Shown: positions 1 through 64,000 of the stretch, one piece after another
Numbering within the stretch: position 1 is the first letter of the stretch
How the letters are laid out: each line of letters starts with the position of its first letter
Assembly (NCBI GenBank): GCA_029261395.1
Contig: JAJDBJ010000067.1
Span: forward strand, 1 to 64,000
Direction: 5' to 3'
DNA from: Nitrospinaceae bacterium
Lineage (GTDB): Bacteria; Nitrospinota; Nitrospinia; Nitrospinales; Nitrospinaceae
Length of the DNA stretch: 64,000 bases
The notes under the pieces: model-generated
Seen by the model: only the letters and a program-made list of their open reading frames with translations
What the model was told of the DNA's origin: nothing
The model's database searches: none
Position numbers and translations under genes: made by a program

Positions 1-2307
1 CAGGAACTCTTCATTGTGTACCGGCCAGGTGGCTTGATGGGTCGCTCCCGAATGCCCCAACTGTTGCCACATTTCTTCTGCGATGTGCGGGGCGAACGGC
101 GACAGCAGTAAAATTAACGGATCCATCGCTTCCCGAAGCAGACGACAACCCAGAACCGGCGGTTCCTCATGTTCGTCCCACCATTCCCGGAACGCGTACA
201 GATGATTCACGAATTCCATGATCGCGGCGATGGCGGTATTGAATTGTATGCGCCTCTCAAAGTCTTCCGTAACGCGCTTGATGGCCATCTGAATAAGACG
301 ACGCAGTTCTTTCAGCTCTTTCGGAAGGTCTTCTCCGCCGGTGTCCATTTCAATGGGCATTACCCCGAGGAAATGCGCTGTCTCGTCAAACAAGCGCCAT
401 ACCCGCTTCAAGAATCGGGAACTGCCTTCGACGCCCTGATCGCTCCACTCCAGCTGTTTGGTGGGGGGTGCGGCGAACAGGATGAACAGTCGCGCCGTGT
501 CCGCGCCGTAGCGGCCGATGATGTGGTCCGGGTCCACCACGTTGCCTTTCGACTTCGACATCTTCGCGCCGTCCTTGATCACCATGCCCTGCGTCAGCAA
601 ATGATTAAACGGTTCCCTGGTTTTCACCAGCTCCATGTCGCGGAACACATGATGAAAAAAACGCGAATAGAGGAGATGTAGAATGGCATGCTCGATGCCG
701 CCGATGTACTGATCCACCGCCATCCAGTAATTGTTGCTTTTTTTGGAGAACGGTGCCTTGTCCTCATGCGGTGAGGTGAAGCGGTCGAAATACCATGACG
801 AACAGATGAAGGTGTCGAGTGTATCCGTCTCGCGCTTTGCCGGGGCCTTGCACTTCGGGCACGATACGTTGGTGAACGAGTCGAGCGATTTGAGCGGGGA
901 CTGTCCCTTATCTCCCAACTGCGCGTCGAGTGGCAACAGTACCGGCAGGTCTTCGTAAGGCACGGGTACCGTGCCGCATGCCTCGCAAAAAATAATCGGT
1001 ACCGGTGTGCCCCAGTAACGCTGACGCGAGACGCCCCAGTCGCGCAGGCGAAACTGTACTGTGGCTTTGCCGATGTTTTTCGATTGCAGATGCTCGCAGA
1101 CTTTCTGTTTGGCTTCGTCACCCGCCAGTCCGTCGAACGCACCGGACTGCGTCATCGGCCCCAACTCGGTCATGGCTTCTTGCAAGTCGTCAGCATTGGT
1201 ATTGCCGTCGGGCGGCAGGATGACGATGCGGATGGGCAGGTCGTATTTTTTGGCGAACTCGAAGTCACGGTGATCGTGCGCAGGTACGGACATGATGGCG
1301 CCGGTGCCGTAATCCATCAGCACGAAGTTGGCGGTCCAAATCGGGACGGTTTCGCCGTTCAGTGGATTGATGCCGTACGCGCCGGTGAACACACCGAGTT
1401 TTTCGCCGCCTTCGCTGGTGCGGGCGATCTTGTCCTGGTTCCTCACTTGTTTGATGAAGGCGTCAATCGCCTTTTCCTGTTCGGTTCCACGCGACAGGGA
1501 ATGCGTCAACGGATGCTCCGGTGCCAGCACCATGAACGTCGCGCCGTACAGCGTGTCCGGGCGCGTGGTGAATACCTTGATCGATTCGTTTGCGTCTTTA
1601 ATTTGAAAGTCCACTTCCGCGCCGGTGCTCTTGCCGATCCAGTTGGCCTGCATGGTCAGCACCTGTTCCGGCCAGCTCTGCTCCAAGTCTTTCAAGCCTT
1701 CCAGCAGGCGGTCGGCGTAGTCGGTGATTTTGAAGAACCAGCCTTCCTGCTGTTTGGGGATCACTTCGTTGTCGCATCGCCAGCACAGGCCATCCACCAC
1801 CTGCTCGTTGGCGAGTACGGTGTTGCACGATTCGCACCAGTTGACCTGCGAGTTTTTGCGGTAGACCAGGCCGCGTTCCAAAAACTTCAGGAAACACCAC
1901 TGGTTCCACTGGTAATATTCCGGCTCGCAGGTGGCGATTTCGCGGTCCCAGTCGTAACTGAGGCCGAGGCGCTTGATCTGCTCGGTCATGGTTTTGATGT
2001 TGGCGTGCGTCCAGGTGTTGGGATGCGATTTGTTCTGGATGGCGGCATTTTCAGCCGGCATACCGAACGAGTCCCACCCGATGGGGTGCAGGACGTTGAA
2101 CCCTTTCATCCATTTGAAGCGCGCCAGCGCGTCGCCGATGGTGTAGTTGCGGACATGGCCCATGTGAATCCGGCCGGAGGGGTAGGGGAACATCTCCAGC
2201 AGGTAATATTTGGGCTTCGCGGGGTCGGCTTCCACTTTGAAGGATTTTTCATCCTCCCAGTGTTTTTGCCATTTGGCCTCGATGGTTTGGGGATCGTAAT
2301 CCGGCAT
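1..2307 (-). CDS. leuS: Leucyl-tRNA synthetase (3' end outside window)
   Basis: Class I aminoacyl-tRNA synthetase charging tRNA-Leu in the cytoplasm. Reading the minus strand from the ATG at 2307 gives MPDYDPQTIEAKWQKHW, the usual LeuRS N-terminus. The HIGH-type motif appears as HMGH shortly after YPSGRI, and the KMSKS motif is intact (KMSKSKGN, near 537-560). A CxxC pair (CESC, then CWRC) and the editing-domain segment TTRPDTLYGATF are visible. The frame stays open to base 1, so the C-terminal anticodon-binding part is cut by the window edge. It is divergent from merR, leaving about 205 bp for both promoters. Confidence 0.97.
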   Translation of the reverse strand, partial: MPDYDPQTIEAKWQKHWEDEKSFKVEADPAKPKYYLLEMFPYPSGRIHMGHVRNYTIGDALARFKWMKGFNVLHPIGWDSFGMPAENAAIQNKSHPNTWTHANIKTMTEQIKRLGLSYDWDREIATCEPEYYQWNQWCFLKFLERGLVYRKNSQVNWCESCNTVLANEQVVDGLCWRCDNEVIPKQQEGWFFKITDYADRLLEGLKDLEQSWPEQVLTMQANWIGKSTGAEVDFQIKDANESIKVFTTRPDTLYGATFMVLAPEHPLTHSLSRGTEQEKAIDAFIKQVRNQDKIARTSEGGEKLGVFTGAYGINPLNGETVPIWTANFVLMDYGTGAIMSVPAHDHRDFEFAKKYDLPIRIVILPPDGNTNADDLQEAMTELGPMTQSGAFDGLAGDEAKQKVCEHLQSKNIGKATVQFRLRDWGVSRQRYWGTPVPIIFCEACGTVPVPYEDLPVLLPLDAQLGDKGQSPLKSLDSFTNVSCPKCKAPAKRETDTLDTFICSSWYFDRFTSPHEDKAPFSKKSNNYWMAVDQYIGGIEHAILHLLYSRFFHHVFRDMELVKTREPFNHLLTQGMVIKDGAKMSKSKGNVVDPDHIIGRYGADTARLFILFAAPPTKQLEWSDQGVEGSSRFLKRVWRLFDETAHFLGVMPIEMDTGGEDLPKELKELRRLIQMAIKRVTEDFERRIQFNTAIAAIMEFVNHLYAFREWWDEHEEPPVLGCRLLREAMDPLILLLSPFAPHIAEEMWQQLGHSGATHQATWPVHNEEFL

Positions 2308-2464
2308 CTGTGTCCATTTCTCAGGGTTGGTGCTTGCATTCAGAACGCCGTAGTGTAGCGAAATTCCGGTCAATAATCTACCCGGCAGACAATCCGATCT
2401 TTTTGTTAATTAACGCGCTTTTGAAAAGTTTTTGCGCCCCAATCAAATCTTGCGCCTTTCAGGC

Positions 2465-2496
2465 TTGACTCCGTACTACAGTACGGAGTGTATATT
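2465..2496 (+). promoter_or_regulatory. mer-type promoter/operator
   Basis: A -35 box TTGACT (2465-2470) and a -10 box TATATT (2491-2496) are separated by 20 bp. Inside lies a perfect 9-bp inverted repeat, ACTCCGTAC / GTACGGAGT (2468-2476 and 2481-2489), with a 4-base centre. An overlong spacer carrying a dyad is the hallmark of MerR-family promoters, and the ACTCCGTAC half-site matches the classical mercury-resistance operator as I remember it. It lies directly upstream of merR, so the regulator probably controls itself and the genes behind it. Confidence 0.85.
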
Positions 2497-2512
2497 TCTT
2501 ATGAGGTGATTT

Positions 2513-2962
2513 ATGAAGACAATGACAATCAGCAAAATTGCAAAAGAAGCCGGGGTGGGAGTTGAAACGGTTCGTTTCTACGAGCGAAAGGGTCTGGTCG
2601 ATCAGCCGCCCAAACCCTCCTCTGGTGGCTTCCGGGTTTACCCGATTGAAACGGCAGAACAAATACGGTTCATCCGCCAGGCCCAGGAACTTGGTTTTTC
2701 CCTTCATGAGATTAAAGAACTGCTGGCACTGCGGACGGACCCCACGACCGATTGCGCCGATGTGCGTGAGCAGGCACAAACCAAACTCGATGAGGTAAAG
2801 CGCAAGGTTGCACAAATGAAAGGAATCCAGACGGCTCTTGAAAAACTGATTGCGGCCTGTCCTGGCGAGGGAGCCCTGCAGGTGTGTTCGATCATTGACG
2901 CCATCGAGACCCCTGAAACTAACAGGACAGAGCAAAAAAATAAAGAAGGAGAAAAATCATGA
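2513..2962 (+). CDS. merR: Hg(II)-responsive transcriptional regulator MerR
   Basis: A 149-residue MerR-family activator/repressor. The N-terminal winged helix-turn-helix (ISKIAKEAGVGVETVRFYERKGL) is followed by a long dimerisation helix. Cysteines at residues 81, 116 and 125 reproduce the 35- and 9-residue spacing of the Hg(II)-binding triad C82/C117/C126 of Tn501 MerR. That separates it from CueR, ZntR or SoxR types. The mer-like operator lies just upstream. The stop overlaps the next start (ATGA), which points to translational coupling. The C-terminal tail is rich in charged residues. Confidence 0.92.
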   Translation: MKTMTISKIAKEAGVGVETVRFYERKGLVDQPPKPSSGGFRVYPIETAEQIRFIRQAQELGFSLHEIKELLALRTDPTTDCADVREQAQTKLDEVKRKVAQMKGIQTALEKLIAACPGEGALQVCSIIDAIETPETNRTEQKNKEGEKS

Positions 2963-3228
2963 ATGACAAACGCAAAGTAGAAATTTTCAGTGCGGGATGT
3001 GCGATTTGCGAAGAAGCGGTTTCCGTGGTGAACCGTCTGGTCTGTGCCTCCTGTGAGGTAACCCTGCTGGACATGAAAAAACCGGATGTAGCGAAAAGAG
3101 CAAAAAGTCTGAATATCGGTTCGGTGCCAGCGGTGGTGATCGACGGCCGGCTGGCGGACTGTTGCGGCCAGGGGATCAATGAAGAATCCCTTAAGTCAGC
3201 CGGTCTGGGGCAACCTCTGGGTAATTGA
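2959..3228 (+). CDS. Small cysteine-rich thioredoxin/glutaredoxin-fold protein
   Basis: An 89-residue cytoplasmic protein with no signal peptide. It starts with a beta strand (KVEIFSAGC) leading to a CAIC motif at residues 14-17, which is the position of the redox CxxC in thioredoxin-fold proteins. A second pair, CASC, lies at 29-32, a cis-proline-like SVPAVVIDG at 55-63, and a vicinal CC at 68-69. Six cysteines in so small a protein fit thiol-metal or disulfide chemistry. It overlaps merR by 4 bases, and AAGGAG lies 7 bases before its ATG. A role in handing over or detoxifying Hg(II) is inferred from context only. Confidence 0.8.
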   Translation: MNDKRKVEIFSAGCAICEEAVSVVNRLVCASCEVTLLDMKKPDVAKRAKSLNIGSVPAVVIDGRLADCCGQGINEESLKSAGLGQPLGN

Positions 3229-3259
3229 GAAGCCATCGAAATCTTACGGAGATTTGAAA

Positions 3260-3613
3260 ATGTTCTGTTATCTGAAAACAGCTTCGATCATGAAAATCCT
3301 GGGAAACATTCTTTTTATTGTGTTCCTCGGGGTGACAGCCGCCGGAGCGCAAGAGGTGAAGTCCGTTTACAAGGTATATGTAGACGGTCTTTCCTGCCCC
3401 TTCTGCACCTATGGCATCGAAAAAAGGTTCAGCAAGGTTGAAGGAGTTGAGAAAATTGATGTCGACCTCAAGTCCGGCACGACCATTATAACCATGGCTG
3501 TGGGCACCACACTGGACGAAACCACCGCCAGAAAAACTGTAGAAGCCGCCGGCTTCACTCTCCGCGATTTCGAACAAGTCCAAGGGCTCCCGAAAAACAA
3601 AGGGAAGGAATAA
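3260..3613 (+). CDS. Exported heavy-metal-associated (HMA) domain protein, MerP-like
   Basis: A 117-residue protein. The ATG at 3260 was chosen because CGGAG lies seven bases upstream; the frame is open further 5' but has no better start. A hydrophobic signal sequence (about residues 12-30) ends in AGA before QEV, implying export to the periplasm. The rest is one HMA fold with the metal-binding loop GLSCPFC (cysteines 46 and 49), followed by VEGVEKIDVDLKSG and a closing EAAGF motif. This matches MerP/CopZ-type proteins. It belongs to the merR operon, so Hg(II) is the likeliest ligand, though copper cannot be excluded. Confidence 0.85.
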   Translation: MFCYLKTASIMKILGNILFIVFLGVTAAGAQEVKSVYKVYVDGLSCPFCTYGIEKRFSKVEGVEKIDVDLKSGTTIITMAVGTTLDETTARKTVEAAGFTLRDFEQVQGLPKNKGKE

Positions 3614-3618
3614 AAGAA

Positions 3619-4548
3619 ATGGTTTCCAAAAATAGGGGTCTGGGGCAAAGCATCATTTGGAAATTAGTGGCAGTTGCCCCGGTTTTTTTATTGATTGGGG
3701 CCGGGGCCGCCTGGAGTGCGCCGATTACGTTCAACACCGCATTACCCGTTGCAGAAGACGAATTTATATTCCGGGAACAGTTTGTCGTGGATCAGTCGGG
3801 CGACGATCCCAGCGGCGCGGACCGGGATCGCAAGGCCTTCGCCGCCGTATCGGTCCTTGGGTACGGAGTTACAAATAATCTGGCGGTTTTCGGTGTCCTG
3901 CCTTATGTGGATAAAAAGCTGGAGGTCAACTCAATGGCCGGGCGCAGTGTCCGAGACGCATCCGGCCTGGGCGACCTGACGTTGTTCGGTCGATACACGA
4001 TTTTCCAGGATGATGTTCCGGGTCGTACCTTTCGTATTGCGCCCTTTGCCGGTGTGGAGCTTCCAACCGGGGACGATGATGAAACCGACGGATTGGGCCG
4101 ACTGCCTGCCAGCGTGCAGGCGGGATCGGGCTCAGTCGATCCGTTTGGCGGCCTGGTGGCAACCTATCAAACGCTCGATTTTGAAATGGATGCCCAGCTC
4201 AGCTACAAAGCTAATACCGAAGCCAATCATTTTGAGTTTGGCGATGTCGCTCGCCTTGATGCTTCCCTCCAGTATCGCCTGTGGCCGCGTAGTCTGGAAA
4301 GCGGAGTTCCCGGTTTTCTGTATGGGGTTGTTGAAGGCAATCTCATCCACCAGGATAAAAACCGGAGTAACGGTGTTAGCGACCCCGATTCCGGCGGCAC
4401 CACGCTGTTTCTCATGCCCGGACTGCAATACGTCACCCGACGTTGGATTCTGGAAGGTGGGGTGCAAATCCCTGTGGCCCAGGATCTCAACGGCACGGCT
4501 TTGGAGAAGGAGTACATTGCCCGCTTCGGCTTCCGATTCAACTTCTGA
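3619..4548 (+). CDS. Outer-membrane beta-barrel protein (phenol MetA-pathway/transporter-like family)
   Basis: A 309-residue protein with a signal peptide (hydrophobic residues about 15-32, cleavage near WSA/PIT). The body alternates short amphipathic strands rich in aromatic residues and glycine, and it ends in FRFNF, a typical C-terminal outer-membrane sorting signal. Segments such as GLGDLTLFGRYTIF and FAGVELPTGDDD resemble the MetA-pathway-of-phenol-degradation family of barrels. AAGGA lies nine bases before the ATG, and the gene sits 5 bp after the HMA gene. It may give the operon an outer-membrane component. Substrate unknown. Confidence 0.75.
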   Translation: MVSKNRGLGQSIIWKLVAVAPVFLLIGAGAAWSAPITFNTALPVAEDEFIFREQFVVDQSGDDPSGADRDRKAFAAVSVLGYGVTNNLAVFGVLPYVDKKLEVNSMAGRSVRDASGLGDLTLFGRYTIFQDDVPGRTFRIAPFAGVELPTGDDDETDGLGRLPASVQAGSGSVDPFGGLVATYQTLDFEMDAQLSYKANTEANHFEFGDVARLDASLQYRLWPRSLESGVPGFLYGVVEGNLIHQDKNRSNGVSDPDSGGTTLFLMPGLQYVTRRWILEGGVQIPVAQDLNGTALEKEYIARFGFRFNF

Positions 4549-4564
4549 CAAGGATGTTACGAAT

Positions 4565-5545
4565 ATGAAATATAAGTTTATGACGGCATTGGGTATCCTG
4601 TTATTTTTTTTAACGGGTGTGTTCACCATTGGATGTACGGCCTTTATGGGTTCGGAAAAAGAGCCGGGATACAGGTTCGCGGCCGCTTGGGGGGTGAAAG
4701 GAAGCGGTCCCGGAGAATTCTACGATCCGACAGGCATCGCCGTCACCGAACACGAAGTCTTTGTCTCCGATGCCCGCAATTCCCGGATACAGGTATTCGA
4801 CTTTGAGGGAAACTTCAAGCGTCAATTCGGCGCCGCCGGGAAAGAACCCGGCCAGTTGGGGCGTCCCATGAATCTGACGATAGCCGCCGGGGAGCTATTT
4901 GTGGCCGACTACTGGAACGATCATATCGAAGTGTTTGCCCTCGACGGCACCCATCAGAGAACGATCGGGCATGCCGGATCCGGACCGGGTGAATTGGATG
5001 CGCCGGGTGGAGTGGCGGTGGCTCCCAATGGCGATCTGTTCGTGGCCGATTTCTATAACCAGAGAATCCAGCACCTCCGTTCCGACGGGACGTTTGTCCG
5101 TCAATGGGGCGAAACCCGTAAGACGGGTATCTGGGCGGGGCAGTTTAATTACCCCACCGACGTGGCGCTGGGTCCGGAAGGGTCTCTTTATGTCGCCGAC
5201 GGCTATAATGACCGGGTCCAAGTCTTCTCACGCGATGGGGAGTTTTCTCACAAGTGGGGTGGTCCTTTCGCCATGGATATTTCCGGTTCTTTCCAGGGAT
5301 GGTTTGCCACCGTGACCGGCATCACATTGGATCCCAGCGGCCATGTATTTGTGGCCGATTTCTATAACCACCGGATCCAGAAGTTTTCATCCAGTGGCCA
5401 ATTCCTAACCGCATTTGGCGAAGAAGGTGACGCTCCCGGCCGATTCAACCACCCTATAGCGGTAGCGGTAGCCAAGGAAGGTGTCGTTTTTGTGGTGGAT
5501 TACGCCAACAACCGGATCCAAAAGTGGCGGGCAAAGGCAGAATGA
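4565..5545 (+). CDS. NHL-repeat (six-bladed beta-propeller) lipoprotein
   Basis: A 326-residue protein. The ATG at 4565 follows AAGGA and opens a lipoprotein signal ending in FTIGC (Cys24), so it is probably lipid-anchored in the envelope. Six NHL blades follow, each with a 'P-G-V/I-A-V ... VADxYNxRIQ-F' pattern: NSRIQVF, NDHIEVF, NQRIQHL, NDRVQVF, NHRIQKF and NNRIQKW. Such propellers are binding scaffolds rather than enzymes. It is the last gene of the merR-led operon, 16 bp after the barrel gene. A link to mercury is inferred from operon position. Confidence 0.85.
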   Translation: MKYKFMTALGILLFFLTGVFTIGCTAFMGSEKEPGYRFAAAWGVKGSGPGEFYDPTGIAVTEHEVFVSDARNSRIQVFDFEGNFKRQFGAAGKEPGQLGRPMNLTIAAGELFVADYWNDHIEVFALDGTHQRTIGHAGSGPGELDAPGGVAVAPNGDLFVADFYNQRIQHLRSDGTFVRQWGETRKTGIWAGQFNYPTDVALGPEGSLYVADGYNDRVQVFSRDGEFSHKWGGPFAMDISGSFQGWFATVTGITLDPSGHVFVADFYNHRIQKFSSSGQFLTAFGEEGDAPGRFNHPIAVAVAKEGVVFVVDYANNRIQKWRAKAE

Positions 5546-5620
5546 ATTAAGGTTAGAAGGTTCTCAGAAATATTCCTGCCGGCAGTTTCTGATTTTATAT
5601 TAATGCCTTACAATGGACCT

Positions 5621-7069
5621 ATGACCGAATTATCCGGTGTCATCAGTGTTGTTTTCATAGTGTATGTGGTCATGATGCTGGGGATCGGGTGGGTGACGTC
5701 GCGCAAGGCGACCTCGCCCTCCCAGTTTTTCCTGGCGGATCGGTCCCTCAAGGCGTGGGTGACGGCGGTGTCCTCCACCGCTTCATCGGAAAGCGCGTGG
5801 GCGGTACTGGGCACTGTGGGTCTCGTTTACAAGGAAGGCTTGTCGGCCATCTGGTTTCTGCCGGGATGTCTTCTGGGTTACGCGATCAACTGGTTACTGC
5901 TGGCGGAACGGTTACGCAAACACTCGCACGAAACCCACGCCATCACCATTCCCGATTACCTCGAATCGCATTTCAACGACAAGACGAATATTCTTCGCCT
6001 GATTTCCGTCATTATTATTTTCGCGTGCATGATGGCCTACGTCGGGGCGCAGTTTGCCGCCATCGGTAAAACCTTCGACGCCATCTTCGGCGTGCCGCAT
6101 CATGTCAGCATACCCATCGGTGCGGCTATCATTATTCTGTACACGATGATGGGCGGATTTCTGGCGGTGGCATGGACCGATTTCGTGCAGGGCCTCATCA
6201 TGGTATTCGGGCTGGTACTGCTGGCAGTCATTGCGGTGGTGAGCCTCGGCGGGGTCGGCGGCGCGATCGAGCATTTGAGTCAGGCGCGTCCGCAGACGCT
6301 GGATTGGATGGGCGGCCGCACGGTGGGGGCATTTTTCGGATTCATGGTCGGACTGCTCGGTATCGGTCTCGGTTATCCCGGACAGCCGCACGTCCTCAAC
6401 CGTTACATGGCCGCAAAAGATGCTCAAGTGATTCGCCACGGTATTTGGATTGCTATGGGCTGGGGCCTGCTGGTCTACAGTTCGGCGATTGTGCTCGGGT
6501 TGTGCGGGCATGCCTTGTTTCCCGGACTGAGCGATCCCGAGCACCTGTTCCCGAAAGCGGCGGAACTGCTTCTGCCCACCGTGGTTTCGGCGGTGGTGTT
6601 GACGGGTGTGCTGGCGGCGATCATGTCCACCGTGTCGGCGCAGATCATTGTTGCCGCATCCGCCGTGGCGCATGACGTGTGCACCAAGATGATCAACCGC
6701 GACATGACCCATAAACAAATAATCTTGATCAGCCGCATGTCCGTACTGTTTCTGGGCATCGGTGCGATGGTGATTGCGTTGGTGGAAGTGCCGGTAATTT
6801 TCTGGTTCGTGCTGTTTGCGTGGTCGGGACTGGGGGCGAGTTTCGGTCCGGTGATCCTGTTCACGCTGTATTCAAAACAGGTGACGCGCGAAGGCGCGAT
6901 TGCCGGCATGCTCACCGGATTCATCACGACATTGGTGTGGAAGATGACCGGGCTTTCCGATTCGGTGATTTATGAATTGGTGCCGGCGTTTCTGTTGGCG
7001 TCGCTGGCAGTGTGGGGCGTCAGCCGTGCGACAGTAGAGAAAACAGATGAGGCAACGGGCGCGGTGTAG
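5621..7069 (+). CDS. putP: Sodium/solute symporter, PutP (SSS) family
   Basis: An inner-membrane Na+-coupled transporter of about 480 residues with roughly 13 hydrophobic segments. SSS-family features include FFLADRSLKAWVTAVSSTAS near the N-terminus and GLGYPGQPHVLNRYMA, which closely matches the proline permease signature. The substrate may be proline, but related carriers take other solutes. The ATG at 5621 puts the first membrane helix right at the N-terminus; an upstream in-frame ATG at 5603 is possible, and neither has a good ribosome-binding site. An imperfect dyad (CAGAAA/TTTCTG) lies between the NHL gene and this one. Confidence 0.85.
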   Translation: MTELSGVISVVFIVYVVMMLGIGWVTSRKATSPSQFFLADRSLKAWVTAVSSTASSESAWAVLGTVGLVYKEGLSAIWFLPGCLLGYAINWLLLAERLRKHSHETHAITIPDYLESHFNDKTNILRLISVIIIFACMMAYVGAQFAAIGKTFDAIFGVPHHVSIPIGAAIIILYTMMGGFLAVAWTDFVQGLIMVFGLVLLAVIAVVSLGGVGGAIEHLSQARPQTLDWMGGRTVGAFFGFMVGLLGIGLGYPGQPHVLNRYMAAKDAQVIRHGIWIAMGWGLLVYSSAIVLGLCGHALFPGLSDPEHLFPKAAELLLPTVVSAVVLTGVLAAIMSTVSAQIIVAASAVAHDVCTKMINRDMTHKQIILISRMSVLFLGIGAMVIALVEVPVIFWFVLFAWSGLGASFGPVILFTLYSKQVTREGAIAGMLTGFITTLVWKMTGLSDSVIYELVPAFLLASLAVWGVSRATVEKTDEATGAV

Positions 7070-7136
7070 AAAGCCGAATAATCCTTATCCTGTCGAGAAG
7101 AGAATCGATCTTTTTTTAACTAAAAATCTGGGTAAT

Positions 7137-8096
7137 CTATTGAAGATGAGCCTTGAATGATAAGCTGACGCTTAAAGGCATTTCCTCTTCAGGGCAATCT
7201 ATGACTATCCTATCAGTCCTATTATATCCATCATCAGTCTTAACGAAAGGAACCTTGATGGAGGTAACCCCATTCTCAGTTTCGTAAGAAGACTCAGCGA
7301 ACCATGCGAGTATGCCAGCATCATTTTGTTCATAAGACAGTACCGACAATGGTAGTTCTCTATCCTTTCCCTTCAATGCCCACAAATAATGAGAATCCAA
7401 GCCAACTCTTATAAAATGGTCTTCTACAAACATATATAACTCGCGGCCTTCTTTCCGATCGAAAAAAATTCTTCCTTCTCCTTCACTCTTCCCCTCAGGG
7501 CGATCGAAAGAGTCTTGGAAAAGGGAAAAAAGAGAAACCAACTTTTTTTTATCCAATGACCAACATTGTTCGTGATTATTCGATTCAACATCATTGCATT
7601 TCTTCTCAAAGACATCCACGATTCCCAACGTTTCCAATTCCGACTTTTTTACATAAATGTTGGTATTGGCTGCCTTCGCATGAACACCCTCTTCTAATAT
7701 GATTGAAAAATTGATAGGAATATCCGGGGCGTTAAGCTCCTTAACCGTTACTAATTTAACGGTGCCCCCAAGCTTGGTAGCCTCCTCCTTGATGCTGATC
7801 GGAAAATCATGACGCGAAACACAAATTAGATGTTGAGCTCCGACCTGCTCTAATTTTTTTATCCAACCACCAAAGGTGTTGACATCCGGCTTTGAGGTTC
7901 GATCCTGCACCTCAACAATGGTGATGGTTTCTCTCGGCTTTTGACCAGTGCGAATAACCACGTCGCATTGTCGTGTGCGTCCGCTTTCAGAGCCGATCAC
8001 AGGTAAATTCACATCATGCTCAACAATTGAGTCAGGGGAAATGGACTGCTCTACGAGCTTTACTAAGTGTTCAAAATCCTTCCCATCATTGCCCAT
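7137..8096 (-). CDS. Putative PD-(D/E)xK nuclease-fold protein, function unknown
   Basis: A 319-residue protein. I chose the ATG at 8096 because GGAG lies nine bases upstream; a TTG at 8111 also fits the frame. The N-terminal part reads GKDFEHLVKLVEQ, then CDVVIR about 20 residues later, then TIVEVQDR. That is the D...ExK arrangement of Mrr/restriction-like nucleases, but with Gln in the usual Lys place. The next part (VGAQHLICVSRHDF) also fits that fold. The C-terminal half is not recognised. The gene is visibly more A+T-rich than its neighbours (26 G+C in bases 7141-7200), suggesting horizontal gain. No methylase or helicase partner is adjacent. Confidence 0.6.
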   Translation of the reverse strand: MGNDGKDFEHLVKLVEQSISPDSIVEHDVNLPVIGSESGRTRQCDVVIRTGQKPRETITIVEVQDRTSKPDVNTFGGWIKKLEQVGAQHLICVSRHDFPISIKEEATKLGGTVKLVTVKELNAPDIPINFSIILEEGVHAKAANTNIYVKKSELETLGIVDVFEKKCNDVESNNHEQCWSLDKKKLVSLFSLFQDSFDRPEGKSEGEGRIFFDRKEGRELYMFVEDHFIRVGLDSHYLWALKGKDRELPLSVLSYEQNDAGILAWFAESSYETENGVTSIKVPFVKTDDGYNRTDRIVIDCPEEEMPLSVSLSFKAHLQ

Positions 8097-8123
8097 AATC
8101 AAGTGCTCCAACTACTATGAAGT

Positions 8124-8157
8124 GCAAAAAGAAAAGAGGTCAAGCCTCTTCTTGACC
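8124..8157 (-). terminator. Intrinsic terminator after waaA-1
   Basis: On the minus strand, GGTCAAG and CTTGACC (8138-8157) form a 7-bp perfect stem with a 6-base loop, followed by a T-rich run (TCTTTTCTTTTT). It lies between the Kdo transferase stop and the nuclease-fold gene, so the latter is probably transcribed separately. Confidence 0.75.
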
Positions 8158-8193
8158 ACATTAGAAAAACTTCCCAGGGTTTTCAGGCGGTGC

Positions 8194-9561
8194 TTACTTC
8201 AAAATCGCCACGATGTATTTGGCGATTTCGAGGGAGGAGCCTCTTTTGCTTTGCACATAGGCAGTGGCTTTTTGCCGGAGACCGGGCAATTCATCCGCGT
8301 GGATTAACAATCTTCTCACCGCCGCAAACATGGTTTGATCGTCCGCTACGGTAAAAGCCAGGCCTTGCGCTTTCAGCTCGCTGGCGATTTTCTGAATGTT
8401 TTCGATATAAGGCCCGTGCAGAACCGGTGCTCCCTGAACGACGGGTTCCAGCAGATTGTGGCCGCCGCCGGGGGCCTTCAGGCTCCTTCCGACAAACGCG
8501 ATATCGGCGATGGCATACGTTTTTGCCAGTTCACCCAATGTATCGAGCACAACGATGTTGGCCATGGGTTTGGATCGGGGATCAATTTGTGACCGGAGAA
8601 CGAATTGAACGTTGTCTTTGGTAAGAAGTTTAACGATTTCAGCCACACGTTCCAGCCTCCGGGGAGCAAGGACCATGGAGAGTTTGGGGAATTTCCGGCA
8701 CAGTTTTAAATAAGCATCGACGCAAACCTGCTCTTCCCCTGCATGGGTACTGCCCGCCACAAATACCTGACCGTCATGCGGAAACCTCAACCGTTCGCGG
8801 ATGCGAACCCGCTCAGACTCCGGGACGATTTGCAAGGCATCGAATTTGGTGTCTCCGACGATGCGTACTTTTTGGGCGGGTGCCCCCAATTCCTGGATGG
8901 TGGTGCGTCCGCGCTCGCTTTGCATACAGAACACCGCAAACGATTGGAGCAGAGGCTTGACCATGGTCGCGATCTGTTTGTAGCGTGCCTGCGATTTTTC
9001 CGAAATTCTTCCGTTAAACACCATCGGCGGTATGCGTCGATCCTTCAGGCTCATCAGCATACTGGGCCAGAACCCGGTATCGGTGAGAACGTATAAATCC
9101 GGCTTGATCCGGTCCAGTGCGCGATTGATGAACGGCCAGCAGTCCAGGGGATGAAAAAAGATATGATCTACGAACGGGAGCAGACGGTGGGCGGCATCGT
9201 AGCCAGCATCGGTGGTGACTGAGACGGCAATGAGAATATTGGGCCGCTTTTCACGAATAATTTTAAGTACCGGTGCGGCGCCATTGACTTCCCCCAGCGA
9301 CAGGGCGTGTAGCCAGACCAGCTTCTGCCCGGGTTTTTTCTCCACTACGGGCACCCAGCCAAAATGATCTTTGAGGCCACGCCGCTTTTTCCCGGTGAAC
9401 TGGGAGTATAGGGTGAAGGCCGGCATGATCACAACAGAGGCGATTCTGGAGACAAGTCGCAGGATCTTGATTTTATTATCGGCTTGGCCTCCCGCAGCTT
9501 TTTTAGGCGTTCCAGTTGCCCTGGTGTTCGCCGGTTGTTTTGCTGGTACTTTCATGTTCAA
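8194..9561 (-). CDS. waaA: 3-deoxy-D-manno-octulosonic acid (Kdo) transferase, copy 1
   Basis: A 455-residue GT30-family glycosyltransferase that adds Kdo to lipid A precursor at the inner membrane. A short basic, low-complexity N-terminus is followed by an amphipathic/hydrophobic segment (VSRIASVVIMPAFTLYSQF). Then come the family motif HALSLGEV with the catalytic-type Glu, VGDTKFDAL, and the C-terminal CMP-Kdo region HNLLEPVVQGAPVLHGP. The TTG start at 9561 overlaps the TGA of the upstream paralogue and has AAGGA eight bases before it; the ATG at 9555 is the alternative. It is the second gene of a two-gene minus-strand operon. Confidence 0.88.
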   Translation of the reverse strand: MNMKVPAKQPANTRATGTPKKAAGGQADNKIKILRLVSRIASVVIMPAFTLYSQFTGKKRRGLKDHFGWVPVVEKKPGQKLVWLHALSLGEVNGAAPVLKIIREKRPNILIAVSVTTDAGYDAAHRLLPFVDHIFFHPLDCWPFINRALDRIKPDLYVLTDTGFWPSMLMSLKDRRIPPMVFNGRISEKSQARYKQIATMVKPLLQSFAVFCMQSERGRTTIQELGAPAQKVRIVGDTKFDALQIVPESERVRIRERLRFPHDGQVFVAGSTHAGEEQVCVDAYLKLCRKFPKLSMVLAPRRLERVAEIVKLLTKDNVQFVLRSQIDPRSKPMANIVVLDTLGELAKTYAIADIAFVGRSLKAPGGGHNLLEPVVQGAPVLHGPYIENIQKIASELKAQGLAFTVADDQTMFAAVRRLLIHADELPGLRQKATAYVQSKRGSSLEIAKYIVAILK

Positions 9562-10826
9562 GTTGGGTTTCCTTTTTCAACTAGAGATTGAATCAATTCC
9601 AGATTGCGGTTAACGGCTCCTTTTTGCAGTTGAACCGTCTCGGCGGCCAGGGCGCCACGTCTGACTATTTCTTCCGGATTGCTCAATAACTGTTCCAATG
9701 CCGGAGTCAAGTCCTCCGGGCGCTCGATTTGAATGCCGCCTCCAGATTCGGCCAGTAACCGGGCTTCTTCTTCAAAGTTGCCCATGTCTTTGCCGTAGAT
9801 CACGGGAAGTCCCAAAAGCGCGGGTTCGAGTATATTGTGTCCGCCGTGTCTGGAGTCGAATCCTCCACCCACAAAGGCCACATGTCCTTGCCGGTAATAA
9901 TCGTTCAACACCCCCAAGGCATCCACCAGTAAAACAGTTCCTGTCCAGCTTTTGGCAGGATCCTTTCGGTCTGAATGGAGCGTGACAGACACCCCGGCAT
10001 CTCTTAGAATGCTCTCGACCTCACGGCATCGCGGGACATGACGAGGCGCTATTATGAACTTATAGTCTAAAGGGTTTTGGCTCAATTGAGAAATAGCTTT
10101 TGCGATGGCGGGTTCCTCTCCCGGCCGGGTAGAACCAAAAACGACTGTAATTTCGTCCATTTGCGTCGGTTTTGGATTAGGGCTCTGGTCCGTGGTGAGG
10201 CTGTCGAATTTCATGTTGCCCGTCACCTGAACACGGGCCGGGTCGATATTCAATCGCAGGAGCCGATCGGCTTCCGACTGGGCGCGCATGGAAAACGTTG
10301 TAATAGGCTCCGTTACCCACTGAAACCAGGGCTTGAGTTTCTGATACCGGTCATAAGATTTGGCCGACAAACGTCCGTTGGCCAGCAAAACAGGAATCTT
10401 TCTCTGCAAGCAGGCGTGGAGCAGGTTGGGCCAGTATTCCGCTTCGATCAAAATCAGGATCGCAGGGTCCAGCCGTTTCAGCAGGGGACGGATCAAAAAG
10501 GGCAGGTCCAGCGGAAGCCGGAACACGGGGCAATCGAGCACTTCTTTAGCCAGGGTGTATCCTGTTGTCGTGAAGGTGGATAAAACAACCGTGCGGTCGG
10601 GATAGCACTCCTGCAAGGCCTGAATCAACAATTCAGCCACTCGCACTTCGCCCACGGATGATGCGTGGACCCAGAGGCATCCGGTTTGCCGGGGGATAGA
10701 TTTCCATTGCCGCGTCCGTTGAATAAGCTCGGAACGGAACGCCGGATCCAGCCCCATGCGGATGATCCAATAAGGAGAAGTCAGTAGGAGTGCGGCGGCT
10801 ATGATAATATTGTATGCGAGCTTCAT
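9558..10826 (-). CDS. waaA: 3-deoxy-D-manno-octulosonic acid (Kdo) transferase, copy 2
   Basis: A 422-residue paralogue of the next gene. The N-terminal membrane segment (YNIIIAAALLLTSPYWI) is followed by WVHASSVGEV with the catalytic-type Glu, then TGNMKFDSL, VFGSTRPGEE and HNILEPALLGLPVIYG. This is the complete Kdo transferase pattern, and closer to the textbook form than copy 1. The two copies overlap by 4 bases and are clearly diverged, so they may add Kdo residues at different positions. The gene is divergent from lpxK, with 64 bp between the starts, which groups lipid A assembly genes at one locus. Confidence 0.9.
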   Translation of the reverse strand: MKLAYNIIIAAALLLTSPYWIIRMGLDPAFRSELIQRTRQWKSIPRQTGCLWVHASSVGEVRVAELLIQALQECYPDRTVVLSTFTTTGYTLAKEVLDCPVFRLPLDLPFLIRPLLKRLDPAILILIEAEYWPNLLHACLQRKIPVLLANGRLSAKSYDRYQKLKPWFQWVTEPITTFSMRAQSEADRLLRLNIDPARVQVTGNMKFDSLTTDQSPNPKPTQMDEITVVFGSTRPGEEPAIAKAISQLSQNPLDYKFIIAPRHVPRCREVESILRDAGVSVTLHSDRKDPAKSWTGTVLLVDALGVLNDYYRQGHVAFVGGGFDSRHGGHNILEPALLGLPVIYGKDMGNFEEEARLLAESGGGIQIERPEDLTPALEQLLSNPEEIVRRGALAAETVQLQKGAVNRNLELIQSLVEKGNPT

Positions 10827-10890
10827 TATGAATGAGTATAAACCAGACGCGGATCATCTGCATGAAGAGAAACGGTAACGGAAAACTTTC

Positions 10891-11982
10891 ATGACCCTCG
10901 ATTCTTTTTTCCATGAGGTCATTTCTCCCAAGCGCCCCCTGCACCTGCTTCCGGTGTATGGGGTGTTGCGTCTGGTTGCTGTGGTGTACGCAATTGGCCA
11001 GCGGATGCGTGCAGGGTTATACCGCCTGGGAGTTTTCAAGACGCGTCGTCTGGATTGCCGGGTGATCAGTGTCGGCAATTTGACGCTTGGCGGAACCGGT
11101 AAAACCCCAACAGTGATGATGGTCGCCGATACTCTGCGCCGCAAAGGTTTCAAGCCGGCCATCCTGAGTCGCGGTTACGGCGGTCAATCCGGGGAGTTTG
11201 TCAATGTGGTGAACGACGGTCAACGCACCCTGCTCTCTGCTGATATGGCGGGCGACGAACCAGTGATGATGGCTCAGCGGTTGAAAAATATTCCCGTGCT
11301 GACCGGTCGCATTCGCTATGAAACGGGGAGATACGCTATTGAGAACTTTGGAGTCGACGTCCTGATTCTGGACGACGGCTATCAGCATTTGCCACTGCAT
11401 CGCGACCTCAACATCCTTTTATGTGATGCGACCCGTCCTTTTGGGAATGGCGTCGTGTTCCCCGCGGGTGAGTTGAGGGAACCCTTGTCCGCGATGGACC
11501 GGGCGGATGTGATCTGCCTGACCCGGTGGCGCGAGGACAGTCAAACCGACCGGGTCGACGCGTGTAACCACAGGCAGGTGCCGGTGATACAAACCGGAAT
11601 GCGGGTGCAGTCGGTGATTGAGTTGAGTTCGGGGAAGGAAATCGGAATCGAAGCCGTACAGAATCAATCGGTCGCGGCGTTTTGCGGTATCGCTCATCCT
11701 CTCGATTTTTTTCATACGCTGGAGCAGGTGCCGGTGCGACTTGTGAATCGGGATGGCTTTTCGGATCATCACGATTATTCAACCGATGATTTAAAAGCTA
11801 TAGAAAACCGGGCGAAGCAGGCGGGGGCGCAGTGTATCGTCACCACAGAAAAGGATGCGGTTAAGCTGAAGGGCCATACGTTCGGCCTGCCCGTGTACGT
11901 AGTGCGGATCGCTCTCGAAATCCTGGAAGGACAGGAAGCGTGGGACCGTCTCCTACTCCTACCCGGAGGGGGAGCGGGTTAA
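10891..11982 (+). CDS. lpxK: Tetraacyldisaccharide 4'-kinase
   Basis: Phosphorylates the 4' position of the lipid A disaccharide at the inner membrane, the step before Kdo transfer. The 363-residue product has an N-terminal hydrophobic stretch, the Walker A region GNLTLGGTGKTP, LSRGYGG, GDEPVMMAQR, the LDDGYQH motif, and a C-terminal TTEKDAVKL segment. All are normal LpxK landmarks and the length is slightly above usual. It is divergent from the waaA pair, so the substrate and the following enzymes are encoded together. Confidence 0.95.
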   Translation: MTLDSFFHEVISPKRPLHLLPVYGVLRLVAVVYAIGQRMRAGLYRLGVFKTRRLDCRVISVGNLTLGGTGKTPTVMMVADTLRRKGFKPAILSRGYGGQSGEFVNVVNDGQRTLLSADMAGDEPVMMAQRLKNIPVLTGRIRYETGRYAIENFGVDVLILDDGYQHLPLHRDLNILLCDATRPFGNGVVFPAGELREPLSAMDRADVICLTRWREDSQTDRVDACNHRQVPVIQTGMRVQSVIELSSGKEIGIEAVQNQSVAAFCGIAHPLDFFHTLEQVPVRLVNRDGFSDHHDYSTDDLKAIENRAKQAGAQCIVTTEKDAVKLKGHTFGLPVYVVRIALEILEGQEAWDRLLLLPGGGAG

Positions 11983-12203
11983 CTGTCACCTGGTGTCGTC
12001 AATCGTTGAGCACAATCCAGAGTTTTAATTGAACTGGGGCACTTCGCCGTCTCCTGCCCGGCCCCTTGGCAGGGGAGGCAATGGGCTGACCATTGTCCTC
12101 AAGAGAATGTCACCGGGCGCAGTTCAGAATTTAAGTCCAGCGTTACGCTGGCCTGCGGAGGTACTCCGCCGATGAATCGAGCAACTACCAAAATAATAGG
12201 AAA
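11983..12203. repeat. Intergenic stretch with tandem hairpins
   Basis: No gene is seen. Several inverted repeats are packed together: CCCCT/AGGGG (12062-12075); CCAGCG-TTA-CGCTGG (12137-12151); and GCGGAG-GTA-CTCCGC (12155-12169). The last two are perfect 6-bp stems with 3-base loops lying 3 bases apart, which is unlikely by chance and looks like an intergenic repeat element. Confidence 0.6.
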
Positions 12204-12295
12204 ACACAGATTCTTCGCTTCACACTGTTCCGCTCAGAATGACAATAAACGTCTTTCTGTCATTCTGAGGAGCGATAGCGACGAAGAATCTATGT
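12204..12295. repeat. Imperfect palindromic intergenic repeat, about 92 bp
   Basis: Two roughly 40-base arms face each other. The left arm contains AGATTCTTCG and CTCAGAATGACA; the right arm contains TGTCATTCTGAG and CGAAGAATCT. They are separated by a short centre (about 12244-12258). This resembles the dispersed 'TCATTCTGAG...GAAGAATCT' palindromes that I recall from other bacterial genomes, possibly a non-coding mobile remnant. Only one copy is in the window. Confidence 0.7.
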
Positions 12296-12322
12296 TTTAT
12301 ATTGCCCACAGAGGTACTCCGT

Positions 12323-12796
12323 ATGAACGAAACCAAACCTGATTTTTGGGAATCACTTTCCCCGGCCAAGGCGGCCCTTGTGACAGTGCTGGTGCCGTCG
12401 CTTTATATGCTGGCGCTGGCGTTGGCCTGGTTCTCACCCAAACATTTCGGCTTCGGTATTCGTCCGCTGGTGTATGTGGGGTTGACGATCGGGTTGTCCG
12501 GCATAGCGTTGTGGATGATGGCGATGGTGCATCTTGGAAAATCCCTGGCGGTGCTACCGGGGGGAGAACGGCTGGTGACGCGGGGCGTGTACCGTTACCT
12601 GCGACACCCGGTGTATATGGGAATCGACATGACCCTGTTCGGCCTGTTCCTGGCGGTGGGCTCGACGGTGGGCATGATTTATTTTTTCGTGGTGGTTCTT
12701 CCGCTGAACATCATCCGCTCGCGCCTCGAAGAAAAAGCCCTTCTACGAAAATTCGGCGACGCCTACAACACCTACCGCCAACACACCTGGTTTTAA
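12323..12796 (+). CDS. Isoprenylcysteine carboxyl methyltransferase (ICMT)-like membrane protein
   Basis: A 157-residue integral membrane protein with about four hydrophobic segments. The signature is GVYRYLRHPVYMG followed by RLEEKALLRKFGDAYNTY, the RHPxY and Glu/Glu pattern of the ICMT/phospholipid methyltransferase family. Bacterial members are S-adenosylmethionine-dependent methyltransferases of mostly unknown substrate. The ATG at 12323 has GAGG eight bases upstream. The start region lies right behind a palindromic repeat and resembles sequence on its far side. Confidence 0.8.
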   Translation: MNETKPDFWESLSPAKAALVTVLVPSLYMLALALAWFSPKHFGFGIRPLVYVGLTIGLSGIALWMMAMVHLGKSLAVLPGGERLVTRGVYRYLRHPVYMGIDMTLFGLFLAVGSTVGMIYFFVVVLPLNIIRSRLEEKALLRKFGDAYNTYRQHTWF

Positions 12797-12954
12797 ATCA
12801 ATCCTTGGCCCGGTTTGATATGCGTGTTCCTTCCCAATGGATTATGTTGATCTAACTCCTCGTAAAAAAACGAGAAGTAATACTTATTGACTGTTTTATA
12901 TCTCTCCTTTAGCTTAGAAATATCTGCCTATTCAAAGATTGGTTTCCGATTCGA

Positions 12955-15399
12955 ATGACTTTTTACCGAAATTCATTATTGCCCTCGCTCACGTTTTGTT
13001 TGTTAAGTTTTTCCTTTTCCGGTAGTTCGATGATTGAAATCGCTTGGGCCGGAGAGCCGGAGGATGCCTCCCTGTATTGGGAAAAGCAGTCGGGCGACAA
13101 GAGAGCCGCGGACCCGGCTTTGTCTCTGGTGCAACGGTTGTTCAGCATGCCGCCGGACGTGATGGAGGAAGTGGACACGCCGATTCGTCCACCCCGGACG
13201 CCCAAAGGCTGGCTCGGCATCACCATGCAGGAAGGGCCGCCGCTATTTTTGAAAGGCGCCGATGACCTTTCCCCCACGGTGGAGGTGCTGGAAGTTTTCC
13301 CCGATTCTTCCGCCCATCGTTCCGGGTTACAGCCGGGCGACACGATTCTGGCGACCGACGGCCAACAGTTGTCCATCGGTAAAGAAAACTCCCTGATGAT
13401 GAATTTCAATCGAAGGGTGCAGGATGCGGGTGCCGGCAACATTCTGCACTTGAAGATCAAACGCGGGTCCCGGGAGATGGAACTGCCGGTAGCGCTTTAT
13501 CCCAAGCCGATTGTGCCGGAGTCCATCAAACCGATTCGCTTGCAGGACTCAGACATGCCGACGCAAAACTCTCTTCTGCATCGCATTCTGCGTCGACACG
13601 AACGGCTGGAGGATTACTCCGCTGTTGTTGAGGAAATACGTGAGCGCACCCGACAAGCGGTGACTACTGCCGTCAAAGGGGAAACCTATAGTCCGTTTCG
13701 CCTGCAGGCCGTTAATGCCACTCTCAATCAACCCTTGGACCTGCCGCGGGTTTCTCAAGAATTGACTTCGAGCCTGCGCCGGAACTTTATTAAAGCCCGG
13801 TTGAATGCCGGTGGGGTTGTCCACTCTGCCCTGCAAGCGTTGGATTTCAAGGTGGCGAAGCCCTCGCCTGTTAAAAGATCTGCTGACTTGGCCCTTGTGT
13901 TGGATCGAATCCTGGAAGCACTGTCGAATGCAGGTTCTGCAAGCGACGAAGCTTTGCAAGCGCTCACGTTGGAAGACAGGGCTCTTCTGATTCGAGGGAT
14001 CCGTCACTTGATGGTTGAGAGTCTGCTGTCTCGTGACCCGACGGTCGATGAGACTCGTGAGTACCAACCTTCAATGACGGAGTTTCTCAATACCGCATTG
14101 AAGGTCGACACACAGCTCCTGCTCACCGCCGGTTTAAAGGTCGCGCAGGAAATCAATCTGGAGACTCTTGTCGAGTGGCAACAGAACCTGGACCGGTTCT
14201 CGCTTGTTCATGAAGGTTGGGTCGTGGAAAAAGCGGGTGACGTGACCCATGTGTACACCCGGCATGGTTTGATGATTGTGGGTGGTGCGGGTGATAATGA
14301 TTACGATCAGGAAGCTCTGCTGATTGTCGACCTGGGCGGCAACGATCGTTATCGCAACGGCGCCGGGGCCAGCCGCAACGGGCATCCCTTCAGCATGGTG
14401 ATCGATTTTTCCGGCAACGATGTCTACACGACGGGCGAAGATTATGCGCAGGGTGCGGGTATTTTGGGTGGCGGATTTTTGATCGACCTGGCAGGCGACG
14501 ATCAATACCTTTCGAAAAGTTTCGGACAGGGTGCCGGAGTGTTGGGCGTTGGGATGCTGGTCGACATGGGGGGTGATGATGTCTACCGATGCCACTCCTT
14601 TTGTCAGGGGGCGGGATTTATGGGTATCGGATTGATCGCCGAATCCGGCGGCAACGATCAGTATTCGGCCGCGATCTATTCCCAGGGGTTTGGATTTATC
14701 CGCGGCATGGGTTTGATCCTCGAAGGCGAAGGCAACGACCGGTTTTTTGCGGGCGGGGTATACCGGGATCACCGTGAACCCGGCAAGGCTTATCTCTCCA
14801 TGTCGCAGGGATTCGGGTACGGTCTCCGCCCCTGGCGAACTCTGGCGGGAGCTTCCGGCGGTATCGGGATTCTGGACGATGCCCAGGGCAACGACACTTA
14901 CCTTGGCGATTATTTTTCACAGGGCGCAGGCTATTGGTACAGCCTGGGAATTTTGAACGACGGCGCAGGGCACGATCTCTATACCGCAGGACGCTACTCG
15001 CAGGGCGCGGGGATTCATCTCGCCGCCGGAATTTTACGCGATACGGCAGGAGACGATCACTACCTCGCTCGCTATGGAGTGGCGCAGGGGTGCGGACACG
15101 ATCTGGCAGTCGGTTTTCTTTTGGACAACGGTGGCGATGATCGATATGTTGGAGGTACCCTGGCCCAGGGAGCGGGCAATGCCAACGGTTTTGGCGTGCT
15201 CAGCGACAATGGCGGCGACGACGAATATTATTTGCATGATGAGGGGCAGGGTCACGGTAAAACTGAAAAATTCAGGGAACTGGATAGTTTTGGAATCCTG
15301 GTCGATACCGGTGGCGGCGAAGACCGTTACTCGCTGGGAGGACTCAACAACACAGTGAACCTCCGCACCCAATGGGGCATCCAGGCCGACCTGCCTTAA
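12955..15399 (+). CDS. Secreted PDZ protein with about twelve GGDD-Y/QGAG repeats
   Basis: An 814-residue exported protein. A signal peptide (about residues 10-32, AWA/GEP) is followed by a PDZ domain at about 86-183 (GWLGITMQE, then SGLQPGDTILATDG). Residues 190-450 are mostly helical and not recognised. Residues about 455-795 carry roughly twelve repeats of about 27 residues built as 'G-G-I-L-x-D-x-GGDD-x-Y-x(6-8)-QGAG'. The regular hydrophobic/Asp-Gly pattern suggests a beta-solenoid or calcium-binding roll in the periplasm or on the cell surface. The repeats are not RTX nonapeptides. No protease triad was seen. A weak promoter (TTGACT at 12887) lies upstream. Function unknown. Confidence 0.8.
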   Translation: MTFYRNSLLPSLTFCLLSFSFSGSSMIEIAWAGEPEDASLYWEKQSGDKRAADPALSLVQRLFSMPPDVMEEVDTPIRPPRTPKGWLGITMQEGPPLFLKGADDLSPTVEVLEVFPDSSAHRSGLQPGDTILATDGQQLSIGKENSLMMNFNRRVQDAGAGNILHLKIKRGSREMELPVALYPKPIVPESIKPIRLQDSDMPTQNSLLHRILRRHERLEDYSAVVEEIRERTRQAVTTAVKGETYSPFRLQAVNATLNQPLDLPRVSQELTSSLRRNFIKARLNAGGVVHSALQALDFKVAKPSPVKRSADLALVLDRILEALSNAGSASDEALQALTLEDRALLIRGIRHLMVESLLSRDPTVDETREYQPSMTEFLNTALKVDTQLLLTAGLKVAQEINLETLVEWQQNLDRFSLVHEGWVVEKAGDVTHVYTRHGLMIVGGAGDNDYDQEALLIVDLGGNDRYRNGAGASRNGHPFSMVIDFSGNDVYTTGEDYAQGAGILGGGFLIDLAGDDQYLSKSFGQGAGVLGVGMLVDMGGDDVYRCHSFCQGAGFMGIGLIAESGGNDQYSAAIYSQGFGFIRGMGLILEGEGNDRFFAGGVYRDHREPGKAYLSMSQGFGYGLRPWRTLAGASGGIGILDDAQGNDTYLGDYFSQGAGYWYSLGILNDGAGHDLYTAGRYSQGAGIHLAAGILRDTAGDDHYLARYGVAQGCGHDLAVGFLLDNGGDDRYVGGTLAQGAGNANGFGVLSDNGGDDEYYLHDEGQGHGKTEKFRELDSFGILVDTGGGEDRYSLGGLNNTVNLRTQWGIQADLP

Positions 15400-15423
15400 C
15401 TCCTCCAACTTGAGGTCAATCTT

Positions 15424-16683
15424 ATGACCGATTCATTGACCCGCATTTTATTTCAAAAGCTCGTGGCCATGGGCGGGGACGATTATGAAAATGGCGAGCT
15501 CGTCATTGATCAAGGCCGCATTGTGGAAGTGCGTTCGGGAGTCAGTGAATCGTTTGCCGGAGTCACACACGACTGGTCAGACTGTCTGATCCTTCCCGGT
15601 TTCGTCAACGCCCACTGCCACTTGTCACTGTCCGGATTGCAGGGCAGGGTTGCCCGGCAGGAACGATTTGTCGATTGGATCGAAACGGTGGTGGCCGAAA
15701 ACTCAGCTCTCTCCTGGCGCGACCGGGTGGATGCCTTTCATCGGGAAGCGCAGACGCTGGTCGAATCCGGAGTCACAGCGCTGGGCGATTATTTTTCACA
15801 TCCCGAATTGCTGGTGGAATATCAAGCCCTGCCGTTTCGCCAGATGCTGTTTCTGGAGACTCTCGGTTTCCAGTCAGGACTGGCAGAAGAAAAAGCCCGG
15901 TCGGTGGAAACCCTTCTGCGGGAGCATCCGGCAGGAGCCGGTTCTCTCCTTCAACTGGCAGTGGCACCGCATGCCCCTTATTCCGTATCACCTGCCCTGT
16001 TTAAGGAATTGAAAAGCCTGGCGGATAAGCTGAATTGCCGTTATTCCTGTCATGTCGCGGAAGTGGAGGAGGAAACCCAATTTTTGAGCCGGGGAGAGGG
16101 CGATTTTCTTGAGCTTCTCACTAAGCGGGAAGCCTATGATTCCTCCTGGACTCCTCCCGGCGTGAGTCCCGTCCGGTATCTGGAGCAGTTGGGCGTATTG
16201 CGGGATATGGTCGCTATCCATTTGAATTATTTAGAGGAGTCCGATTTGAACCGACTGGCTGAAAATAATGCCAACGCAGTATTTTGTCCCGGCAGTACCC
16301 GTTGGTTTGGGCGCAAGGCCTGGATGCCGGTGAAAATCCTGCTGGATTTGGGGGTTTCCGTGGGAATCGGCACTGACTCACTGGCAAGCAACGACTCACT
16401 GAATTTCCTCGATGAAATTCGATTATCGGAAGAAATGGTGCCCGAATTGCATCGCTCGGAAATTCTTTGGCTGGCTACAATCGGTGGGAGCCAGGCATTA
16501 GGTATTGAAAAAATGGGGCTTGAGTCCGGCCAGCCAGCGGATCTGATAGGTTTTCGGTTCGGCAATTCAGAGGAAGACTGGTGGAACCTGCCATTTGACC
16601 CGGTCCGGCGGCAAGTCGACTTTTCGATGGTTGCGGGAGAGGTTATTTTTCAGAAGTCCAATATTAAAGGGGGAAAGCAGTAA
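15424..16683 (+). CDS. Amidohydrolase-superfamily deaminase, possibly aminofutalosine deaminase-like
   Basis: A 419-residue metal-dependent hydrolase. Metal ligands appear in order: the HxH motif NAHCHL (His64, His66), SCHVAE, AIHLNYL and GTDSLASND. This is the cytosine-deaminase/chlorohydrolase branch of the superfamily. The stretch LPGFVNAHCHLSLSGL with a later FVDWI resembles aminofutalosine deaminases of the alternative menaquinone pathway, but no other mqn gene is nearby, so the substrate stays open. GAGG lies eight bases before the ATG. The gene begins 24 bp after the PDZ repeat protein and may be cotranscribed with it. Confidence 0.8.
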   Translation: MTDSLTRILFQKLVAMGGDDYENGELVIDQGRIVEVRSGVSESFAGVTHDWSDCLILPGFVNAHCHLSLSGLQGRVARQERFVDWIETVVAENSALSWRDRVDAFHREAQTLVESGVTALGDYFSHPELLVEYQALPFRQMLFLETLGFQSGLAEEKARSVETLLREHPAGAGSLLQLAVAPHAPYSVSPALFKELKSLADKLNCRYSCHVAEVEEETQFLSRGEGDFLELLTKREAYDSSWTPPGVSPVRYLEQLGVLRDMVAIHLNYLEESDLNRLAENNANAVFCPGSTRWFGRKAWMPVKILLDLGVSVGIGTDSLASNDSLNFLDEIRLSEEMVPELHRSEILWLATIGGSQALGIEKMGLESGQPADLIGFRFGNSEEDWWNLPFDPVRRQVDFSMVAGEVIFQKSNIKGGKQ

Positions 16684-16860
16684 CCTCTTTTATCAGGGTG
16701 ATTTAGGTTGTTTTGGGTGAAAAACGAGCAGAGTGAGGAAATAAAGGATAAACCCTTAAAAAAACTTGTCCTTCCGTTAGTTTTCATGATAACTTGTAGC
16801 CTGCCGATTGTGACAGAAAGTTGGGGGCTTCTTGCCAAAAGATTTATTTCTCTTTTTTTA
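16684..16860. other. Intergenic, nothing recognised
   Basis: An A+T-rich stretch between the amidohydrolase and the candidate small RNA. No credible reading frame, tRNA or strong hairpin was seen on either strand. Confidence 0.5.
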
Positions 16861-16990
16861 TTGCACAAATCATAAACAAAACGTAAGATAGCGGTTTTCA
16901 TTTTAGTCGCGAGTGGCATAACCCTGTGAATTGGGGCGCCCATTTGTAATCAGCCGGTCAGGGACCGTTGTCCCTATGCCAGCTTTTTTT
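16861..16990 (+). ncRNA. Candidate structured small RNA with its own promoter and terminator
   Basis: A possible promoter TTGCAC (16861-16866), 17 bp, TAAGAT (16884-16889) precedes a sequence whose ends pair: TGGCATA (16914-16920) with TATGCCA (16975-16981). Inside is the hairpin AGGGAC-cgtt-GTCCCT (16960-16975). Seven T follow directly (16984-16990), as in an intrinsic terminator. The transcript would be about 95 nt. I cannot match it to 6S, SRP or another named RNA. It could instead be just a terminator before the tRNA genes. Confidence 0.4.
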
Positions 16991-17085
16991 ATTTTATATG
17001 GTGTTGGTGCAGGGGTGCGACCTGTTGGGACAGGAATTTATATAGCGAGTGAGACATAGCGGGGGGTAAATACCTCTCAGAAGCT

Positions 17086-17170
17086 GGGGAGATTCCCGAG
17101 TGGCCAAAGGGAACAGACTGTAAATCTGTCGGCTCCGCCTTCGGAGGTTCGAATCCTCCTCTCCCCACCA
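17086..17170 (+). tRNA. tRNA-Tyr (GTA)
   Basis: The acceptor stem GGGGAGA pairs with TCTCCCC. The anticodon GTA lies at 17120-17122 within ACTGTAAAT. There is a long variable arm, as expected for bacterial tRNA-Tyr, and TTCGAAT in the T-loop. CCA is encoded (17168-17170). First of three closely spaced tRNA genes. Confidence 0.95.
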
Positions 17171-17189
17171 CTAATTAATACTAAAATAT

Positions 17190-17266
17190 GCGGGAATAGC
17201 TCAGTTGGCTAGAGCGTCAGCCTTCCAAGCTGAGGGTCGAGGGTTCGAGTCCCTTTTCCCGCTCCA
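17190..17266 (+). tRNA. tRNA-Gly (TCC)
   Basis: The acceptor GCGGGAA pairs with TTCCCGC. The anticodon loop CTTCCAA gives anticodon TCC. The T-loop is TTCGAGT, and the 3' CCA is encoded. It lies 19 bp after tRNA-Tyr. Confidence 0.95.
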
Positions 17267-17317
17267 GGCACAACCCTTTTGGATTTTGGGGTATTGACGA
17301 GTCGTTGACATAAAAAT

Positions 17318-17392
17318 GCCCACGTAGCTCAGTGGTGGAGCACTTCCTTGGTAAGGAAGAGGTCATCGGTTCAATCCCGATCGTGGGCTCCA
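17318..17392 (+). tRNA. tRNA-Thr (GGT)
   Basis: The acceptor GCCCACG pairs with CGTGGGC. The anticodon stem CTTCC/GGAAG encloses loop TTGGTAA, anticodon GGT. The 3' CCA is encoded. In many bacteria a tufB gene follows this tRNA; here rpmG follows instead. Confidence 0.95.
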
Positions 17393-17497
17393 TATTTAAG
17401 GGTTAAGTTGATTGAGGGCGGCAGGGTCGTCTTTTGGGTGGTTTAACGGAAGTAATAGCAGGCCCGTTTGGAGCGGGCCGGGAACGGGTTTGAGGCG

Positions 17498-17647
17498 ATG
17501 AGGGACATTATTCATTTGGCATGCGGCGAGTGTAAGCGCAGGAATTATTCCACAACGAAAAATAAAAAGAAGACTACGGATCGACTGGAGTTTAAAAAGT
17601 ATTGCCGTTTCTGCCGACAGCACACTCCTCACAAAGAAACCAAGTAA
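17498..17647 (+). CDS. rpmG: 50S ribosomal protein L33
   Basis: A 49-residue ribosomal protein. It reads [20 protein letters not shown] and continues through a lysine-rich middle to [15 protein letters not shown]. The two Cys pairs (CGEC and CRFC) make it a zinc-binding form. Placement between tRNA-Thr and tRNA-Trp/secE is the usual rpmG-secE-nusG order. A GGCCCG/CGGGCC hairpin (17461-17479) precedes it, and the only SD-like sequence (GAGG) is unusually close to the ATG. Confidence 0.95.
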
Positions 17648-17755
17648 GGGATCAGCGGTTGTCGGATCTGGCCGGGGTGACCGGCGCGGATCGGGTGAGC
17701 CGTTTTTTGGCCGGATGTCCCAACCTTGAGTTGGCCTTGTTATGAACAGTTTAAT

Positions 17756-17830
17756 AGGCCAGTAGCTCTAATTGGTTAGAGCGCCAGACTCCAAATCTGG
17801 ATGTTGTGGGTTCGACTCCCTCCTGGCCTG
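17756..17830 (+). tRNA. tRNA-Trp (CCA)
   Basis: The acceptor AGGCCAG pairs with CTGGCCT, with discriminator G. The anticodon stem CCAGA/TCTGG encloses CTCCAAA, anticodon CCA. Unlike the three upstream tRNAs, the 3' CCA is not encoded. Its position just before secE is common in bacteria. Confidence 0.95.
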
Positions 17831-17855
17831 TATATATTTTAGATGCGCGGAAACT

Positions 17856-18044
17856 ATGATAGGTAAAGCGAAAGATTTTTTAGGCGAAGTTAAAGTTGAA
17901 GTTAAAAAGGTCACTTGGCCCTCTCGCAAGGATGCCATGGGTGGAACCATGGTGGTGGTTGTTGTGGTGGTTATCGTGTCTATTTTTCTGGGGATCGTTG
18001 ACACGCTCCTTTCCAAAATTGTAGAAGCATTGATTTCAGGTTGA
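17856..18044 (+). CDS. secE: Preprotein translocase subunit SecE
   Basis: A 62-residue single-span subunit of the SecYEG channel. It starts MIGKAKDFLGEVKVEVKKVTWPSRKDAM, with the SecE signature VTWPSRK, then one very valine-rich membrane helix (VVVVVVVIVSIFLGIVDTLL). The start at 17856 removes an upstream in-frame extension that overlaps tRNA-Trp. The stop TGA overlaps the nusG ATG (TGATG). Confidence 0.95.
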   Translation: MIGKAKDFLGEVKVEVKKVTWPSRKDAMGGTMVVVVVVVIVSIFLGIVDTLLSKIVEALISG

Positions 18045-18787
18045 TGATGGAGAGTGACGTGACAGGTGAAGACAATAGCGTGAATAAAGAAGAAAGCGAC
18101 GTGCCTCAGGAAGACGGTTCTGCGGCTCAGAAGGAAAATAATGCGGTTGAGGAAAAGAAGGCTGTAGCTCAGGCTGTGGCCGAGGAAGAAGTCGCCGCGA
18201 CTCCGGAAGAAGAGAGTGAGCCTGCGTCCGAAGAGGACAGTATGGTGGTTGACGAGGATTCGGCCAAGCAATGGTACGTCATTCATACCTATTCCGGTTT
18301 TGAGAATAAGGTCAAGGTGAGCCTGGAGGAGCGGTTTGCTCATGAGGGTCTGTCCGACAAGCTGGGGGATATTGTTATTCCCGTGGAAGAGGTTGTTGAG
18401 ATCCGGGGCGGTAAGAAAAAGATCAGCTCCCGCAAGTTTTATCCGGGGTATGTGTTGATCAATGTCGAGATGGATCAGGATATTTGGTATCTGATTAAGA
18501 ATACGTCTAAGGTCACCGGATTTCCGGGTGGAGCGTCACCCGCGCCTTTGACGGCGACCGAAGTTAAAGATGTGATGGATCAGATCAAGGGCGAAGCGAA
18601 AACTCCCAAGCAGAAATTTATTTTCGAAAAGGGAGAGAATGTGCGGGTCATCGAGGGTCCGTTCATGAACTTCAATGGCGTGGTGGAGGAAGTCAATCCC
18701 GACAAGGGCAAGGTTAAGGTCATGGTGTCTATTTTTGGCCGGGCTACCCCTGTGGAGTTGGAGTTTCCTCAGATCGAGCGCGTGTAA
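18044..18787 (+). CDS. nusG: Transcription termination/antitermination factor NusG with acidic N-terminal extension
   Basis: Binds RNA polymerase, and in bacteria links it to Rho or the ribosome. The NGN domain begins at KQWYVIHTYSGFENKVK and contains KKKISSRKFYPGYVLINV and TGFPGG. The KOW domain follows (GENVRVIEGPFMNFNGVVEEV). Ahead of NGN lie about 70 acidic, Ala/Glu-rich residues absent from typical NusG. Two starts are possible: ATG 18044, coupled to secE, or ATG 18242 with AGAGG five bases upstream, which would give an ordinary-length protein. I list the longer form. Confidence 0.93.
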   Translation: MMESDVTGEDNSVNKEESDVPQEDGSAAQKENNAVEEKKAVAQAVAEEEVAATPEEESEPASEEDSMVVDEDSAKQWYVIHTYSGFENKVKVSLEERFAHEGLSDKLGDIVIPVEEVVEIRGGKKKISSRKFYPGYVLINVEMDQDIWYLIKNTSKVTGFPGGASPAPLTATEVKDVMDQIKGEAKTPKQKFIFEKGENVRVIEGPFMNFNGVVEEVNPDKGKVKVMVSIFGRATPVELEFPQIERV

Positions 18788-18819
18788 TTTTAAAAGCAGT
18801 CTTGGAAGGTATGTGAAGC

Positions 18820-19245
18820 ATGGCAAAAAAAGTTTCAAGTTTGGTTAAGTTGCAGATTCCGGCAGGACAAGCCAATCCCTCGCCTCCAGTAGGGCCGGCA
18901 TTGGGTCAGGCTGGGGTCAATATCATGGATTTCTGTAAGGCGTTTAATGCGGCGACGCAGGGCCAGGAGGGGATGGTTATCCCCGTGGTGATATCTGTAT
19001 TTGAGGATAAGAGCTTTACTTTTATTACCAAGTCTCCGCCTGCATCGGTTCTGTTGAAGCGAGCGGCCGGTATTGCCAAGGGATCTTCCAACCCCAGTAA
19101 AGAGAACGTGGGGAAGGTGACCCGTGAACAGATTAAGGAAATTGTTGAAATCAAAAAAGCGGATTTAAATGCGTTTAATGAGGAAGCCGCTATGAAGATA
19201 ATTGAAGGTTCCGCTCATAGTATGGGAATCAAAGTAGAAGGCTAG
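18820..19245 (+). CDS. rplK: 50S ribosomal protein L11
   Basis: 141 residues, the usual L11 length. The N-terminal domain includes [34 protein letters not shown], and the rRNA-binding C-terminal domain ends HSMGIKVEG. It forms the GTPase-associated stalk base with L10/L12. First of the rplKAJL series, 32 bp after nusG, ahead of rpoBC as in most bacteria. Confidence 0.97.
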
Positions 19246-19266
19246 TTTCTGGAAGGGTGAAGGATT

Positions 19267-19953
19267 ATGGCAAGGCACGGAAAAAATTATAATGCATTGG
19301 TGGAGAAAATCGACCGTCATAAAAGTTACGATTTGAATGAAGCGTTGAGCATGGCTAAAGAGGGCACAGCCACTAAATTCGATTCGACTGTTGATGTCGC
19401 AGTGAACCTGGGAGTGGATCCTCGGAAAGCGGACCAGAATATCCGCGGTAGCGTCGTGTTGCCGAAGGGGACTGGGAAGAAGTTCCGGATTTTGGTGTTC
19501 GCCAAGGGTGAAAAGGAAAAAGAAGCGACGGATGCCGGTGCGGAATTTGTCGGTAACGATGATCTGGTTAAGAAAATCCAGGAAGGCTGGACGGATTTCG
19601 ACCGCGTGGTTGCGACCCCGGATATGATGGGAACGGTAGGTAAGCTCGGGAAGGTTCTTGGTCCGAGGGGATTGATGCCGAATCCTAAGACCGGAACAGT
19701 TACGTTTGATGTCAAACAGGCTATTGAGCAGATTCAGGCGGGTAAGGTGGATTTCCGGGTGGACAAGTCCGGAATCATTCACGCTTCTGTAGGGAAAGCC
19801 AGTTTTTCAGTGGAAGATCTGGCGGCGAATTTCAAGGAATTCATGAGTACTCTGGTCAAGATGAAGCCGTCAACAGCGAAAGGGCTTTATGTAAAGAGTG
19901 TTTCGTTGTCCACCACGATGGGGCCGGGAATCAAGGTTGCTTATTCGGCGTAG
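19267..19953 (+). CDS. rplA: 50S ribosomal protein L1
   Basis: 228 residues, typical length. Landmarks are [40 protein letters not shown] and the C-terminal MGPGIKV. L1 forms the mobile stalk near the E-site and in many bacteria represses its own operon. GGAAGGG lies nine bases before the ATG; it begins 21 bp after rplK. Confidence 0.97.
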
Positions 19954-20007
19954 CCGGGAAGTAGAAATTTTAAGTGTCACGGATTTAGTTGAGAAAGGAT
20001 TGGGATT

Positions 20008-20535
20008 TTGCCTACACCAGCGAAACAGCAGACCATTGATGAATTGAAGGACGTATTCACCCGAGCCAAGTCTGCGCTTTTGGCGCACTATCATGGTATT
20101 TCGGCAGAGGATATGACAGCGCTTCGCGTGCATATGAGAGAGCGAGGGGTCGATTTCCGGGTGATTAAGAATACTTTGGCCCAGAAAGCGGCAAAGGATA
20201 CGCCTCTAGAAGTTTTGGAGGGTGATTTTAAGGGTCCCGTTTCTCTGTTGGTGAGTTTTGATGATGCGGTGGCTCCTGCCAAGGCTCTTTCTGATTATGC
20301 CAAGTCGGGTGTTGAAAAAAGCCCCGATGTAGTGGCCGGCGTAGTTGAAGGAAAGTCGGTATCGCCGGCAGAAGTCAAGGCGTTGGCCGATCTGCCTTCT
20401 AGGGAAGTTTTGATTTCCCAGATGTTGTCCGTTATGAACGGGCCGACCACCAATTTTGTAGGTGTGTTCAGTTCCCTGTTGCGCAAATTGGTGGGGACGC
20501 TGGATGCTATCAAGGATAAGAAGGCTCAGGGTTGA
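20008..20535 (+). CDS. rplJ: 50S ribosomal protein L10 (TTG start)
   Basis: 175 residues; anchors the L7/L12 dimers to the ribosome. The N-terminal rRNA-binding domain has KSALLAHYHGISAEDMTALR and DFRVIKNTLAQKA. The C-terminal helix (FVGVFSSLLRKLVGTLDAI) is the L12-binding spine. The start is TTG with AAAGGA eight bases upstream; no ATG lies nearby in frame. I see no clear L10-leader fold in the 54-bp gap before it. Confidence 0.95.
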   Translation: MPTPAKQQTIDELKDVFTRAKSALLAHYHGISAEDMTALRVHMRERGVDFRVIKNTLAQKAAKDTPLEVLEGDFKGPVSLLVSFDDAVAPAKALSDYAKSGVEKSPDVVAGVVEGKSVSPAEVKALADLPSREVLISQMLSVMNGPTTNFVGVFSSLLRKLVGTLDAIKDKKAQG

Positions 20536-20618
20536 CGATCGGGTATAGACCGGTCGAAGAGCTGAGATATATTTTATAAACGTTTTGTTTTGATTTTAAG
20601 TTGCGAAAGGAGTTCGAG

Positions 20619-20993
20619 ATGGCTGTAACAAAGGATGATGTTGTTTCTTTCATCGACGGTATGTCGGTTCTTGAGATGTCTGAGTTTGTCAAGGAATTGG
20701 AAGAGAAGTATGGTGTTACTGCGGCCGCTCCGACCATGATGGCCGCTGCGCCAGCTGGTGGAGAAGCTGCTGCTGAAGAGAAGACAGAATTTGATGTTGT
20801 TCTGACTGCTATAGGTGACAAGAAGATTCAGGTGATCAAAGAAGTGCGTGGAATCACCAACTTGGGTTTGAAAGACGCTAAAGACCTGGTAGAGGCTGCC
20901 CCGAAAGCAATTAAAGAGGGTGTCAAAAAGGAAGAAGCGGACGAGATCAAGGCTAAGATCGAAGCTGCGGGTGGAACTGTCGAGGTCAAGTAA
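20619..20993 (+). CDS. rplL: 50S ribosomal protein L7/L12
   Basis: 124 residues. Its order is an N-terminal dimerisation domain ([26 protein letters not shown]), an Ala/Gly-rich hinge ([18 protein letters not shown]), and the factor-binding C-terminal domain ([27 protein letters not shown]). The ATG at 20619 has AAAGGAG upstream, which rules out the earlier in-frame TTG at 20601. It precedes rpoB by 73 bp. Confidence 0.97.
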
Positions 20994-21066
20994 TTTGGTC
21001 TCGTGCGGATTCATATTTGTTTTTGGCAGGCGTTTATTAATTCAACCTAAGGGAATCTAAAACCTT

Positions 21067-24000
21067 ATGACAAAAACAACCACCGAGCGGACGCAAGTCA
21101 ATCCTACGCCCAGGTTGAATTTCTCAAAAATCCCAGCGGTTATTGAGATCCCCAATCTGATCGAGATCCAGGTCAAGTCGTTTGAGTATTTTCTGCAAGG
21201 AGAGGTTGCGCCCGAAAAGCGGAACCTCCAGGGATTGGAAGACGTTTTTAGTGATGTTTTCCCGATCTCCGACCTGAATATCAATGCCCGTTTGGAATAT
21301 GTGGGTTATGAAGTAGGCGTGTGGGAGTGCGGGTGCGGCGAGTATAAGGAACTGGGCGGCGCGGGTGTTACTTGCGAAACCTGCGGGCAAGAAGTTAACT
21401 ATAAAGAAAAATTCAAGCTGAGCGAATGTCGGCAAAAAGGGCTGACGTATTCTGATCCGATTAAGATCATGGTGCGTATGGTTCTGTTTGACCGTGAGCG
21501 CATCGGTGTGTCCGCGCGTGTTCTGAAAGAGCTTCCGGGAAAATATATTGTAGAAGAGGTGAAGCACCCGAAAACCGGGAAAGCGTTTATCCCTGCCCGG
21601 ACTTTGATCGACTCCAAAATCGTAGAGCTCCTGGATAAAGAGAAAATCCCTGAGGTGGTGATCAACTCCGTTCGGGAAGTGAAAGAGCAGAAGATTTTTC
21701 TTGGCGAAATGCCGGTCATGAGCCCGACAGGCACCTTTATGATCAATGGTGTGGAGCGGGTTATTGTCAGTCAGATGCATCGTTCGCCTGGCGCATTCTT
21801 CTCTCACGATAAAGGGAAGTCCCACATCAGCGGTAAAATCCTCTATTCGGCGCGCGTCATTCCTGATCGCGGTTCCTGGTTGGATTTTGAATTCGACATC
21901 AAGGATATTCTGCACGTTAAAATCGATCGCCGGCGCAAGATGCCCGCTACGATTCTGCTCAATGCCTTTGGTATGAATCAGGAGGAAATCCTCTCCGCGT
22001 TTTATCCGGTAGAAAAAATTTCGTGTACCCGTGATGGCAAATTTTCCATGGGTGGCAAGGGTCTGATGGTCGGTATCAAGGTGTTGGAGGATGTAGTGGA
22101 CTCCAAGACTGATGATGTAATCGTCAAGTCCGGCAAGCTGGTTGGCGCTCCCAATATCAAAAAACTGAATCGCATGACTAAATCTCCCAAGGTGGAGATC
22201 GACCCTGAAACTCTGATCGGTACGATCCTTGCCAACGATATTATTGACAAGGAAACCGGCGAAGTGATGTTGGAATCCAATACGGAGATCACGGCTGAAA
22301 TTCTTGAGCAAATTACCGCACAAAAAATATCTGAGTTTGGAGTTCTGCATATTGACGAAGAAAGCCCCGACACAACGATTCGGGACACGCTGATTCTCGG
22401 CAAGATCAAAACTCAGGAAGACGCCATTCGAGAAATCTACAAGCGTTTGCGTCCGGGTGATCCTCCTACTGCAGAAATCGCCAAAACATTATTTGCCAAC
22501 CTGTTTTTTAATCCGAAGCGGTACAACCTCTCGGTGGTCGGGCGAATCAAGCTGAATCAGAAATTTGATCTCGATATCCCCGAAGATAACCGGTTGTTGA
22601 CGCTTGAGGATGTTGTTTCCGTTGTCAGGTACATTGTGGGTCTGCGCAACGGAATCGGAAATATTGATGATATCGATCATCTGGGCAACCGTCGTGTGCG
22701 TGCCGTGGGTGAATCTCTGGAAAATCAGTTTCGCGTCGGGTTGGTTCGTATGGAGCGCGCTATTATTGAGCGCATGTCCATTCAGGATCTGGAAGTTGCG
22801 ATGCCGCATGACCTGATCAATTCCAAGCCTGTCACCGCAGCCATTAAAGAATTTTACGGCAGCAGTCAGCTTTCCCAGTTTATGGACCAGACCAATCCGC
22901 TGTCTGAGGTGACTCATAAGCGGCGGTTGAGTGCTCTGGGGCCGGGCGGGTTGACGCGTGAGCGGGCCGGGTTTGAGGTGAGAGACGTTCATCCCACTCA
23001 CTATGGCAGAATTTGTCCAATCGAAACGCCAGAGGGACCCAATATCGGACTTATCGCATCGCTCAGTACGTATGCGCGGGTCAACGACTACGGGTTTGTG
23101 GAGACTCCTTACCGTCAGGTTGATGACGGTAAAGTCACCGATATCGTCGATTTCCATAACGCGATGGTCGAGGATGATTACATCATCGCCCAGGCGAATG
23201 CAGCGTTGGATGATAAAAACAGATTTGTGAAGGAAATCGTTGATGCCCGTCAGGGTGGGGATTTTGTTCTGACGCCCCGCGATAAAATCAACCTGATGGA
23301 CGTTTCGCCCAAGCAGTTGATCAGTGTGGCCGCTTCGTTGATTCCGTTTCTGGAAAACGATGACGCCAATCGGGCGCTGATGGGTTCCAATATGCAACGC
23401 CAGGCGGTTCCTTTGCTGATAGCCGAAGCGCCATTGGTCGGTACCGGTATGGAAGGTATCGTCGCGCGTGATTCTGGAGCGGTGGTTATTGCGGAGAGTG
23501 ATGGCGAAGTCATCAGTGCCGACGCGTCCCGTATTGTGGTTCGTACTTCAGGAAAAGGGCGTACCAATAACCGGGTGATGGATTCCAAAGTGGATATCTA
23601 TGCCCTGTCCAAGTATCAGCGTTCCAACCAGAACACCTGCATCAATCAGCGACCGTTGGTGACAACAGGGGAGAAGATCAAGCGGGGTCAGGTGATTGCA
23701 GACGGTCCTTCGACTGAAAACGGCGAACTGGCTCTCGGTCGGAATGTGCTGGTCGCGTTCATGCCCTGGGATGGCTACAACTTTGAAGATGCCATCGTTA
23801 TCAGCGAAAAAGTCGTTAAGGAAGATATTTTCACGTCCATCCATATCGAAGAATTTGAAGTGGAAGCGCGTGATACAAAACAAGGCAAAGAGGAAATCAC
23901 CCGCGACATCTCCAACGTCGGTGAAGAGGCCCTCAAAAACCTGGATGATAGCGGGATTATTCGCATCGGCGCCCGAGTCAAGCCCAACGATATTCTGGTG

Positions 24001-25269
24001 GGTAAGATCACGCCGAAAGGGGAAACCCAGCTGAGTCCGGAAGAGAAGCTTTTGAAGGCCATCTTTGGTGAAAAAGCGGGAGACGTTCGGGATACGTCCC
24101 TCCGGGTACCGCCTGGTATTCAGGGTATCGTCATCGATGTCAAAGTGTTTTCGAGAAAGGGAGTCGATAAAGATTCCCGGACCATTGCCATTGAGGAGGA
24201 AGAAATCGCCAAAATCGAAAAAGATTTCGGTGACGAAATTCAGATCGTGAAAAGCGAAACTGAAAAACTCCTGGTGGATATGCTGAAAGGTAAAACAACC
24301 AGCAAGGCAGTGACCCTTGGCCGCAAAGAGCTGCCAAAGGGAACGGTTCTGGATTTGGAAGTCATAGGGAAGCTGAGCTCCAAGGATCTGGCGAAGATTC
24401 CGGTTAAGGATCTGGATTCAGAGGAGATGGAGCAGATCGAGGGTAGCAGTAAGGACCAGATTCATATCCTCAAAACCATGATGAACGACAAGATCGAAAA
24501 GCTGAAAAAGGGCGATGATCTTGCTCCCGGCGTTATTAAGCTGGTTAAGGTGTTTGTTGCCATGAAGCGCAAGCTTCAGGTGGGCGATAAAATGGCCGGA
24601 CGTCATGGTAACAAGGGCGTGGTGTCCAATATCGTGCCCGAGGAAGATATGCCCTATCTCGAAGACGGTACTCCCTGCGAGCTTATTCTTAATCCTTTGG
24701 GTGTTCCTTCCCGAATGAACGTGGGTCAGATTTTGGAAACCAACATGGGTATGGCCGCCAAGGCAACGAACCAAAAAATAGCGACACCGGTGTTCGATGG
24801 CGCCAACGAAGAGGATGTTCGGAAAGTGCTGACCGAAGGCGGATGTTCCGTTACCGGAGAGCTGACTCTTTTCGATGGGCGGACCGGCCATGCGTTCCAC
24901 CAGAAAGTAATGGTGGGGTATATCTATATCCTGAAATTGCATCACCTGGTTGATGATAAAATTCACGCGCGTTCGACCGGACCGTATTCCCTGGTCACGC
25001 AACAACCGTTGGGTGGTAAGGCCCAGTTTGGGGGCCAGCGTTTAGGAGAAATGGAGGTGTGGGCTCTCGAAGCTTATGGTGCCGCCTACACCCTGCAAGA
25101 AATGTTGACGGTCAAGTCCGACGATGTCGAAGGCCGGAAACGCATGTATGAAGCGATCGTCAAGGGCGATACCAATTTGGTGCCCAGCCTGCCGGAATCG
25201 TTTAATGTTCTGGTTAAGGAACTGCAGAGTCTGGCGATCGATGTGGAATTGATAGAAACCGCCAAGTAG
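21067..25269 (+). CDS. rpoB: RNA polymerase beta subunit with unusual N-terminal insertions
   Basis: 1400 residues, longer than E. coli RpoB (1342). Core landmarks are the rifampicin region [67 protein letters not shown] and the C-terminal [25 protein letters not shown]. Two insertions stand out against E. coli. Residues about 84-120 hold a CxC-x12-CxxC cluster (Cys 88, 90, 103, 106) that closely resembles the RpoC zinc motif. Residues about 146-200 add a segment resembling the later barrel repeats of the same protein. Rif-site residues appear wild type. Followed by rpoC after 75 bp. Confidence 0.98.
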
Positions 25270-25344
25270 GCGTTCACGCCTTAGCAGGCGGCTCAAGTTT
25301 ATTGAGTCTTATTTCTATAAACTTTATTTTAGGAGACCACGCTT

Positions 25345-28300
25345 GTGGATAACCTGAATTTTTTTGAAAAACCCAAAAATCCCATTATGTTCGATGCCAT
25401 GCGCATCCGGCTGGCCTCTCCGGAAAAAATCCGGTCTTGGTCTTATGGTGAAGTTAAAAAACCCGAAACCATTAACTACCGGACCTTCAAGCCGGAGCGG
25501 GACGGGCTATTTTGCGCCAAGATTTTTGGTCCGGTAAAAGATTGGGAGTGTAATTGCGGCAAATACAAACGCATGAAGCACAAGGGAGTTATTTGTGAGA
25601 AGTGCGGTGTCGAAGTTATTCTGTCCAAAGTCCGCCGGGAGCGATTGGGGCATATAGAGCTGGCCAGCCCTGTAGCTCATATCTGGTTTTTCAAAGGACT
25701 GCCCAGCCGCATCGGTCATATTCTGGATCTCACACTTAAAGAGCTGGAACGCATCATCTATTTTGAAAATTACGTGGTGATCGATCCCGGTGAATCCGAT
25801 TTCAAAGAAGGACAGCTGTTGACGGAAGCGGAGTTCCGGGAAGCGGAAATCGAATTTCCGTTCGGATTGAAAACAATGGTCGGTTCCGAAGCGGTGATGG
25901 AACTGCTGAAGAATCTGAATCTCGATGAGTTAGCCGTTAAATTGCAGGAAGATCTGCTGACAACCTCCTCGGTTCTGAATAAGCGTAAATTTTCGAAGCG
26001 ATTGAAAATCGTTGAAGCCTTCCGTAAATCCGGCAACAGGCCGGAATGGATGATCTTGCAGGTCGTGCCCGTCATCCCGCCGGAACTGCGTCCCCTGGTG
26101 CCCTTGGATGGTGGTCGGTTTGCGACCTCCGATCTAAACGATCTGTACCGCCGTGTTATCAACCGAAACAATCGGTTGAAACGCCTGCAGGAGCTGAAAG
26201 CACCGCAGATCATCGTTCGCAACGAAAAACGTATGTTGCAGGAAGCCGTTTCGGCTTTGTTTGACAACGGCCGTCGTGGTCGTACCCTGCGTGGAACCAA
26301 CAAGCGACCCCTGAAATCCCTGAGTGATATGTTGAAGGGGAAGCAGGGCCGGTTTCGGCAGAACCTGCTGGGGAAACGCGTGGATTACTCCGGGCGTTCC
26401 GTTATCGTGGTGGGTCCAGAGCTGAAACTGCATCAGTGTGGATTGCCCAAGAAGATGGCGCTGGAACTGTTCAAGCCGTTCATCTTTAACCGGCTGGAGC
26501 AAAAAGGATATGCCGCTACCATCAAAACTGCAAAAAAAATGGTGGAGCAGGAACGTTCCGAAGTCTGGGAAGTGCTGGAGGAGGTAATCCAAAAGCATCC
26601 TATTCTGTTGAACCGCGCTCCCACCTTGCATCGCCTGGGTATCCAGGCCTTCGAGCCTATTCTGATTGAAGGCAAGGCCATTCGCGTTCATCCACTGGTG
26701 TGTACCGCTTTTAACGCAGATTTCGATGGCGATCAGATGGCAGTGCATGTGCCGTTGTCCATGGAAGCGCAAGTGGAAGCCAAGCTTCTCATGATGGCGC
26801 ACAATAACGTGTTGTCACCCTCCAACGGACGACCCATCGCCGTGCCCAGTCAGGATATCGTTCTGGGTGGTTACTATATGACCAAAATTCGCGGCGGCGC
26901 GCAGGGCGAAGGCAGGGTGTTTTCCGGGCTCAGAGAAGTTCGTATGGCCTATGATCATGATGAGTTGCATTTGCAGGCCCGAATCATGGTTCAACTGAAC
27001 GGTCAATTGGAAGTCACCACTACCGGCCGGATCCTTCTCTACGATGTGACACCGAAAGAATTGCCTTTTTCTCTGGTCAATCAGGAGATGAATAAAAAAT
27101 CCCTTTCCGAATTGATCGGAGTCTCGTTCAAAGAAGTTGGACGGGAAAAGACGGTTGCGCTTCTGGATGCAGTCAAAGAGTTGGGATTCAAGTACGCCAC
27201 CGAGGCGGGTCTTTCCATCTCTATCGACCACATGCGGATTCCAAAAGCAAAAGTGCCGCTGGTTCAGAAAGCCGAAGACGAAGTGCTGAAAGTGTATAAG
27301 CAGTACCGCGACGGTTTGATCACCAACGGCGAACGCTATAACAAAGTAATTGATATTTGGGCGCACGTCACCGAGAAGGTTTCCGAAGAAATGTTCCGGG
27401 AGCTGGAAACCGAAGACGAGCAGATCGTTAAGGGTGAAACCAAGAAAGACTTCAACTCGATTTTCATCATGGCCGATTCCGGAGCCCGCGGTAGTTCCCA
27501 GCAGTTGCGGCAGTTGGCTGGAATGCGTGGTTTGATGGCCAAGCCCTCCGGTGAAATCATCGAAACACCCATTACCGCGAATTTCCGTGAAGGCTTGTCG
27601 GTCATTCAGTATTTCATCTCCACCCATGGCGCGCGAAAAGGTTTGGCGGATACCGCGCTTAAAACCGCGAACTCTGGTTACCTGACGCGGCGTTTGGTGG
27701 ATGTGGCGCAGGATATTATTATCCTGGAAGACGATTGTGGAACCCTGCGCGGAATTGATATCTTTTCCCTGGTGGAAGCGGGAGAAATTATCCAGCCCTT
27801 GTCCGAGCGTATTTTGGGGCGGACCGCATTGGAAGACATTGTTGATCCGTTTACCGACAACGTGCTGGTCAAAGCCAACTCACTGATTGATGAAGAGGTG
27901 GTTGAGATTGTCGAAAATGCAGGTATCGAAAAGGTACGAATTCGATCCAACTTGACATGCGAATCGCATCAGGGTTTGTGTGCGAAATGTTACGGTCGGA
28001 ATCTGGCGACCAACGATTGGGCTGAGATCGGAGAGCCGGTTGGAGTCATCGCCGCGCAGTCCATCGGAGAACCGGGAACCCAGCTCACCATGCGGACCTT
28101 TCATATCGGTGGTACCGCCAGCCGGGTGGTCGAGCAGACCACGTTGAGCACCAAAAAAGGCGGGATCGTTAAGTATGCTGGTTTGCGTACCATTAAAAAT
28201 CAACGCGGCGAAATTATCGTTATGAATCGTAATGGGCATTTGATGATTCAGGACGAGAATGGACGTGAAAAAGAAAAATATTCCATCGTGTATGCCGCCA

Positions 28301-29436
28301 AGCTTAAAGTGGCGGATGGTCAGGAAGTTCAGGAAAGTCAAATTCTTGTGGAATGGGATCCTTACACCAATTCTATTTTGACGGAAGTGGATGGGACCAT
28401 CGCGTTCGGCGACGTGGTTGAAGGTTTGACCATGAAAGAGGATTTCGACGAAATCACCGGATTATCCTCCAAAGTCATCATCAGTCATCGAGACGAGAAA
28501 AAACAGCCTCGTATTTCGATCAAGGATGCGGCGGGCGAGACAGCTCGGAGATATCTCCTTCCAGCAGGCGCCCATATCAATGTAAACGAGGGCGAAAAAG
28601 TCAATGCCGGTGACGTCATTGTTAAGATTCCGCGAGAGTCGGCCAAGACCAAAGATATCACCGGTGGTCTGCCCCGCGTTGCGGAGTTGTTTGAAGCGCG
28701 AAAACCTCACGAACAGGCTACTATTACCGAAATCGACGGTAAGGTTAAGTTCGGTGGATTCGTTAAGGGACTGCGCAAGGTCGTGGTCGTTAGTGACAGT
28801 GGTGAAGAGCGGGAGTATCTCATTCCGCGCGGAAAACACATCAATGTCCATGAAGACGACGATGTGCTGGCTGGTGAGCCGTTGATGGATGGAGCTTCCA
28901 ACCCACATGATATTCTCCGTGTTCTGGGTGAAAATGAACTGCAGAAATACCTGGTGAATGAAGTACAGGAAGTTTATCGCCTGCAGGGGGTTACCATTAA
29001 CGACAAGCATATCGAGATCATCGTACGGCAGATGCTCAGGCATTTGCAGGTGGAAGATCCCGGAGAGACCGATCTTCTGGTAGGTGAGCAGGTCACCAAG
29101 AAGGTTTTTAACACCAAGAATCAGGCCGCGATTAAAAATAAATCCAAACCGGCCCAGGGAATGCCCGTTTTGTTGGGGATCACTAAATCCTCCCTCAGTA
29201 CGGAAAGCTTTATCTCTGCGGCATCGTTTCAGGAGACCACCCGGGTGCTGACCGAGGTGGCTGTCAGCGGTAAGGAAGATCGGCTGGTTGGATTGAAAGA
29301 AAATGTCATTATGGGAAGATTAATTCCTGCGGGGACCGGTTGCAACGCTTACAGCGGCATCCGGATAGAAGAGCCAGAGATCGAAGAGGTAGAAGAAAAG
29401 AAGCCGGAAGAGGAAGTAACTGCTCCAGTGGAATAA
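25345..29436 (+). CDS. rpoC: RNA polymerase beta' subunit (GTG start)
   Basis: 1363 residues. Zinc site 1 is [19 protein letters not shown] (Cys 69, 71, 84, 87). The catalytic NADFDGD lies at residues 457-463. Zinc site 2 is formed by DDCGT and [11 protein letters not shown], and the bridge-helix/trigger-loop region contains [17 protein letters not shown]. The start codon is GTG with AGGAG nine bases upstream. The C-terminus ends in an acidic tail (about 20 residues, many Glu and Pro) not needed for catalysis. Cotranscription with rpoB is likely. Confidence 0.98.
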
Positions 29437-29452
29437 AATCATAAAATTCCCC

Positions 29453-29480
29453 TTGACTCCAGCGCGTATAGTGATAGACT
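29453..29480 (+). promoter_or_regulatory. Candidate str-operon promoter
   Basis: TTGACT (29453-29458) and TAGACT (29475-29480), spaced 16 bp, lie in the 155-bp gap between rpoC and rpsL. This is a sigma-70-like match upstream of rpsL. The gap is the longest between protein genes from rplK to rplQ, consistent with a fresh promoter. Confidence 0.5.
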
Positions 29481-29591
29481 TCAAAGCTTTCCGTCACAGG
29501 GAATAAATTCTAAAAACGCCAACAAAAACAATACGTTTTGTCGGTACGGGTTCCCGTATTTGGTGGGAGCCCTCGAGTAGAGAGGTATATT

Positions 29592-29969
29592 TTGCCGACT
29601 ATAAATCAATTAGTTAAATCAGGACGAAAGAGCCCGATCGTTAAGACGGCTAGCCCAGCCTTAAAGCAGTGTCCGCAAAAACGGGGCGTATGCGTTCGGG
29701 TGTACACGTCTACTCCCAAAAAGCCGAATTCGGCTCTCAGGAAAGTTGCCCGTGTGCGATTGACCAACGGGATGGAAGTGACCACGTATATACCGGGAGT
29801 AGGGCATAATCTCCAGGAGCATTCCATCGTTTTGATTCGCGGTGGCCGAGTTAAGGATCTTCCTGGAGTCCGGTACCATGTGGTGCGGGGTTGTTTGGAT
29901 ACCCTGGGTGTAGATAATCGCAAGCAGTCCCGTTCCAAGTACGGGGCCAAGAAGCCTAAACAGAATTGA
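29592..29969 (+). CDS. rpsL: 30S ribosomal protein S12 (TTG start)
   Basis: 125 residues, the standard S12 decoding-centre protein: [32 protein letters not shown] and [17 protein letters not shown]. The lysines linked to streptomycin sensitivity appear wild type. The start is TTG with GAGG six bases upstream. The frame extends 18 codons further 5', but that part is not S12-like. First gene of the str series. Confidence 0.96.
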
Positions 29970-29986
29970 TTGGAAAGTTGTAATTT

Positions 29987-30460
29987 ATGGCACGAAGACG
30001 AGAAGCTGATAAACGACAGATTTTACCCGATCCCAAGTTTAATGATATCTTGGTGGCCCGGTTCGTTAATAGTTTGCTGAAGCAAGGTAAGAAAAGTCTG
30101 GCTGAGCGGGTTCTGTATACCGCGCTGGATAATATTGGAGAAAAGCTCAAGGATGAGTCGGCGTTGGATGTTTTTAAGAAGGCGATCGATAACGTATCTC
30201 CCGCTTTGGAGGTCAGGTCACGTCGTGTGGGTGGAGCGACTTATCAGGTTCCGGTGGAAGTCAGTCGGACTCGCCGTCAGGCATTGAGCATTCGCTGGGT
30301 GATCGCTAATGCCAAGTCGCGTGCCGGTAGAACGATGGCGGAACGATTGACCGGAGAGTTGCTCGACGCATTCAATAATACCGGGGGAGCTGTTCGTAAA
30401 AAAGAAGACGTGCACCGCATGGCCGAGGCCAATAAAGCGTTTGCGCATTATCGCTGGTAA
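29987..30460 (+). CDS. rpsG: 30S ribosomal protein S7
   Basis: 157 residues, typical length. It begins [20 protein letters not shown] and has [18 protein letters not shown] and [21 protein letters not shown], standard for S7, which nucleates 30S head assembly. It lies 17 bp after rpsL and 18 bp before fusA. Confidence 0.97.
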
Positions 30461-30478
30461 TTTTTGGTCTAGGGACTA

Positions 30479-32584
30479 ATGAGTAAGAAAATTAATCTGG
30501 AAAAAATTCGAAACATAGGGATTATCGCGCATATTGATGCCGGTAAAACCACGACCACCGAGCGGATCCTGTATTACACAGGTAAAAGCCATAAGATCGG
30601 TGAGGTCCATGATGGCAACGCAACCATGGACTGGATGGAGCAGGAGCAGGAACGAGGAATCACAATTACGTCTGCGGCCACCACTTGTTTCTGGAATGAT
30701 CACCAGGTCAATATTATCGACACCCCGGGGCATGTGGATTTTACCGCGGAAGTGGAGCGTTCACTGCGCGTCTTGGACGGTGCCATCGGTGTGTTCTGTG
30801 CGGTCGGCGGGGTAGAGCCTCAGTCGGAAACGGTATGGCGCCAAGCTACCAAGTATAAGGTGCCGCGAATTGGCTTCGTTAATAAGATGGACCGGTCTGG
30901 AGCCGATTTTCTGAATTGTGTCACTCAGATGAAAGAGCGGTTGAGTGCTAATCCGGTGCCTTTGCAGTTGCCGATTGGTGCAGAGGGTGACTTTATCGGC
31001 TTGGTGGATTTGGTGGAGATGAAGGCTTATGTCTATCCGGTGGAAAACAACCCGAAAGGGGAGCTTTTCGAGGAAGCGCCGATTCCGGAAGATATGGCAG
31101 ATGTGGTGGCGGAATATCGGGAAAAGCTGATGGAAGCGGCTTCCGATGTGGATGAGGAAATTATGGAGAAATTTTTGGCTGGAGAGGATGTGTCTGTCGA
31201 GGCGATCAAAGCCGCGATCCGCAAGGGAACTCTTGAGTTGAAGTTCACACCGATTTTGTGTGGAGCGTCTTTTAAGAATAAGGGTGTTCAACAACTGCTG
31301 GATGCGGTGCCCACGTACCTGCCTTCCCCTCTCGATGTGCCGCCCATGGCTGGTATAAACCCCAATACGCAGGAAGAAGTGACGCGTAAGGCCGATTCGA
31401 AGGAGCCGGTGTCAGCGCTGGCATTCAAAATTATGACAGACCCGTTTGTCGGGCAGTTGGCTTTTTTCCGGGTTTATTCCGGGGAGATGACGAGTGGTTC
31501 TTATATTTACAACTCCACTAAGAACGTGCGGGAACGTATCGGACGTATAATGCGGATGCATTCTAATAAGCGCGAAGAAGTTAAGAGTGTTAGTGCCGGG
31601 GATATTGCCGCCGCTATCGGGTTTAAAAAGACCTTTACCGGCGATACGCTTTGTCCGGAAGACAATCCTATAGTGCTGGAGGCGATTACCTTTCCTCAGC
31701 CTGTTATTTCCGTAGCCGTCGAGCCCAAGTCCAAGCCCGAGCAAGACAAACTTTCCGATTGCCTCATCAAACTCCAGCAGGAAGATCCCACCTTTGAAGT
31801 TAAAGTTGATCCCGAGACCAACCAAACCGTTATTTCCGGAATGGGCGAGCTTCACCTTGAGATTCTGGTGGATCGCATGCGTCGGGAGTTTTCGCTGGAT
31901 GTCAATGTCTCCAAGCCTCAGGTAGCGTTCAGAGAGACCATTACCAAGGGTGTGGAGCACGATTTCAAGTACGTCAAGCAGTCCGGTGGCCGTGGTCAGT
32001 ATGGGCATGTAGAGATTTTTGTAGAGCCGAATGAGCCTGGTGCAGGATTCGAATTTGTTAATAAGGTCGTCGGTGGCGCCATTCCTAGAGAGTATATCCC
32101 TGCAGTTCAAAAAGGGGTCGAGGAAGCAATGAGTCGCGGTATTCTCTGCGGGTTCCCGGTGGTGGATGTAAAAGTCACCTTGAATGACGGGTCGTATCAT
32201 GATGTGGATTCGTCGGAGATGGCGTTTAAAATCTGTGCCTCGATTGCGTTCAAGGATGCCTGTAAAAAGGCGGCGCCGGTTTTGCTGGAGCCCGTCATGG
32301 AGGTGGAAGTGGTCACCCCTGAGGATTTCATGGGCGATGTTATTGGTAACTTGAGCTCCAAGCGGGCCAAGGTTAAAGAGTTGAGTGATCGGGCGGGAGC
32401 CAAGGTGATTCGCGCGGAAGTTCCGCTCGCTGGGATGTTTGGGTATTCGACGGATTTGCGGTCGGCGACCCAGGGTCGAGCTAACTATAGTATGGAATTT
32501 TTAAAGTACGACACTGTTCCGAATAGTATTGCTGAGGAACTGATTGCAAAATCTAAAGGGACTTCTAGTGAGGTTCCGGCGTAA
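30479..32584 (+). CDS. fusA: Elongation factor G
   Basis: 701 residues. GTP-binding motifs are [19 protein letters not shown] (G1), ERGITITSA (G2), DTPGHVDFT (G3) and NKMD (G4). Domain IV includes [11 protein letters not shown], and the C-terminal [25 protein letters not shown] region is normal. EF-G drives translocation and, with RRF, ribosome recycling. No second copy is in the window. Confidence 0.98.
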
Positions 32585-32645
32585 AACTAAAATTAAAACC
32601 CTATTATAAACAAAATAAGATTGGAAAAAAACGGAGTGAATAGGC

Positions 32646-33836
32646 ATGGCTAAAGAAAAATTTGTGAGAGACAAACCGCATCTGAATATCGGTACCATTG
32701 GACACGTAGATCACGGGAAAACTACGCTCACAGCGGCCATCACTGAAGTTTTATCCAAAAAGGGATTCGCTGAGAGTATCGCTTTTGATCAGATTGATAA
32801 AGCGCCGGAAGAAAAAGAGCGCGGTATCACGATCGCTATTTCCCATGTTGAGTATCAGACCGAAAATCGACATTACGCTCACGTGGATTGTCCGGGTCAT
32901 GCCGATTATGTTAAGAACATGATTACGGGTGCGGCTCAGATGGACGGCGCGATTCTGGTTATCAGCGCTTCGGATGGTCCCATGCCGCAAACGCGAGAGC
33001 ATATCCTGCTCGCTCGTCAGGTGGGTGTTCCCAAGATCGTTGTGTTCATGAACAAATGTGACATGGTCGATGATGAGGAATTGCTCGACTTGGTTGAGCT
33101 GGAAGTGCGCGAGCTGTTGAGCAAATACGAGTTCCCGGGAGACGATATCCCTGTGATTCGCGGGAGTGCTCTGCAGGCCCTCGAGAATGCAGATGATCCG
33201 GAAAAGAGTAAGAGTGTTCTGGATCTGATGGCCGCAGTGGATGAATACATTCCGGTGCCCGAGCGACCGGTTGATAAGCCGTTTTTGATGCCGATCGAAG
33301 ATATCTTCAGTATCTCCGGGCGTGGAACCGTTGCTACGGGCCGCATCGAGACCGGTGTTATTAAGGTTGGTGAGGAAGTTGAGATTGTTGGGTTTCGTCC
33401 GACTACTAAAACCACCATTACCGGTGTTGAAATGTTTCGCAAACTGCTTGATGACGGGCAGGCGGGTGACAATGTCGGTCTGCTTCTGCGCGGTACCAAG
33501 CGTGAGGACATCGAGCGCGGACAGGTATTGGCCAAGACAGGATCGATTACTCCGCACAAAAAGTTCAAAGCGGAAGTCTATATTCTGAGTAAGGATGAAG
33601 GCGGACGTCATACTCCGTTTTTTAATGGGTATCGCCCGCAGTTCTATTTCAGAACCACCGACGTTACGGGTGTTGTAACCCTGCCCGCCGGAGTTGAGAT
33701 GGTTATGCCTGGTGATAATGTCACCTTTGAGGTGGAATTGATCACAGAAGTGGCCATGTCTAAGGAATTGCGTTTCGCGATTCGTGAAGGTGGCCGCACC
33801 GTAGGCGCGGGAATCGTCAGTGAGATTACTGAATAA
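32646..33836 (+). CDS. tuf: Elongation factor Tu
   Basis: 396 residues. G motifs are [20 protein letters not shown] and NKCD, followed by the beta-barrel domains ([21 protein letters not shown]) and the C-terminal [16 protein letters not shown]-dependent carrier of aminoacyl-tRNA. Its stop shares one base with the rpsJ ATG, leaving no room for an S10 leader. This is the only tuf in the window; the tufB position near tRNA-Thr is empty. Confidence 0.98.
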
Positions 33837-34144
33837 TGAGCGATCAGAAAATTAAAATCAAATTGAAGGCGTACGACCACAAACTTCTGGACTGGTCAGT
33901 TGGGGAAATCGTGGAAACCACCAAGCGCACAGGCGCGCGAGTGGTCGGTCCCATCCCTCTGCCCACGGTCAGGAACAAGTGGACAGTGCTTCGATCCCCG
34001 CATGTAGATAAAAAATCCCGGGAGCAGTTCGAGATACGGACCCATAAGCGAATTATGGAAATTCTCGAGCCAACCCCGCAAACGGTGGACGCGCTTATGA
34101 AGCTGGACTTGTCCGGCGGCGTGGATATTGAAATTAAACTTTAG
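33836..34144 (+). CDS. rpsJ: 30S ribosomal protein S10
   Basis: 102 residues: [31 protein letters not shown] and [18 protein letters not shown]. It is normal in the 30S head and as the NusE partner of NusB/NusG. Start overlaps the tuf stop (TAATG), pointing to tight coupling. First gene of the S10 series. Confidence 0.97.
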
Positions 34145-34155
34145 TGAGTGTAGCG

Positions 34156-34791
34156 ATGCAAGGTTTGTTGGGAAAAAAGGTAGGAATGACTCAGGTGTTC
34201 ACGGAAGCGGGAGATTGTGTCTGTGTGACCGTGGTTCAGGTGGAAGGATGTGTTCCTGTGCTCAAGCGCACCCAGAAGAAGGACGGGTATGAGGCATTGC
34301 TGGTAGCCTACGGTCAGCGCAAAGCCAAGCATACCAACAAGCCAATGCAGGGAGTTTACAGTCAGCTGAAAATTGATCCCGCCAAACTGCTGGCAGAGTT
34401 CAGGGGGATGGAGATCGATGACGAGGAAATGGGGAAGCCGTTGTCCGTTGAAATGTTCAAAGAGGGCGAGCGGGTCAATGTGGTCGGAGTCTCCAAAGGT
34501 AAAGGTTTTGCTGGAGTTATGAAGCGCCATGGATTTGCGGGTCATCCTGCTTCCCGCGGTAACCATGAATCGTTTCGAGGTGCTGGGTCGATCGGTATGG
34601 CAACCTACCCGGGTCGTGTGCTCAAAGGGCATCCCATGCCGGGGCGAATGGGCGGAGATCGGGTCTACGCAAAAAATATCCAAGTGGTTCGTGTGGATGC
34701 TGGAAACAATATTGTTTTGCTGAAAGGTTCCGTACCAGGAGCTAACGGCGGCATTGTCCGGATAGTTCAACGAGCCGGATCAAAAAATTAA
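34156..34791 (+). CDS. rplC: 50S ribosomal protein L3
   Basis: 211 residues from the ATG at 34156 (MQGLLGKKVGMTQVF), the usual L3 N-terminus. An in-frame GTG at 34144 would add four residues and overlaps the rpsJ stop. Other landmarks are GKGFAGVMKRHGFAG, GSIGMATYPGRVLKG and GRMGGDRV. Confidence 0.96.
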   Translation: MQGLLGKKVGMTQVFTEAGDCVCVTVVQVEGCVPVLKRTQKKDGYEALLVAYGQRKAKHTNKPMQGVYSQLKIDPAKLLAEFRGMEIDDEEMGKPLSVEMFKEGERVNVVGVSKGKGFAGVMKRHGFAGHPASRGNHESFRGAGSIGMATYPGRVLKGHPMPGRMGGDRVYAKNIQVVRVDAGNNIVLLKGSVPGANGGIVRIVQRAGSKN

Positions 34792-34810
34792 GGAATAGAA
34801 AGAAACCATC

Positions 34811-35437
34811 ATGCCGGACTTAGATTTAATCAGCTTGGATAAGAAGAAAGTGGGGACTGTTCCTCTGTCATCTGAAGTATTTGATGTCAAGGTTCGAGAT
34901 CATCTGGTGAAGGAGTATGTGTCCTTGCAGCAGGCGGCTCGGCGCAGTGGGTCGGCCTCCACTATCGGCAACCGCGGTGAAGTCAGTGGTGGCGGTAAAA
35001 AGCCTTGGAAACAGAAAGGCACCGGTCGCGCGCGTGCAGGTAGCTCGCGTTCTCCGCTCTGGCGGGGAGGAATGACGATCTTCGGTCCATCGCCTAGAAG
35101 TTACGCTTTCAAGTTGTCCAAGAAGTCCAAGAAGCTTGCGCTTAAGTCTGTGTTGACGGACCGGGTTCGTAATAACGGTCTGCAGGTGGTAGAGAGCCTG
35201 GTGCTTGCGGAGCCCAAGACAAAAGCGGCAGTAGAATTGATCAAGAAATTGGGGTTATCGCCGAAAACGTTGTTTATAGTGGCGGAAAAAGATAAGAATT
35301 TGGAATTGGCAGTACGTAATCTGCCCAACACGGATGTGTTGCCGGTGGAAGGGCTGAATGTGTTCGATCTTCTGTGTCATGAAATGATCGTGTGTACGCC
35401 CGAGTCCATCAAGAAAATTGAGGAGCGTTTAAACTGA
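34811..35437 (+). CDS. rplD: 50S ribosomal protein L4
   Basis: 208 residues with the extended-loop sequence EVSGGGKKPWKQKGTGRARAGSSRSPLWRGGMTIFGP, which reaches into the exit tunnel. In E. coli L4 represses the S10 operon, but no S10 leader is evident here. The stop overlaps the rplW start (TGATG). Confidence 0.97.
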   Translation: MPDLDLISLDKKKVGTVPLSSEVFDVKVRDHLVKEYVSLQQAARRSGSASTIGNRGEVSGGGKKPWKQKGTGRARAGSSRSPLWRGGMTIFGPSPRSYAFKLSKKSKKLALKSVLTDRVRNNGLQVVESLVLAEPKTKAAVELIKKLGLSPKTLFIVAEKDKNLELAVRNLPNTDVLPVEGLNVFDLLCHEMIVCTPESIKKIEERLN

Positions 35438-35730
35438 TGCAAATCAATAACTACAGTATTTTGGAAAAGCCTCTCATCACGGAAAAAAGCACCATGATGC
35501 AGGAGCAGGGCAACCGGGTGATGTTTCAGGTTAACCGTAATGCCAATAAATTGCAGATTAAAGAGGCGGTTCAAAAAATCTTTAATGTAACCGTTCTCGA
35601 CGTGAATACGATCAATGTCAAGCCTAAGAGTAAGCGATTTGGGCGGCATCAGGGTCAAACTAAAGCCTTTAAAAAGGCAATCGTTTTGTTAAAAGAAGGG
35701 GATCGCATCGACTTTTTTGACGGTGTGTAG
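35437..35730 (+). CDS. rplW: 50S ribosomal protein L23
   Basis: 97 residues: [38 protein letters not shown] and [18 protein letters not shown]. Sits at the tunnel exit, where it docks SRP and trigger factor. Translationally coupled to rplD and 5 bp before rplB. Confidence 0.97.
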
Positions 35731-35735
35731 ATAAT

Positions 35736-36569
35736 ATGCCAGTACGAAAACTCAGACCAACATCCGCCGGAGTCCGGTTTCAGACCATCTCCGATTTTCA
35801 CGAAGTCACCAAAGACACTCCGGAAAAGAGTCTGTTGGTTTCCATTTCCCGAAAAGGGGGGCGGAACAACAATGGCCGAATTACAGCCAAGCGTCGTGGC
35901 GGCGGGCATCGCAAGTTGTACCGCGTTATTGATTTCAAACGCGACAAGGATGGTGTTCCTGCGAAAGTGACCGGAATCGAGTACGATCCGAACCGGTCCG
36001 CGCACATTGCGTTGCTGACTTATCTGGATGGTGAGAAGCGATATATTATCGCTCCCAAAGGACTGAAGGCTGGAGAAACATTGATGTCCGGGCCTGATGC
36101 GGAAGTGAGATCGGGAAATTGTCTTCCTTTGGAAAAAATTCCTGAAGGCACGCTGATTCATAATATTGAAATGCGGCCAGGTAAGGGAGCGCAGATTGCC
36201 CGCAGTGCCGGGGCCTCTGTTCAGCTGATGGCGAAAGAAGGCCGTTATGCCAATATTAAATTGGATTCCGGAGAGGTTCGGCTGGTGGAAGTCAGATGTC
36301 GGGCTACGGTTGGAACGGTCGGGAATACCGATCATGAAAATGTTTCCATCGGTAAGGCCGGGCGTTCGCGCTGGTTGGGAAAACGACCCCGCGTAAGAGC
36401 GGTTGCGATGAATCCGGTAGATCACCCGATGGGTGGTGGTGAAGGGCGTTCCTCCGGCGGCAGACATCCCTGTAGTCCGTGGGGTACCCCGGCGAAGGGA
36501 TTTAAAACCCGGAAGGTGAAAAAACCATCCAGTAAATACATTCTGAGTCGGAAGAAAAAGAAACGGTAA
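35736..36569 (+). CDS. rplB: 50S ribosomal protein L2
   Basis: 277 residues, standard length: [37 protein letters not shown] and the functional [21 protein letters not shown] with the conserved His near the peptidyl-transferase centre. The C-terminus is Lys-rich. Confidence 0.97.
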
Positions 36570-36609
36570 TTGCAGGACAACTTGCTGTACTAATTGAGGA
36601 AATATTTGA

Positions 36610-36897
36610 ATGGCGCGATCGCTGAAAAAGGGACCGTTTATTGACGATTCCCTGCAGAATAAAATAGATATGTTGAACCGGCAAAATGACAAGAAGATTG
36701 TGAAGACCTGGTCGCGTCGCTCGACCATTTCTCCGGATTTCGTCGGGCACACCCTGGCGGTTCATAACGGGAAAAAGTTTATTCCCGTGTTTGTTACCGA
36801 GAACATGGTGGGCCATAAGCTGGGAGAATTTTCTCCTACCCGAACCTTCCGGGCGCACAGCGGCAAAACTAAAAAAGCAGCACCGCCTAAAGGCTGA
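36610..36897 (+). CDS. rpsS: 30S ribosomal protein S19
   Basis: 95 residues: [41 protein letters not shown] and [19 protein letters not shown] complete S19 with a short basic tail. Starts 40 bp after rplB. Confidence 0.97.
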
Positions 36898-36919
36898 TGA
36901 GAGAGGTTAAATTTTAGAT

Positions 36920-37255
36920 ATGGATGTGAAGGCGCGATTGAGACATGTACGTTTGGCACCCCGGAAAGCCCGGCTGGTTGCTGATTTGATTCGCGGTAAG
37001 AATGTGACGGAGGCAATGAATGTGCTGACCTTCACGCGGAAAAAGGCCGCCCGAGAAATTCAGGGGCTCTTGAAATCAGCGTTGGCCAATGCCGAGGAGA
37101 ATCATAAGGTGGTGGATGTGGACGATATGATCGTCAAGAAAATTACAGTGGATGAGGGAGTGGCCTGGAAACGCCAAATGCCTCGGGCGAGGGGAATGTC
37201 CAATCTCATCAAAAAACGAACCAGTCACGTAACTATCGTGCTGAACGAAAAATAA
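36920..37255 (+). CDS. rplV: 50S ribosomal protein L22
   Basis: 111 residues: RHVRLAPRKARLVADLIRGKNVTEAMNVL, and the tunnel-lining hairpin near RQMPRARGMSNLIKKRTSHVTIVL. Normal order between rpsS and rpsC. Confidence 0.97.
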   Translation: MDVKARLRHVRLAPRKARLVADLIRGKNVTEAMNVLTFTRKKAAREIQGLLKSALANAEENHKVVDVDDMIVKKITVDEGVAWKRQMPRARGMSNLIKKRTSHVTIVLNEK

Positions 37256-37270
37256 ATTCGGAGAAATTAC

Positions 37271-37951
37271 GTGGGACAAAAAGTACATCCGTACGGATTT
37301 AGGTTGGGGATCAACAAGCCCTGGAAGTCCAACTGGTTTGGTAAAAGAGATTTTCCAGAGTTGCTTCAGGAAGATATCAAGATTCGCAATTTCCTGAGAA
37401 AGAGCCTGTCTCATGCGGGAATTGCCAATCTCGAGATCGAGCGCTCCGCCAACAGAATTCGCATTAACATTCACACCGCCCGACCGGGGATCATCATCGG
37501 TAAAAAGGGTCTGGAAGTGGATCGATTGAAATTAGAGCTACAGCGCATCATCGGCGGCAAGCAGGTCAACTTGAATATCAAGGAAATCCGTCGCGCCGAG
37601 TTGGATGCCAGTCTGGTAGCGCAGAACATCGCCCTGCAGTTGATGAAGCGAATTTCTTTTCGGCGGGCCATGAAAAAGAGTGTTCAGTCCTCTCTGCGGT
37701 TTGGTGCTCTGGGTATTAAAATTCGATGTTCCGGTCGGCTGGGGGGTCATGAGATTGCCCGGAGTGAATGGTACCGGGAAGGTCGCGTACCGTTGCATAC
37801 CTTGCGAGCGGATATTGATTACGGAACAGCGGAAGCCCTGACGACTTACGGGATTATCGGTATCAAGGTTTGGGTTTATAAGGGTGAGATTTTTGAAAAA
37901 CCCGGTGTGCCGTTGGGAAAAGAAGCGATAGCCGAAAAAGCTAAGTCATAA
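37271..37951 (+). CDS. rpsC: 30S ribosomal protein S3 (GTG start)
   Basis: 226 residues: [17 protein letters not shown], the KH domain [18 protein letters not shown], and [32 protein letters not shown]. Starts with GTG, preceded by CGGAG. Forms part of the mRNA entry tunnel. Confidence 0.97.
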
Positions 37952-37978
37952 GATAGATTTTACAGGAGAGTTTGCATC

Positions 37979-38389
37979 ATGTTGATGCCTAAAAAGGTTA
38001 AATACCGAAAACGCCATAAAGGCAAGATGCGTGGAACAGCGTACCGAGGAGGTACGGTGAGTTTCGGTGAGTATGGGTTGCAGGCGCTGGCTTGCGGTTG
38101 GATCACCAATCGTCAGATTGAAGCGGCACGTATTGCCATGACGCGTCACGTCAAGCGTGGCGGGAAAATCTGGCTCCGCATTTTTCCGGACAAGCCTATT
38201 TCCAAAAAGCCGGCGGAAACCCGCATGGGTAAAGGAAAAGGCAACCCGGAGTACTGGGTAGCCGTGGTTAAACCGGGACGTATATTGTATGAAATGGCGG
38301 GTGTGGAGCAAGATGTGGCCAAGGAAGCCTTCCGGCTGGCGGCGCATAAGCTTTCGGTTCCAACCCGGTTTGTGGTCAGTGGTCAATAA
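37979..38389 (+). CDS. rplP: 50S ribosomal protein L16
   Basis: 136 residues: [44 protein letters not shown] and [31 protein letters not shown] ten bases before the ATG at 37979 favours this start over the ATG at 37985. Confidence 0.97.
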
Positions 38390-38411
38390 ATAAGGAAGTA
38401 GGATTGCGATT

Positions 38412-38663
38412 ATGAAGATGCAGGAAATAAGAGAGCTTTCAGAAAAAGAGCGTGAGGAGAAGGTAAGCGACCTGCGCGAAGAGTATTTTAATTTGAAGTT
38501 CCAGCTGGCTATGGGGAAAATCGAAAATCCCGGTCGGTTGAAGTATATGCGGCGAGATATCGCTCGGATGTTGTCTCTGAAAAGCAGTAAGCCGGAGACT
38601 GAGGCCAAGCCCGCCGAAGCTAAAAAAGAAGAAGGCGCTAAAAAGACAGCGGCTAAAAAATAA
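38412..38663 (+). CDS. rpmC: 50S ribosomal protein L29 with Lys/Ala-rich tail
   Basis: 83 residues. The first 60 or so are a standard L29 two-helix protein (IRELSEKEREEKVSDLREEYFNLKFQLAMGKIENPGRLK). They are followed by a roughly 20-residue low-complexity tail of Lys, Ala and Glu, similar in style to the tail on L17. Sits at the tunnel exit next to L23. Confidence 0.95.
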   Translation: MKMQEIRELSEKEREEKVSDLREEYFNLKFQLAMGKIENPGRLKYMRRDIARMLSLKSSKPETEAKPAEAKKEEGAKKTAAKK

Positions 38664-38696
38664 TTCAATACGATAGAAAATGTTCGTGGAGGTCCA

Positions 38697-38966
38697 TTGA
38701 GCCAGGCAGTCGAATCAAATAAAAAAGTAATTACGGGAACCGTCGTGAGTAACAAGATGGATAAAACGGTCGTGGTTTCGGTGGAGCGTAAGTTTATCCA
38801 CCGCACCTTCAAGAAGGTGGTTAAGCGGACCAAGAAATTCAAGTGTCACGACGAAAAGAACGAATGCTCGGTCGGAGATTTTATCTCCATGCGGGAAGTG
38901 AGACCGTTGAGCAAAACCAAACGTTGGAATCTTGACAAGGTGCTAAAGGCAGCGCAAGCGGTTTAG
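38697..38966 (+). CDS. rpsQ: 30S ribosomal protein S17 (TTG start)
   Basis: 89 residues: GTVVSNKMDKTVVVSVERKFIHRTFKKVVKRTKKFKCHDE and RPLSKTKRWNL. The start codon is TTG with GGAGG four bases upstream, and no ATG is available before the conserved region. Confidence 0.95.
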   Translation: MSQAVESNKKVITGTVVSNKMDKTVVVSVERKFIHRTFKKVVKRTKKFKCHDEKNECSVGDFISMREVRPLSKTKRWNLDKVLKAAQAV

Positions 38967-38980
38967 CCGGATAAAAAACT

Positions 38981-39349
38981 ATGATTCAATTAAGAACAGT
39001 CATGGAAGTAGCGGATAACTCCGGAGCTAAAAAGGTGCAGTGCATCAAGGTTCTGGGTGGCACGGGGCGGCGGTATGCCTCGGTCGGCGACATTATTGTC
39101 GTGGCGGTGAAGGAATGCGAGCCGCAAAGCCCGATTAAAAAGGGTGATGTGAGGAAAGCCGTTGTGGTTCGTACCCGGAAAGAGATCCGACGCCCGGAAG
39201 GCAGCTATATCAAATTCGATAGCAACGCCGCAGTCCTGGTCAACGATACAAAAGAGCCGGTCGGTACACGTATTTTTGGGCCTGTTGCGCGTGAATTGAG
39301 AGCTAAAAAGTTTTTGAAAATCTTGTCGCTTGCCCCGGAGGTGCTGTAA
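38981..39349 (+). CDS. rplN: 50S ribosomal protein L14
   Basis: 122 residues: [55 protein letters not shown] and [13 protein letters not shown]. Complete. The stop overlaps the rplX start (TAATG). Confidence 0.97.
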
Positions 39350-39681
39350 TGAGTAGCATTAAGCTCAAGTTGAAAAAAGATGACATCGTGGAAGTCATTG
39401 CCGGACGGGAAAAAGGTAAAAAGGGAAAGATACTGGCGTTGTTTCCAAATAACGGCAAGGTAACGGTTGAGAAACTGAACATGCTGAAAAGGCACACCAA
39501 GCCCAGCGCGCAGAACAAGCAGGGCGGTATTGTCGAAAAGGAAGGGATGTTGGCCATTTCCAATGTACTGCTGGTGTGTGATAAGTGCGGCAAAGGGGTA
39601 CGGATCAAACGCAAAAAGCTGGAAGACGGCAAGCGGGTGCGTGTTTGTATTAAATGTGGAGATGTAATAGATAAGGGGTAG
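39349..39681 (+). CDS. rplX: 50S ribosomal protein L24
   Basis: 110 residues with the KOW motif KKDDIVEVIAGREKGKKGKILALF. It ends in a two-Cys-pair zinc-ribbon-like segment (CDKCGKGVRIKRK, VCIKCGDVIDKG), found in many but not all L24 proteins. Confidence 0.96.
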   Translation: MSSIKLKLKKDDIVEVIAGREKGKKGKILALFPNNGKVTVEKLNMLKRHTKPSAQNKQGGIVEKEGMLAISNVLLVCDKCGKGVRIKRKKLEDGKRVRVCIKCGDVIDKG

Positions 39682-39711
39682 TCCCGCGGGATTGCGAAAT
39701 ACCAAAAAATT

Positions 39712-40251
39712 ATGGCGAATTTAAAGAAAGTTTATAACGAAAAATACAAGGGTCTGGTCCAGAAAGATCTCGGGTTGAAGAATGTCATGCAGGTTCCCCG
39801 GCTGGAAAAGATTGTTCTCAATATGGGATTGGGCGAAGCTCTGCAGAACGGCAAATTGATTGATGCCGGCGTGGAGCAGTTGCGGGCCATCACCGGCCAA
39901 CAGCCCGTGGTGACGCGTGCCAAGAAGGCTATCTCGAACTTCAAGTTGCGGGAAGGTGTGCCGATCGGTGTGCGAGTCACTCTGCGCGGCAACCGAATGT
40001 ACGAGTTTTTTGAGCGGTTGGTGGGTTTTTCCTTGCCGCGCGTAAGAGATTTTAAGGGACTGTCCCCCAAGGCATTCGATGGTCGGGGAAACTACACTAT
40101 CGGCCTGAAAGAGCAATTGATCTTCCCGGAGATCGACTTCGACAAGATCGAGCATGTCAAAGGGATGAATATTACTATCTGCACCTCCGCCGATACAGAT
40201 GATGCGGGTCGGGTGTTACTGAAAACGATGGGGTTTCCGATCCGGAAGTAA
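39712..40251 (+). CDS. rplE: 50S ribosomal protein L5
   Basis: 179 residues: [78 protein letters not shown]. Complete; binds 5S rRNA. Confidence 0.97.
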
Positions 40252-40274
40252 CCGGCGGGAACCTGGAGTCAAGC

Positions 40275-40460
40275 ATGGCAAAGAAAAGTTTAATCGCCAA
40301 AGCCAATCGAAAGCCGAAATTTAAGGTTCGGGAGTACAGTCGTTGCAATGTTTGTGGACGGCCGCGCGCCTATCTGAGAAAATTTGGATTGTGCCGCATC
40401 TGCTTTCGAACCCGGGCGCTTCTGGGAGAGATCCCCGGAGTAACCAAGGCCAGTTGGTAA
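40275..40460 (+). CDS. rpsN: 30S ribosomal protein S14, zinc-binding short form
   Basis: 61 residues, the short type Z form. It carries [21 protein letters not shown], the four zinc cysteines, and ends [11 protein letters not shown]. Placement between rplE and rpsH is canonical. Confidence 0.97.
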
Positions 40461-40491
40461 ACGGAAAACGAATCAGGAGACAGGTTGCATT

Positions 40492-40887
40492 ATGGCAATG
40501 ACCGATCCCATAGCGGATTTATTTACAAGAATTAGAAACGCCATTCAGGCGGAACACCCCAAGGTGGATATCCCGAACTCCAAGATGAAGGTTCGGATTG
40601 CAGAAATTCTGCGCGATGAGGGGTTCATCAAGAACTTTAAAGTAGCCGAGGACAATAAGCAGGGCTGGCTCCGAATTTACCTGAAGTACAAAGAAGGAGA
40701 CTCTTCTATTCAGGGAATTAGGCGCATTAGTAAGCCGGGCCGAAGAGTCTATGTTAATAAAGAAAAGATTCCTAATGTGTTGAATGGATTGGGAGTCGCT
40801 ATTGTATCTACATCCTCCGGAGTGGTTACCGACGGCATCTGCCGTGAAAAAGGGGTCGGGGGCGAAGTGTTGGGATACGTCTGGTAA
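40492..40887 (+). CDS. rpsH: 30S ribosomal protein S8
   Basis: 131 residues: [31 protein letters not shown] and the C-terminal [26 protein letters not shown]. Complete. In E. coli S8 represses the spc operon; I did not find a mimic site here. Confidence 0.97.
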
Positions 40888-40897
40888 GAAAGGAAAT

Positions 40898-41440
40898 ATG
40901 TCAAGAGTCGGTAGAAAACCAATAGTCATCCCCGCAGGGGTTGAGATCAAGATCAATGGATCCAAGGTGCACGTCAAAGGTTCCAAGGGTGAGCTCGAGC
41001 GCGAATTCGATTCGAATATGAAAATCGAATCCGCAGAGGGTCAGCTGACTGTGAGCCGGCCGGACGATAATCGGACCAATCGAGCCATGCACGGATTGAC
41101 CCGGGCGTTGCTCAGTAACATGGTCACCGGCGTCTCCGAAGGGTTTTTAAAACAGCTTAATATTGTGGGAGTAGGGTACAAAGTAGATTTGAAGGGAAAG
41201 GACCTGGTCATGCAGTTAGGGTTCTCGCATCCCGTAAAATATCCTGCGCCTAAAGGAATAGAATTCGAAGTCGATTCCAAAGCAAATACCATTAAGGTTA
41301 AGGGAAACGATAAACAACAAGTGGGGCAGGTATCCTCAGAAATTCGGAAGTTCCGTCCGCCAGAGCCTTATAAGGGTAAAGGTGTGATGTATGCCGATGA
41401 ACGAATACAAAGAAAAGCAGGAAAATCTGCCGGTAAGTAA
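40898..41440 (+). CDS. rplF: 50S ribosomal protein L6
   Basis: 180 residues from ATG 40898 (MSRVGRKPIVIPAGVEIKI), preceded by AAAGGA. An upstream in-frame extension into rpsH is not L6-like. Landmarks are TRALLSNMVTGVSEGFLKQLNIVGVGYK and KFRPPEPYKGKGVMYADE. Confidence 0.97.
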   Translation: MSRVGRKPIVIPAGVEIKINGSKVHVKGSKGELEREFDSNMKIESAEGQLTVSRPDDNRTNRAMHGLTRALLSNMVTGVSEGFLKQLNIVGVGYKVDLKGKDLVMQLGFSHPVKYPAPKGIEFEVDSKANTIKVKGNDKQQVGQVSSEIRKFRPPEPYKGKGVMYADERIQRKAGKSAGK

Positions 41441-41456
41441 ATAAGGTAAACTAACT

Positions 41457-41822
41457 ATGAAAACGACAATACGCCGCCGACTCAGGCAGCATCGCAAACA
41501 GCGCGTGAAGACCAAGACTCAGCGTCATCCAGAGAAGTTGCGGCTGACGGTGTTCAAAAGTGCCAAGCATATTTACGCGCAGATTGTGAACGATCAGGAA
41601 CGCAAAACTTTGGTTGCGGAGTCTACTGCTTCCCAGGCCTTTCGGGACCAGATGAAATACGGGGGCAACATCAAAGCCGCTGTGTTGGTCGGTTCTTTGT
41701 TGGGCGAAAAAGCCGCTCAACAGGGCATCAAGGAAGTGTATTACGACCGTAATGGATTCATTTACGCCGGACGCGTCAAGGCCTTGGCCGATGCGGTGCG
41801 CGAAAAGGGAGTTAAATTTTAA
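41457..41822 (+). CDS. rplR: 50S ribosomal protein L18
   Basis: 121 residues: [39 protein letters not shown] and [34 protein letters not shown]. Binds 5S rRNA with L5. A 21-base stretch at 41524-41544 recurs exactly in the intergenic region upstream of rho. Confidence 0.97.
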
Positions 41823-41862
41823 GCCCGCTGGGTGAACCACCCGACGAGCAGGAGGATTATCG

Positions 41863-42366
41863 TTGCAGGATCGAAACGCAAAACAACAGGATGTGGTAGA
41901 TAAAGTCGTCAAGATCAAACGTGTCGCCAAGGTAGTTAAAGGCGGTCGTCGGTTCAGCTTCAGCGCCCTGGTGGTTGTGGGTAACCGCGAAGGCAAAGTC
42001 GGCTGGGGCCTCGGCAAAGCCAATGAAGTGCCGGAGGCGATTCGCAAAGGGATTGACAAGGCCAAGAAAAGCCAGGTCTTGATTCCGCTGGATGGGTCCA
42101 CCATCCCGCACGAAATCGTCGGGCAGTTTGGTGCTGGGCGCGTCCTGATGAGGCCGGCTTCCCGGGGAACCGGACTGATTGCCGGCGGCGCGGTACGAGC
42201 AGTTCTCGAAGCGGTTGGAATCAAGGATATCCTGACCAAATGTCTTCGGACCAATAACCCGCATAATGTGGTTAAGGCTACCATCAATGGATTGGTTTCC
42301 CTGCGTAACGCGGAGCAGTTTTCCAAGGCGCGAGAAAAAGCGGTAGCGGCTAAGCCTTCTACCTGA
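41863..42366 (+). CDS. rpsE: 30S ribosomal protein S5 (TTG start)
   Basis: 167 residues: [67 protein letters not shown]. The start is TTG with GGAGG seven bases upstream. Only 22 bp separate it from rplO, so the usual rpmD (L30) gene is missing here. Confidence 0.96.
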
Positions 42367-42388
42367 ACTGGATTGGAATTTATAAAAT

Positions 42389-42829
42389 ATGATTACCTTA
42401 TCGAATTTAAAAAATATTCCCGGGTCTCGTAAGAAACCGAAGCGAGTAGGAAGAGGCTCCGGATCCGGTATGGGAAAAACCTGCGGACGGGGTCAAAAGG
42501 GCCAGAAGAGTCGTTCCGGCGGCAAGCCGCATCCCTGGTTTGAAGGCGGCCAAATGCCACTGCAAAGGCGTCTTCCCAAGCGCGGATTTACCAATATTTT
42601 CAAGAAGTCTTATGATCTGGTGAATCTCAGATCCCTGGCGGAATTGAAAGTAGAAGGCGCTCTGACACCTCAGATTTTGAAAGACAAGGGATTGATTCGA
42701 GATTTAAAAGCAGTGAAGGTGTTGGGCGATGGCGACTTGACTGGAGCGGTCGAGATTCATGCGCATAAGTTCAGCCAGTCCGCGTTACAGAAAATTGAAA
42801 AATCCGGTGGAAAGGCTGTTGTCCTTTAA
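42389..42829 (+). CDS. rplO: 50S ribosomal protein L15
   Basis: 146 residues: [50 protein letters not shown], and the C-terminal [20 protein letters not shown]. Complete; the secY start follows the stop with no gap. Confidence 0.97.
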
Positions 42830-44146
42830 ATGAGTGGCGCAGAGAGTTTCGGTAGCCTATTTAAAATTCCCGAGCTCAAGCGACGGATTCTGTTCACACT
42901 GGGTGTGTTGGTGGTTTACAGGATCGGCGCGCACATCCCGACCCCTGGAATAGATGGAGCCGCGCTTGCGGAATTGTTCGAGCAGACCAAAGGCACCATC
43001 ATGGGTATGTTCGATATGTTTTCCGGTGGCGCGCTAAGCCGGGCAACGATTTTTGCGTTGGGGATCATGCCCTATATCAGCGCCTCCATTATTTTGCAGT
43101 TGATGACCATCGTGTCTCCGCATCTGGCGCAATTGAAAAAGGAAGGTGAGCAGGGCCAGAAAAAAATTACCCAGTATACCCGATACGGCACCATCGTTAT
43201 CAGTTTGGTTCAGGGTACTGGCATGAGCGTGGCGTTGGAAGCCATGAAAAGCCCAAGCGGAGCGGCCATCGTGCCGGAACCCGGCTGGAGTTTCCGATTG
43301 ATGGCCGTGTTGACGCTGACCGCCGGCACCGCATTTATCATGTGGCTTGGTGAGCAGATTACCGAACGGGGTATCGGTAACGGTATTTCGTTGATCATTT
43401 TTGCTGGGATCGTAGCGGGTGCACCTGCGGCGATTTTCTTGTCCATGGACTTGATGGGCACCGGCGACTTGTCGATTCTGGTGGTTCTGTTTCTAAGCGT
43501 CTTGATGGCGGGAGTGGTTTGGGCCATTGTATTTACCGAAGGTGGCCAGAGGCGTATCCCCATTCAATATGCGAAGCGTATGGTGGGGCGCAAAATGTAC
43601 GGTGGACAAAGTACCCATCTGCCCTTGAAGGTGAATACCTCCGGGGTTATTCCACCGATTTTTGCCTCGTCCATAATCATGTTGCCAGCGACCATGGCGC
43701 AGTTTATAGATGTCCCCATAATGCAGCAGTTTGCGGGCCTTATGCAGCCGGGGACGTTGCTTTACAGCCTGTTTTTTATTAGCGCGATATTCTTCTTTTG
43801 CTATTTTTATACGGCTGTTATTTTCAATCCCACTGAGGTGGCGGACAATATGAAAAAGAACGGTGGTTTTATACCCGGAATCCGTCCCGGAAATAAAACC
43901 TCCGACTATATTGACCAGATTTTATCGAGATTGACATTTTACGGGGCGATTTACTTATCTTTTGTATGTATTTTGCCGGATTATCTGATAAAGTACTTCA
44001 ACATCCCGTTCTATTTCGGTGGCACAAGCTTACTCATCGTCGTTGGTGTGTCCCTCGATACAATGCAACAAATCGAATCCCACCTGGTTCAGCGCAACTA
44101 CGATGGATTTTTGAAAAAGGGGAGGATCCGAGGTCGCCGAGGCTGA
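42830..44146 (+). CDS. secY: Preprotein translocase subunit SecY
   Basis: 438 residues with ten hydrophobic segments. Landmarks are ELKRRILFTLGVLVVYRIGAHIPTPGID, the plug region GMFDMFSGGALSRATIFALGIMPYISASI, GNGISLIIFAGI and NPTEVADNMKKNGGFIPGIRPG. Central pore of the Sec channel, partner of SecE at 17856. Starts directly after rplO. Confidence 0.98.
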   Translation: MSGAESFGSLFKIPELKRRILFTLGVLVVYRIGAHIPTPGIDGAALAELFEQTKGTIMGMFDMFSGGALSRATIFALGIMPYISASIILQLMTIVSPHLAQLKKEGEQGQKKITQYTRYGTIVISLVQGTGMSVALEAMKSPSGAAIVPEPGWSFRLMAVLTLTAGTAFIMWLGEQITERGIGNGISLIIFAGIVAGAPAAIFLSMDLMGTGDLSILVVLFLSVLMAGVVWAIVFTEGGQRRIPIQYAKRMVGRKMYGGQSTHLPLKVNTSGVIPPIFASSIIMLPATMAQFIDVPIMQQFAGLMQPGTLLYSLFFISAIFFFCYFYTAVIFNPTEVADNMKKNGGFIPGIRPGNKTSDYIDQILSRLTFYGAIYLSFVCILPDYLIKYFNIPFYFGGTSLLIVVGVSLDTMQQIESHLVQRNYDGFLKKGRIRGRRG

Positions 44147-44149
44147 TCG

Positions 44150-44791
44150 ATGAGGTTGATATTGTTAGGACCTCCCGGGTCCGGTAAAGGGACTCAGTCC
44201 AATTTGCTTCAGGATAAATTCGGCATCCCGAAAATATCGACCGGGGATATCCTGAGAGCCTCCGTGAAAGATGGCACGGAATTGGGAAAGAAGGCTAAAA
44301 GGTTTATGGATAAAGGGGAGCTGGTCCCCGACGAAGTGGTCATCTGTTTGATTAAAGAACGAATTGTGGAACCCGATTGCGAGGCAGGATACATTCTCGA
44401 CGGATTTCCAAGAACCATCGTTCAGGCAGAGAAATTAGAGGAAACCCTGGCGGAAATGGGTCAGGATATAGACTCAGTAATAGATTTGGTAGTTGACCGG
44501 AAAGAATTGCTGATTCGGCTGTCCGGTCGCCGGACCTGTAAAAATTGCGGAGCCATGTTTCATCAGACCTCGCATCTACCTAAGGTAGCAGGAGTTTGCG
44601 ATGCCTGTGGAGGGCCGTTGTATCAACGCCCGGATGACAACGAGGAGACTATCGTTAAGAGACTTGAAGTTTATAGCAAGGAAACGGCTCCACTTAGGGA
44701 GTTTTACCGAAAGCGGGGGAAATTGAAGACTATTCAGGGTCGTGGTGGAATGGATGTCATTTTCGCTCAGCTTTGCAAAATGGTGTCCTGA
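44150..44791 (+). CDS. adk: Adenylate kinase, zinc-type lid
   Basis: 213 residues catalysing ATP + AMP to 2 ADP. P-loop [10 protein letters not shown], then [10 protein letters not shown] and [12 protein letters not shown]. The LID domain has two Cys pairs (CKNCGAMFH and CDACGG), the zinc-stabilised long form. It lies 3 bp after secY. The map gene, often next, is absent and infA follows. Confidence 0.97.
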
Positions 44792-44793
44792 TT

Positions 44794-45012
44794 ATGTCCA
44801 AAGAAGAAGCTATTGAAGTCGAGGGAACCGTATTAGAGCCTTTGCCCAACGCCATGTTTAAAGTGGAATTGGACAATGGACATAAGATTCTGGCTCATAT
44901 TTCCGGTAAAATGCGGATGCATTTCATCAAGATACTATCCGGAGACAAGGTCAAGGTGCAGTTATCTCCTTATGATTTAACACGCGGTCGGATAACATAT
45001 CGCTATAAATAA
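44794..45012 (+). CDS. infA: Translation initiation factor IF-1
   Basis: 72 residues from ATG 44794: [48 protein letters not shown], a typical S1/OB-fold IF-1 with C-terminal RGRITYRYK. The earlier in-frame ATG at 44773 lies inside adk and is not needed. Confidence 0.97.
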
Positions 45013-45023
45013 GAAGGTGTATT

Positions 45024-45137
45024 ATGAAAGTCAGATCATCAGTTAAGCCGATTTGTATTAAATGCAAAGTGATCCGTCGCCGAGGTGTGGTACGGGTGAT
45101 TTGTGAAAATCCCAAGCATAAACAGAGGCAGGGATGA
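45024..45137 (+). CDS. rpmJ: 50S ribosomal protein L36
   Basis: 37 residues: [20 protein letters not shown], then [17 protein letters not shown]. It has the zinc ligands C-x2-C...C...H of the zinc-binding form. AGAAGG lies upstream of the ATG. Standard place between infA and rpsM. Confidence 0.96.
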
Positions 45138-45169
45138 CAGTTTCAACCCAGGTTGAGAAAGGATAGCTT

Positions 45170-45547
45170 GTGGGACGCATTGCAGGTATAGACATTCCCA
45201 GAGATAAAAGAGCATTGATTGCTTTGACGTATATTTATGGCATCGGACCCACCACTTCCAAAGCAATACTGGAAAAGGCGGAAATTCCTCATGAAGTGCG
45301 AATCAAAGATATGACAGAGGACCAGATTGCCAAGGTTCGCTCTATTATCGATAAGGACTATGAAGTAGAAGGGGATATGCGCCGATCCATCAATATGAAT
45401 ATGAAACGCCTGATGGATATCGGGTGTTACCGGGGTTTGCGTCATCGACGCGGCCTGCCGGTTCGAGGCCAGCGCACCCATACCAATGCCCGTACCCGCA
45501 AGGGACCGCGCAAATCAGTGAGTGGCGGCGCCAAGCCTAAAAAATAA
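45170..45547 (+). CDS. rpsM: 30S ribosomal protein S13 (GTG start)
   Basis: 125 residues: [61 protein letters not shown]. The start is GTG with AAAGGA upstream. A small inverted repeat (TCAACC/GGTTGA) lies in the short leader before it. Confidence 0.97.
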
Positions 45548-45562
45548 ATAAAGAAGGGATCC

Positions 45563-45952
45563 ATGGATAAAAAAGCTAAGGGTACAAAAAAGAAAAGTAA
45601 GTCAGCACCAGAAAGCGGAATCGCGCATATTCGGGCTACGTTCAATAATACCATCGTGACGATCAGCGACCTGTCCGGAAACGTGGTTTCCTGGTCGAGT
45701 GCTGGCGCGCAGGGTTTCAAGGGGTCGCGTAAGAGCACGCCTTTTGCCGCCCAGGTCGCAGCTGAAAAAGCAGCGGTCAAAGCCAGAGACATGGGAATGA
45801 GAAAACTGGAAGTTCATGTCAAGGGACCCGGGGCGGGCCGAGAGTCTGCCATTCGATCCTTACAAGCGGTAGGAATGGAGATTTCCGTCATTCGGGATAA
45901 GACACCCATTCCACATAATGGTTGCCGTCCACGTAAACGAAGACGAGTATAA
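45563..45952 (+). CDS. rpsK: 30S ribosomal protein S11
   Basis: 129 residues: [46 protein letters not shown] and [21 protein letters not shown] short Lys-rich N-terminus precedes the conserved domain. Confidence 0.97.
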
Positions 45953-45976
45953 GCTTACTTAAAAGGAGTTCAGGTT

Positions 45977-46603
45977 TTGGCAAGATATACAGATTCAGTA
46001 TGCCGGCTTTGCCGGAGAGAAGGTGAAAAACTGTTTTTGAAGGCCAGTCGGTGTGAAACGCCCAAGTGCGCCATCGATAAAAGAGCGTATGCTCCCGGCC
46101 AACACGGGCAGGGCCGAACCAAGTTTTCAGAATACGGCGTTCAGTTGAGAGAAAAGCAGAAAGTGCGCCGTATTTATGGAGTTCTGGAAAAACAATTCAG
46201 AAAATATTTCAAGATAGCGGATCGAAAGAAGGGGGTTACCGGGGAAAACCTTCTTCAACTCTTGGAAATGCGATTCGATAACGTCGTTTTTCGAATGGGC
46301 CTGGCCGGTTCCAGAAATGCTGCCCGGCAATTGGTGCGCCATGGATTTTTTAATATCAATGGCAAGAAAGTGGATATCCCTTCTTATATCGTGCAAAAAG
46401 GGGATGTGATCACACCGGTTCAAAAAAAGGCGGAAAAATTTCCAATGAAGACCGCTCTTGAAAACTTGAAAAGCAAAACCCTGCCTTCATGGCTTACGTT
46501 TGATGTCACTAAGAAGGAAGGGGTCGTGCAGGCTCTCGCAAGCAGAGAAGATGTTACTTTACCTGTTCAGGAACAATTGATCGTCGAGCTCTATTCACGT
46601 TAG
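45977..46603 (+). CDS. rpsD: 30S ribosomal protein S4 (TTG start)
   Basis: 208 residues. The N-terminal zinc-finger form has [28 protein letters not shown], with [11 protein letters not shown] and S4 domain [42 protein letters not shown]. The start is TTG with AAGGAG eight bases upstream. One of the first 30S assembly proteins. Confidence 0.97.
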
Positions 46604-46687
46604 TAGTCCCCACGATAGGAATTAACTAATCATTCAGCACATCTTCTGGGTGCCAATAAAAGACTCAATCGTCGGAGGATTGATTAT

Positions 46688-47716
46688 ATGGTGATGCAAG
46701 GCATCGTTAAACCGAAGCGCATAGATTTTGATAAAAAGACTAAGACCGGTGATTACGCCAAGTTTCGCGTAGGACCCTTTGAACGCGGATACGGAGTTAC
46801 TATAGGGAACTCGCTTCGGCGTATGTTGTTGTCCTCATTGCAGGGAGCTTCGATTATTGGAGCTAAATTTGAGGGGATTTATCATGAATTCTCCTCGCTA
46901 CCCGGTGTGATGGAGGATATCAGCGAGATTATTCTGAATCTCAAGCAACTGAAGCTCAGAATGCACGGTCAGCTTGATCAGAAAAGAATGTATCTTAAGA
47001 AAAGCGCAGAGGGCAAAGTTACCGCCGGTGATTTTGAAAATGACCCCGATATCGAAATTCTAAACCCGGATCAAGTAGTCGCGAATTTGGACAAAAGCGG
47101 GTCATTGGATTTTGAAGTGATCGTTAAAAGAGGCCGGGGCTATGTTCCTGCAGATCGACATGACCTCAGTGCCGAATCGGTTCAAATGATTCCGGTAGAC
47201 GCTCTCTTCTCACCCATTGAAAAAGTGGTTTACACGGTCGAGAAAACCCGTGTTGGACAGTCTACCGATTTTGATTCCCTGGTCATGGAATTGTGGACCG
47301 ACGGAAGTATATCTCCGGAAGACGCCGTTGCCCATGCAGCAAAAATCGTCAAGGATCATATGCAGGTGTTCATTAATTTTGATGAAGAGCCCGAGCAGGT
47401 CCAGCCTCAGGTGGACGAAAAGAAACAAAAGATGATCAGCAGTTTGTCCAAAAGCGTGGAAGAACTGGAGCTTTCGGTACGATCGTACAATTGCCTGAAG
47501 AACGCCAATATCCAGACTATTTCTGAGCTGGTACAAAAAGGTGATGGGGAAATGCTTAAAACCCGGAACTTTGGCCGTAAATCCCTCAACGAGATCAAAG
47601 AAATTCTCGAAGAAATGGGACTGCATCTGGGCATGAAGCTCGAAGAAGACGATATCAAACAGATTACCGCCGCACGTAAGAAAAAAGAACTGGAAACCGA
47701 CGTCGAGCGGGCCTAA
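46688..47716 (+). CDS. rpoA: RNA polymerase alpha subunit
   Basis: 342 residues. The N-terminal assembly domain has [33 protein letters not shown] linker follows, then the C-terminal UP-element/activator domain ([42 protein letters not shown]). GGAGG lies before the ATG at 46688, flanked by CAATC/GATTG, a possible weak hairpin around the ribosome-binding site. Confidence 0.98.
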
Positions 47717-47750
47717 CAGATAGAATCAGGAAGGAAGCAAGGGAAATCTC

Positions 47751-48326
47751 ATGCGACATTTAAAATCAGGCCGAAAACTGGGGCGCACCTCCGCCCACCG
47801 CAAAGCGCTGTTCAGGAATATGGTGACTGCCTTGATCCGCCGGGAGCGAATCCAAACCACTCTCGCTAAGGCGAAAGAGTTGCGGAGCCATGTGGAAAAA
47901 ACCATCACTCTCGGTAAAAAGGGAACCCTGCATGCCAAGCGTTTGGCGCGTAGGGTGGTTGTGGAAAAGGAAGCGTTCATCAAATTGTTTGGCCCGCTTT
48001 CCGAGCGGTACGCCAAACGCGCAGGAGGCTATACCCGGATTATTAAAATCGGTCACCGCCTGGGCGATGATGCACCCATGGCGTTTATCGAGCTGGTAGA
48101 CCGGGAAAGCGAAGCACCCGCAGTCAAAGAAAAAGCTGAGAAGAAAGCCGCCCCCAAAAAAGCAGACGCTAAAAAGCCTGAAAAGAAAGCCGAAGCCAAA
48201 CCGGAAAAAGAAAAGAAAACCGAGACTAAAAAGAAACCGGCGGAAGCTAAGACGGAAACGAAGAAGGCCCCCCCAAAAAAGGCAGACGCTAAAAAACCGG
48301 CGAAAGCGGCCCCCAAGAAAAAATAA
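47751..48326 (+). CDS. rplQ: 50S ribosomal protein L17 with long Lys/Ala/Glu/Pro-rich tail
   Basis: 191 residues against about 120-130 for ordinary L17. The conserved part is [29 protein letters not shown] through [26 protein letters not shown]. About 65 residues of histone-H1-like low-complexity sequence follow (units such as [11 protein letters not shown] and [12 protein letters not shown]). The tail shares its style with that on L29. Last gene of the superoperon, directly before a strong terminator. Confidence 0.95.
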
Positions 48327-48341
48327 TCACAGGTATCTAAT

Positions 48342-48386
48342 AAAACCCCCCACTGAGACGGCAGTCTCTCAGTTGGGGGTTTTTTG
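48342..48386 (+). terminator. Intrinsic terminator closing the ribosomal superoperon
   Basis: ACCCCCCACTGAGAC (from 48345) pairs with GTCTCTCAGTTGGGGGT across a short loop, giving a long GC-rich stem followed by six T. It lies just after rplQ, and on the far side the convergent YkgJ gene ends. Confidence 0.92.
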
Positions 48387-48431
48387 TTTTGGAAATAGGA
48401 TCGTGCTTTTGCCAGATTGGTGTGAGGCGTC

Positions 48432-48875
48432 TCAGCCGATGGCGGCGCGTAGAGGTTGGGCCTTGGTATTATTTTCCTTGGCCACTTGATGCCGGTCCTT
48501 GAAGCGGAAATTGGTATTTTCCTTAATCCACGCCATCAATTCATCATACGATTTGAAATGCTCGGTAAACCCGTAATCCCCCTCGGTGTATTCGCAGGTT
48601 TCTATGCTGTGCTCCTTGCAAATGTAAGGGCGGGTTTCGTAGATGCCGCATTTATTTTCCGGAGTTAAAAACTCGCAAATCGAGTCTACCATCATGTACC
48701 AGGCCTTGCGGTAGATATAGAATGAAACGCCCCGGTGCGCAATTTGCCAAAGCATCGCTTCGTAATCCTTACGATCTTCGGGTTCGTCCACTTCCAGAGA
48801 AAAGTAGGTGCAACACTTTGCCGGCAGGCAGTTTTTGCATTGGTCCCAGGGGTTCTTGATTTTTTTCTTGGCCAT
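48432..48875 (-). CDS. YkgJ-family cysteine cluster protein
   Basis: A 147-residue protein of the YkgJ/UPF0153 family: CKNCLPAKCCTYF at the N-terminus, then FLTPENKCGIYETRPYICKEHSIETCEYT. The eight-or-so cysteines are thought to bind zinc or an iron-sulfur cluster. Family function is unresolved. It is convergent with rplQ, so it lies outside the ribosomal operon. Confidence 0.85.
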   Translation of the reverse strand: MAKKKIKNPWDQCKNCLPAKCCTYFSLEVDEPEDRKDYEAMLWQIAHRGVSFYIYRKAWYMMVDSICEFLTPENKCGIYETRPYICKEHSIETCEYTEGDYGFTEHFKSYDELMAWIKENTNFRFKDRHQVAKENNTKAQPLRAAIG

Positions 48876-49785
48876 ATCGATTTCCTGTTTTCGATTGCGT
48901 CAGCAGTTAAATAATCAACTATAAAAGCGTCCTCATGCTAGTCGTCTCTAGAGATAAAGGCAAGAAGTTTTGGTAAGTTTTCTGGTGAACTGTTTTCCCG
49001 TCACTGGAACTGATTGATGAAGATGATGATTTAAGTATGGCATTGTTGACTATTTATCCCAGTACTTGAGCCCGACCTAAAGATGTCCGTCATGTCATTC
49101 ATCAATCGGATACTTTCCAGAAAATATCTGCGTTACATCAACGGCAGTTGAACGCCCATCCGCATGGCGAGAGAAAGGTCTCCTGAACCGGCGACACTTT
49201 ATATTATGTTGTCATCCAGAGAAGTTGCGGCCATAAAATTTTTTCTGTAGATCACGCTTCATTGGTATGAATGCTTTGGTTCTGTTTTCTCAACATGCGA
49301 GAGGGCTTTTCCTCCGTGTGGTTTCCGACGAGGAGGTGGTAATGACCTCGGCCCGGGACGATATCGCAAGGTTTTGCAGTCTGAAAAAATGAATATAAAA
49401 AGGTCAAAAAAAGACGAAAATAGAGACACAAAAAATGTGATTCGGGTAAAAAATGCTATAATGATAGACCTTGCCAAGGCAAGCCAGGCACCCCTTTCCT
49501 TGATGTCTTTCCGTCGGATCATCAAATCAATATAAAATGATTGACAAATAAAGGATAACCGTCTAAGTTAAGAAAGAACCCCAAGAAGTAATGCTTCCTA
49601 AAGCCTCTGAAATCAATCCAATACACGGAAAATCCTGCGAAATGATTTCCATATACAGAGTCTCTTTAGAGGATTCTGGGACGTCTCCAAAAGCCCAGTC
49701 AATCATATAAGCGGACACAAGGCGATCATCAACGACAAAACAAATCACAGTCCATCCATCTAACCTTTTACCCAACCACCACAAA
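48876..49785. other. Gene-poor 0.9-kb region upstream of rho
   Basis: No credible protein gene. Open frames on the minus strand at 49259-49525 and 49563-49859 lack family resemblance, and the second overlaps the rho start. Visible signals are an extended -10 (TG-C-TATAAT, 49454-49462), an inverted GAGGT/ACCTC (49333-49349), a possible promoter at 49541, and a 21-base exact match to rplR at 49211-49231. Confidence 0.5.
49541..49569 (+). promoter_or_regulatory. rho: Candidate rho promoter
   Basis: TTGACA (49541-49546) is a perfect -35. With 17 bp spacing the -10 would be TAAGTT (49564-49569), a moderate match. This would give rho a leader of about 215 nt. Confidence 0.4.
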
Positions 49786-49830
49786 ATGAGTGAAACCACA
49801 CAGCCACCCACCACTAATATTGAAGAATTA
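49731..49830 (+). promoter_or_regulatory. rho: C-rich, G-poor segment at the rho start (possible rut site)
   Basis: Bases 49741-49820 contain 30 C and 5 G, spanning the end of the leader and the first codons. Such C-over-G, unstructured RNA is what Rho loads on. Rho autoregulation through its own leader is known in E. coli, so this may be a feedback site here. There is also no Shine-Dalgarno sequence before the rho ATG. Confidence 0.45.
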
Positions 49831-51063
49831 AAAGCTAAAACCATTTCCGAGCTCACCAACCTTGCGAAGACTCTAAAGATTCAGGGCCACAGCGGTTTGA
49901 AGAAGCAGGATTTGATATTCAAGATACTCCAGGTTCAGATCGAAAAAGAGGGCCTGATGTTCGGCCAGGGAGTTCTTGAAATTCTGCCAGACGGATTTGG
50001 ATTTTTGCGGGCACCTACTTATAACTACCTGCCGGGTCCGGACGACATTTATGTTTCGCCCTCGCAGATACGCCGGTTTGACATGCACACCGGTGATACG
50101 ATTTCCGGGCAGATCCGTCCGCCCAAAGAAAACGAGCGATATTTTGCGTTGTTGAAGGTTGAGGCCATCAACTTTGAAAATCCGGACAAGACCAAGGATA
50201 AGATACTGTTCGACAATCTGACGCCGTTGTATCCCGAAGAGCGTCTGCGTCTGGAAACACCCAACAGCAAAGATTACAGCGCACGCATCATGGATCTGAT
50301 GACGCCCATTGGTAAAGGCCAGCGCGGTCTGATCGTGGCGCCGCCGCGAACCGGTAAAACCATGTTGTTGCAATCGATCGCCAACAGCATCAGCACCAAT
50401 TTTCCAGAAGTGGTTCTCATTGTGTTGTTGATTGACGAGCGTCCGGAAGAAGTGACGGACATGCAGAGGTCGGTAAAAGGCGAAACCATCAGCTCCACCT
50501 TTGACGAGCCGGCCCAACGACACGTCCAGGTTGCTGAAATGGTGATCGAAAAGGCCAAACGTCTGGTCGAGCACAAGAAGGATGTCGTGATTCTGCTGGA
50601 CAGCATCACCCGGCTGGCGCGGGCTTACAATGCCATCGTGCCGCCCAGTGGCAAAGTGCTTTCCGGTGGTGTGGATTCCAACGCTCTGCAACGACCCAAA
50701 CGGTTTTTCGGCGCCGCCCGGAATCTGGAGGAGGGTGGCAGTCTGACCATTATTGCGACGGCCTTGGTGGATACCGGAAGCCGCATGGATGACGTTATTT
50801 TTGAGGAATTCAAGGGCACCGGTAACATGGAAATCGTCCTCGACCGCAAACTGGCTGATAAGCGGACCTTTCCGTCGATCGATATCAACCGGTCCGGCAC
50901 CCGGAAAGAGGAACTGCTCATGGAAGAGGAGGAATTACAGCGTATTTGGCTCCTTAGAAAAGTTTTGCTCCCCATGGGCATCCATGATACGATGGAGCTC
51001 CTTATCCAAAGAATGAAGGAAACCAAGACGAATGCCGAGTTCATCCAGTCGATGAATTCCTGA
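49786..51063 (+). CDS. rho: Transcription termination factor Rho
   Basis: 425 residues. The N-terminal domain is followed by the RNA-binding cold-shock-like fold ([37 protein letters not shown]). The ATPase domain has Walker [25 protein letters not shown] and [16 protein letters not shown]. No large insertion. Cotranscription with rpmE and prfA is likely from the 33-bp and 93-bp spacing. It may interact with the NusG encoded in the window. Confidence 0.98.
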
Positions 51064-51096
51064 TTTTAATATTGTTTTAGAGAGGTTCAAGTCGTT

Positions 51097-51339
51097 ATGA
51101 AAGCCGAGATCCATCCCGATTATCATGAAACCACCTTTGTCTGCGCTTGCGGCAATAAAGTCGATGTCCGTTCCACGGTGAAAGACATCCATATAGAGAT
51201 TTGTTCCGCCTGCCACCCGTTTTACACGGGCAAACAGAAGCTCATGGACAGCGCTGGACGGATTGAGAAGTTCACCAAAAAATATCAAAAAGCCAAAGAT
51301 GCAAAAGCAGCTCAGGCTAAAGAACCCGCTCCTAATTAG
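51097..51339 (+). CDS. rpmE: 50S ribosomal protein L31, zinc form
   Basis: 80 residues: [21 protein letters not shown] and [26 protein letters not shown]. Cysteines 16, 18, 37 and 40 mark the zinc-binding L31 type. The C-terminus is an Ala/Lys-rich tail. rpmE next to rho or prfA is a common arrangement. Confidence 0.95.
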
Positions 51340-51432
51340 CTTTCTCTCCTCGCTTCTTTTTTCATTGTCCGAAGTCCCCTTTTTTTATCCTCAACCTCAA
51401 ATACGGTTTCGCTAAGCGAACTGCCTATTCCT

Positions 51433-52503
51433 ATGTTTGGTCAATTGGCTGAAATTGAAAAGCGATATGATGAGCTCAATCAATTGATGAGCGATCACGA
51501 AATTATCCAGAATCAGTCGGAGTTCCAAAAGCTGGCCAAAGAGCAATCTGAAATTTCCCAGATTGTTAAGGAGTATCAGGAGTGGAAAAAGAACGTGCGT
51601 CAGTTGGAAGAAAACCAGAAGATCCTCGAAGAGGAACAGGATGCGGAAATGGTGGACATGGCCCGGGAAGAAGTCGAATCCCTGACGCAGGAAAAAGAGA
51701 AGAATGAAGTGAAGTTAAAGCTTTTATTGCTCCCCAAAGATCCACGCGACGCCAAAAACGTGATCATGGAAATCCGGGCGGGAACCGGTGGAGACGAAGC
51801 CGGGCTGTTCTGCGCCGATCTGTTCCGAATGTATTCACGATTTGCCGAAAACATGAAGTGGAAAGTGGAGATCATGAATAGCAATGAAACCGGTGTCGGC
51901 GGTCTCAAGGAAGTGATTTGCAGTATTCAGGGTAAAGGAGTGTTCAGCCAACTCAAATATGAAGCCGGGACCCACCGGGTCCAACGGGTACCGAGCACCG
52001 AAACGCAGGGACGTATTCATACCTCGGCGGTGACGGTGGCAATTATGCCCGAAGCGGAAGAACTGGATGTCCAGATTAATCCATCGGATCTCAAAGTAGA
52101 TGTTTACCGTTCTTCCGGTCCAGGCGGCCAAAGCGTTAACACCACCGACTCGGCAGTGCGGCTCACCCATGTGCCCAGCGGACTTGTGGTCATCTGTCAG
52201 GATGAAAAATCACAACACAAAAACAAGGACAAGGCGATGAAGGTTTTGCGCGCCCGCTTGTATGACGAGGAACAACGGAAACAGCATGAAGCTTTAGCGG
52301 CGGACCGCAAGCAACAGATCGGAAGCGGAGACCGCAGCGAACGGATTCGAACCTACAATTTTCCCCAGGAACGGGTGACGGATCATAGGATAGGCTTGAC
52401 TCTCCACAAACTGTCGCAGATCATGGAAGGTGACCTCACTGAGCTTCTGGGAAAAGTCACCCTTTACTTTCAGACCGAAGCCCTGAAGGGCAGCCAAAAC
52501 TGA
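51433..52503 (+). CDS. prfA: Peptide chain release factor 1
   Basis: 356 residues, recognising UAA/UAG stops. The coiled-coil N-terminal domain is followed by [28 protein letters not shown] and the catalytic GGQ in [20 protein letters not shown]. No programmed frameshift is evident (that belongs to RF2). It is followed by prmC, the enzyme that methylates its GGQ glutamine. Confidence 0.98.
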
Positions 52504-52537
52504 TAACGCTCCAGCATTCCTTTCAGCAGGACGCCTT

Positions 52538-53437
52538 ATGATGGATTCTCCTCCAAAAAATTCAGTTACTCTCAGAAATGTATTGCGGGAAGCGGTCAAT
52601 ACGCTTTCTTCAAATCACATTGAACAGGCACGTCTGGAGGCAAAGCTTCTCCTAGCGTATGTTTTGGGATTGAGAAAAGAAGATATCATAGTTTATCCGG
52701 ATCGGGAGTTGACAGACTCGCAGGAAGAGAAATTTCAGCAACTCGTTGAGCGCCGTTGTCGGAAAGAACCGTTGGCTTACATCGTTGGCCAGCGCGAATT
52801 CTGGTCCTTGGAATTCGAGGTCAATTCGAAGGTATTGATCCCTCGTCCCGAAACGGAAGGCATGATTGAGCGTTTGCTGAATTTTGCCGGAGATAAAACG
52901 GATGAGAAAGCAATTCGCATTCTGGACGTGGGTACCGGGTCGGGCGTTCTGGCAATCGTAGCGGCGTTGGAATTCCCGAAAGCTCAGGTAACCGCGGTGG
53001 ATATCTCAGGCGATGCGCTTGAGGTTGCGCGTAAAAATTCGATTCGGCATCAAGTGGCGGAGCGGATAGAGTTTCTTGAAATGGATTTAATGCGCGATTG
53101 GAATCTTCCAGAAAACGGTTTCTTTAATTATATTCTTTCCAACCCCCCTTATATCCCTTCTAAAGAATTGGGGCTATTAATGTCTGACGTCCGCGATTAT
53201 GAGCCACGAGAAGCATTGGATGGCGGTGCGGACGGCTTGGACTGCTACCGGTGTATCGTTGCGAACGCATTCCCTTATTTGAAGACGGGAGGCTACTTGA
53301 TCTTCGAAGTGGGCGACGAGCAAGCCGGGCTGGTGAAACAGAGCCTTCAGGCTCATGGTGGACTGGATGCAATTGAAACCTTTCAGGACTTGAGCGGACG
53401 TGACCGTATAGTTTCCGCTAGGAGGGCACTTGGATAA
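52538..53437 (+). CDS. prmC: Release factor glutamine methyltransferase
   Basis: 299 residues. S-adenosylmethionine-dependent methyltransferase for the GGQ glutamine of release factors. The SAM site is ILDVGTGSGVLAIVAALEFP, with acidic loop AVDISGDALEVARKN, and the catalytic NPPY in ILSNPPYIPSKEL. Lies 34 bp after its substrate gene prfA and overlaps murA by 8 bases. Confidence 0.96.
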   Translation: MMDSPPKNSVTLRNVLREAVNTLSSNHIEQARLEAKLLLAYVLGLRKEDIIVYPDRELTDSQEEKFQQLVERRCRKEPLAYIVGQREFWSLEFEVNSKVLIPRPETEGMIERLLNFAGDKTDEKAIRILDVGTGSGVLAIVAALEFPKAQVTAVDISGDALEVARKNSIRHQVAERIEFLEMDLMRDWNLPENGFFNYILSNPPYIPSKELGLLMSDVRDYEPREALDGGADGLDCYRCIVANAFPYLKTGGYLIFEVGDEQAGLVKQSLQAHGGLDAIETFQDLSGRDRIVSARRALG

Positions 53438-54683
53438 AATTATCGTAGAGGGCGGACACAAGTTGAACGGCCGAGTGAGGATCAGCGGTGCCAAAAACGC
53501 CGTGTTGCCTATACTCGCGGCCACCCTGCTCACTCAGGGTAAAAACGAAATACGGGAGGCACCCAAAGTTCGCGATGTCAACACGATGGTGCGCCTGGTG
53601 AAGGAGCTGGGTGCGGAAGTGGATCATTTCGAAGGAGACCACGTGGTTCTGGATACCACAAGTGTCAACAACCCGGTGGCACCTTATGACCTGGTTTCCA
53701 CGATGCGTGCTTCCTGCCTGGTGCTGGGGCCATTGCTGGCGCGACTGGGCGAGGCCAAAGTGTCACTACCTGGTGGCTGCGCCATCGGTGCACGGCCCAT
53801 CGATCTCCATATCAAGGGATTGGAAGCGCTGGGGGCGAAGATTCGGCTGGAGGAGGGTTACGTTTACGGCACCGCTAAAAAATTAAAAGGAGTTCATCAT
53901 ACGTTTGATTTGGTGACGGTCACAGGCACGATGAACGTTATGATGGCGGCGGCATTGGCTGAAGGGGAAACGGTTCTCTGTAATGCCGCACAGGAACCGG
54001 AAGTGAAATATCTGGCTGACGTGTTAAATCAATCGGGTGCCAAAATCAAAGGCGCCGGAACCGACACGATCGTTATCCAGGGAGTGACGTCCTTAAAACC
54101 GTTCGATTGCCGGATCCTTCCCGACCGCATTGAAGCGGCGACTTACATGATTGCCGCGGCGATCACCGATGGTGATGTTGAGGTGCTGAATTGCGTGCCC
54201 GGACACATGGAACCCATCATCGACAAGCTGCGCCAATCCGGAGTGACGGTAGAGACGGGCGAAAATTCGGTGAGGGTGAAGGGTAACGGAAAGTTATCCC
54301 CGGTGGATTTCACAACAGAGCCTTATCCTGGTTTTGCGACAGACGTGCAGGCCCAGTTCATGACTTTAATGACACTCGCCAAGGGTCAAAGCAAAATTAC
54401 CGAAACGGTATTCGAAAATCGATTTATGCATGTGGCGGAATTAAAACGTATGGGCGCGGATATTTCCATCGAAGGCAACACGGCTACGGTCAACGGAGTG
54501 GACCATTTGAGTGGCGCTCCGGTGATGGCCACCGATTTGCGGGCGAGTGCCTGTCTGGTTCTGGCGGGTCTGGTCGCTGAACGGGATACGGTTGTTTCGC
54601 GGGTCTACCATATTGATCGAGGATATCAGGACATGGAGAAAAAATTATCTCAACTGGGAGCCGCCATTCGCCGAGTCAAATAA
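53430..54683 (+). CDS. murA: UDP-N-acetylglucosamine 1-carboxyvinyltransferase (TTG start)
   Basis: 417 residues; transfers enolpyruvate from PEP to UDP-GlcNAc, the first committed step of peptidoglycan synthesis. N-terminus DKIIVEGGHKLNGRVRISGAKNAVLPILAA, and active-site Cys in LPGGCAIGARP, so it is the fosfomycin-targetable type. Also DRIEAATYMIAAAI and GYQDMEKKLSQLGA. The start is TTG, with GGAGG four bases upstream inside the prmC end. Confidence 0.97.
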   Translation: MDKIIVEGGHKLNGRVRISGAKNAVLPILAATLLTQGKNEIREAPKVRDVNTMVRLVKELGAEVDHFEGDHVVLDTTSVNNPVAPYDLVSTMRASCLVLGPLLARLGEAKVSLPGGCAIGARPIDLHIKGLEALGAKIRLEEGYVYGTAKKLKGVHHTFDLVTVTGTMNVMMAAALAEGETVLCNAAQEPEVKYLADVLNQSGAKIKGAGTDTIVIQGVTSLKPFDCRILPDRIEAATYMIAAAITDGDVEVLNCVPGHMEPIIDKLRQSGVTVETGENSVRVKGNGKLSPVDFTTEPYPGFATDVQAQFMTLMTLAKGQSKITETVFENRFMHVAELKRMGADISIEGNTATVNGVDHLSGAPVMATDLRASACLVLAGLVAERDTVVSRVYHIDRGYQDMEKKLSQLGAAIRRVK

Positions 54684-54738
54684 TCGGCGTTGTTCAATAC
54701 GAGACCCATAAATACGTAAATTGGAATTAGAGGAAGCC

Positions 54739-55824
54739 ATGGACGATCCTATTAATCTTGAAGAGCAGGATATTTGCCATGTGTTGTGTTGGATGCCTCA
54801 CTGGCTTGGGGATGTGGTGTTCTCTCTTCCTACAGTTCAGGCCCTAAAAGCCCGTTTCCCGAATGCGCGGATAACGGTGGTGGCCCACTCTCCCGCCCAC
54901 GAATTTTTATCGCACCACCCTTCCATTGATTCCGTTATAAAAATTCCCTACACACAGGAAGATGATTTCAGATCGGCTTTCCGGTTTGCGCGGAGTTTGA
55001 AAAAATATCAATTCGATCTGGCGGTATTGTTTCCCAATTCATTTCGCAGTGCGATGATGGTCTGGTTGTCTGGAGCCAAAATCCGAATCGGTTATAAAAC
55101 CGAAGGTCGCGGAATATTTTTGACGCATCCGCTTACCGTGCAGAAGGATTCAAAGTCTATCCATGGGATGGACTATTATTCGGGAATCGTGTCCTGTCTC
55201 GGAATTGAGGAGGTGGAAAAGAAATTCGAACCCATCGTTTCTAAAGAAGAGGTGGCACTGCAAGAAGAACTGTTGGCTCAGCAGGGGATTTATCCAGGTG
55301 ACTTTAAGGTGGCGATTCAACCGGGCGCTTCCAAACAGGAGAAACGGTGGCATCCGGAGCGGTTTGGTATTTTATGCCAAAAGCTGATCAAGGAGAGAGG
55401 GGCTAAAATCCTGTTATTAGGAAGCGAGGCGGAAGCAGATTTGATCGAGCAGGTTAGAAAATATTGCCCGCGGGAGCACTCTCTGACGTTCACGGGTCTG
55501 GATATGAAAGTGGTGCTGGCGTTACTCCAGAACTGCCAGTTGCTGATTGCCAACGACAGCGGCCTCGTGAATCTGGCGGCCATGGTGGGAACACCCCTCG
55601 TTGCCATATTCGGTCCGGGAAGCCCTAAAACCAGCGATCCGTGTATCGAGCCTGCCAAAAAAGAAATCGTTACGAAAAATTTTCCGTGCTCACCCTGCCA
55701 TCACAACTTTTTTAATGAGTGCAAGCCCTCGCCTCACAACAAACCTTTTTGCATTGAAGATATCAGCGTTAAAGAAGTTTCGGATGCAGTCTATCAGTTG
55801 CTGGAGCGGATCGAAGCGCGTTAA
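54739..55824 (+). CDS. waaF: LPS heptosyltransferase, WaaF type
   Basis: 361 residues from ATG 54739, chosen for AGAGG five bases upstream. GT9-family features are MPHWLGDVVFSLPTVQALKARFP, the ADP-heptose site QPGASKQEKRWHPERFG, and NDSGLVNLAAMVGTPLVAIFGPGSP. The C-terminal cysteine-rich stretch (CSPCHH...ECKPS...FC) is usual for WaaF. Adds heptose to the LPS inner core, after Kdo transfer. Confidence 0.88.
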   Translation: MDDPINLEEQDICHVLCWMPHWLGDVVFSLPTVQALKARFPNARITVVAHSPAHEFLSHHPSIDSVIKIPYTQEDDFRSAFRFARSLKKYQFDLAVLFPNSFRSAMMVWLSGAKIRIGYKTEGRGIFLTHPLTVQKDSKSIHGMDYYSGIVSCLGIEEVEKKFEPIVSKEEVALQEELLAQQGIYPGDFKVAIQPGASKQEKRWHPERFGILCQKLIKERGAKILLLGSEAEADLIEQVRKYCPREHSLTFTGLDMKVVLALLQNCQLLIANDSGLVNLAAMVGTPLVAIFGPGSPKTSDPCIEPAKKEIVTKNFPCSPCHHNFFNECKPSPHNKPFCIEDISVKEVSDAVYQLLERIEAR

Positions 55825-55837
55825 GGCGGAAGAGAAA

Positions 55838-56233
55838 TTAAGAGTTGGTGTTGGTTTCTGTAACGTCCCAATAAGGTTCCAGGTCGTAGTATCCCAGAAT
55901 GGCCATTTCATTTTCCAAACTCAATGATTGAATATTATTGATGGAAGGGGACTGCTGGATGGAGTCGCGGCGCCAGGAGGTTTTGACTTTTCCCATATCC
56001 AATGCCTCATAGTGATTCCTGGGAAATAGAACGATTTTTCCTTCAGTGAATAAAAACCCCCCGATAGTTAAAACCAGGTATCTCGGATTGTAGGATTCTG
56101 GATCCACCATCAGACCTTCGATACGACCCACCATCTCGTCATGCAGGTCATATAAATAAAAACCTACGATACGATTTTGAGGATACAGCCTGTGGATATT
56201 ATCGTTGATATATCTTAAAGGACTCGGAGTCAC
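55838..56233 (-). CDS. PRC-barrel domain protein
   Basis: 131 residues. A PRC-barrel-like segment (IVGFYLYDLHDEMVGRIEGLMVDPESYNPRYLVLTIG) is followed by LFTEGKIVLFPRN and ends near LGYYDLEPYWDVTE, a pattern seen in PRC proteins repeated across bacterial genomes. No signal peptide. Such domains bind RNA or partner proteins; role here unknown. Convergent with waaF, 13 bp away. Confidence 0.75.
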   Translation of the reverse strand: MTPSPLRYINDNIHRLYPQNRIVGFYLYDLHDEMVGRIEGLMVDPESYNPRYLVLTIGGFLFTEGKIVLFPRNHYEALDMGKVKTSWRRDSIQQSPSINNIQSLSLENEMAILGYYDLEPYWDVTETNTNS

Positions 56234-56370
56234 GCAAGATCACCAGTTTCAATTTAAGAAGTTTTCGATTAGAATTAAAGTATAGCAGAGTTCCGAATCG
56301 GTTGGTATAATCTTAAAGCGGTTCTAATGAGTTGAATCTATTGCGTTTAAAAATAGCCGGTCCTCCCATT

Positions 56371-57111
56371 ATGAGACACACCTTCAGCTTTTCCAGAGCG
56401 CTTTCAAAAGTCTTGATTTTTGCGTTATTAGTGTGGGTCGCTTTTCAGCCCGAGCCTGTATCTGCAAAAATATATAAGTATAAAGATGAGCATGGCAAAA
56501 CTCATTTTACCGACGATGCCAGCAAAATTCCCTTACGATATAGAAATAAAAACTCCGTGGAAAAATTCAGGGGAGTGAACGAGCCAACCCCCGCCACCGG
56601 CATACCTTCAGGATTTCCGGGCCAGAAGAGCACTGGGAAAGATACTGGTAAAAGCTCGGAAAGCAAGCAGGAGGATGCAGGGCTCAGTTCACAGGATGAA
56701 GCATTGGCCAACAAAGCCATTCAGGTATTTCGAGTCGGGGTAGCGCTGGGAAACAAGTATAAAAATGTTCAGCCCAATTTTACCAATGGCTGGGGAGCTG
56801 TGGACGCCATTCAAAGCGCTCTTCCTCTAAAGGAAAGTCTGGCGAGCGAACTGGCGGGGACCAAGGCTCCCGAACTGAAGGAAGCCTTGGCATTTTTAAA
56901 TCAAAGCATCGCTGTGGATAAGCAAACCACATCGATCGGCTCTGGACTCAGAACACGCATTGTCGGCATATTGAATCGATTGGAAAGAGAAGGTGCCCAG
57001 CAGTCCGCTTTGATCAAGAAACTGGAAAAAGCCTTGGAGGATTCCAAAAAGAAGAAAGCGGCCGCCAAAAAGGAAAAAGCAGAAGAGGCCAAAAAGGAAA
57101 AAGAGAAGTGA
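56371..57111 (+). CDS. Exported DUF4124-domain protein
   Basis: 246 residues. Signal peptide (hydrophobic about 14-30, VSA/KIY), then the DUF4124 motif KIYKYKDEHGKTHFTDDASKIP, near the mature N-terminus as is usual. A poorly conserved middle section follows, and the C-terminus is a Lys/Ala/Glu coiled-coil tail. Periplasmic; function of the family is unknown. ATG 56371 chosen because the signal peptide starts there; an earlier TTG at 56332 is possible. Confidence 0.75.
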   Translation: MRHTFSFSRALSKVLIFALLVWVAFQPEPVSAKIYKYKDEHGKTHFTDDASKIPLRYRNKNSVEKFRGVNEPTPATGIPSGFPGQKSTGKDTGKSSESKQEDAGLSSQDEALANKAIQVFRVGVALGNKYKNVQPNFTNGWGAVDAIQSALPLKESLASELAGTKAPELKEALAFLNQSIAVDKQTTSIGSGLRTRIVGILNRLEREGAQQSALIKKLEKALEDSKKKKAAAKKEKAEEAKKEKEK

Positions 57112-57231
57112 TTTTCATTCGGTTTTTAGAAGCCTCATTTCTTAGATAACTTACCCTATTATAATTTCCCGCCCGATACATTGGTTCTAATCAATGCGCC
57201 AATCTATTTCTTAAACTAAACCCATTCCATT

Positions 57232-58590
57232 ATGGATACCATCAACCAGTTCCTGGCCGATTTGAGTTCAATTCTCTGGGGCCCCTGGTTGCTGGCTCTG
57301 CTGGTCGGTACCGGGATTTGGTTGACCATTTTACTGAAAGGCATTCAATTTCGTTTGCTCCCTTACGCTTTACGACTGACTTTTTCGCGCGAGCGGACGG
57401 GTAAGGGGGATGTCTCTCATTTTGGTGCGCTCATGATTTCCCTCGCCGCCACCATTGGTGTCGGAAATATCGCCGGAGTGGCGACGGCGGTCGCCATGGG
57501 TGGTCCCGGAGCGGTGGTGTGGATGTGGATCACCGCTCTGTTTGGCATGGCCACTAAATACGCGGAAGGCTTTCTCGCCGTGCGTTACCGGCAGGTCAAT
57601 CACAGGGGGGAAATTTCCGGCGGTCCCATGTATTATCTGGAGACCGGATTGGGATGGAAATGGCTGGGCGTCTGGTTCGCTGTATGTGGCGCGTTGGCGG
57701 CTTTCGGCATTGGCAACATGGTCCAGGCAAATACCACCTCCGCCGCTCTGGTCAAACTTTTTCCCATTGATAAGATATGGATTGGCACTGCTTTGGCGGT
57801 AATTACCGGGTTGGTGATTTTGGGTGGGGTCAAACGCATCGCTGAGGTGGTTTCGTTCTTTGTGCCGATTATGGTGTTGTTGTATTTTGGCGGGTCACTG
57901 TTTATCATCTTGACCCATTTGGAGCAATTGCCAGCGGGCCTGTCCGTTCTTTTCAAGCAAGCCCTGTCGGGAACTGCCGCCAGTGGCGGGTTTGCGGGTG
58001 CCACGGTGGCCCAGGCGATTCAATGGGGAGTCGCACGGGGCTTGTTTTCCAATGAATCCGGTTTGGGAAGCGCTCCCATCGCGGCCGCTGCGGCCAAAAC
58101 CAATCAGCCGGCCAAACAGGCGCTGGTCTCAATGACCGGGACTTTTTTAGATACCATCATTGTGTGTTCGTTGACGGGCCTTGTGCTTTCCACGACGGGA
58201 GTTTGGACTTCCGGGGAAACCGGGGTGGACTTGACTCTGTTGGCTTTCAAGGCAGGACTTCCCGGCGATTGGGGGAAATGGATTGTGACTCTGGGAGTGG
58301 TCACATTCGCGTTCTCAACCATCTTGGGCTGGTGCTATTACGGAGAAAAATGTTTTGAGTATCTCGTCGGCGAGAACTATATTCGCTACTACCGAATGGC
58401 GTGGATCATTTTTGTTTTTATCGGAGCAGTCGTCAAGCTGGATCTGGTATGGAATTTTTCAGATGTGATGAACGCCATGATGGCGATCCCCAACTTGATC
58501 GGATTGATTGGTTTGAGTTTACTGTTGTCCCGGGAAACCAAAGAATTTGAAAAAGGTATTCGCGACGGCACGATTCATCGGTTTGACTAG
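57232..58590 (+). CDS. Sodium:alanine/glycine symporter (AGCS family)
   Basis: 452 residues with about eleven hydrophobic segments. Landmarks are LAATIGVGNIAGVATAVAMGGPGAVVWMWITALFGMATKYAEG, GGPMYYLETGLG, SNESGLGSAPIAAAAAKT, and GWCYYGEKCFEYL. This is the AlsT/DagA pattern for Na+-coupled uptake of small amino acids. A TATAAT at 57160 may be part of its promoter. Convergent with the GT2 gene, 10 bp away. Confidence 0.92.
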   Translation: MDTINQFLADLSSILWGPWLLALLVGTGIWLTILLKGIQFRLLPYALRLTFSRERTGKGDVSHFGALMISLAATIGVGNIAGVATAVAMGGPGAVVWMWITALFGMATKYAEGFLAVRYRQVNHRGEISGGPMYYLETGLGWKWLGVWFAVCGALAAFGIGNMVQANTTSAALVKLFPIDKIWIGTALAVITGLVILGGVKRIAEVVSFFVPIMVLLYFGGSLFIILTHLEQLPAGLSVLFKQALSGTAASGGFAGATVAQAIQWGVARGLFSNESGLGSAPIAAAAAKTNQPAKQALVSMTGTFLDTIIVCSLTGLVLSTTGVWTSGETGVDLTLLAFKAGLPGDWGKWIVTLGVVTFAFSTILGWCYYGEKCFEYLVGENYIRYYRMAWIIFVFIGAVVKLDLVWNFSDVMNAMMAIPNLIGLIGLSLLLSRETKEFEKGIRDGTIHRFD

Positions 58591-58600
58591 AATTTAGGGG

Positions 58601-59296
58601 TCAGTTGAATAACCGAAACCGGATGATAAACCAGATCGCCGCCACGCCGTCTTTCCAGCCTATTTTTTTTCCTTCCGCATAATCCCGACCGCTGTACGAA
58701 ATAGGGACTTCGTAAATCCGGAATTTCTGTTTGGCAACCTTGCTGGTGAATTCCGGTTCGAATCCAAACCGATTGCACTTCAATTCGATGGAGTCCAGGA
58801 CTTGTCGGGTGAAGACCTTATAGCAGGTCTCCATATCGGTCAGGTTCAGGTTGGTCATTACATTGGACAAGAGGGTCAGGGCCATATTGCCGACGTAATG
58901 CCAGAAGAACAGAACCCGATGGGGTCCACCCAGAAACCGTGACCCGTAGACGACATCCGCCCTTCCATCCAGAATCGGCTCCAATAGTTTGCCGTAATCC
59001 TTGGGATCATATTCCAGGTCCGCGTCCTGAATGATAATGATATCCCCCGATGCCTCGGCGAATCCGGTCCGGAGCGCCGCACCTTTTCCTCGATTATACT
59101 GATGCATTACCACCGTATATTCTTTTTTATTTTTATAGCTCTCGACAATTTCACGTGTGCCGTCGGTGGAGCAATCATCGACCAGTACGATTTCTTTTTC
59201 GTAATCGACCGCTTCCACACGGGTCAGCAGAGTGTTGAGCGTATTTTTTTCATTATAAACTGGAATGACAATTGAAAGTTTCACAGGCACCATCAA
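58601..59296 (-). CDS. Glycosyltransferase family 2
   Basis: 231 residues; a GT-A fold with [30 protein letters not shown], the DXD-type [12 protein letters not shown] and [18 protein letters not shown]. This resembles dolichyl-phosphate/polyprenyl-phosphate sugar transferases. There is no C-terminal membrane helix. Likely involved in cell-envelope glycan or glycolipid synthesis; substrate not determinable. Confidence 0.88.
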
Positions 59297-59390
59297 AGTT
59301 TGTTTGATACATGAAATTTACCTAGAAATTTAGTGTAAGGGATAAATTCAGGGAAGTCTAAAACATTGTGAAGGGAAGAATGGAGGCTTT

Positions 59391-59918
59391 TTAAAAGGAT
59401 ATCTTCTCATTTGCCAGGTGTTGAGTGATGCTGTTTGCCAGCAGGCCGGTGAGAATACCGGAAATCAGGGAAAAGGTGAGAAACACCGGCAGTAGATTGA
59501 AAAATACGTTTTGATGAATGAACAGGAAGAACACGCACACAAATATCGCGGTGGTGTGAGCATAGGCCGCCGCTACACTGATCCCCACCAGGCTGAAGGC
59601 CCGATGCCGTCCTTCCCGATAGAGTAGGCCCATGATGCCCACCGAAGCCAATCCTCCAGCCAGGCTCAGAAAAAATGTAGGGCTGAGAAACGTTCCGCCC
59701 AGTACCGATCCGAGCAGGATGCGCAACAGGGTGACCTCCAGAGCCGCCCGGAATCCGAGAAACACCAGGGCGATCAAAGTCATGATATTGGCCAGCCCCA
59801 GTTTGACCCAGGGAGTGGGCAGAGGGAGCAGTGCTTCGAGTCGATGCAACACGACCCCGAGTCCGACCAGCAGGGCGATGATGGCCATGCGTCTGTGCGG
59901 AGATTGAATGCGATCCAC
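59391..59918 (-). CDS. Gx-type transporter family membrane protein
   Basis: 175 residues with about five hydrophobic segments: LALLVGLGVVLHRLEALLPLPTPWVKLGLANIMTLIALVFLGFRAALEVTLLRILLG and FLSLAGGLAS. This matches the 'heptaprenyl diphosphate synthase component I / Gx transporter' family, whose relatives are often beside FMN- or electron-transport genes. No such partner is nearby here. Role unknown. Confidence 0.7.
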   Translation of the reverse strand: MDRIQSPHRRMAIIALLVGLGVVLHRLEALLPLPTPWVKLGLANIMTLIALVFLGFRAALEVTLLRILLGSVLGGTFLSPTFFLSLAGGLASVGIMGLLYREGRHRAFSLVGISVAAAYAHTTAIFVCVFFLFIHQNVFFNLLPVFLTFSLISGILTGLLANSITQHLANEKISF

Positions 59919-59952
59919 AAAACACCCCGGGGGTAGGTTTCAGGAGAAAATC

Positions 59953-62406
59953 CTATTTGACGGTAAAAACGTAATCTTTCTTTTTAAAGTCCACGTGGAT
60001 GGTATCGTGGTCTTTGAACTCGCCATTGATGATCCGCATGGAAATGGCATTCTCGATTTTATCCTCGATCAGACGCCGCAGAGGCCGCGCGCCGTACATT
60101 TCACTGAAACCCTCCCTGGCCAGTTCGTCTTTCACCTTGTTGGTGACCTCGAGAGTGATATGGCTATCCTTCAAGCGTTTGGCAAGATTGTTCAGCATTA
60201 GATCCGCAATCTGGCGCACCTGATCCGGCTCCAGTTTATGAAACACGATGAGGTCGTCGAGCCGGTTGATGAATTCCGGCTTGAATAATTTCTGTACTTC
60301 GCTCAGCACCATCGCCCGCACCTGGTTGTAGTCTCTTGAGGGATCATCCGTCACCGCAAAACCGATCCCCTTGGTTTTGCCCTCGGTGATCGACTGCGTC
60401 CCGATGTTGGACGTTCCGATGATGATGGCGTTCTTGAAGCTGGTGACCCGCCCGTGCGCGTCGGTCAGTCGTCCGTCGTCGATCAATTGCAAAAGAATAT
60501 TGAACACGTCGGGATGCGCCTTCTCCAATTCATCGAGCAGAATAACGGAGTAGGGGTGGCGCCGTACTTTTTCAGTCAACTGTCCGCCCTCGTCGTAGCC
60601 GACATAGCCGGGGGGCGAGCCGATGATTTTGGACACAGAGTGTTTTTCCATATACTCGGACATGTCGAGCCGGATCAACCGGTTCTCGTCGTCCAGCAGA
60701 AACTCCGCCAGCGCCTTGGCCAATTCGGTTTTACCCACGCCCGTGGGTCCGAGGAACAGGAACGAACCAATGGGGCGATCCTTGTCCTTGAGGCCGGCAC
60801 GGTTGCGGCGGATGGCGTTGCTGATGGCGACGATGGCGTGGTCCTGTCCGATCACCCGCTTGTGCAGGTTCTCTTCCATGTTCATCAGCTTGGCGGTCTC
60901 TGTTTCACGTATTTTGTTAACGGGAATACCCGTCCACGTTGCCACCACGTTGGCGATGTCTTCTTCGGTCACCGAATGATCGACCTTGCTCAGCTCCGTG
61001 TTCCATTTTTTCTTTTCAGCGGATAATTTTTTGTCGATCTCCAAAACATCCTGACGGAGCTGGGCAACTTTCTCGAAGTCCTGTGCATCAAAAGCGTCTT
61101 TCTGGTTCTTGATGATTTCGTTGCGGTCTTTTTCCAATTGCTGGATGACCGGGGGAACATAGATCAACTTCAGGTGTTTTTTTGCACCCGCCTCGTCGAG
61201 CAAATCGACCGCCTTATCCGGTAGTGCGCGATCGTAAATATGCTTTTCCGACAGTTTGGCCGCCGCAAGGATTGCCTCATCCTGGAAATGAATGGAATGG
61301 TGTTTTTCGTATTTGGCCTTGAGTCCCTCCAGCATGGCGACGGTCTCATCGACCGAAGGTTCGTCGACCAGTATCGGTTGAAACCGACGGGCGAGGGCCT
61401 TGTCTTCCTCGATACTTTTTTTGTAGTCGTCCAGAGTCGTGGCCCCGATGCATTGCAGTTGCCCTTTGGCGAGTGCGGCTTTCAGCATGTTGGAGGCATC
61501 GACGCCGCCCGCTCCCGCACCGGCGCTCACGATGGTATGCAGTTCATCGATGAATAAAATGATGCTACCGTGCGCACTGGTGACTTCATCCTTCACCGCC
61601 TTCATGCGCTCTTCAAATTCGCCGCGCATTTTGGCACCGGCGATGATCTCGGACATTTCCAGAACCTTGACGCGTTTGTTCAGCAGAGAGTTGGGAACTT
61701 CGGCTTTGACGATTTTTTGCGCCAGCCCCTCAACGATGACGGTTTTGCCCACGCCGGGTTCACCGATCAGCACGGGATTGTTTTTCTTGCGCCGCGACAG
61801 GATTTGGATAATGCGGTCGATTTCTTTTTCGCGGCCGATCACCGGATCGAGTTCCCCCCGTCGCGCCATGTCGGTGAGGTCGGTGGTGTACTGGCCCAGT
61901 ACATCCATCTTGCCTTCGCCGTCTTTTTCGTCGATATTGATGCCGCCGCGCATGATCTCGAGGTCTTCCTTGATCTTGTTGTATTTCAGCCCGAATTCCT
62001 GCAGGACATCCGCCGTCCGTCCCACGCGAGGATCAAACAGAGCCAGGAACATGGCACCGACACTGATATAGCGATCCCCCAACTTTTTCGCCTCGTCCTG
62101 GGCGATCTCGAACAGAGAATCTGTTTCTTTAGAGAGGTGAATGTGCTCAATCTGCTGTTCCTCGAATTTGGCTTCGCCTTCCTGAAGCTCGAACAGACGG
62201 TCCATGATTTTCCGCGTCAGTTTTTTGTCTTCGGGATAGTAGGTTTCCAGTAGTTTGGCGATCTGTGAATCCTGTTGCTCCAACAGGCCGATCAGGATAA
62301 AGTCCGGAGTGAGGAGCGTCTGGCGCAAATTGACCATCTCCATCGTTCCCGCATTGAGAGCTTCGATGACTTTGTCGGTGAGTTGTCTCAAGTGTTGTTG
62401 CAACAT
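59953..62406 (-). CDS. clpC: ATP-dependent Clp protease ATP-binding subunit ClpC
   Basis: 817 residues. N-domain with two Clp repeats (1-140). AAA-1 Walker A GEPGVGKT, then a middle region with a UVR-like stretch (DAQDFEKVAQLRQDV). AAA-2 Walker A GPTGVGKTELAKALAE. An IGF tripeptide (KGIGF) at the expected ClpP-binding loop supports ClpC rather than ClpB. Unfoldase feeding ClpP; no clpP is in the window. Followed on the minus strand by the Gx gene, 34 bp downstream. Confidence 0.93.
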   Translation of the reverse strand: MLQQHLRQLTDKVIEALNAGTMEMVNLRQTLLTPDFILIGLLEQQDSQIAKLLETYYPEDKKLTRKIMDRLFELQEGEAKFEEQQIEHIHLSKETDSLFEIAQDEAKKLGDRYISVGAMFLALFDPRVGRTADVLQEFGLKYNKIKEDLEIMRGGINIDEKDGEGKMDVLGQYTTDLTDMARRGELDPVIGREKEIDRIIQILSRRKKNNPVLIGEPGVGKTVIVEGLAQKIVKAEVPNSLLNKRVKVLEMSEIIAGAKMRGEFEERMKAVKDEVTSAHGSIILFIDELHTIVSAGAGAGGVDASNMLKAALAKGQLQCIGATTLDDYKKSIEEDKALARRFQPILVDEPSVDETVAMLEGLKAKYEKHHSIHFQDEAILAAAKLSEKHIYDRALPDKAVDLLDEAGAKKHLKLIYVPPVIQQLEKDRNEIIKNQKDAFDAQDFEKVAQLRQDVLEIDKKLSAEKKKWNTELSKVDHSVTEEDIANVVATWTGIPVNKIRETETAKLMNMEENLHKRVIGQDHAIVAISNAIRRNRAGLKDKDRPIGSFLFLGPTGVGKTELAKALAEFLLDDENRLIRLDMSEYMEKHSVSKIIGSPPGYVGYDEGGQLTEKVRRHPYSVILLDELEKAHPDVFNILLQLIDDGRLTDAHGRVTSFKNAIIIGTSNIGTQSITEGKTKGIGFAVTDDPSRDYNQVRAMVLSEVQKLFKPEFINRLDDLIVFHKLEPDQVRQIADLMLNNLAKRLKDSHITLEVTNKVKDELAREGFSEMYGARPLRRLIEDKIENAISMRIINGEFKDHDTIHVDFKKKDYVFTVK

Positions 62407-62427
62407 GATAAAGTGAGTTCCTTAAAA

Positions 62428-63363
62428 TTATGAGAGCAGGTTTTTCAAATGCGCATGCACCGAGCTGGCCAGTGCGTCTGGATCGTAACCGCCCTCCAGC
62501 ATGGAGATCAGGCGGCCATTGCAGATTTCATTCGCGGCGGTGACCATCAATTCGGTCATCGCTCCGTAACATTCGGTGGATACTTTCATTTGTCCCAGCG
62601 GGTCGTTGGCGTGGGCATCGAACCCGGCGGATAAAATAATGAGATCCGGTTTGAACCGGATCATTTCCGGGATGAGTTTGTCTTTGACCAGCGCCAGATA
62701 ATCCTCGTCGTTGGAATAAGCGCGCAGAGGAAAATTGAGTGTGGTGCCCAGCCCATCGCCGGTGCCGGTTTCTTCGGCGGCTCCGGTTCCCGGATAAAAC
62801 GGATACTGATGAGCACTGCTGTAATAGACATTGCTCTTGTCGTAAAATGAATGCTGGGTGCCGTTGCCGTGATGCACGTCCCAGTCAAAAATAAACACGC
62901 GGTCGAGACCTTTTTTCTCGATGGCGTAATCGGCGGCGATGGCGACATTGTTGAACAGGCAGAACCCCATCGACCGGTCACGCTCGGCATGATGGCCCGG
63001 CGGACGCACCGCACAGAACACGTTGTCGCAGGTGCCGTCCAACACCAGATCGACGGCTTTTAATCCCGCACCGGTGCTGAGCAGGGCAGCGTCATAAGAC
63101 TGGCTACTGATCGAGGTGTCGGCATCCAGACTGCTGGCGCCTTCCTCACATTTGCGTTGCACAGATTCGGCATAGCCCGCAACATGGTTCAGGCCGATCT
63201 CGTCGATAATGGCCGGACGCGGCTCGTGCCTCTGCAATTGGGAATTGAGTTCGGAATCTTTCAGGTGATTCTCTATCGCTATCAGACGTCCGAAATTTTC
63301 CGGATGCTGGCCGGTATCGTGCTCCAAGTATAACGGGTGGTAGATGTAACCTGTTTTATTCAT
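62428..63363 (-). CDS. Histone-deacetylase-superfamily hydrolase
   Basis: 311 residues; zinc amidohydrolase of the HDAC/acetoin-utilisation/acetylpolyamine group. Catalytic His pair in RPPGHHAERDRSMGFCLFNN, metal ligands in DWDVHHGNGTQH and SAGFDAHANDPLG. Class II HDAC-like sequence. In bacteria, members deacetylate polyamines, acyl-CoA synthetases or unknown targets; nothing here tells which. Ends 21 bp before clpC and could be cotranscribed with it. Confidence 0.92.
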   Translation of the reverse strand: MNKTGYIYHPLYLEHDTGQHPENFGRLIAIENHLKDSELNSQLQRHEPRPAIIDEIGLNHVAGYAESVQRKCEEGASSLDADTSISSQSYDAALLSTGAGLKAVDLVLDGTCDNVFCAVRPPGHHAERDRSMGFCLFNNVAIAADYAIEKKGLDRVFIFDWDVHHGNGTQHSFYDKSNVYYSSAHQYPFYPGTGAAEETGTGDGLGTTLNFPLRAYSNDEDYLALVKDKLIPEMIRFKPDLIILSAGFDAHANDPLGQMKVSTECYGAMTELMVTAANEICNGRLISMLEGGYDPDALASSVHAHLKNLLS

Positions 63364-63436
63364 TAGAGTTGGGCTCTTTTAGGGAAATGAGGCTACACCC
63401 TATCAAAAGCCTCGGTCTATATCAATAATATTGCAA

Positions 63437-64000
63437 ATGACTGAAAGCAAGGACATCCTGGAAAAACTCGAGAAAATCCGCCTCAAAGCCCTGGAATTGG
63501 GGTTCGACGGGTTTGGTGTCGCACCACCCGATGTGGGAGAGTCGGGGGAGTGGTTCCAGCAGTGGCTCGCCCAAAATTACGACGGGGAGATGGCTTATAT
63601 AAAACGCGGCGAGGCCAAACGGCTGGATCTCGACCTGGTTCTGCCCGGGGTGAAAAGCGTGATCTGTCTGACTACGCCCTATTTTACGACGCCCCGGACC
63701 CTGGACTACCTCAACGAGCCGGAAACCGGTGATATCTCAAATTATGCCCTGAATCTGGATTACCACGACCTCATCCAGCCCCGTTTGCGGGAATTGGAGG
63801 CTTGTCTGGCCGAGGTGTTCCCCGGTTGCCAGACTAAAGGTTATGTCGATACCGGCCCCATTCTCGAAAAACCGTTGGCCGAGAAAGCCGGGTTGGGGTG
63901 GATCGGCAAGCACACCAACCTGCTCACCGAGGGGGTGGGATCGTACTATTTCCTGTCCGAAATACTGGTGGATGTGGCCCTGCCGCTCTCCGAGGCGGGG
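63437..64000 (+). CDS. queG: Epoxyqueuosine reductase, 5' part
   Basis: The first 188 codons; the gene runs off the window. ATG 63437 gives MTESKDILEKLEKIRLKALELGFDGFGVA, then MAYIKRGEAKRLDLDLVLPG and the QueG signature PLAEKAGLGWIGKHTNLL. Cobalamin- and iron-sulfur-dependent reductase finishing queuosine in tRNA. The two ferredoxin-type clusters would lie beyond the edge. Divergent from the HDAC-type gene. Confidence 0.93.
   Translation, partial: MTESKDILEKLEKIRLKALELGFDGFGVAPPDVGESGEWFQQWLAQNYDGEMAYIKRGEAKRLDLDLVLPGVKSVICLTTPYFTTPRTLDYLNEPETGDISNYALNLDYHDLIQPRLRELEACLAEVFPGCQTKGYVDTGPILEKPLAEKAGLGWIGKHTNLLTEGVGSYYFLSEILVDVALPLSEAG

Follow-up and report, generated by a model that had tools for sequence, protein, structure and literature searches.

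The window, i.e. the whole 64,000-nucleotide stretch of Nitrospinaceae DNA that was analysed, has a gap between the gene at 15424-16683, which we take from its translation to encode an amidohydrolase-like protein, and the tRNA-Tyr gene starting at 17086, and the element described here sits in this gap (Table 1). It is followed by the tRNA genes for Tyr, Gly and Thr and, after tRNA-Thr(GGU), by a small L33-like frame, a tRNA-Trp gene and then secE-, nusG- and rpl-like genes, all of these frames being named presumptively from their translations. In enterobacteria the corresponding operon also lies ahead of the secE-nusG-rplK region, but there tufB follows thrT, while the window has the L33-like frame in that place. 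In 17400-17750, between tRNA-Thr(GGU) and tRNA-Trp, we found no EF-Tu frame and instead the L33-like one at 17468-17647.

Table 1: Features of the element and its neighbourhood, in window coordinates.
Feature	Position	Strand	Basis
Conserved non-coding block upstream of promoter	16753..16850	.	84-95% identity to window in four close genomes
Sigma-70-like promoter, assigned as old tRNA-operon promoter	16861..16889	+	TTGCAC, 17-nt spacer, TAAGAT
Conserved leader ahead of presumed tRNA remnant (GGTTTTCATTTT)	16893..16904	+	11/12 columns invariant in five close genomes
Eroded 5' half (putatively the old D arm with the 5' strands of acceptor and anticodon stems)	16905..16941	+	divergence like spacer
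Degenerate tRNA-Thr(UGU) gene, thrU position (assigned)	16912..16987	+	covariance-model match and synteny
Putative former anticodon TGT	16945..16947	+	alignment of genus orthologues
Terminator-like hairpin, assigned to former 3' half: AGC/GCT, GGT/GCC, AGGGAC/GTCCCT	16952..16984	+	seen in 6/6 genus genomes
T7 run, replacing discriminator base and CCA end	16984..16990	+	T7 in 5/6 genus genomes, TTTATTT in G002
tRNA-Tyr (tyrU position)	17086..17170	+	ARAGORN, Rfam
tRNA-Gly(UCC) (glyT position)	17190..17266	+	ARAGORN, Rfam
tRNA-Thr(GGU) (thrT position)	17318..17392	+	ARAGORN, Rfam

The initial annotation had proposed an independent small RNA of roughly 95 nt at this site, resembling no RNA family and delimited by a promoter-like pair, a 7-bp closing stem, an inner hairpin and a T7 run. 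Direct reading of the sequence places the -35-like TTGCAC at 16861-16866 and the -10-like TAAGAT at 16884-16889, and the pair was rightly noticed: its hexamers are identical in all six aligned genomes of the genus, with a spacer of 18 in G002. A simple consensus scan did not list a promoter at 16861..16889, the -35 matching the consensus at only three of six positions. Several relatives carry TTGACA-17-TAAGAT at the equivalent position of their intact operons, and we assign the window pair as the conserved promoter of the tRNA operon. From a predicted start about 7 nt past the -10 hexamer to the T run the distance is about 95 nt, so that a transcript of the proposed length is indeed possible, with both the promoter and the 3' hairpin conserved.

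The non-coding block further upstream shows 69% identity in G002 and was found in seven of the eight genus genomes, counting the window's own and including G007. It has no Rfam match and its open frames are not conserved across six genomes. It may act in upstream activation, or may belong to a second transcript having its own promoter-like pair (TTGTCC-18-TAACTT).

Homology to thrU and loss of tRNA function

Using 16840-17180 as query, matches of about 80% identity to the region around 16942-16984 were obtained in at least 36 of 100 genomes, the full-length matches of the genus itself uncounted; the same search also matched tRNA-Tyr itself. At the matching loci that we sampled, an intact tRNA-Thr(UGU) gene lies between the operon promoter and tRNA-Tyr, and such an intact gene precedes tRNA-Tyr in G009 of the same family, in many relatives of the order and beyond. 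A covariance model was built from 17 of the 23 distinct tRNA-Thr(UGU) sequences, leaving out five copies not of the operon type and the distant L062. This thrU model scored 24.5 bits on the window element (16913-16987; E 7e-5 in a search space of 86 kb), and on its orthologues 26.3 (G003), 30.6 (G004), 45.8 (G005) and 48.3 bits (G001); the most diverged orthologue, G002, was missed in the standard search and reached 11.5 bits with filters off (361 bases searched). The locus is assembled in six of the eight genus genomes, as the contig of G007 ends within the promoter and G006 yielded no hit.

An Rfam search, which the initial annotation had suggested, returned no family for the window element at the gathering score or at E 10, while two orthologues matched the tRNA model at 27.4 and 23.1 bits, below its cut-off of 29. 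Judging from the thrU model together with synteny, the element is a decayed tRNA-Thr(UGU), the remnant of thrU as former first gene of a thrU-tyrU-glyT-thrT operon. The statement that it resembles no RNA family was therefore wrong, and of the reading as an unknown small RNA the promoter, the hairpin and the T run hold up, but not the unknown ancestry.

As far as can be told from its sequence, the locus is dead as a tRNA. The D-loop GG is kept in register in none of the six orthologues, and each of the four stems of the window copy (acceptor, D, anticodon, T) contains broken pairs, so that no cloverleaf is left. ARAGORN called no tRNA at the element. The high thrU-model scores that G001 and G005 retain (48.3 and 45.8 bits) would fit a still active but odd tRNA, a reading we regard as extremely improbable: T-loop TTC and CCA end are absent in all six orthologues, the acceptor end is mispaired in most, Rfam gives no tRNA match in the window element even at E 10, and the anticodon differs between species, being TGT in three orthologues, TAT in G005, CGT in G001 and different again in G002. 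As these losses are common to the six orthologues, the loss of function probably preceded their split.

The loss also bears on the 7-bp closing stem. Its two strands, TGGCATA at 16914-16920 and TATGCCA at 16975-16981, are present in the window as described, but they do not form a conserved helix: 30 of 42 cells are paired across the six orthologues, and the compensating changes expected in relatives are missing, none being two-sided. The minimum-energy fold of the 94-nt transcript does not contain this stem either, which is a relic of the acceptor stem that is no longer maintained.

An intact tRNA-Thr(UGU) of different sequence is encoded elsewhere in the window genome (G000:C75). By pattern search, intact copies away from the operon were found in five of the eight genus genomes and in all three of the sister genus g2, the three genus genomes without such a second match being 70-78% complete. 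Genus g3 (G009, 72% complete) showed the operon copy only. The two g2 operons that we read lack thrU wholly and retain the operon, and comparison of the g2 leader with the thrU model recovered no trace of the gene (2.2 bits). In G018, belonging to another family (genus g7), no thrU was found before tRNA-Tyr; its leader (L012 1584-1830, minus strand) holds a possible independent thrU remnant of only 3.2 bits, and a terminator-like site is also there.

Divergence of the two halves and the 3' hairpin

The two halves of the dead gene differ in how fast they change. Averaged over pairs of the five closest genomes, the difference amounts to 0.253 for the 5' half and 0.233 for the spacer behind the T run, as against 0.098 for the 3' half and 0.071 for the T tract. 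A contrast as extreme as that between 5' and 3' half arose in 17 of 5000 column permutations and one as extreme as that between spacer and 3' half in 19 of 5000, whereas for 5' half versus spacer the number was 1823 of 5000. At fourfold sites of the upstream gene the difference is 0.414 (136 shared columns), and the contrast of these sites with the 3' half was reached in 0 of 3000 permutations; as all non-coding parts evolve more slowly than these sites, the spacer is the fairer yardstick. The 5' half drifts like the adjoining spacer, while conservation marks the 3' half and the T tract. No folding excess was seen in 16905-16945 (z +0.33, 121 of 200 shuffles as good). A long 5' hairpin folds well in G001 and G005, but was rejected as it is missing from the window copy and from G003.

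The retained 3' half looks like a terminator hairpin, termination itself being predicted. The 42-nt hairpin folds with -15.7 kcal/mol against a shuffle mean of -7.6 (z -4.1, equalled by 0 of 200 shuffles), and the five of six genomes that were tested gave z values of -4.1, -2.8, -2.9, -2.4 and -5.5. It is found at the same place in all six genomes (-14.7 to -20.8 kcal/mol), with 71 of 72 cells paired. The inner hairpin pointed out by the initial annotation, in which 16960-16965 pairs with 16970-16975, thus belongs to a structure conserved in the genus, and the T7 run is likewise present. Taken as a whole, the 94-nt transcript folds less exceptionally (z -1.9, equalled by 10 of 200 shuffles). 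The element shows the stable G+C-rich hairpin directly before a T run by which intrinsic terminators are recognised, and only three sites on both strands of the window, this one included, satisfy a strict filter for hairpin plus T tract. The outer pairs can also form in the intact gene of G009, where no T run follows. In a lenient terminator scan of 47 loci, sites appeared in 25 of 36 with the intact gene and in 9 of 11 without it, many of the former lying upstream of that gene; due to this lack of discrimination the scan, which also misses the hairpin of G002, was not used as evidence.

These data have to be weighed against a plain pseudogene, in which the promoter persists for the sake of the downstream tRNAs, the rest is a passive leader and the 3' conservation is due to chance or to a weak role in RNA processing. 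We consider this unlikely. It agrees with a 5' half indistinguishable from spacer, with the broken cloverleaf, with the g2 relatives that keep the operon without thrU, and with the weak covariation of the hairpin, where 8 of 12 pairs are invariant, a two-sided change occurs in one and the overall signal does not exceed that of shuffles. It does not account for a 3' half that differs from both spacer and fourfold sites in the permutations given above, nor for G002, in which several changes combine into a continuous longer stem and not into a decayed one, although the T tract is weaker there (TTTATTT, tail score 4.1).

It could also be imagined that an independent trans-acting small RNA has been recruited from the dead tRNA, as has been considered for a pseudo-tRNA of Bacillus cereus. 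The conserved promoter, the 5' leader with 11 of 12 columns invariant and the terminator-like end do delimit about 95 nt, and a precedent exists in that pseudo-tRNA, which is reported to affect gene expression (PMC3399842). As the middle of the RNA, in which base pairing with targets might be sought, is the most variable part, the 5' half has no common fold and no conserved fold with compensating changes extends over the whole RNA, we hold this to be improbable.

Further structures lie in the leaders of this and the sister genus. Between the remnant and tRNA-Tyr (17001-17059) several genus genomes show a second, weaker hairpin (CCTG...CAGG) with a T-rich stretch. A simple scoring matrix with unfitted weights revealed no conserved promoter between the T run and tRNA-Tyr. 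In g2 the region from operon promoter to tRNA-Tyr (L028 520-757 and L029 520-763) contains a long hairpin of -36.4 and -34.5 kcal/mol, respectively, followed by T7, and in these two leaders hairpin and T7 lie about 105 nt before tRNA-Tyr, a distance as in the window. The resemblance could result either from shared descent or from chance.

Proposed fate of thrU and comparison with known systems

The explanation that we favour, and regard as moderately probable, is that of a dead thrU whose 3' half serves as a terminator or attenuator behind the old operon promoter, releasing a leader RNA of about 95 nt. A second tRNA-Thr(UGU), such as the one present elsewhere in the genome, would first have taken over the ACA codons, and in the genus ancestor thrU would then have been stripped of its translational features, as the losses common to six genomes suggest. 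The operon promoter, conserved in sequence, was retained, and the 5' half would have been left to the drift seen in the neighbouring spacer. Already in the intact tRNA the 3' half is able to form AGC/GCT and GGT/GCC pairings that enclose the T arm; with a T7 run gained in place of the CCA end it has been kept as the conserved terminator-like hairpin, at which transcripts are predicted to end.

Transcription starting near 16896 would reach this hairpin some 95 nt further on. With a full terminator in this place, the tRNA genes would depend on read-through or a second promoter. Because the tRNAs lie downstream and no other conserved promoter was seen, we propose a partial terminator or attenuator, at which some transcripts would stop and others read through into tRNA-Tyr, tRNA-Gly and tRNA-Thr, the short RNA being mainly a by-product. 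The more specific idea that thrU, by exchange of CCA for a T run, became an attenuator which sets the output of the essential operon and gives off a short RNA is put forward here only tentatively. A leader terminator may also be a shared way of tuning the operon after loss of thrU in both the genus and g2.

The element illustrates that what looks like an orphan small RNA can prove to be a dead tRNA gene, and that comparison with sister genera exposes its identity at once. One tRNA gene can here be followed in a series of intact, eroding and deleted states, with one half under constraint. If termination proves true, this would be a clear case of a tRNA gene that has come to act as a regulatory stop signal for the operon it once belonged to; the open-licence papers considered, represented mostly by titles and abstracts, contain no description of a thrU gene turned terminator.

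In gene position and in the order tRNA-Thr(UGU), Tyr, Gly, Thr the locus resembles the thrU operon of Salmonella, for which PMC6134099 gives thrU-tyrU-glyT-thrT-tufB, identical in E. coli. The same paper describes thrU of Salmonella as probably essential because no other tRNA is predicted to read ACA, whereas thrU of the window is degenerate.

With the tRNA-Other pseudo-tRNA of Bacillus cereus the element shares, as described in PMC3399842, an inactive tRNA-like gene possibly recruited into another RNA. tRNA-Other, however, flanks a genomic island and lies inside longer iron-responsive RNAs, while the window element stands first in a tRNA operon and has a terminator-like hairpin at its end. 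A non-tRNA piece of a tRNA transcript with a possible function also recalls the 3' external transcribed spacer that acts as a sponge of small RNAs (Lalaouna et al. 2015, as cited in PMC5391140). That sponge is a spacer within the transcript of live tRNAs, and the window element is in contrast a dead tRNA gene leading live ones. Finally, the G+C-rich hairpin with T7 directly after it is like that of intrinsic (Rho-independent) terminators, but unlike the usual ones it appears to go back to a tRNA 3' half and stands before the structural genes instead of after them.
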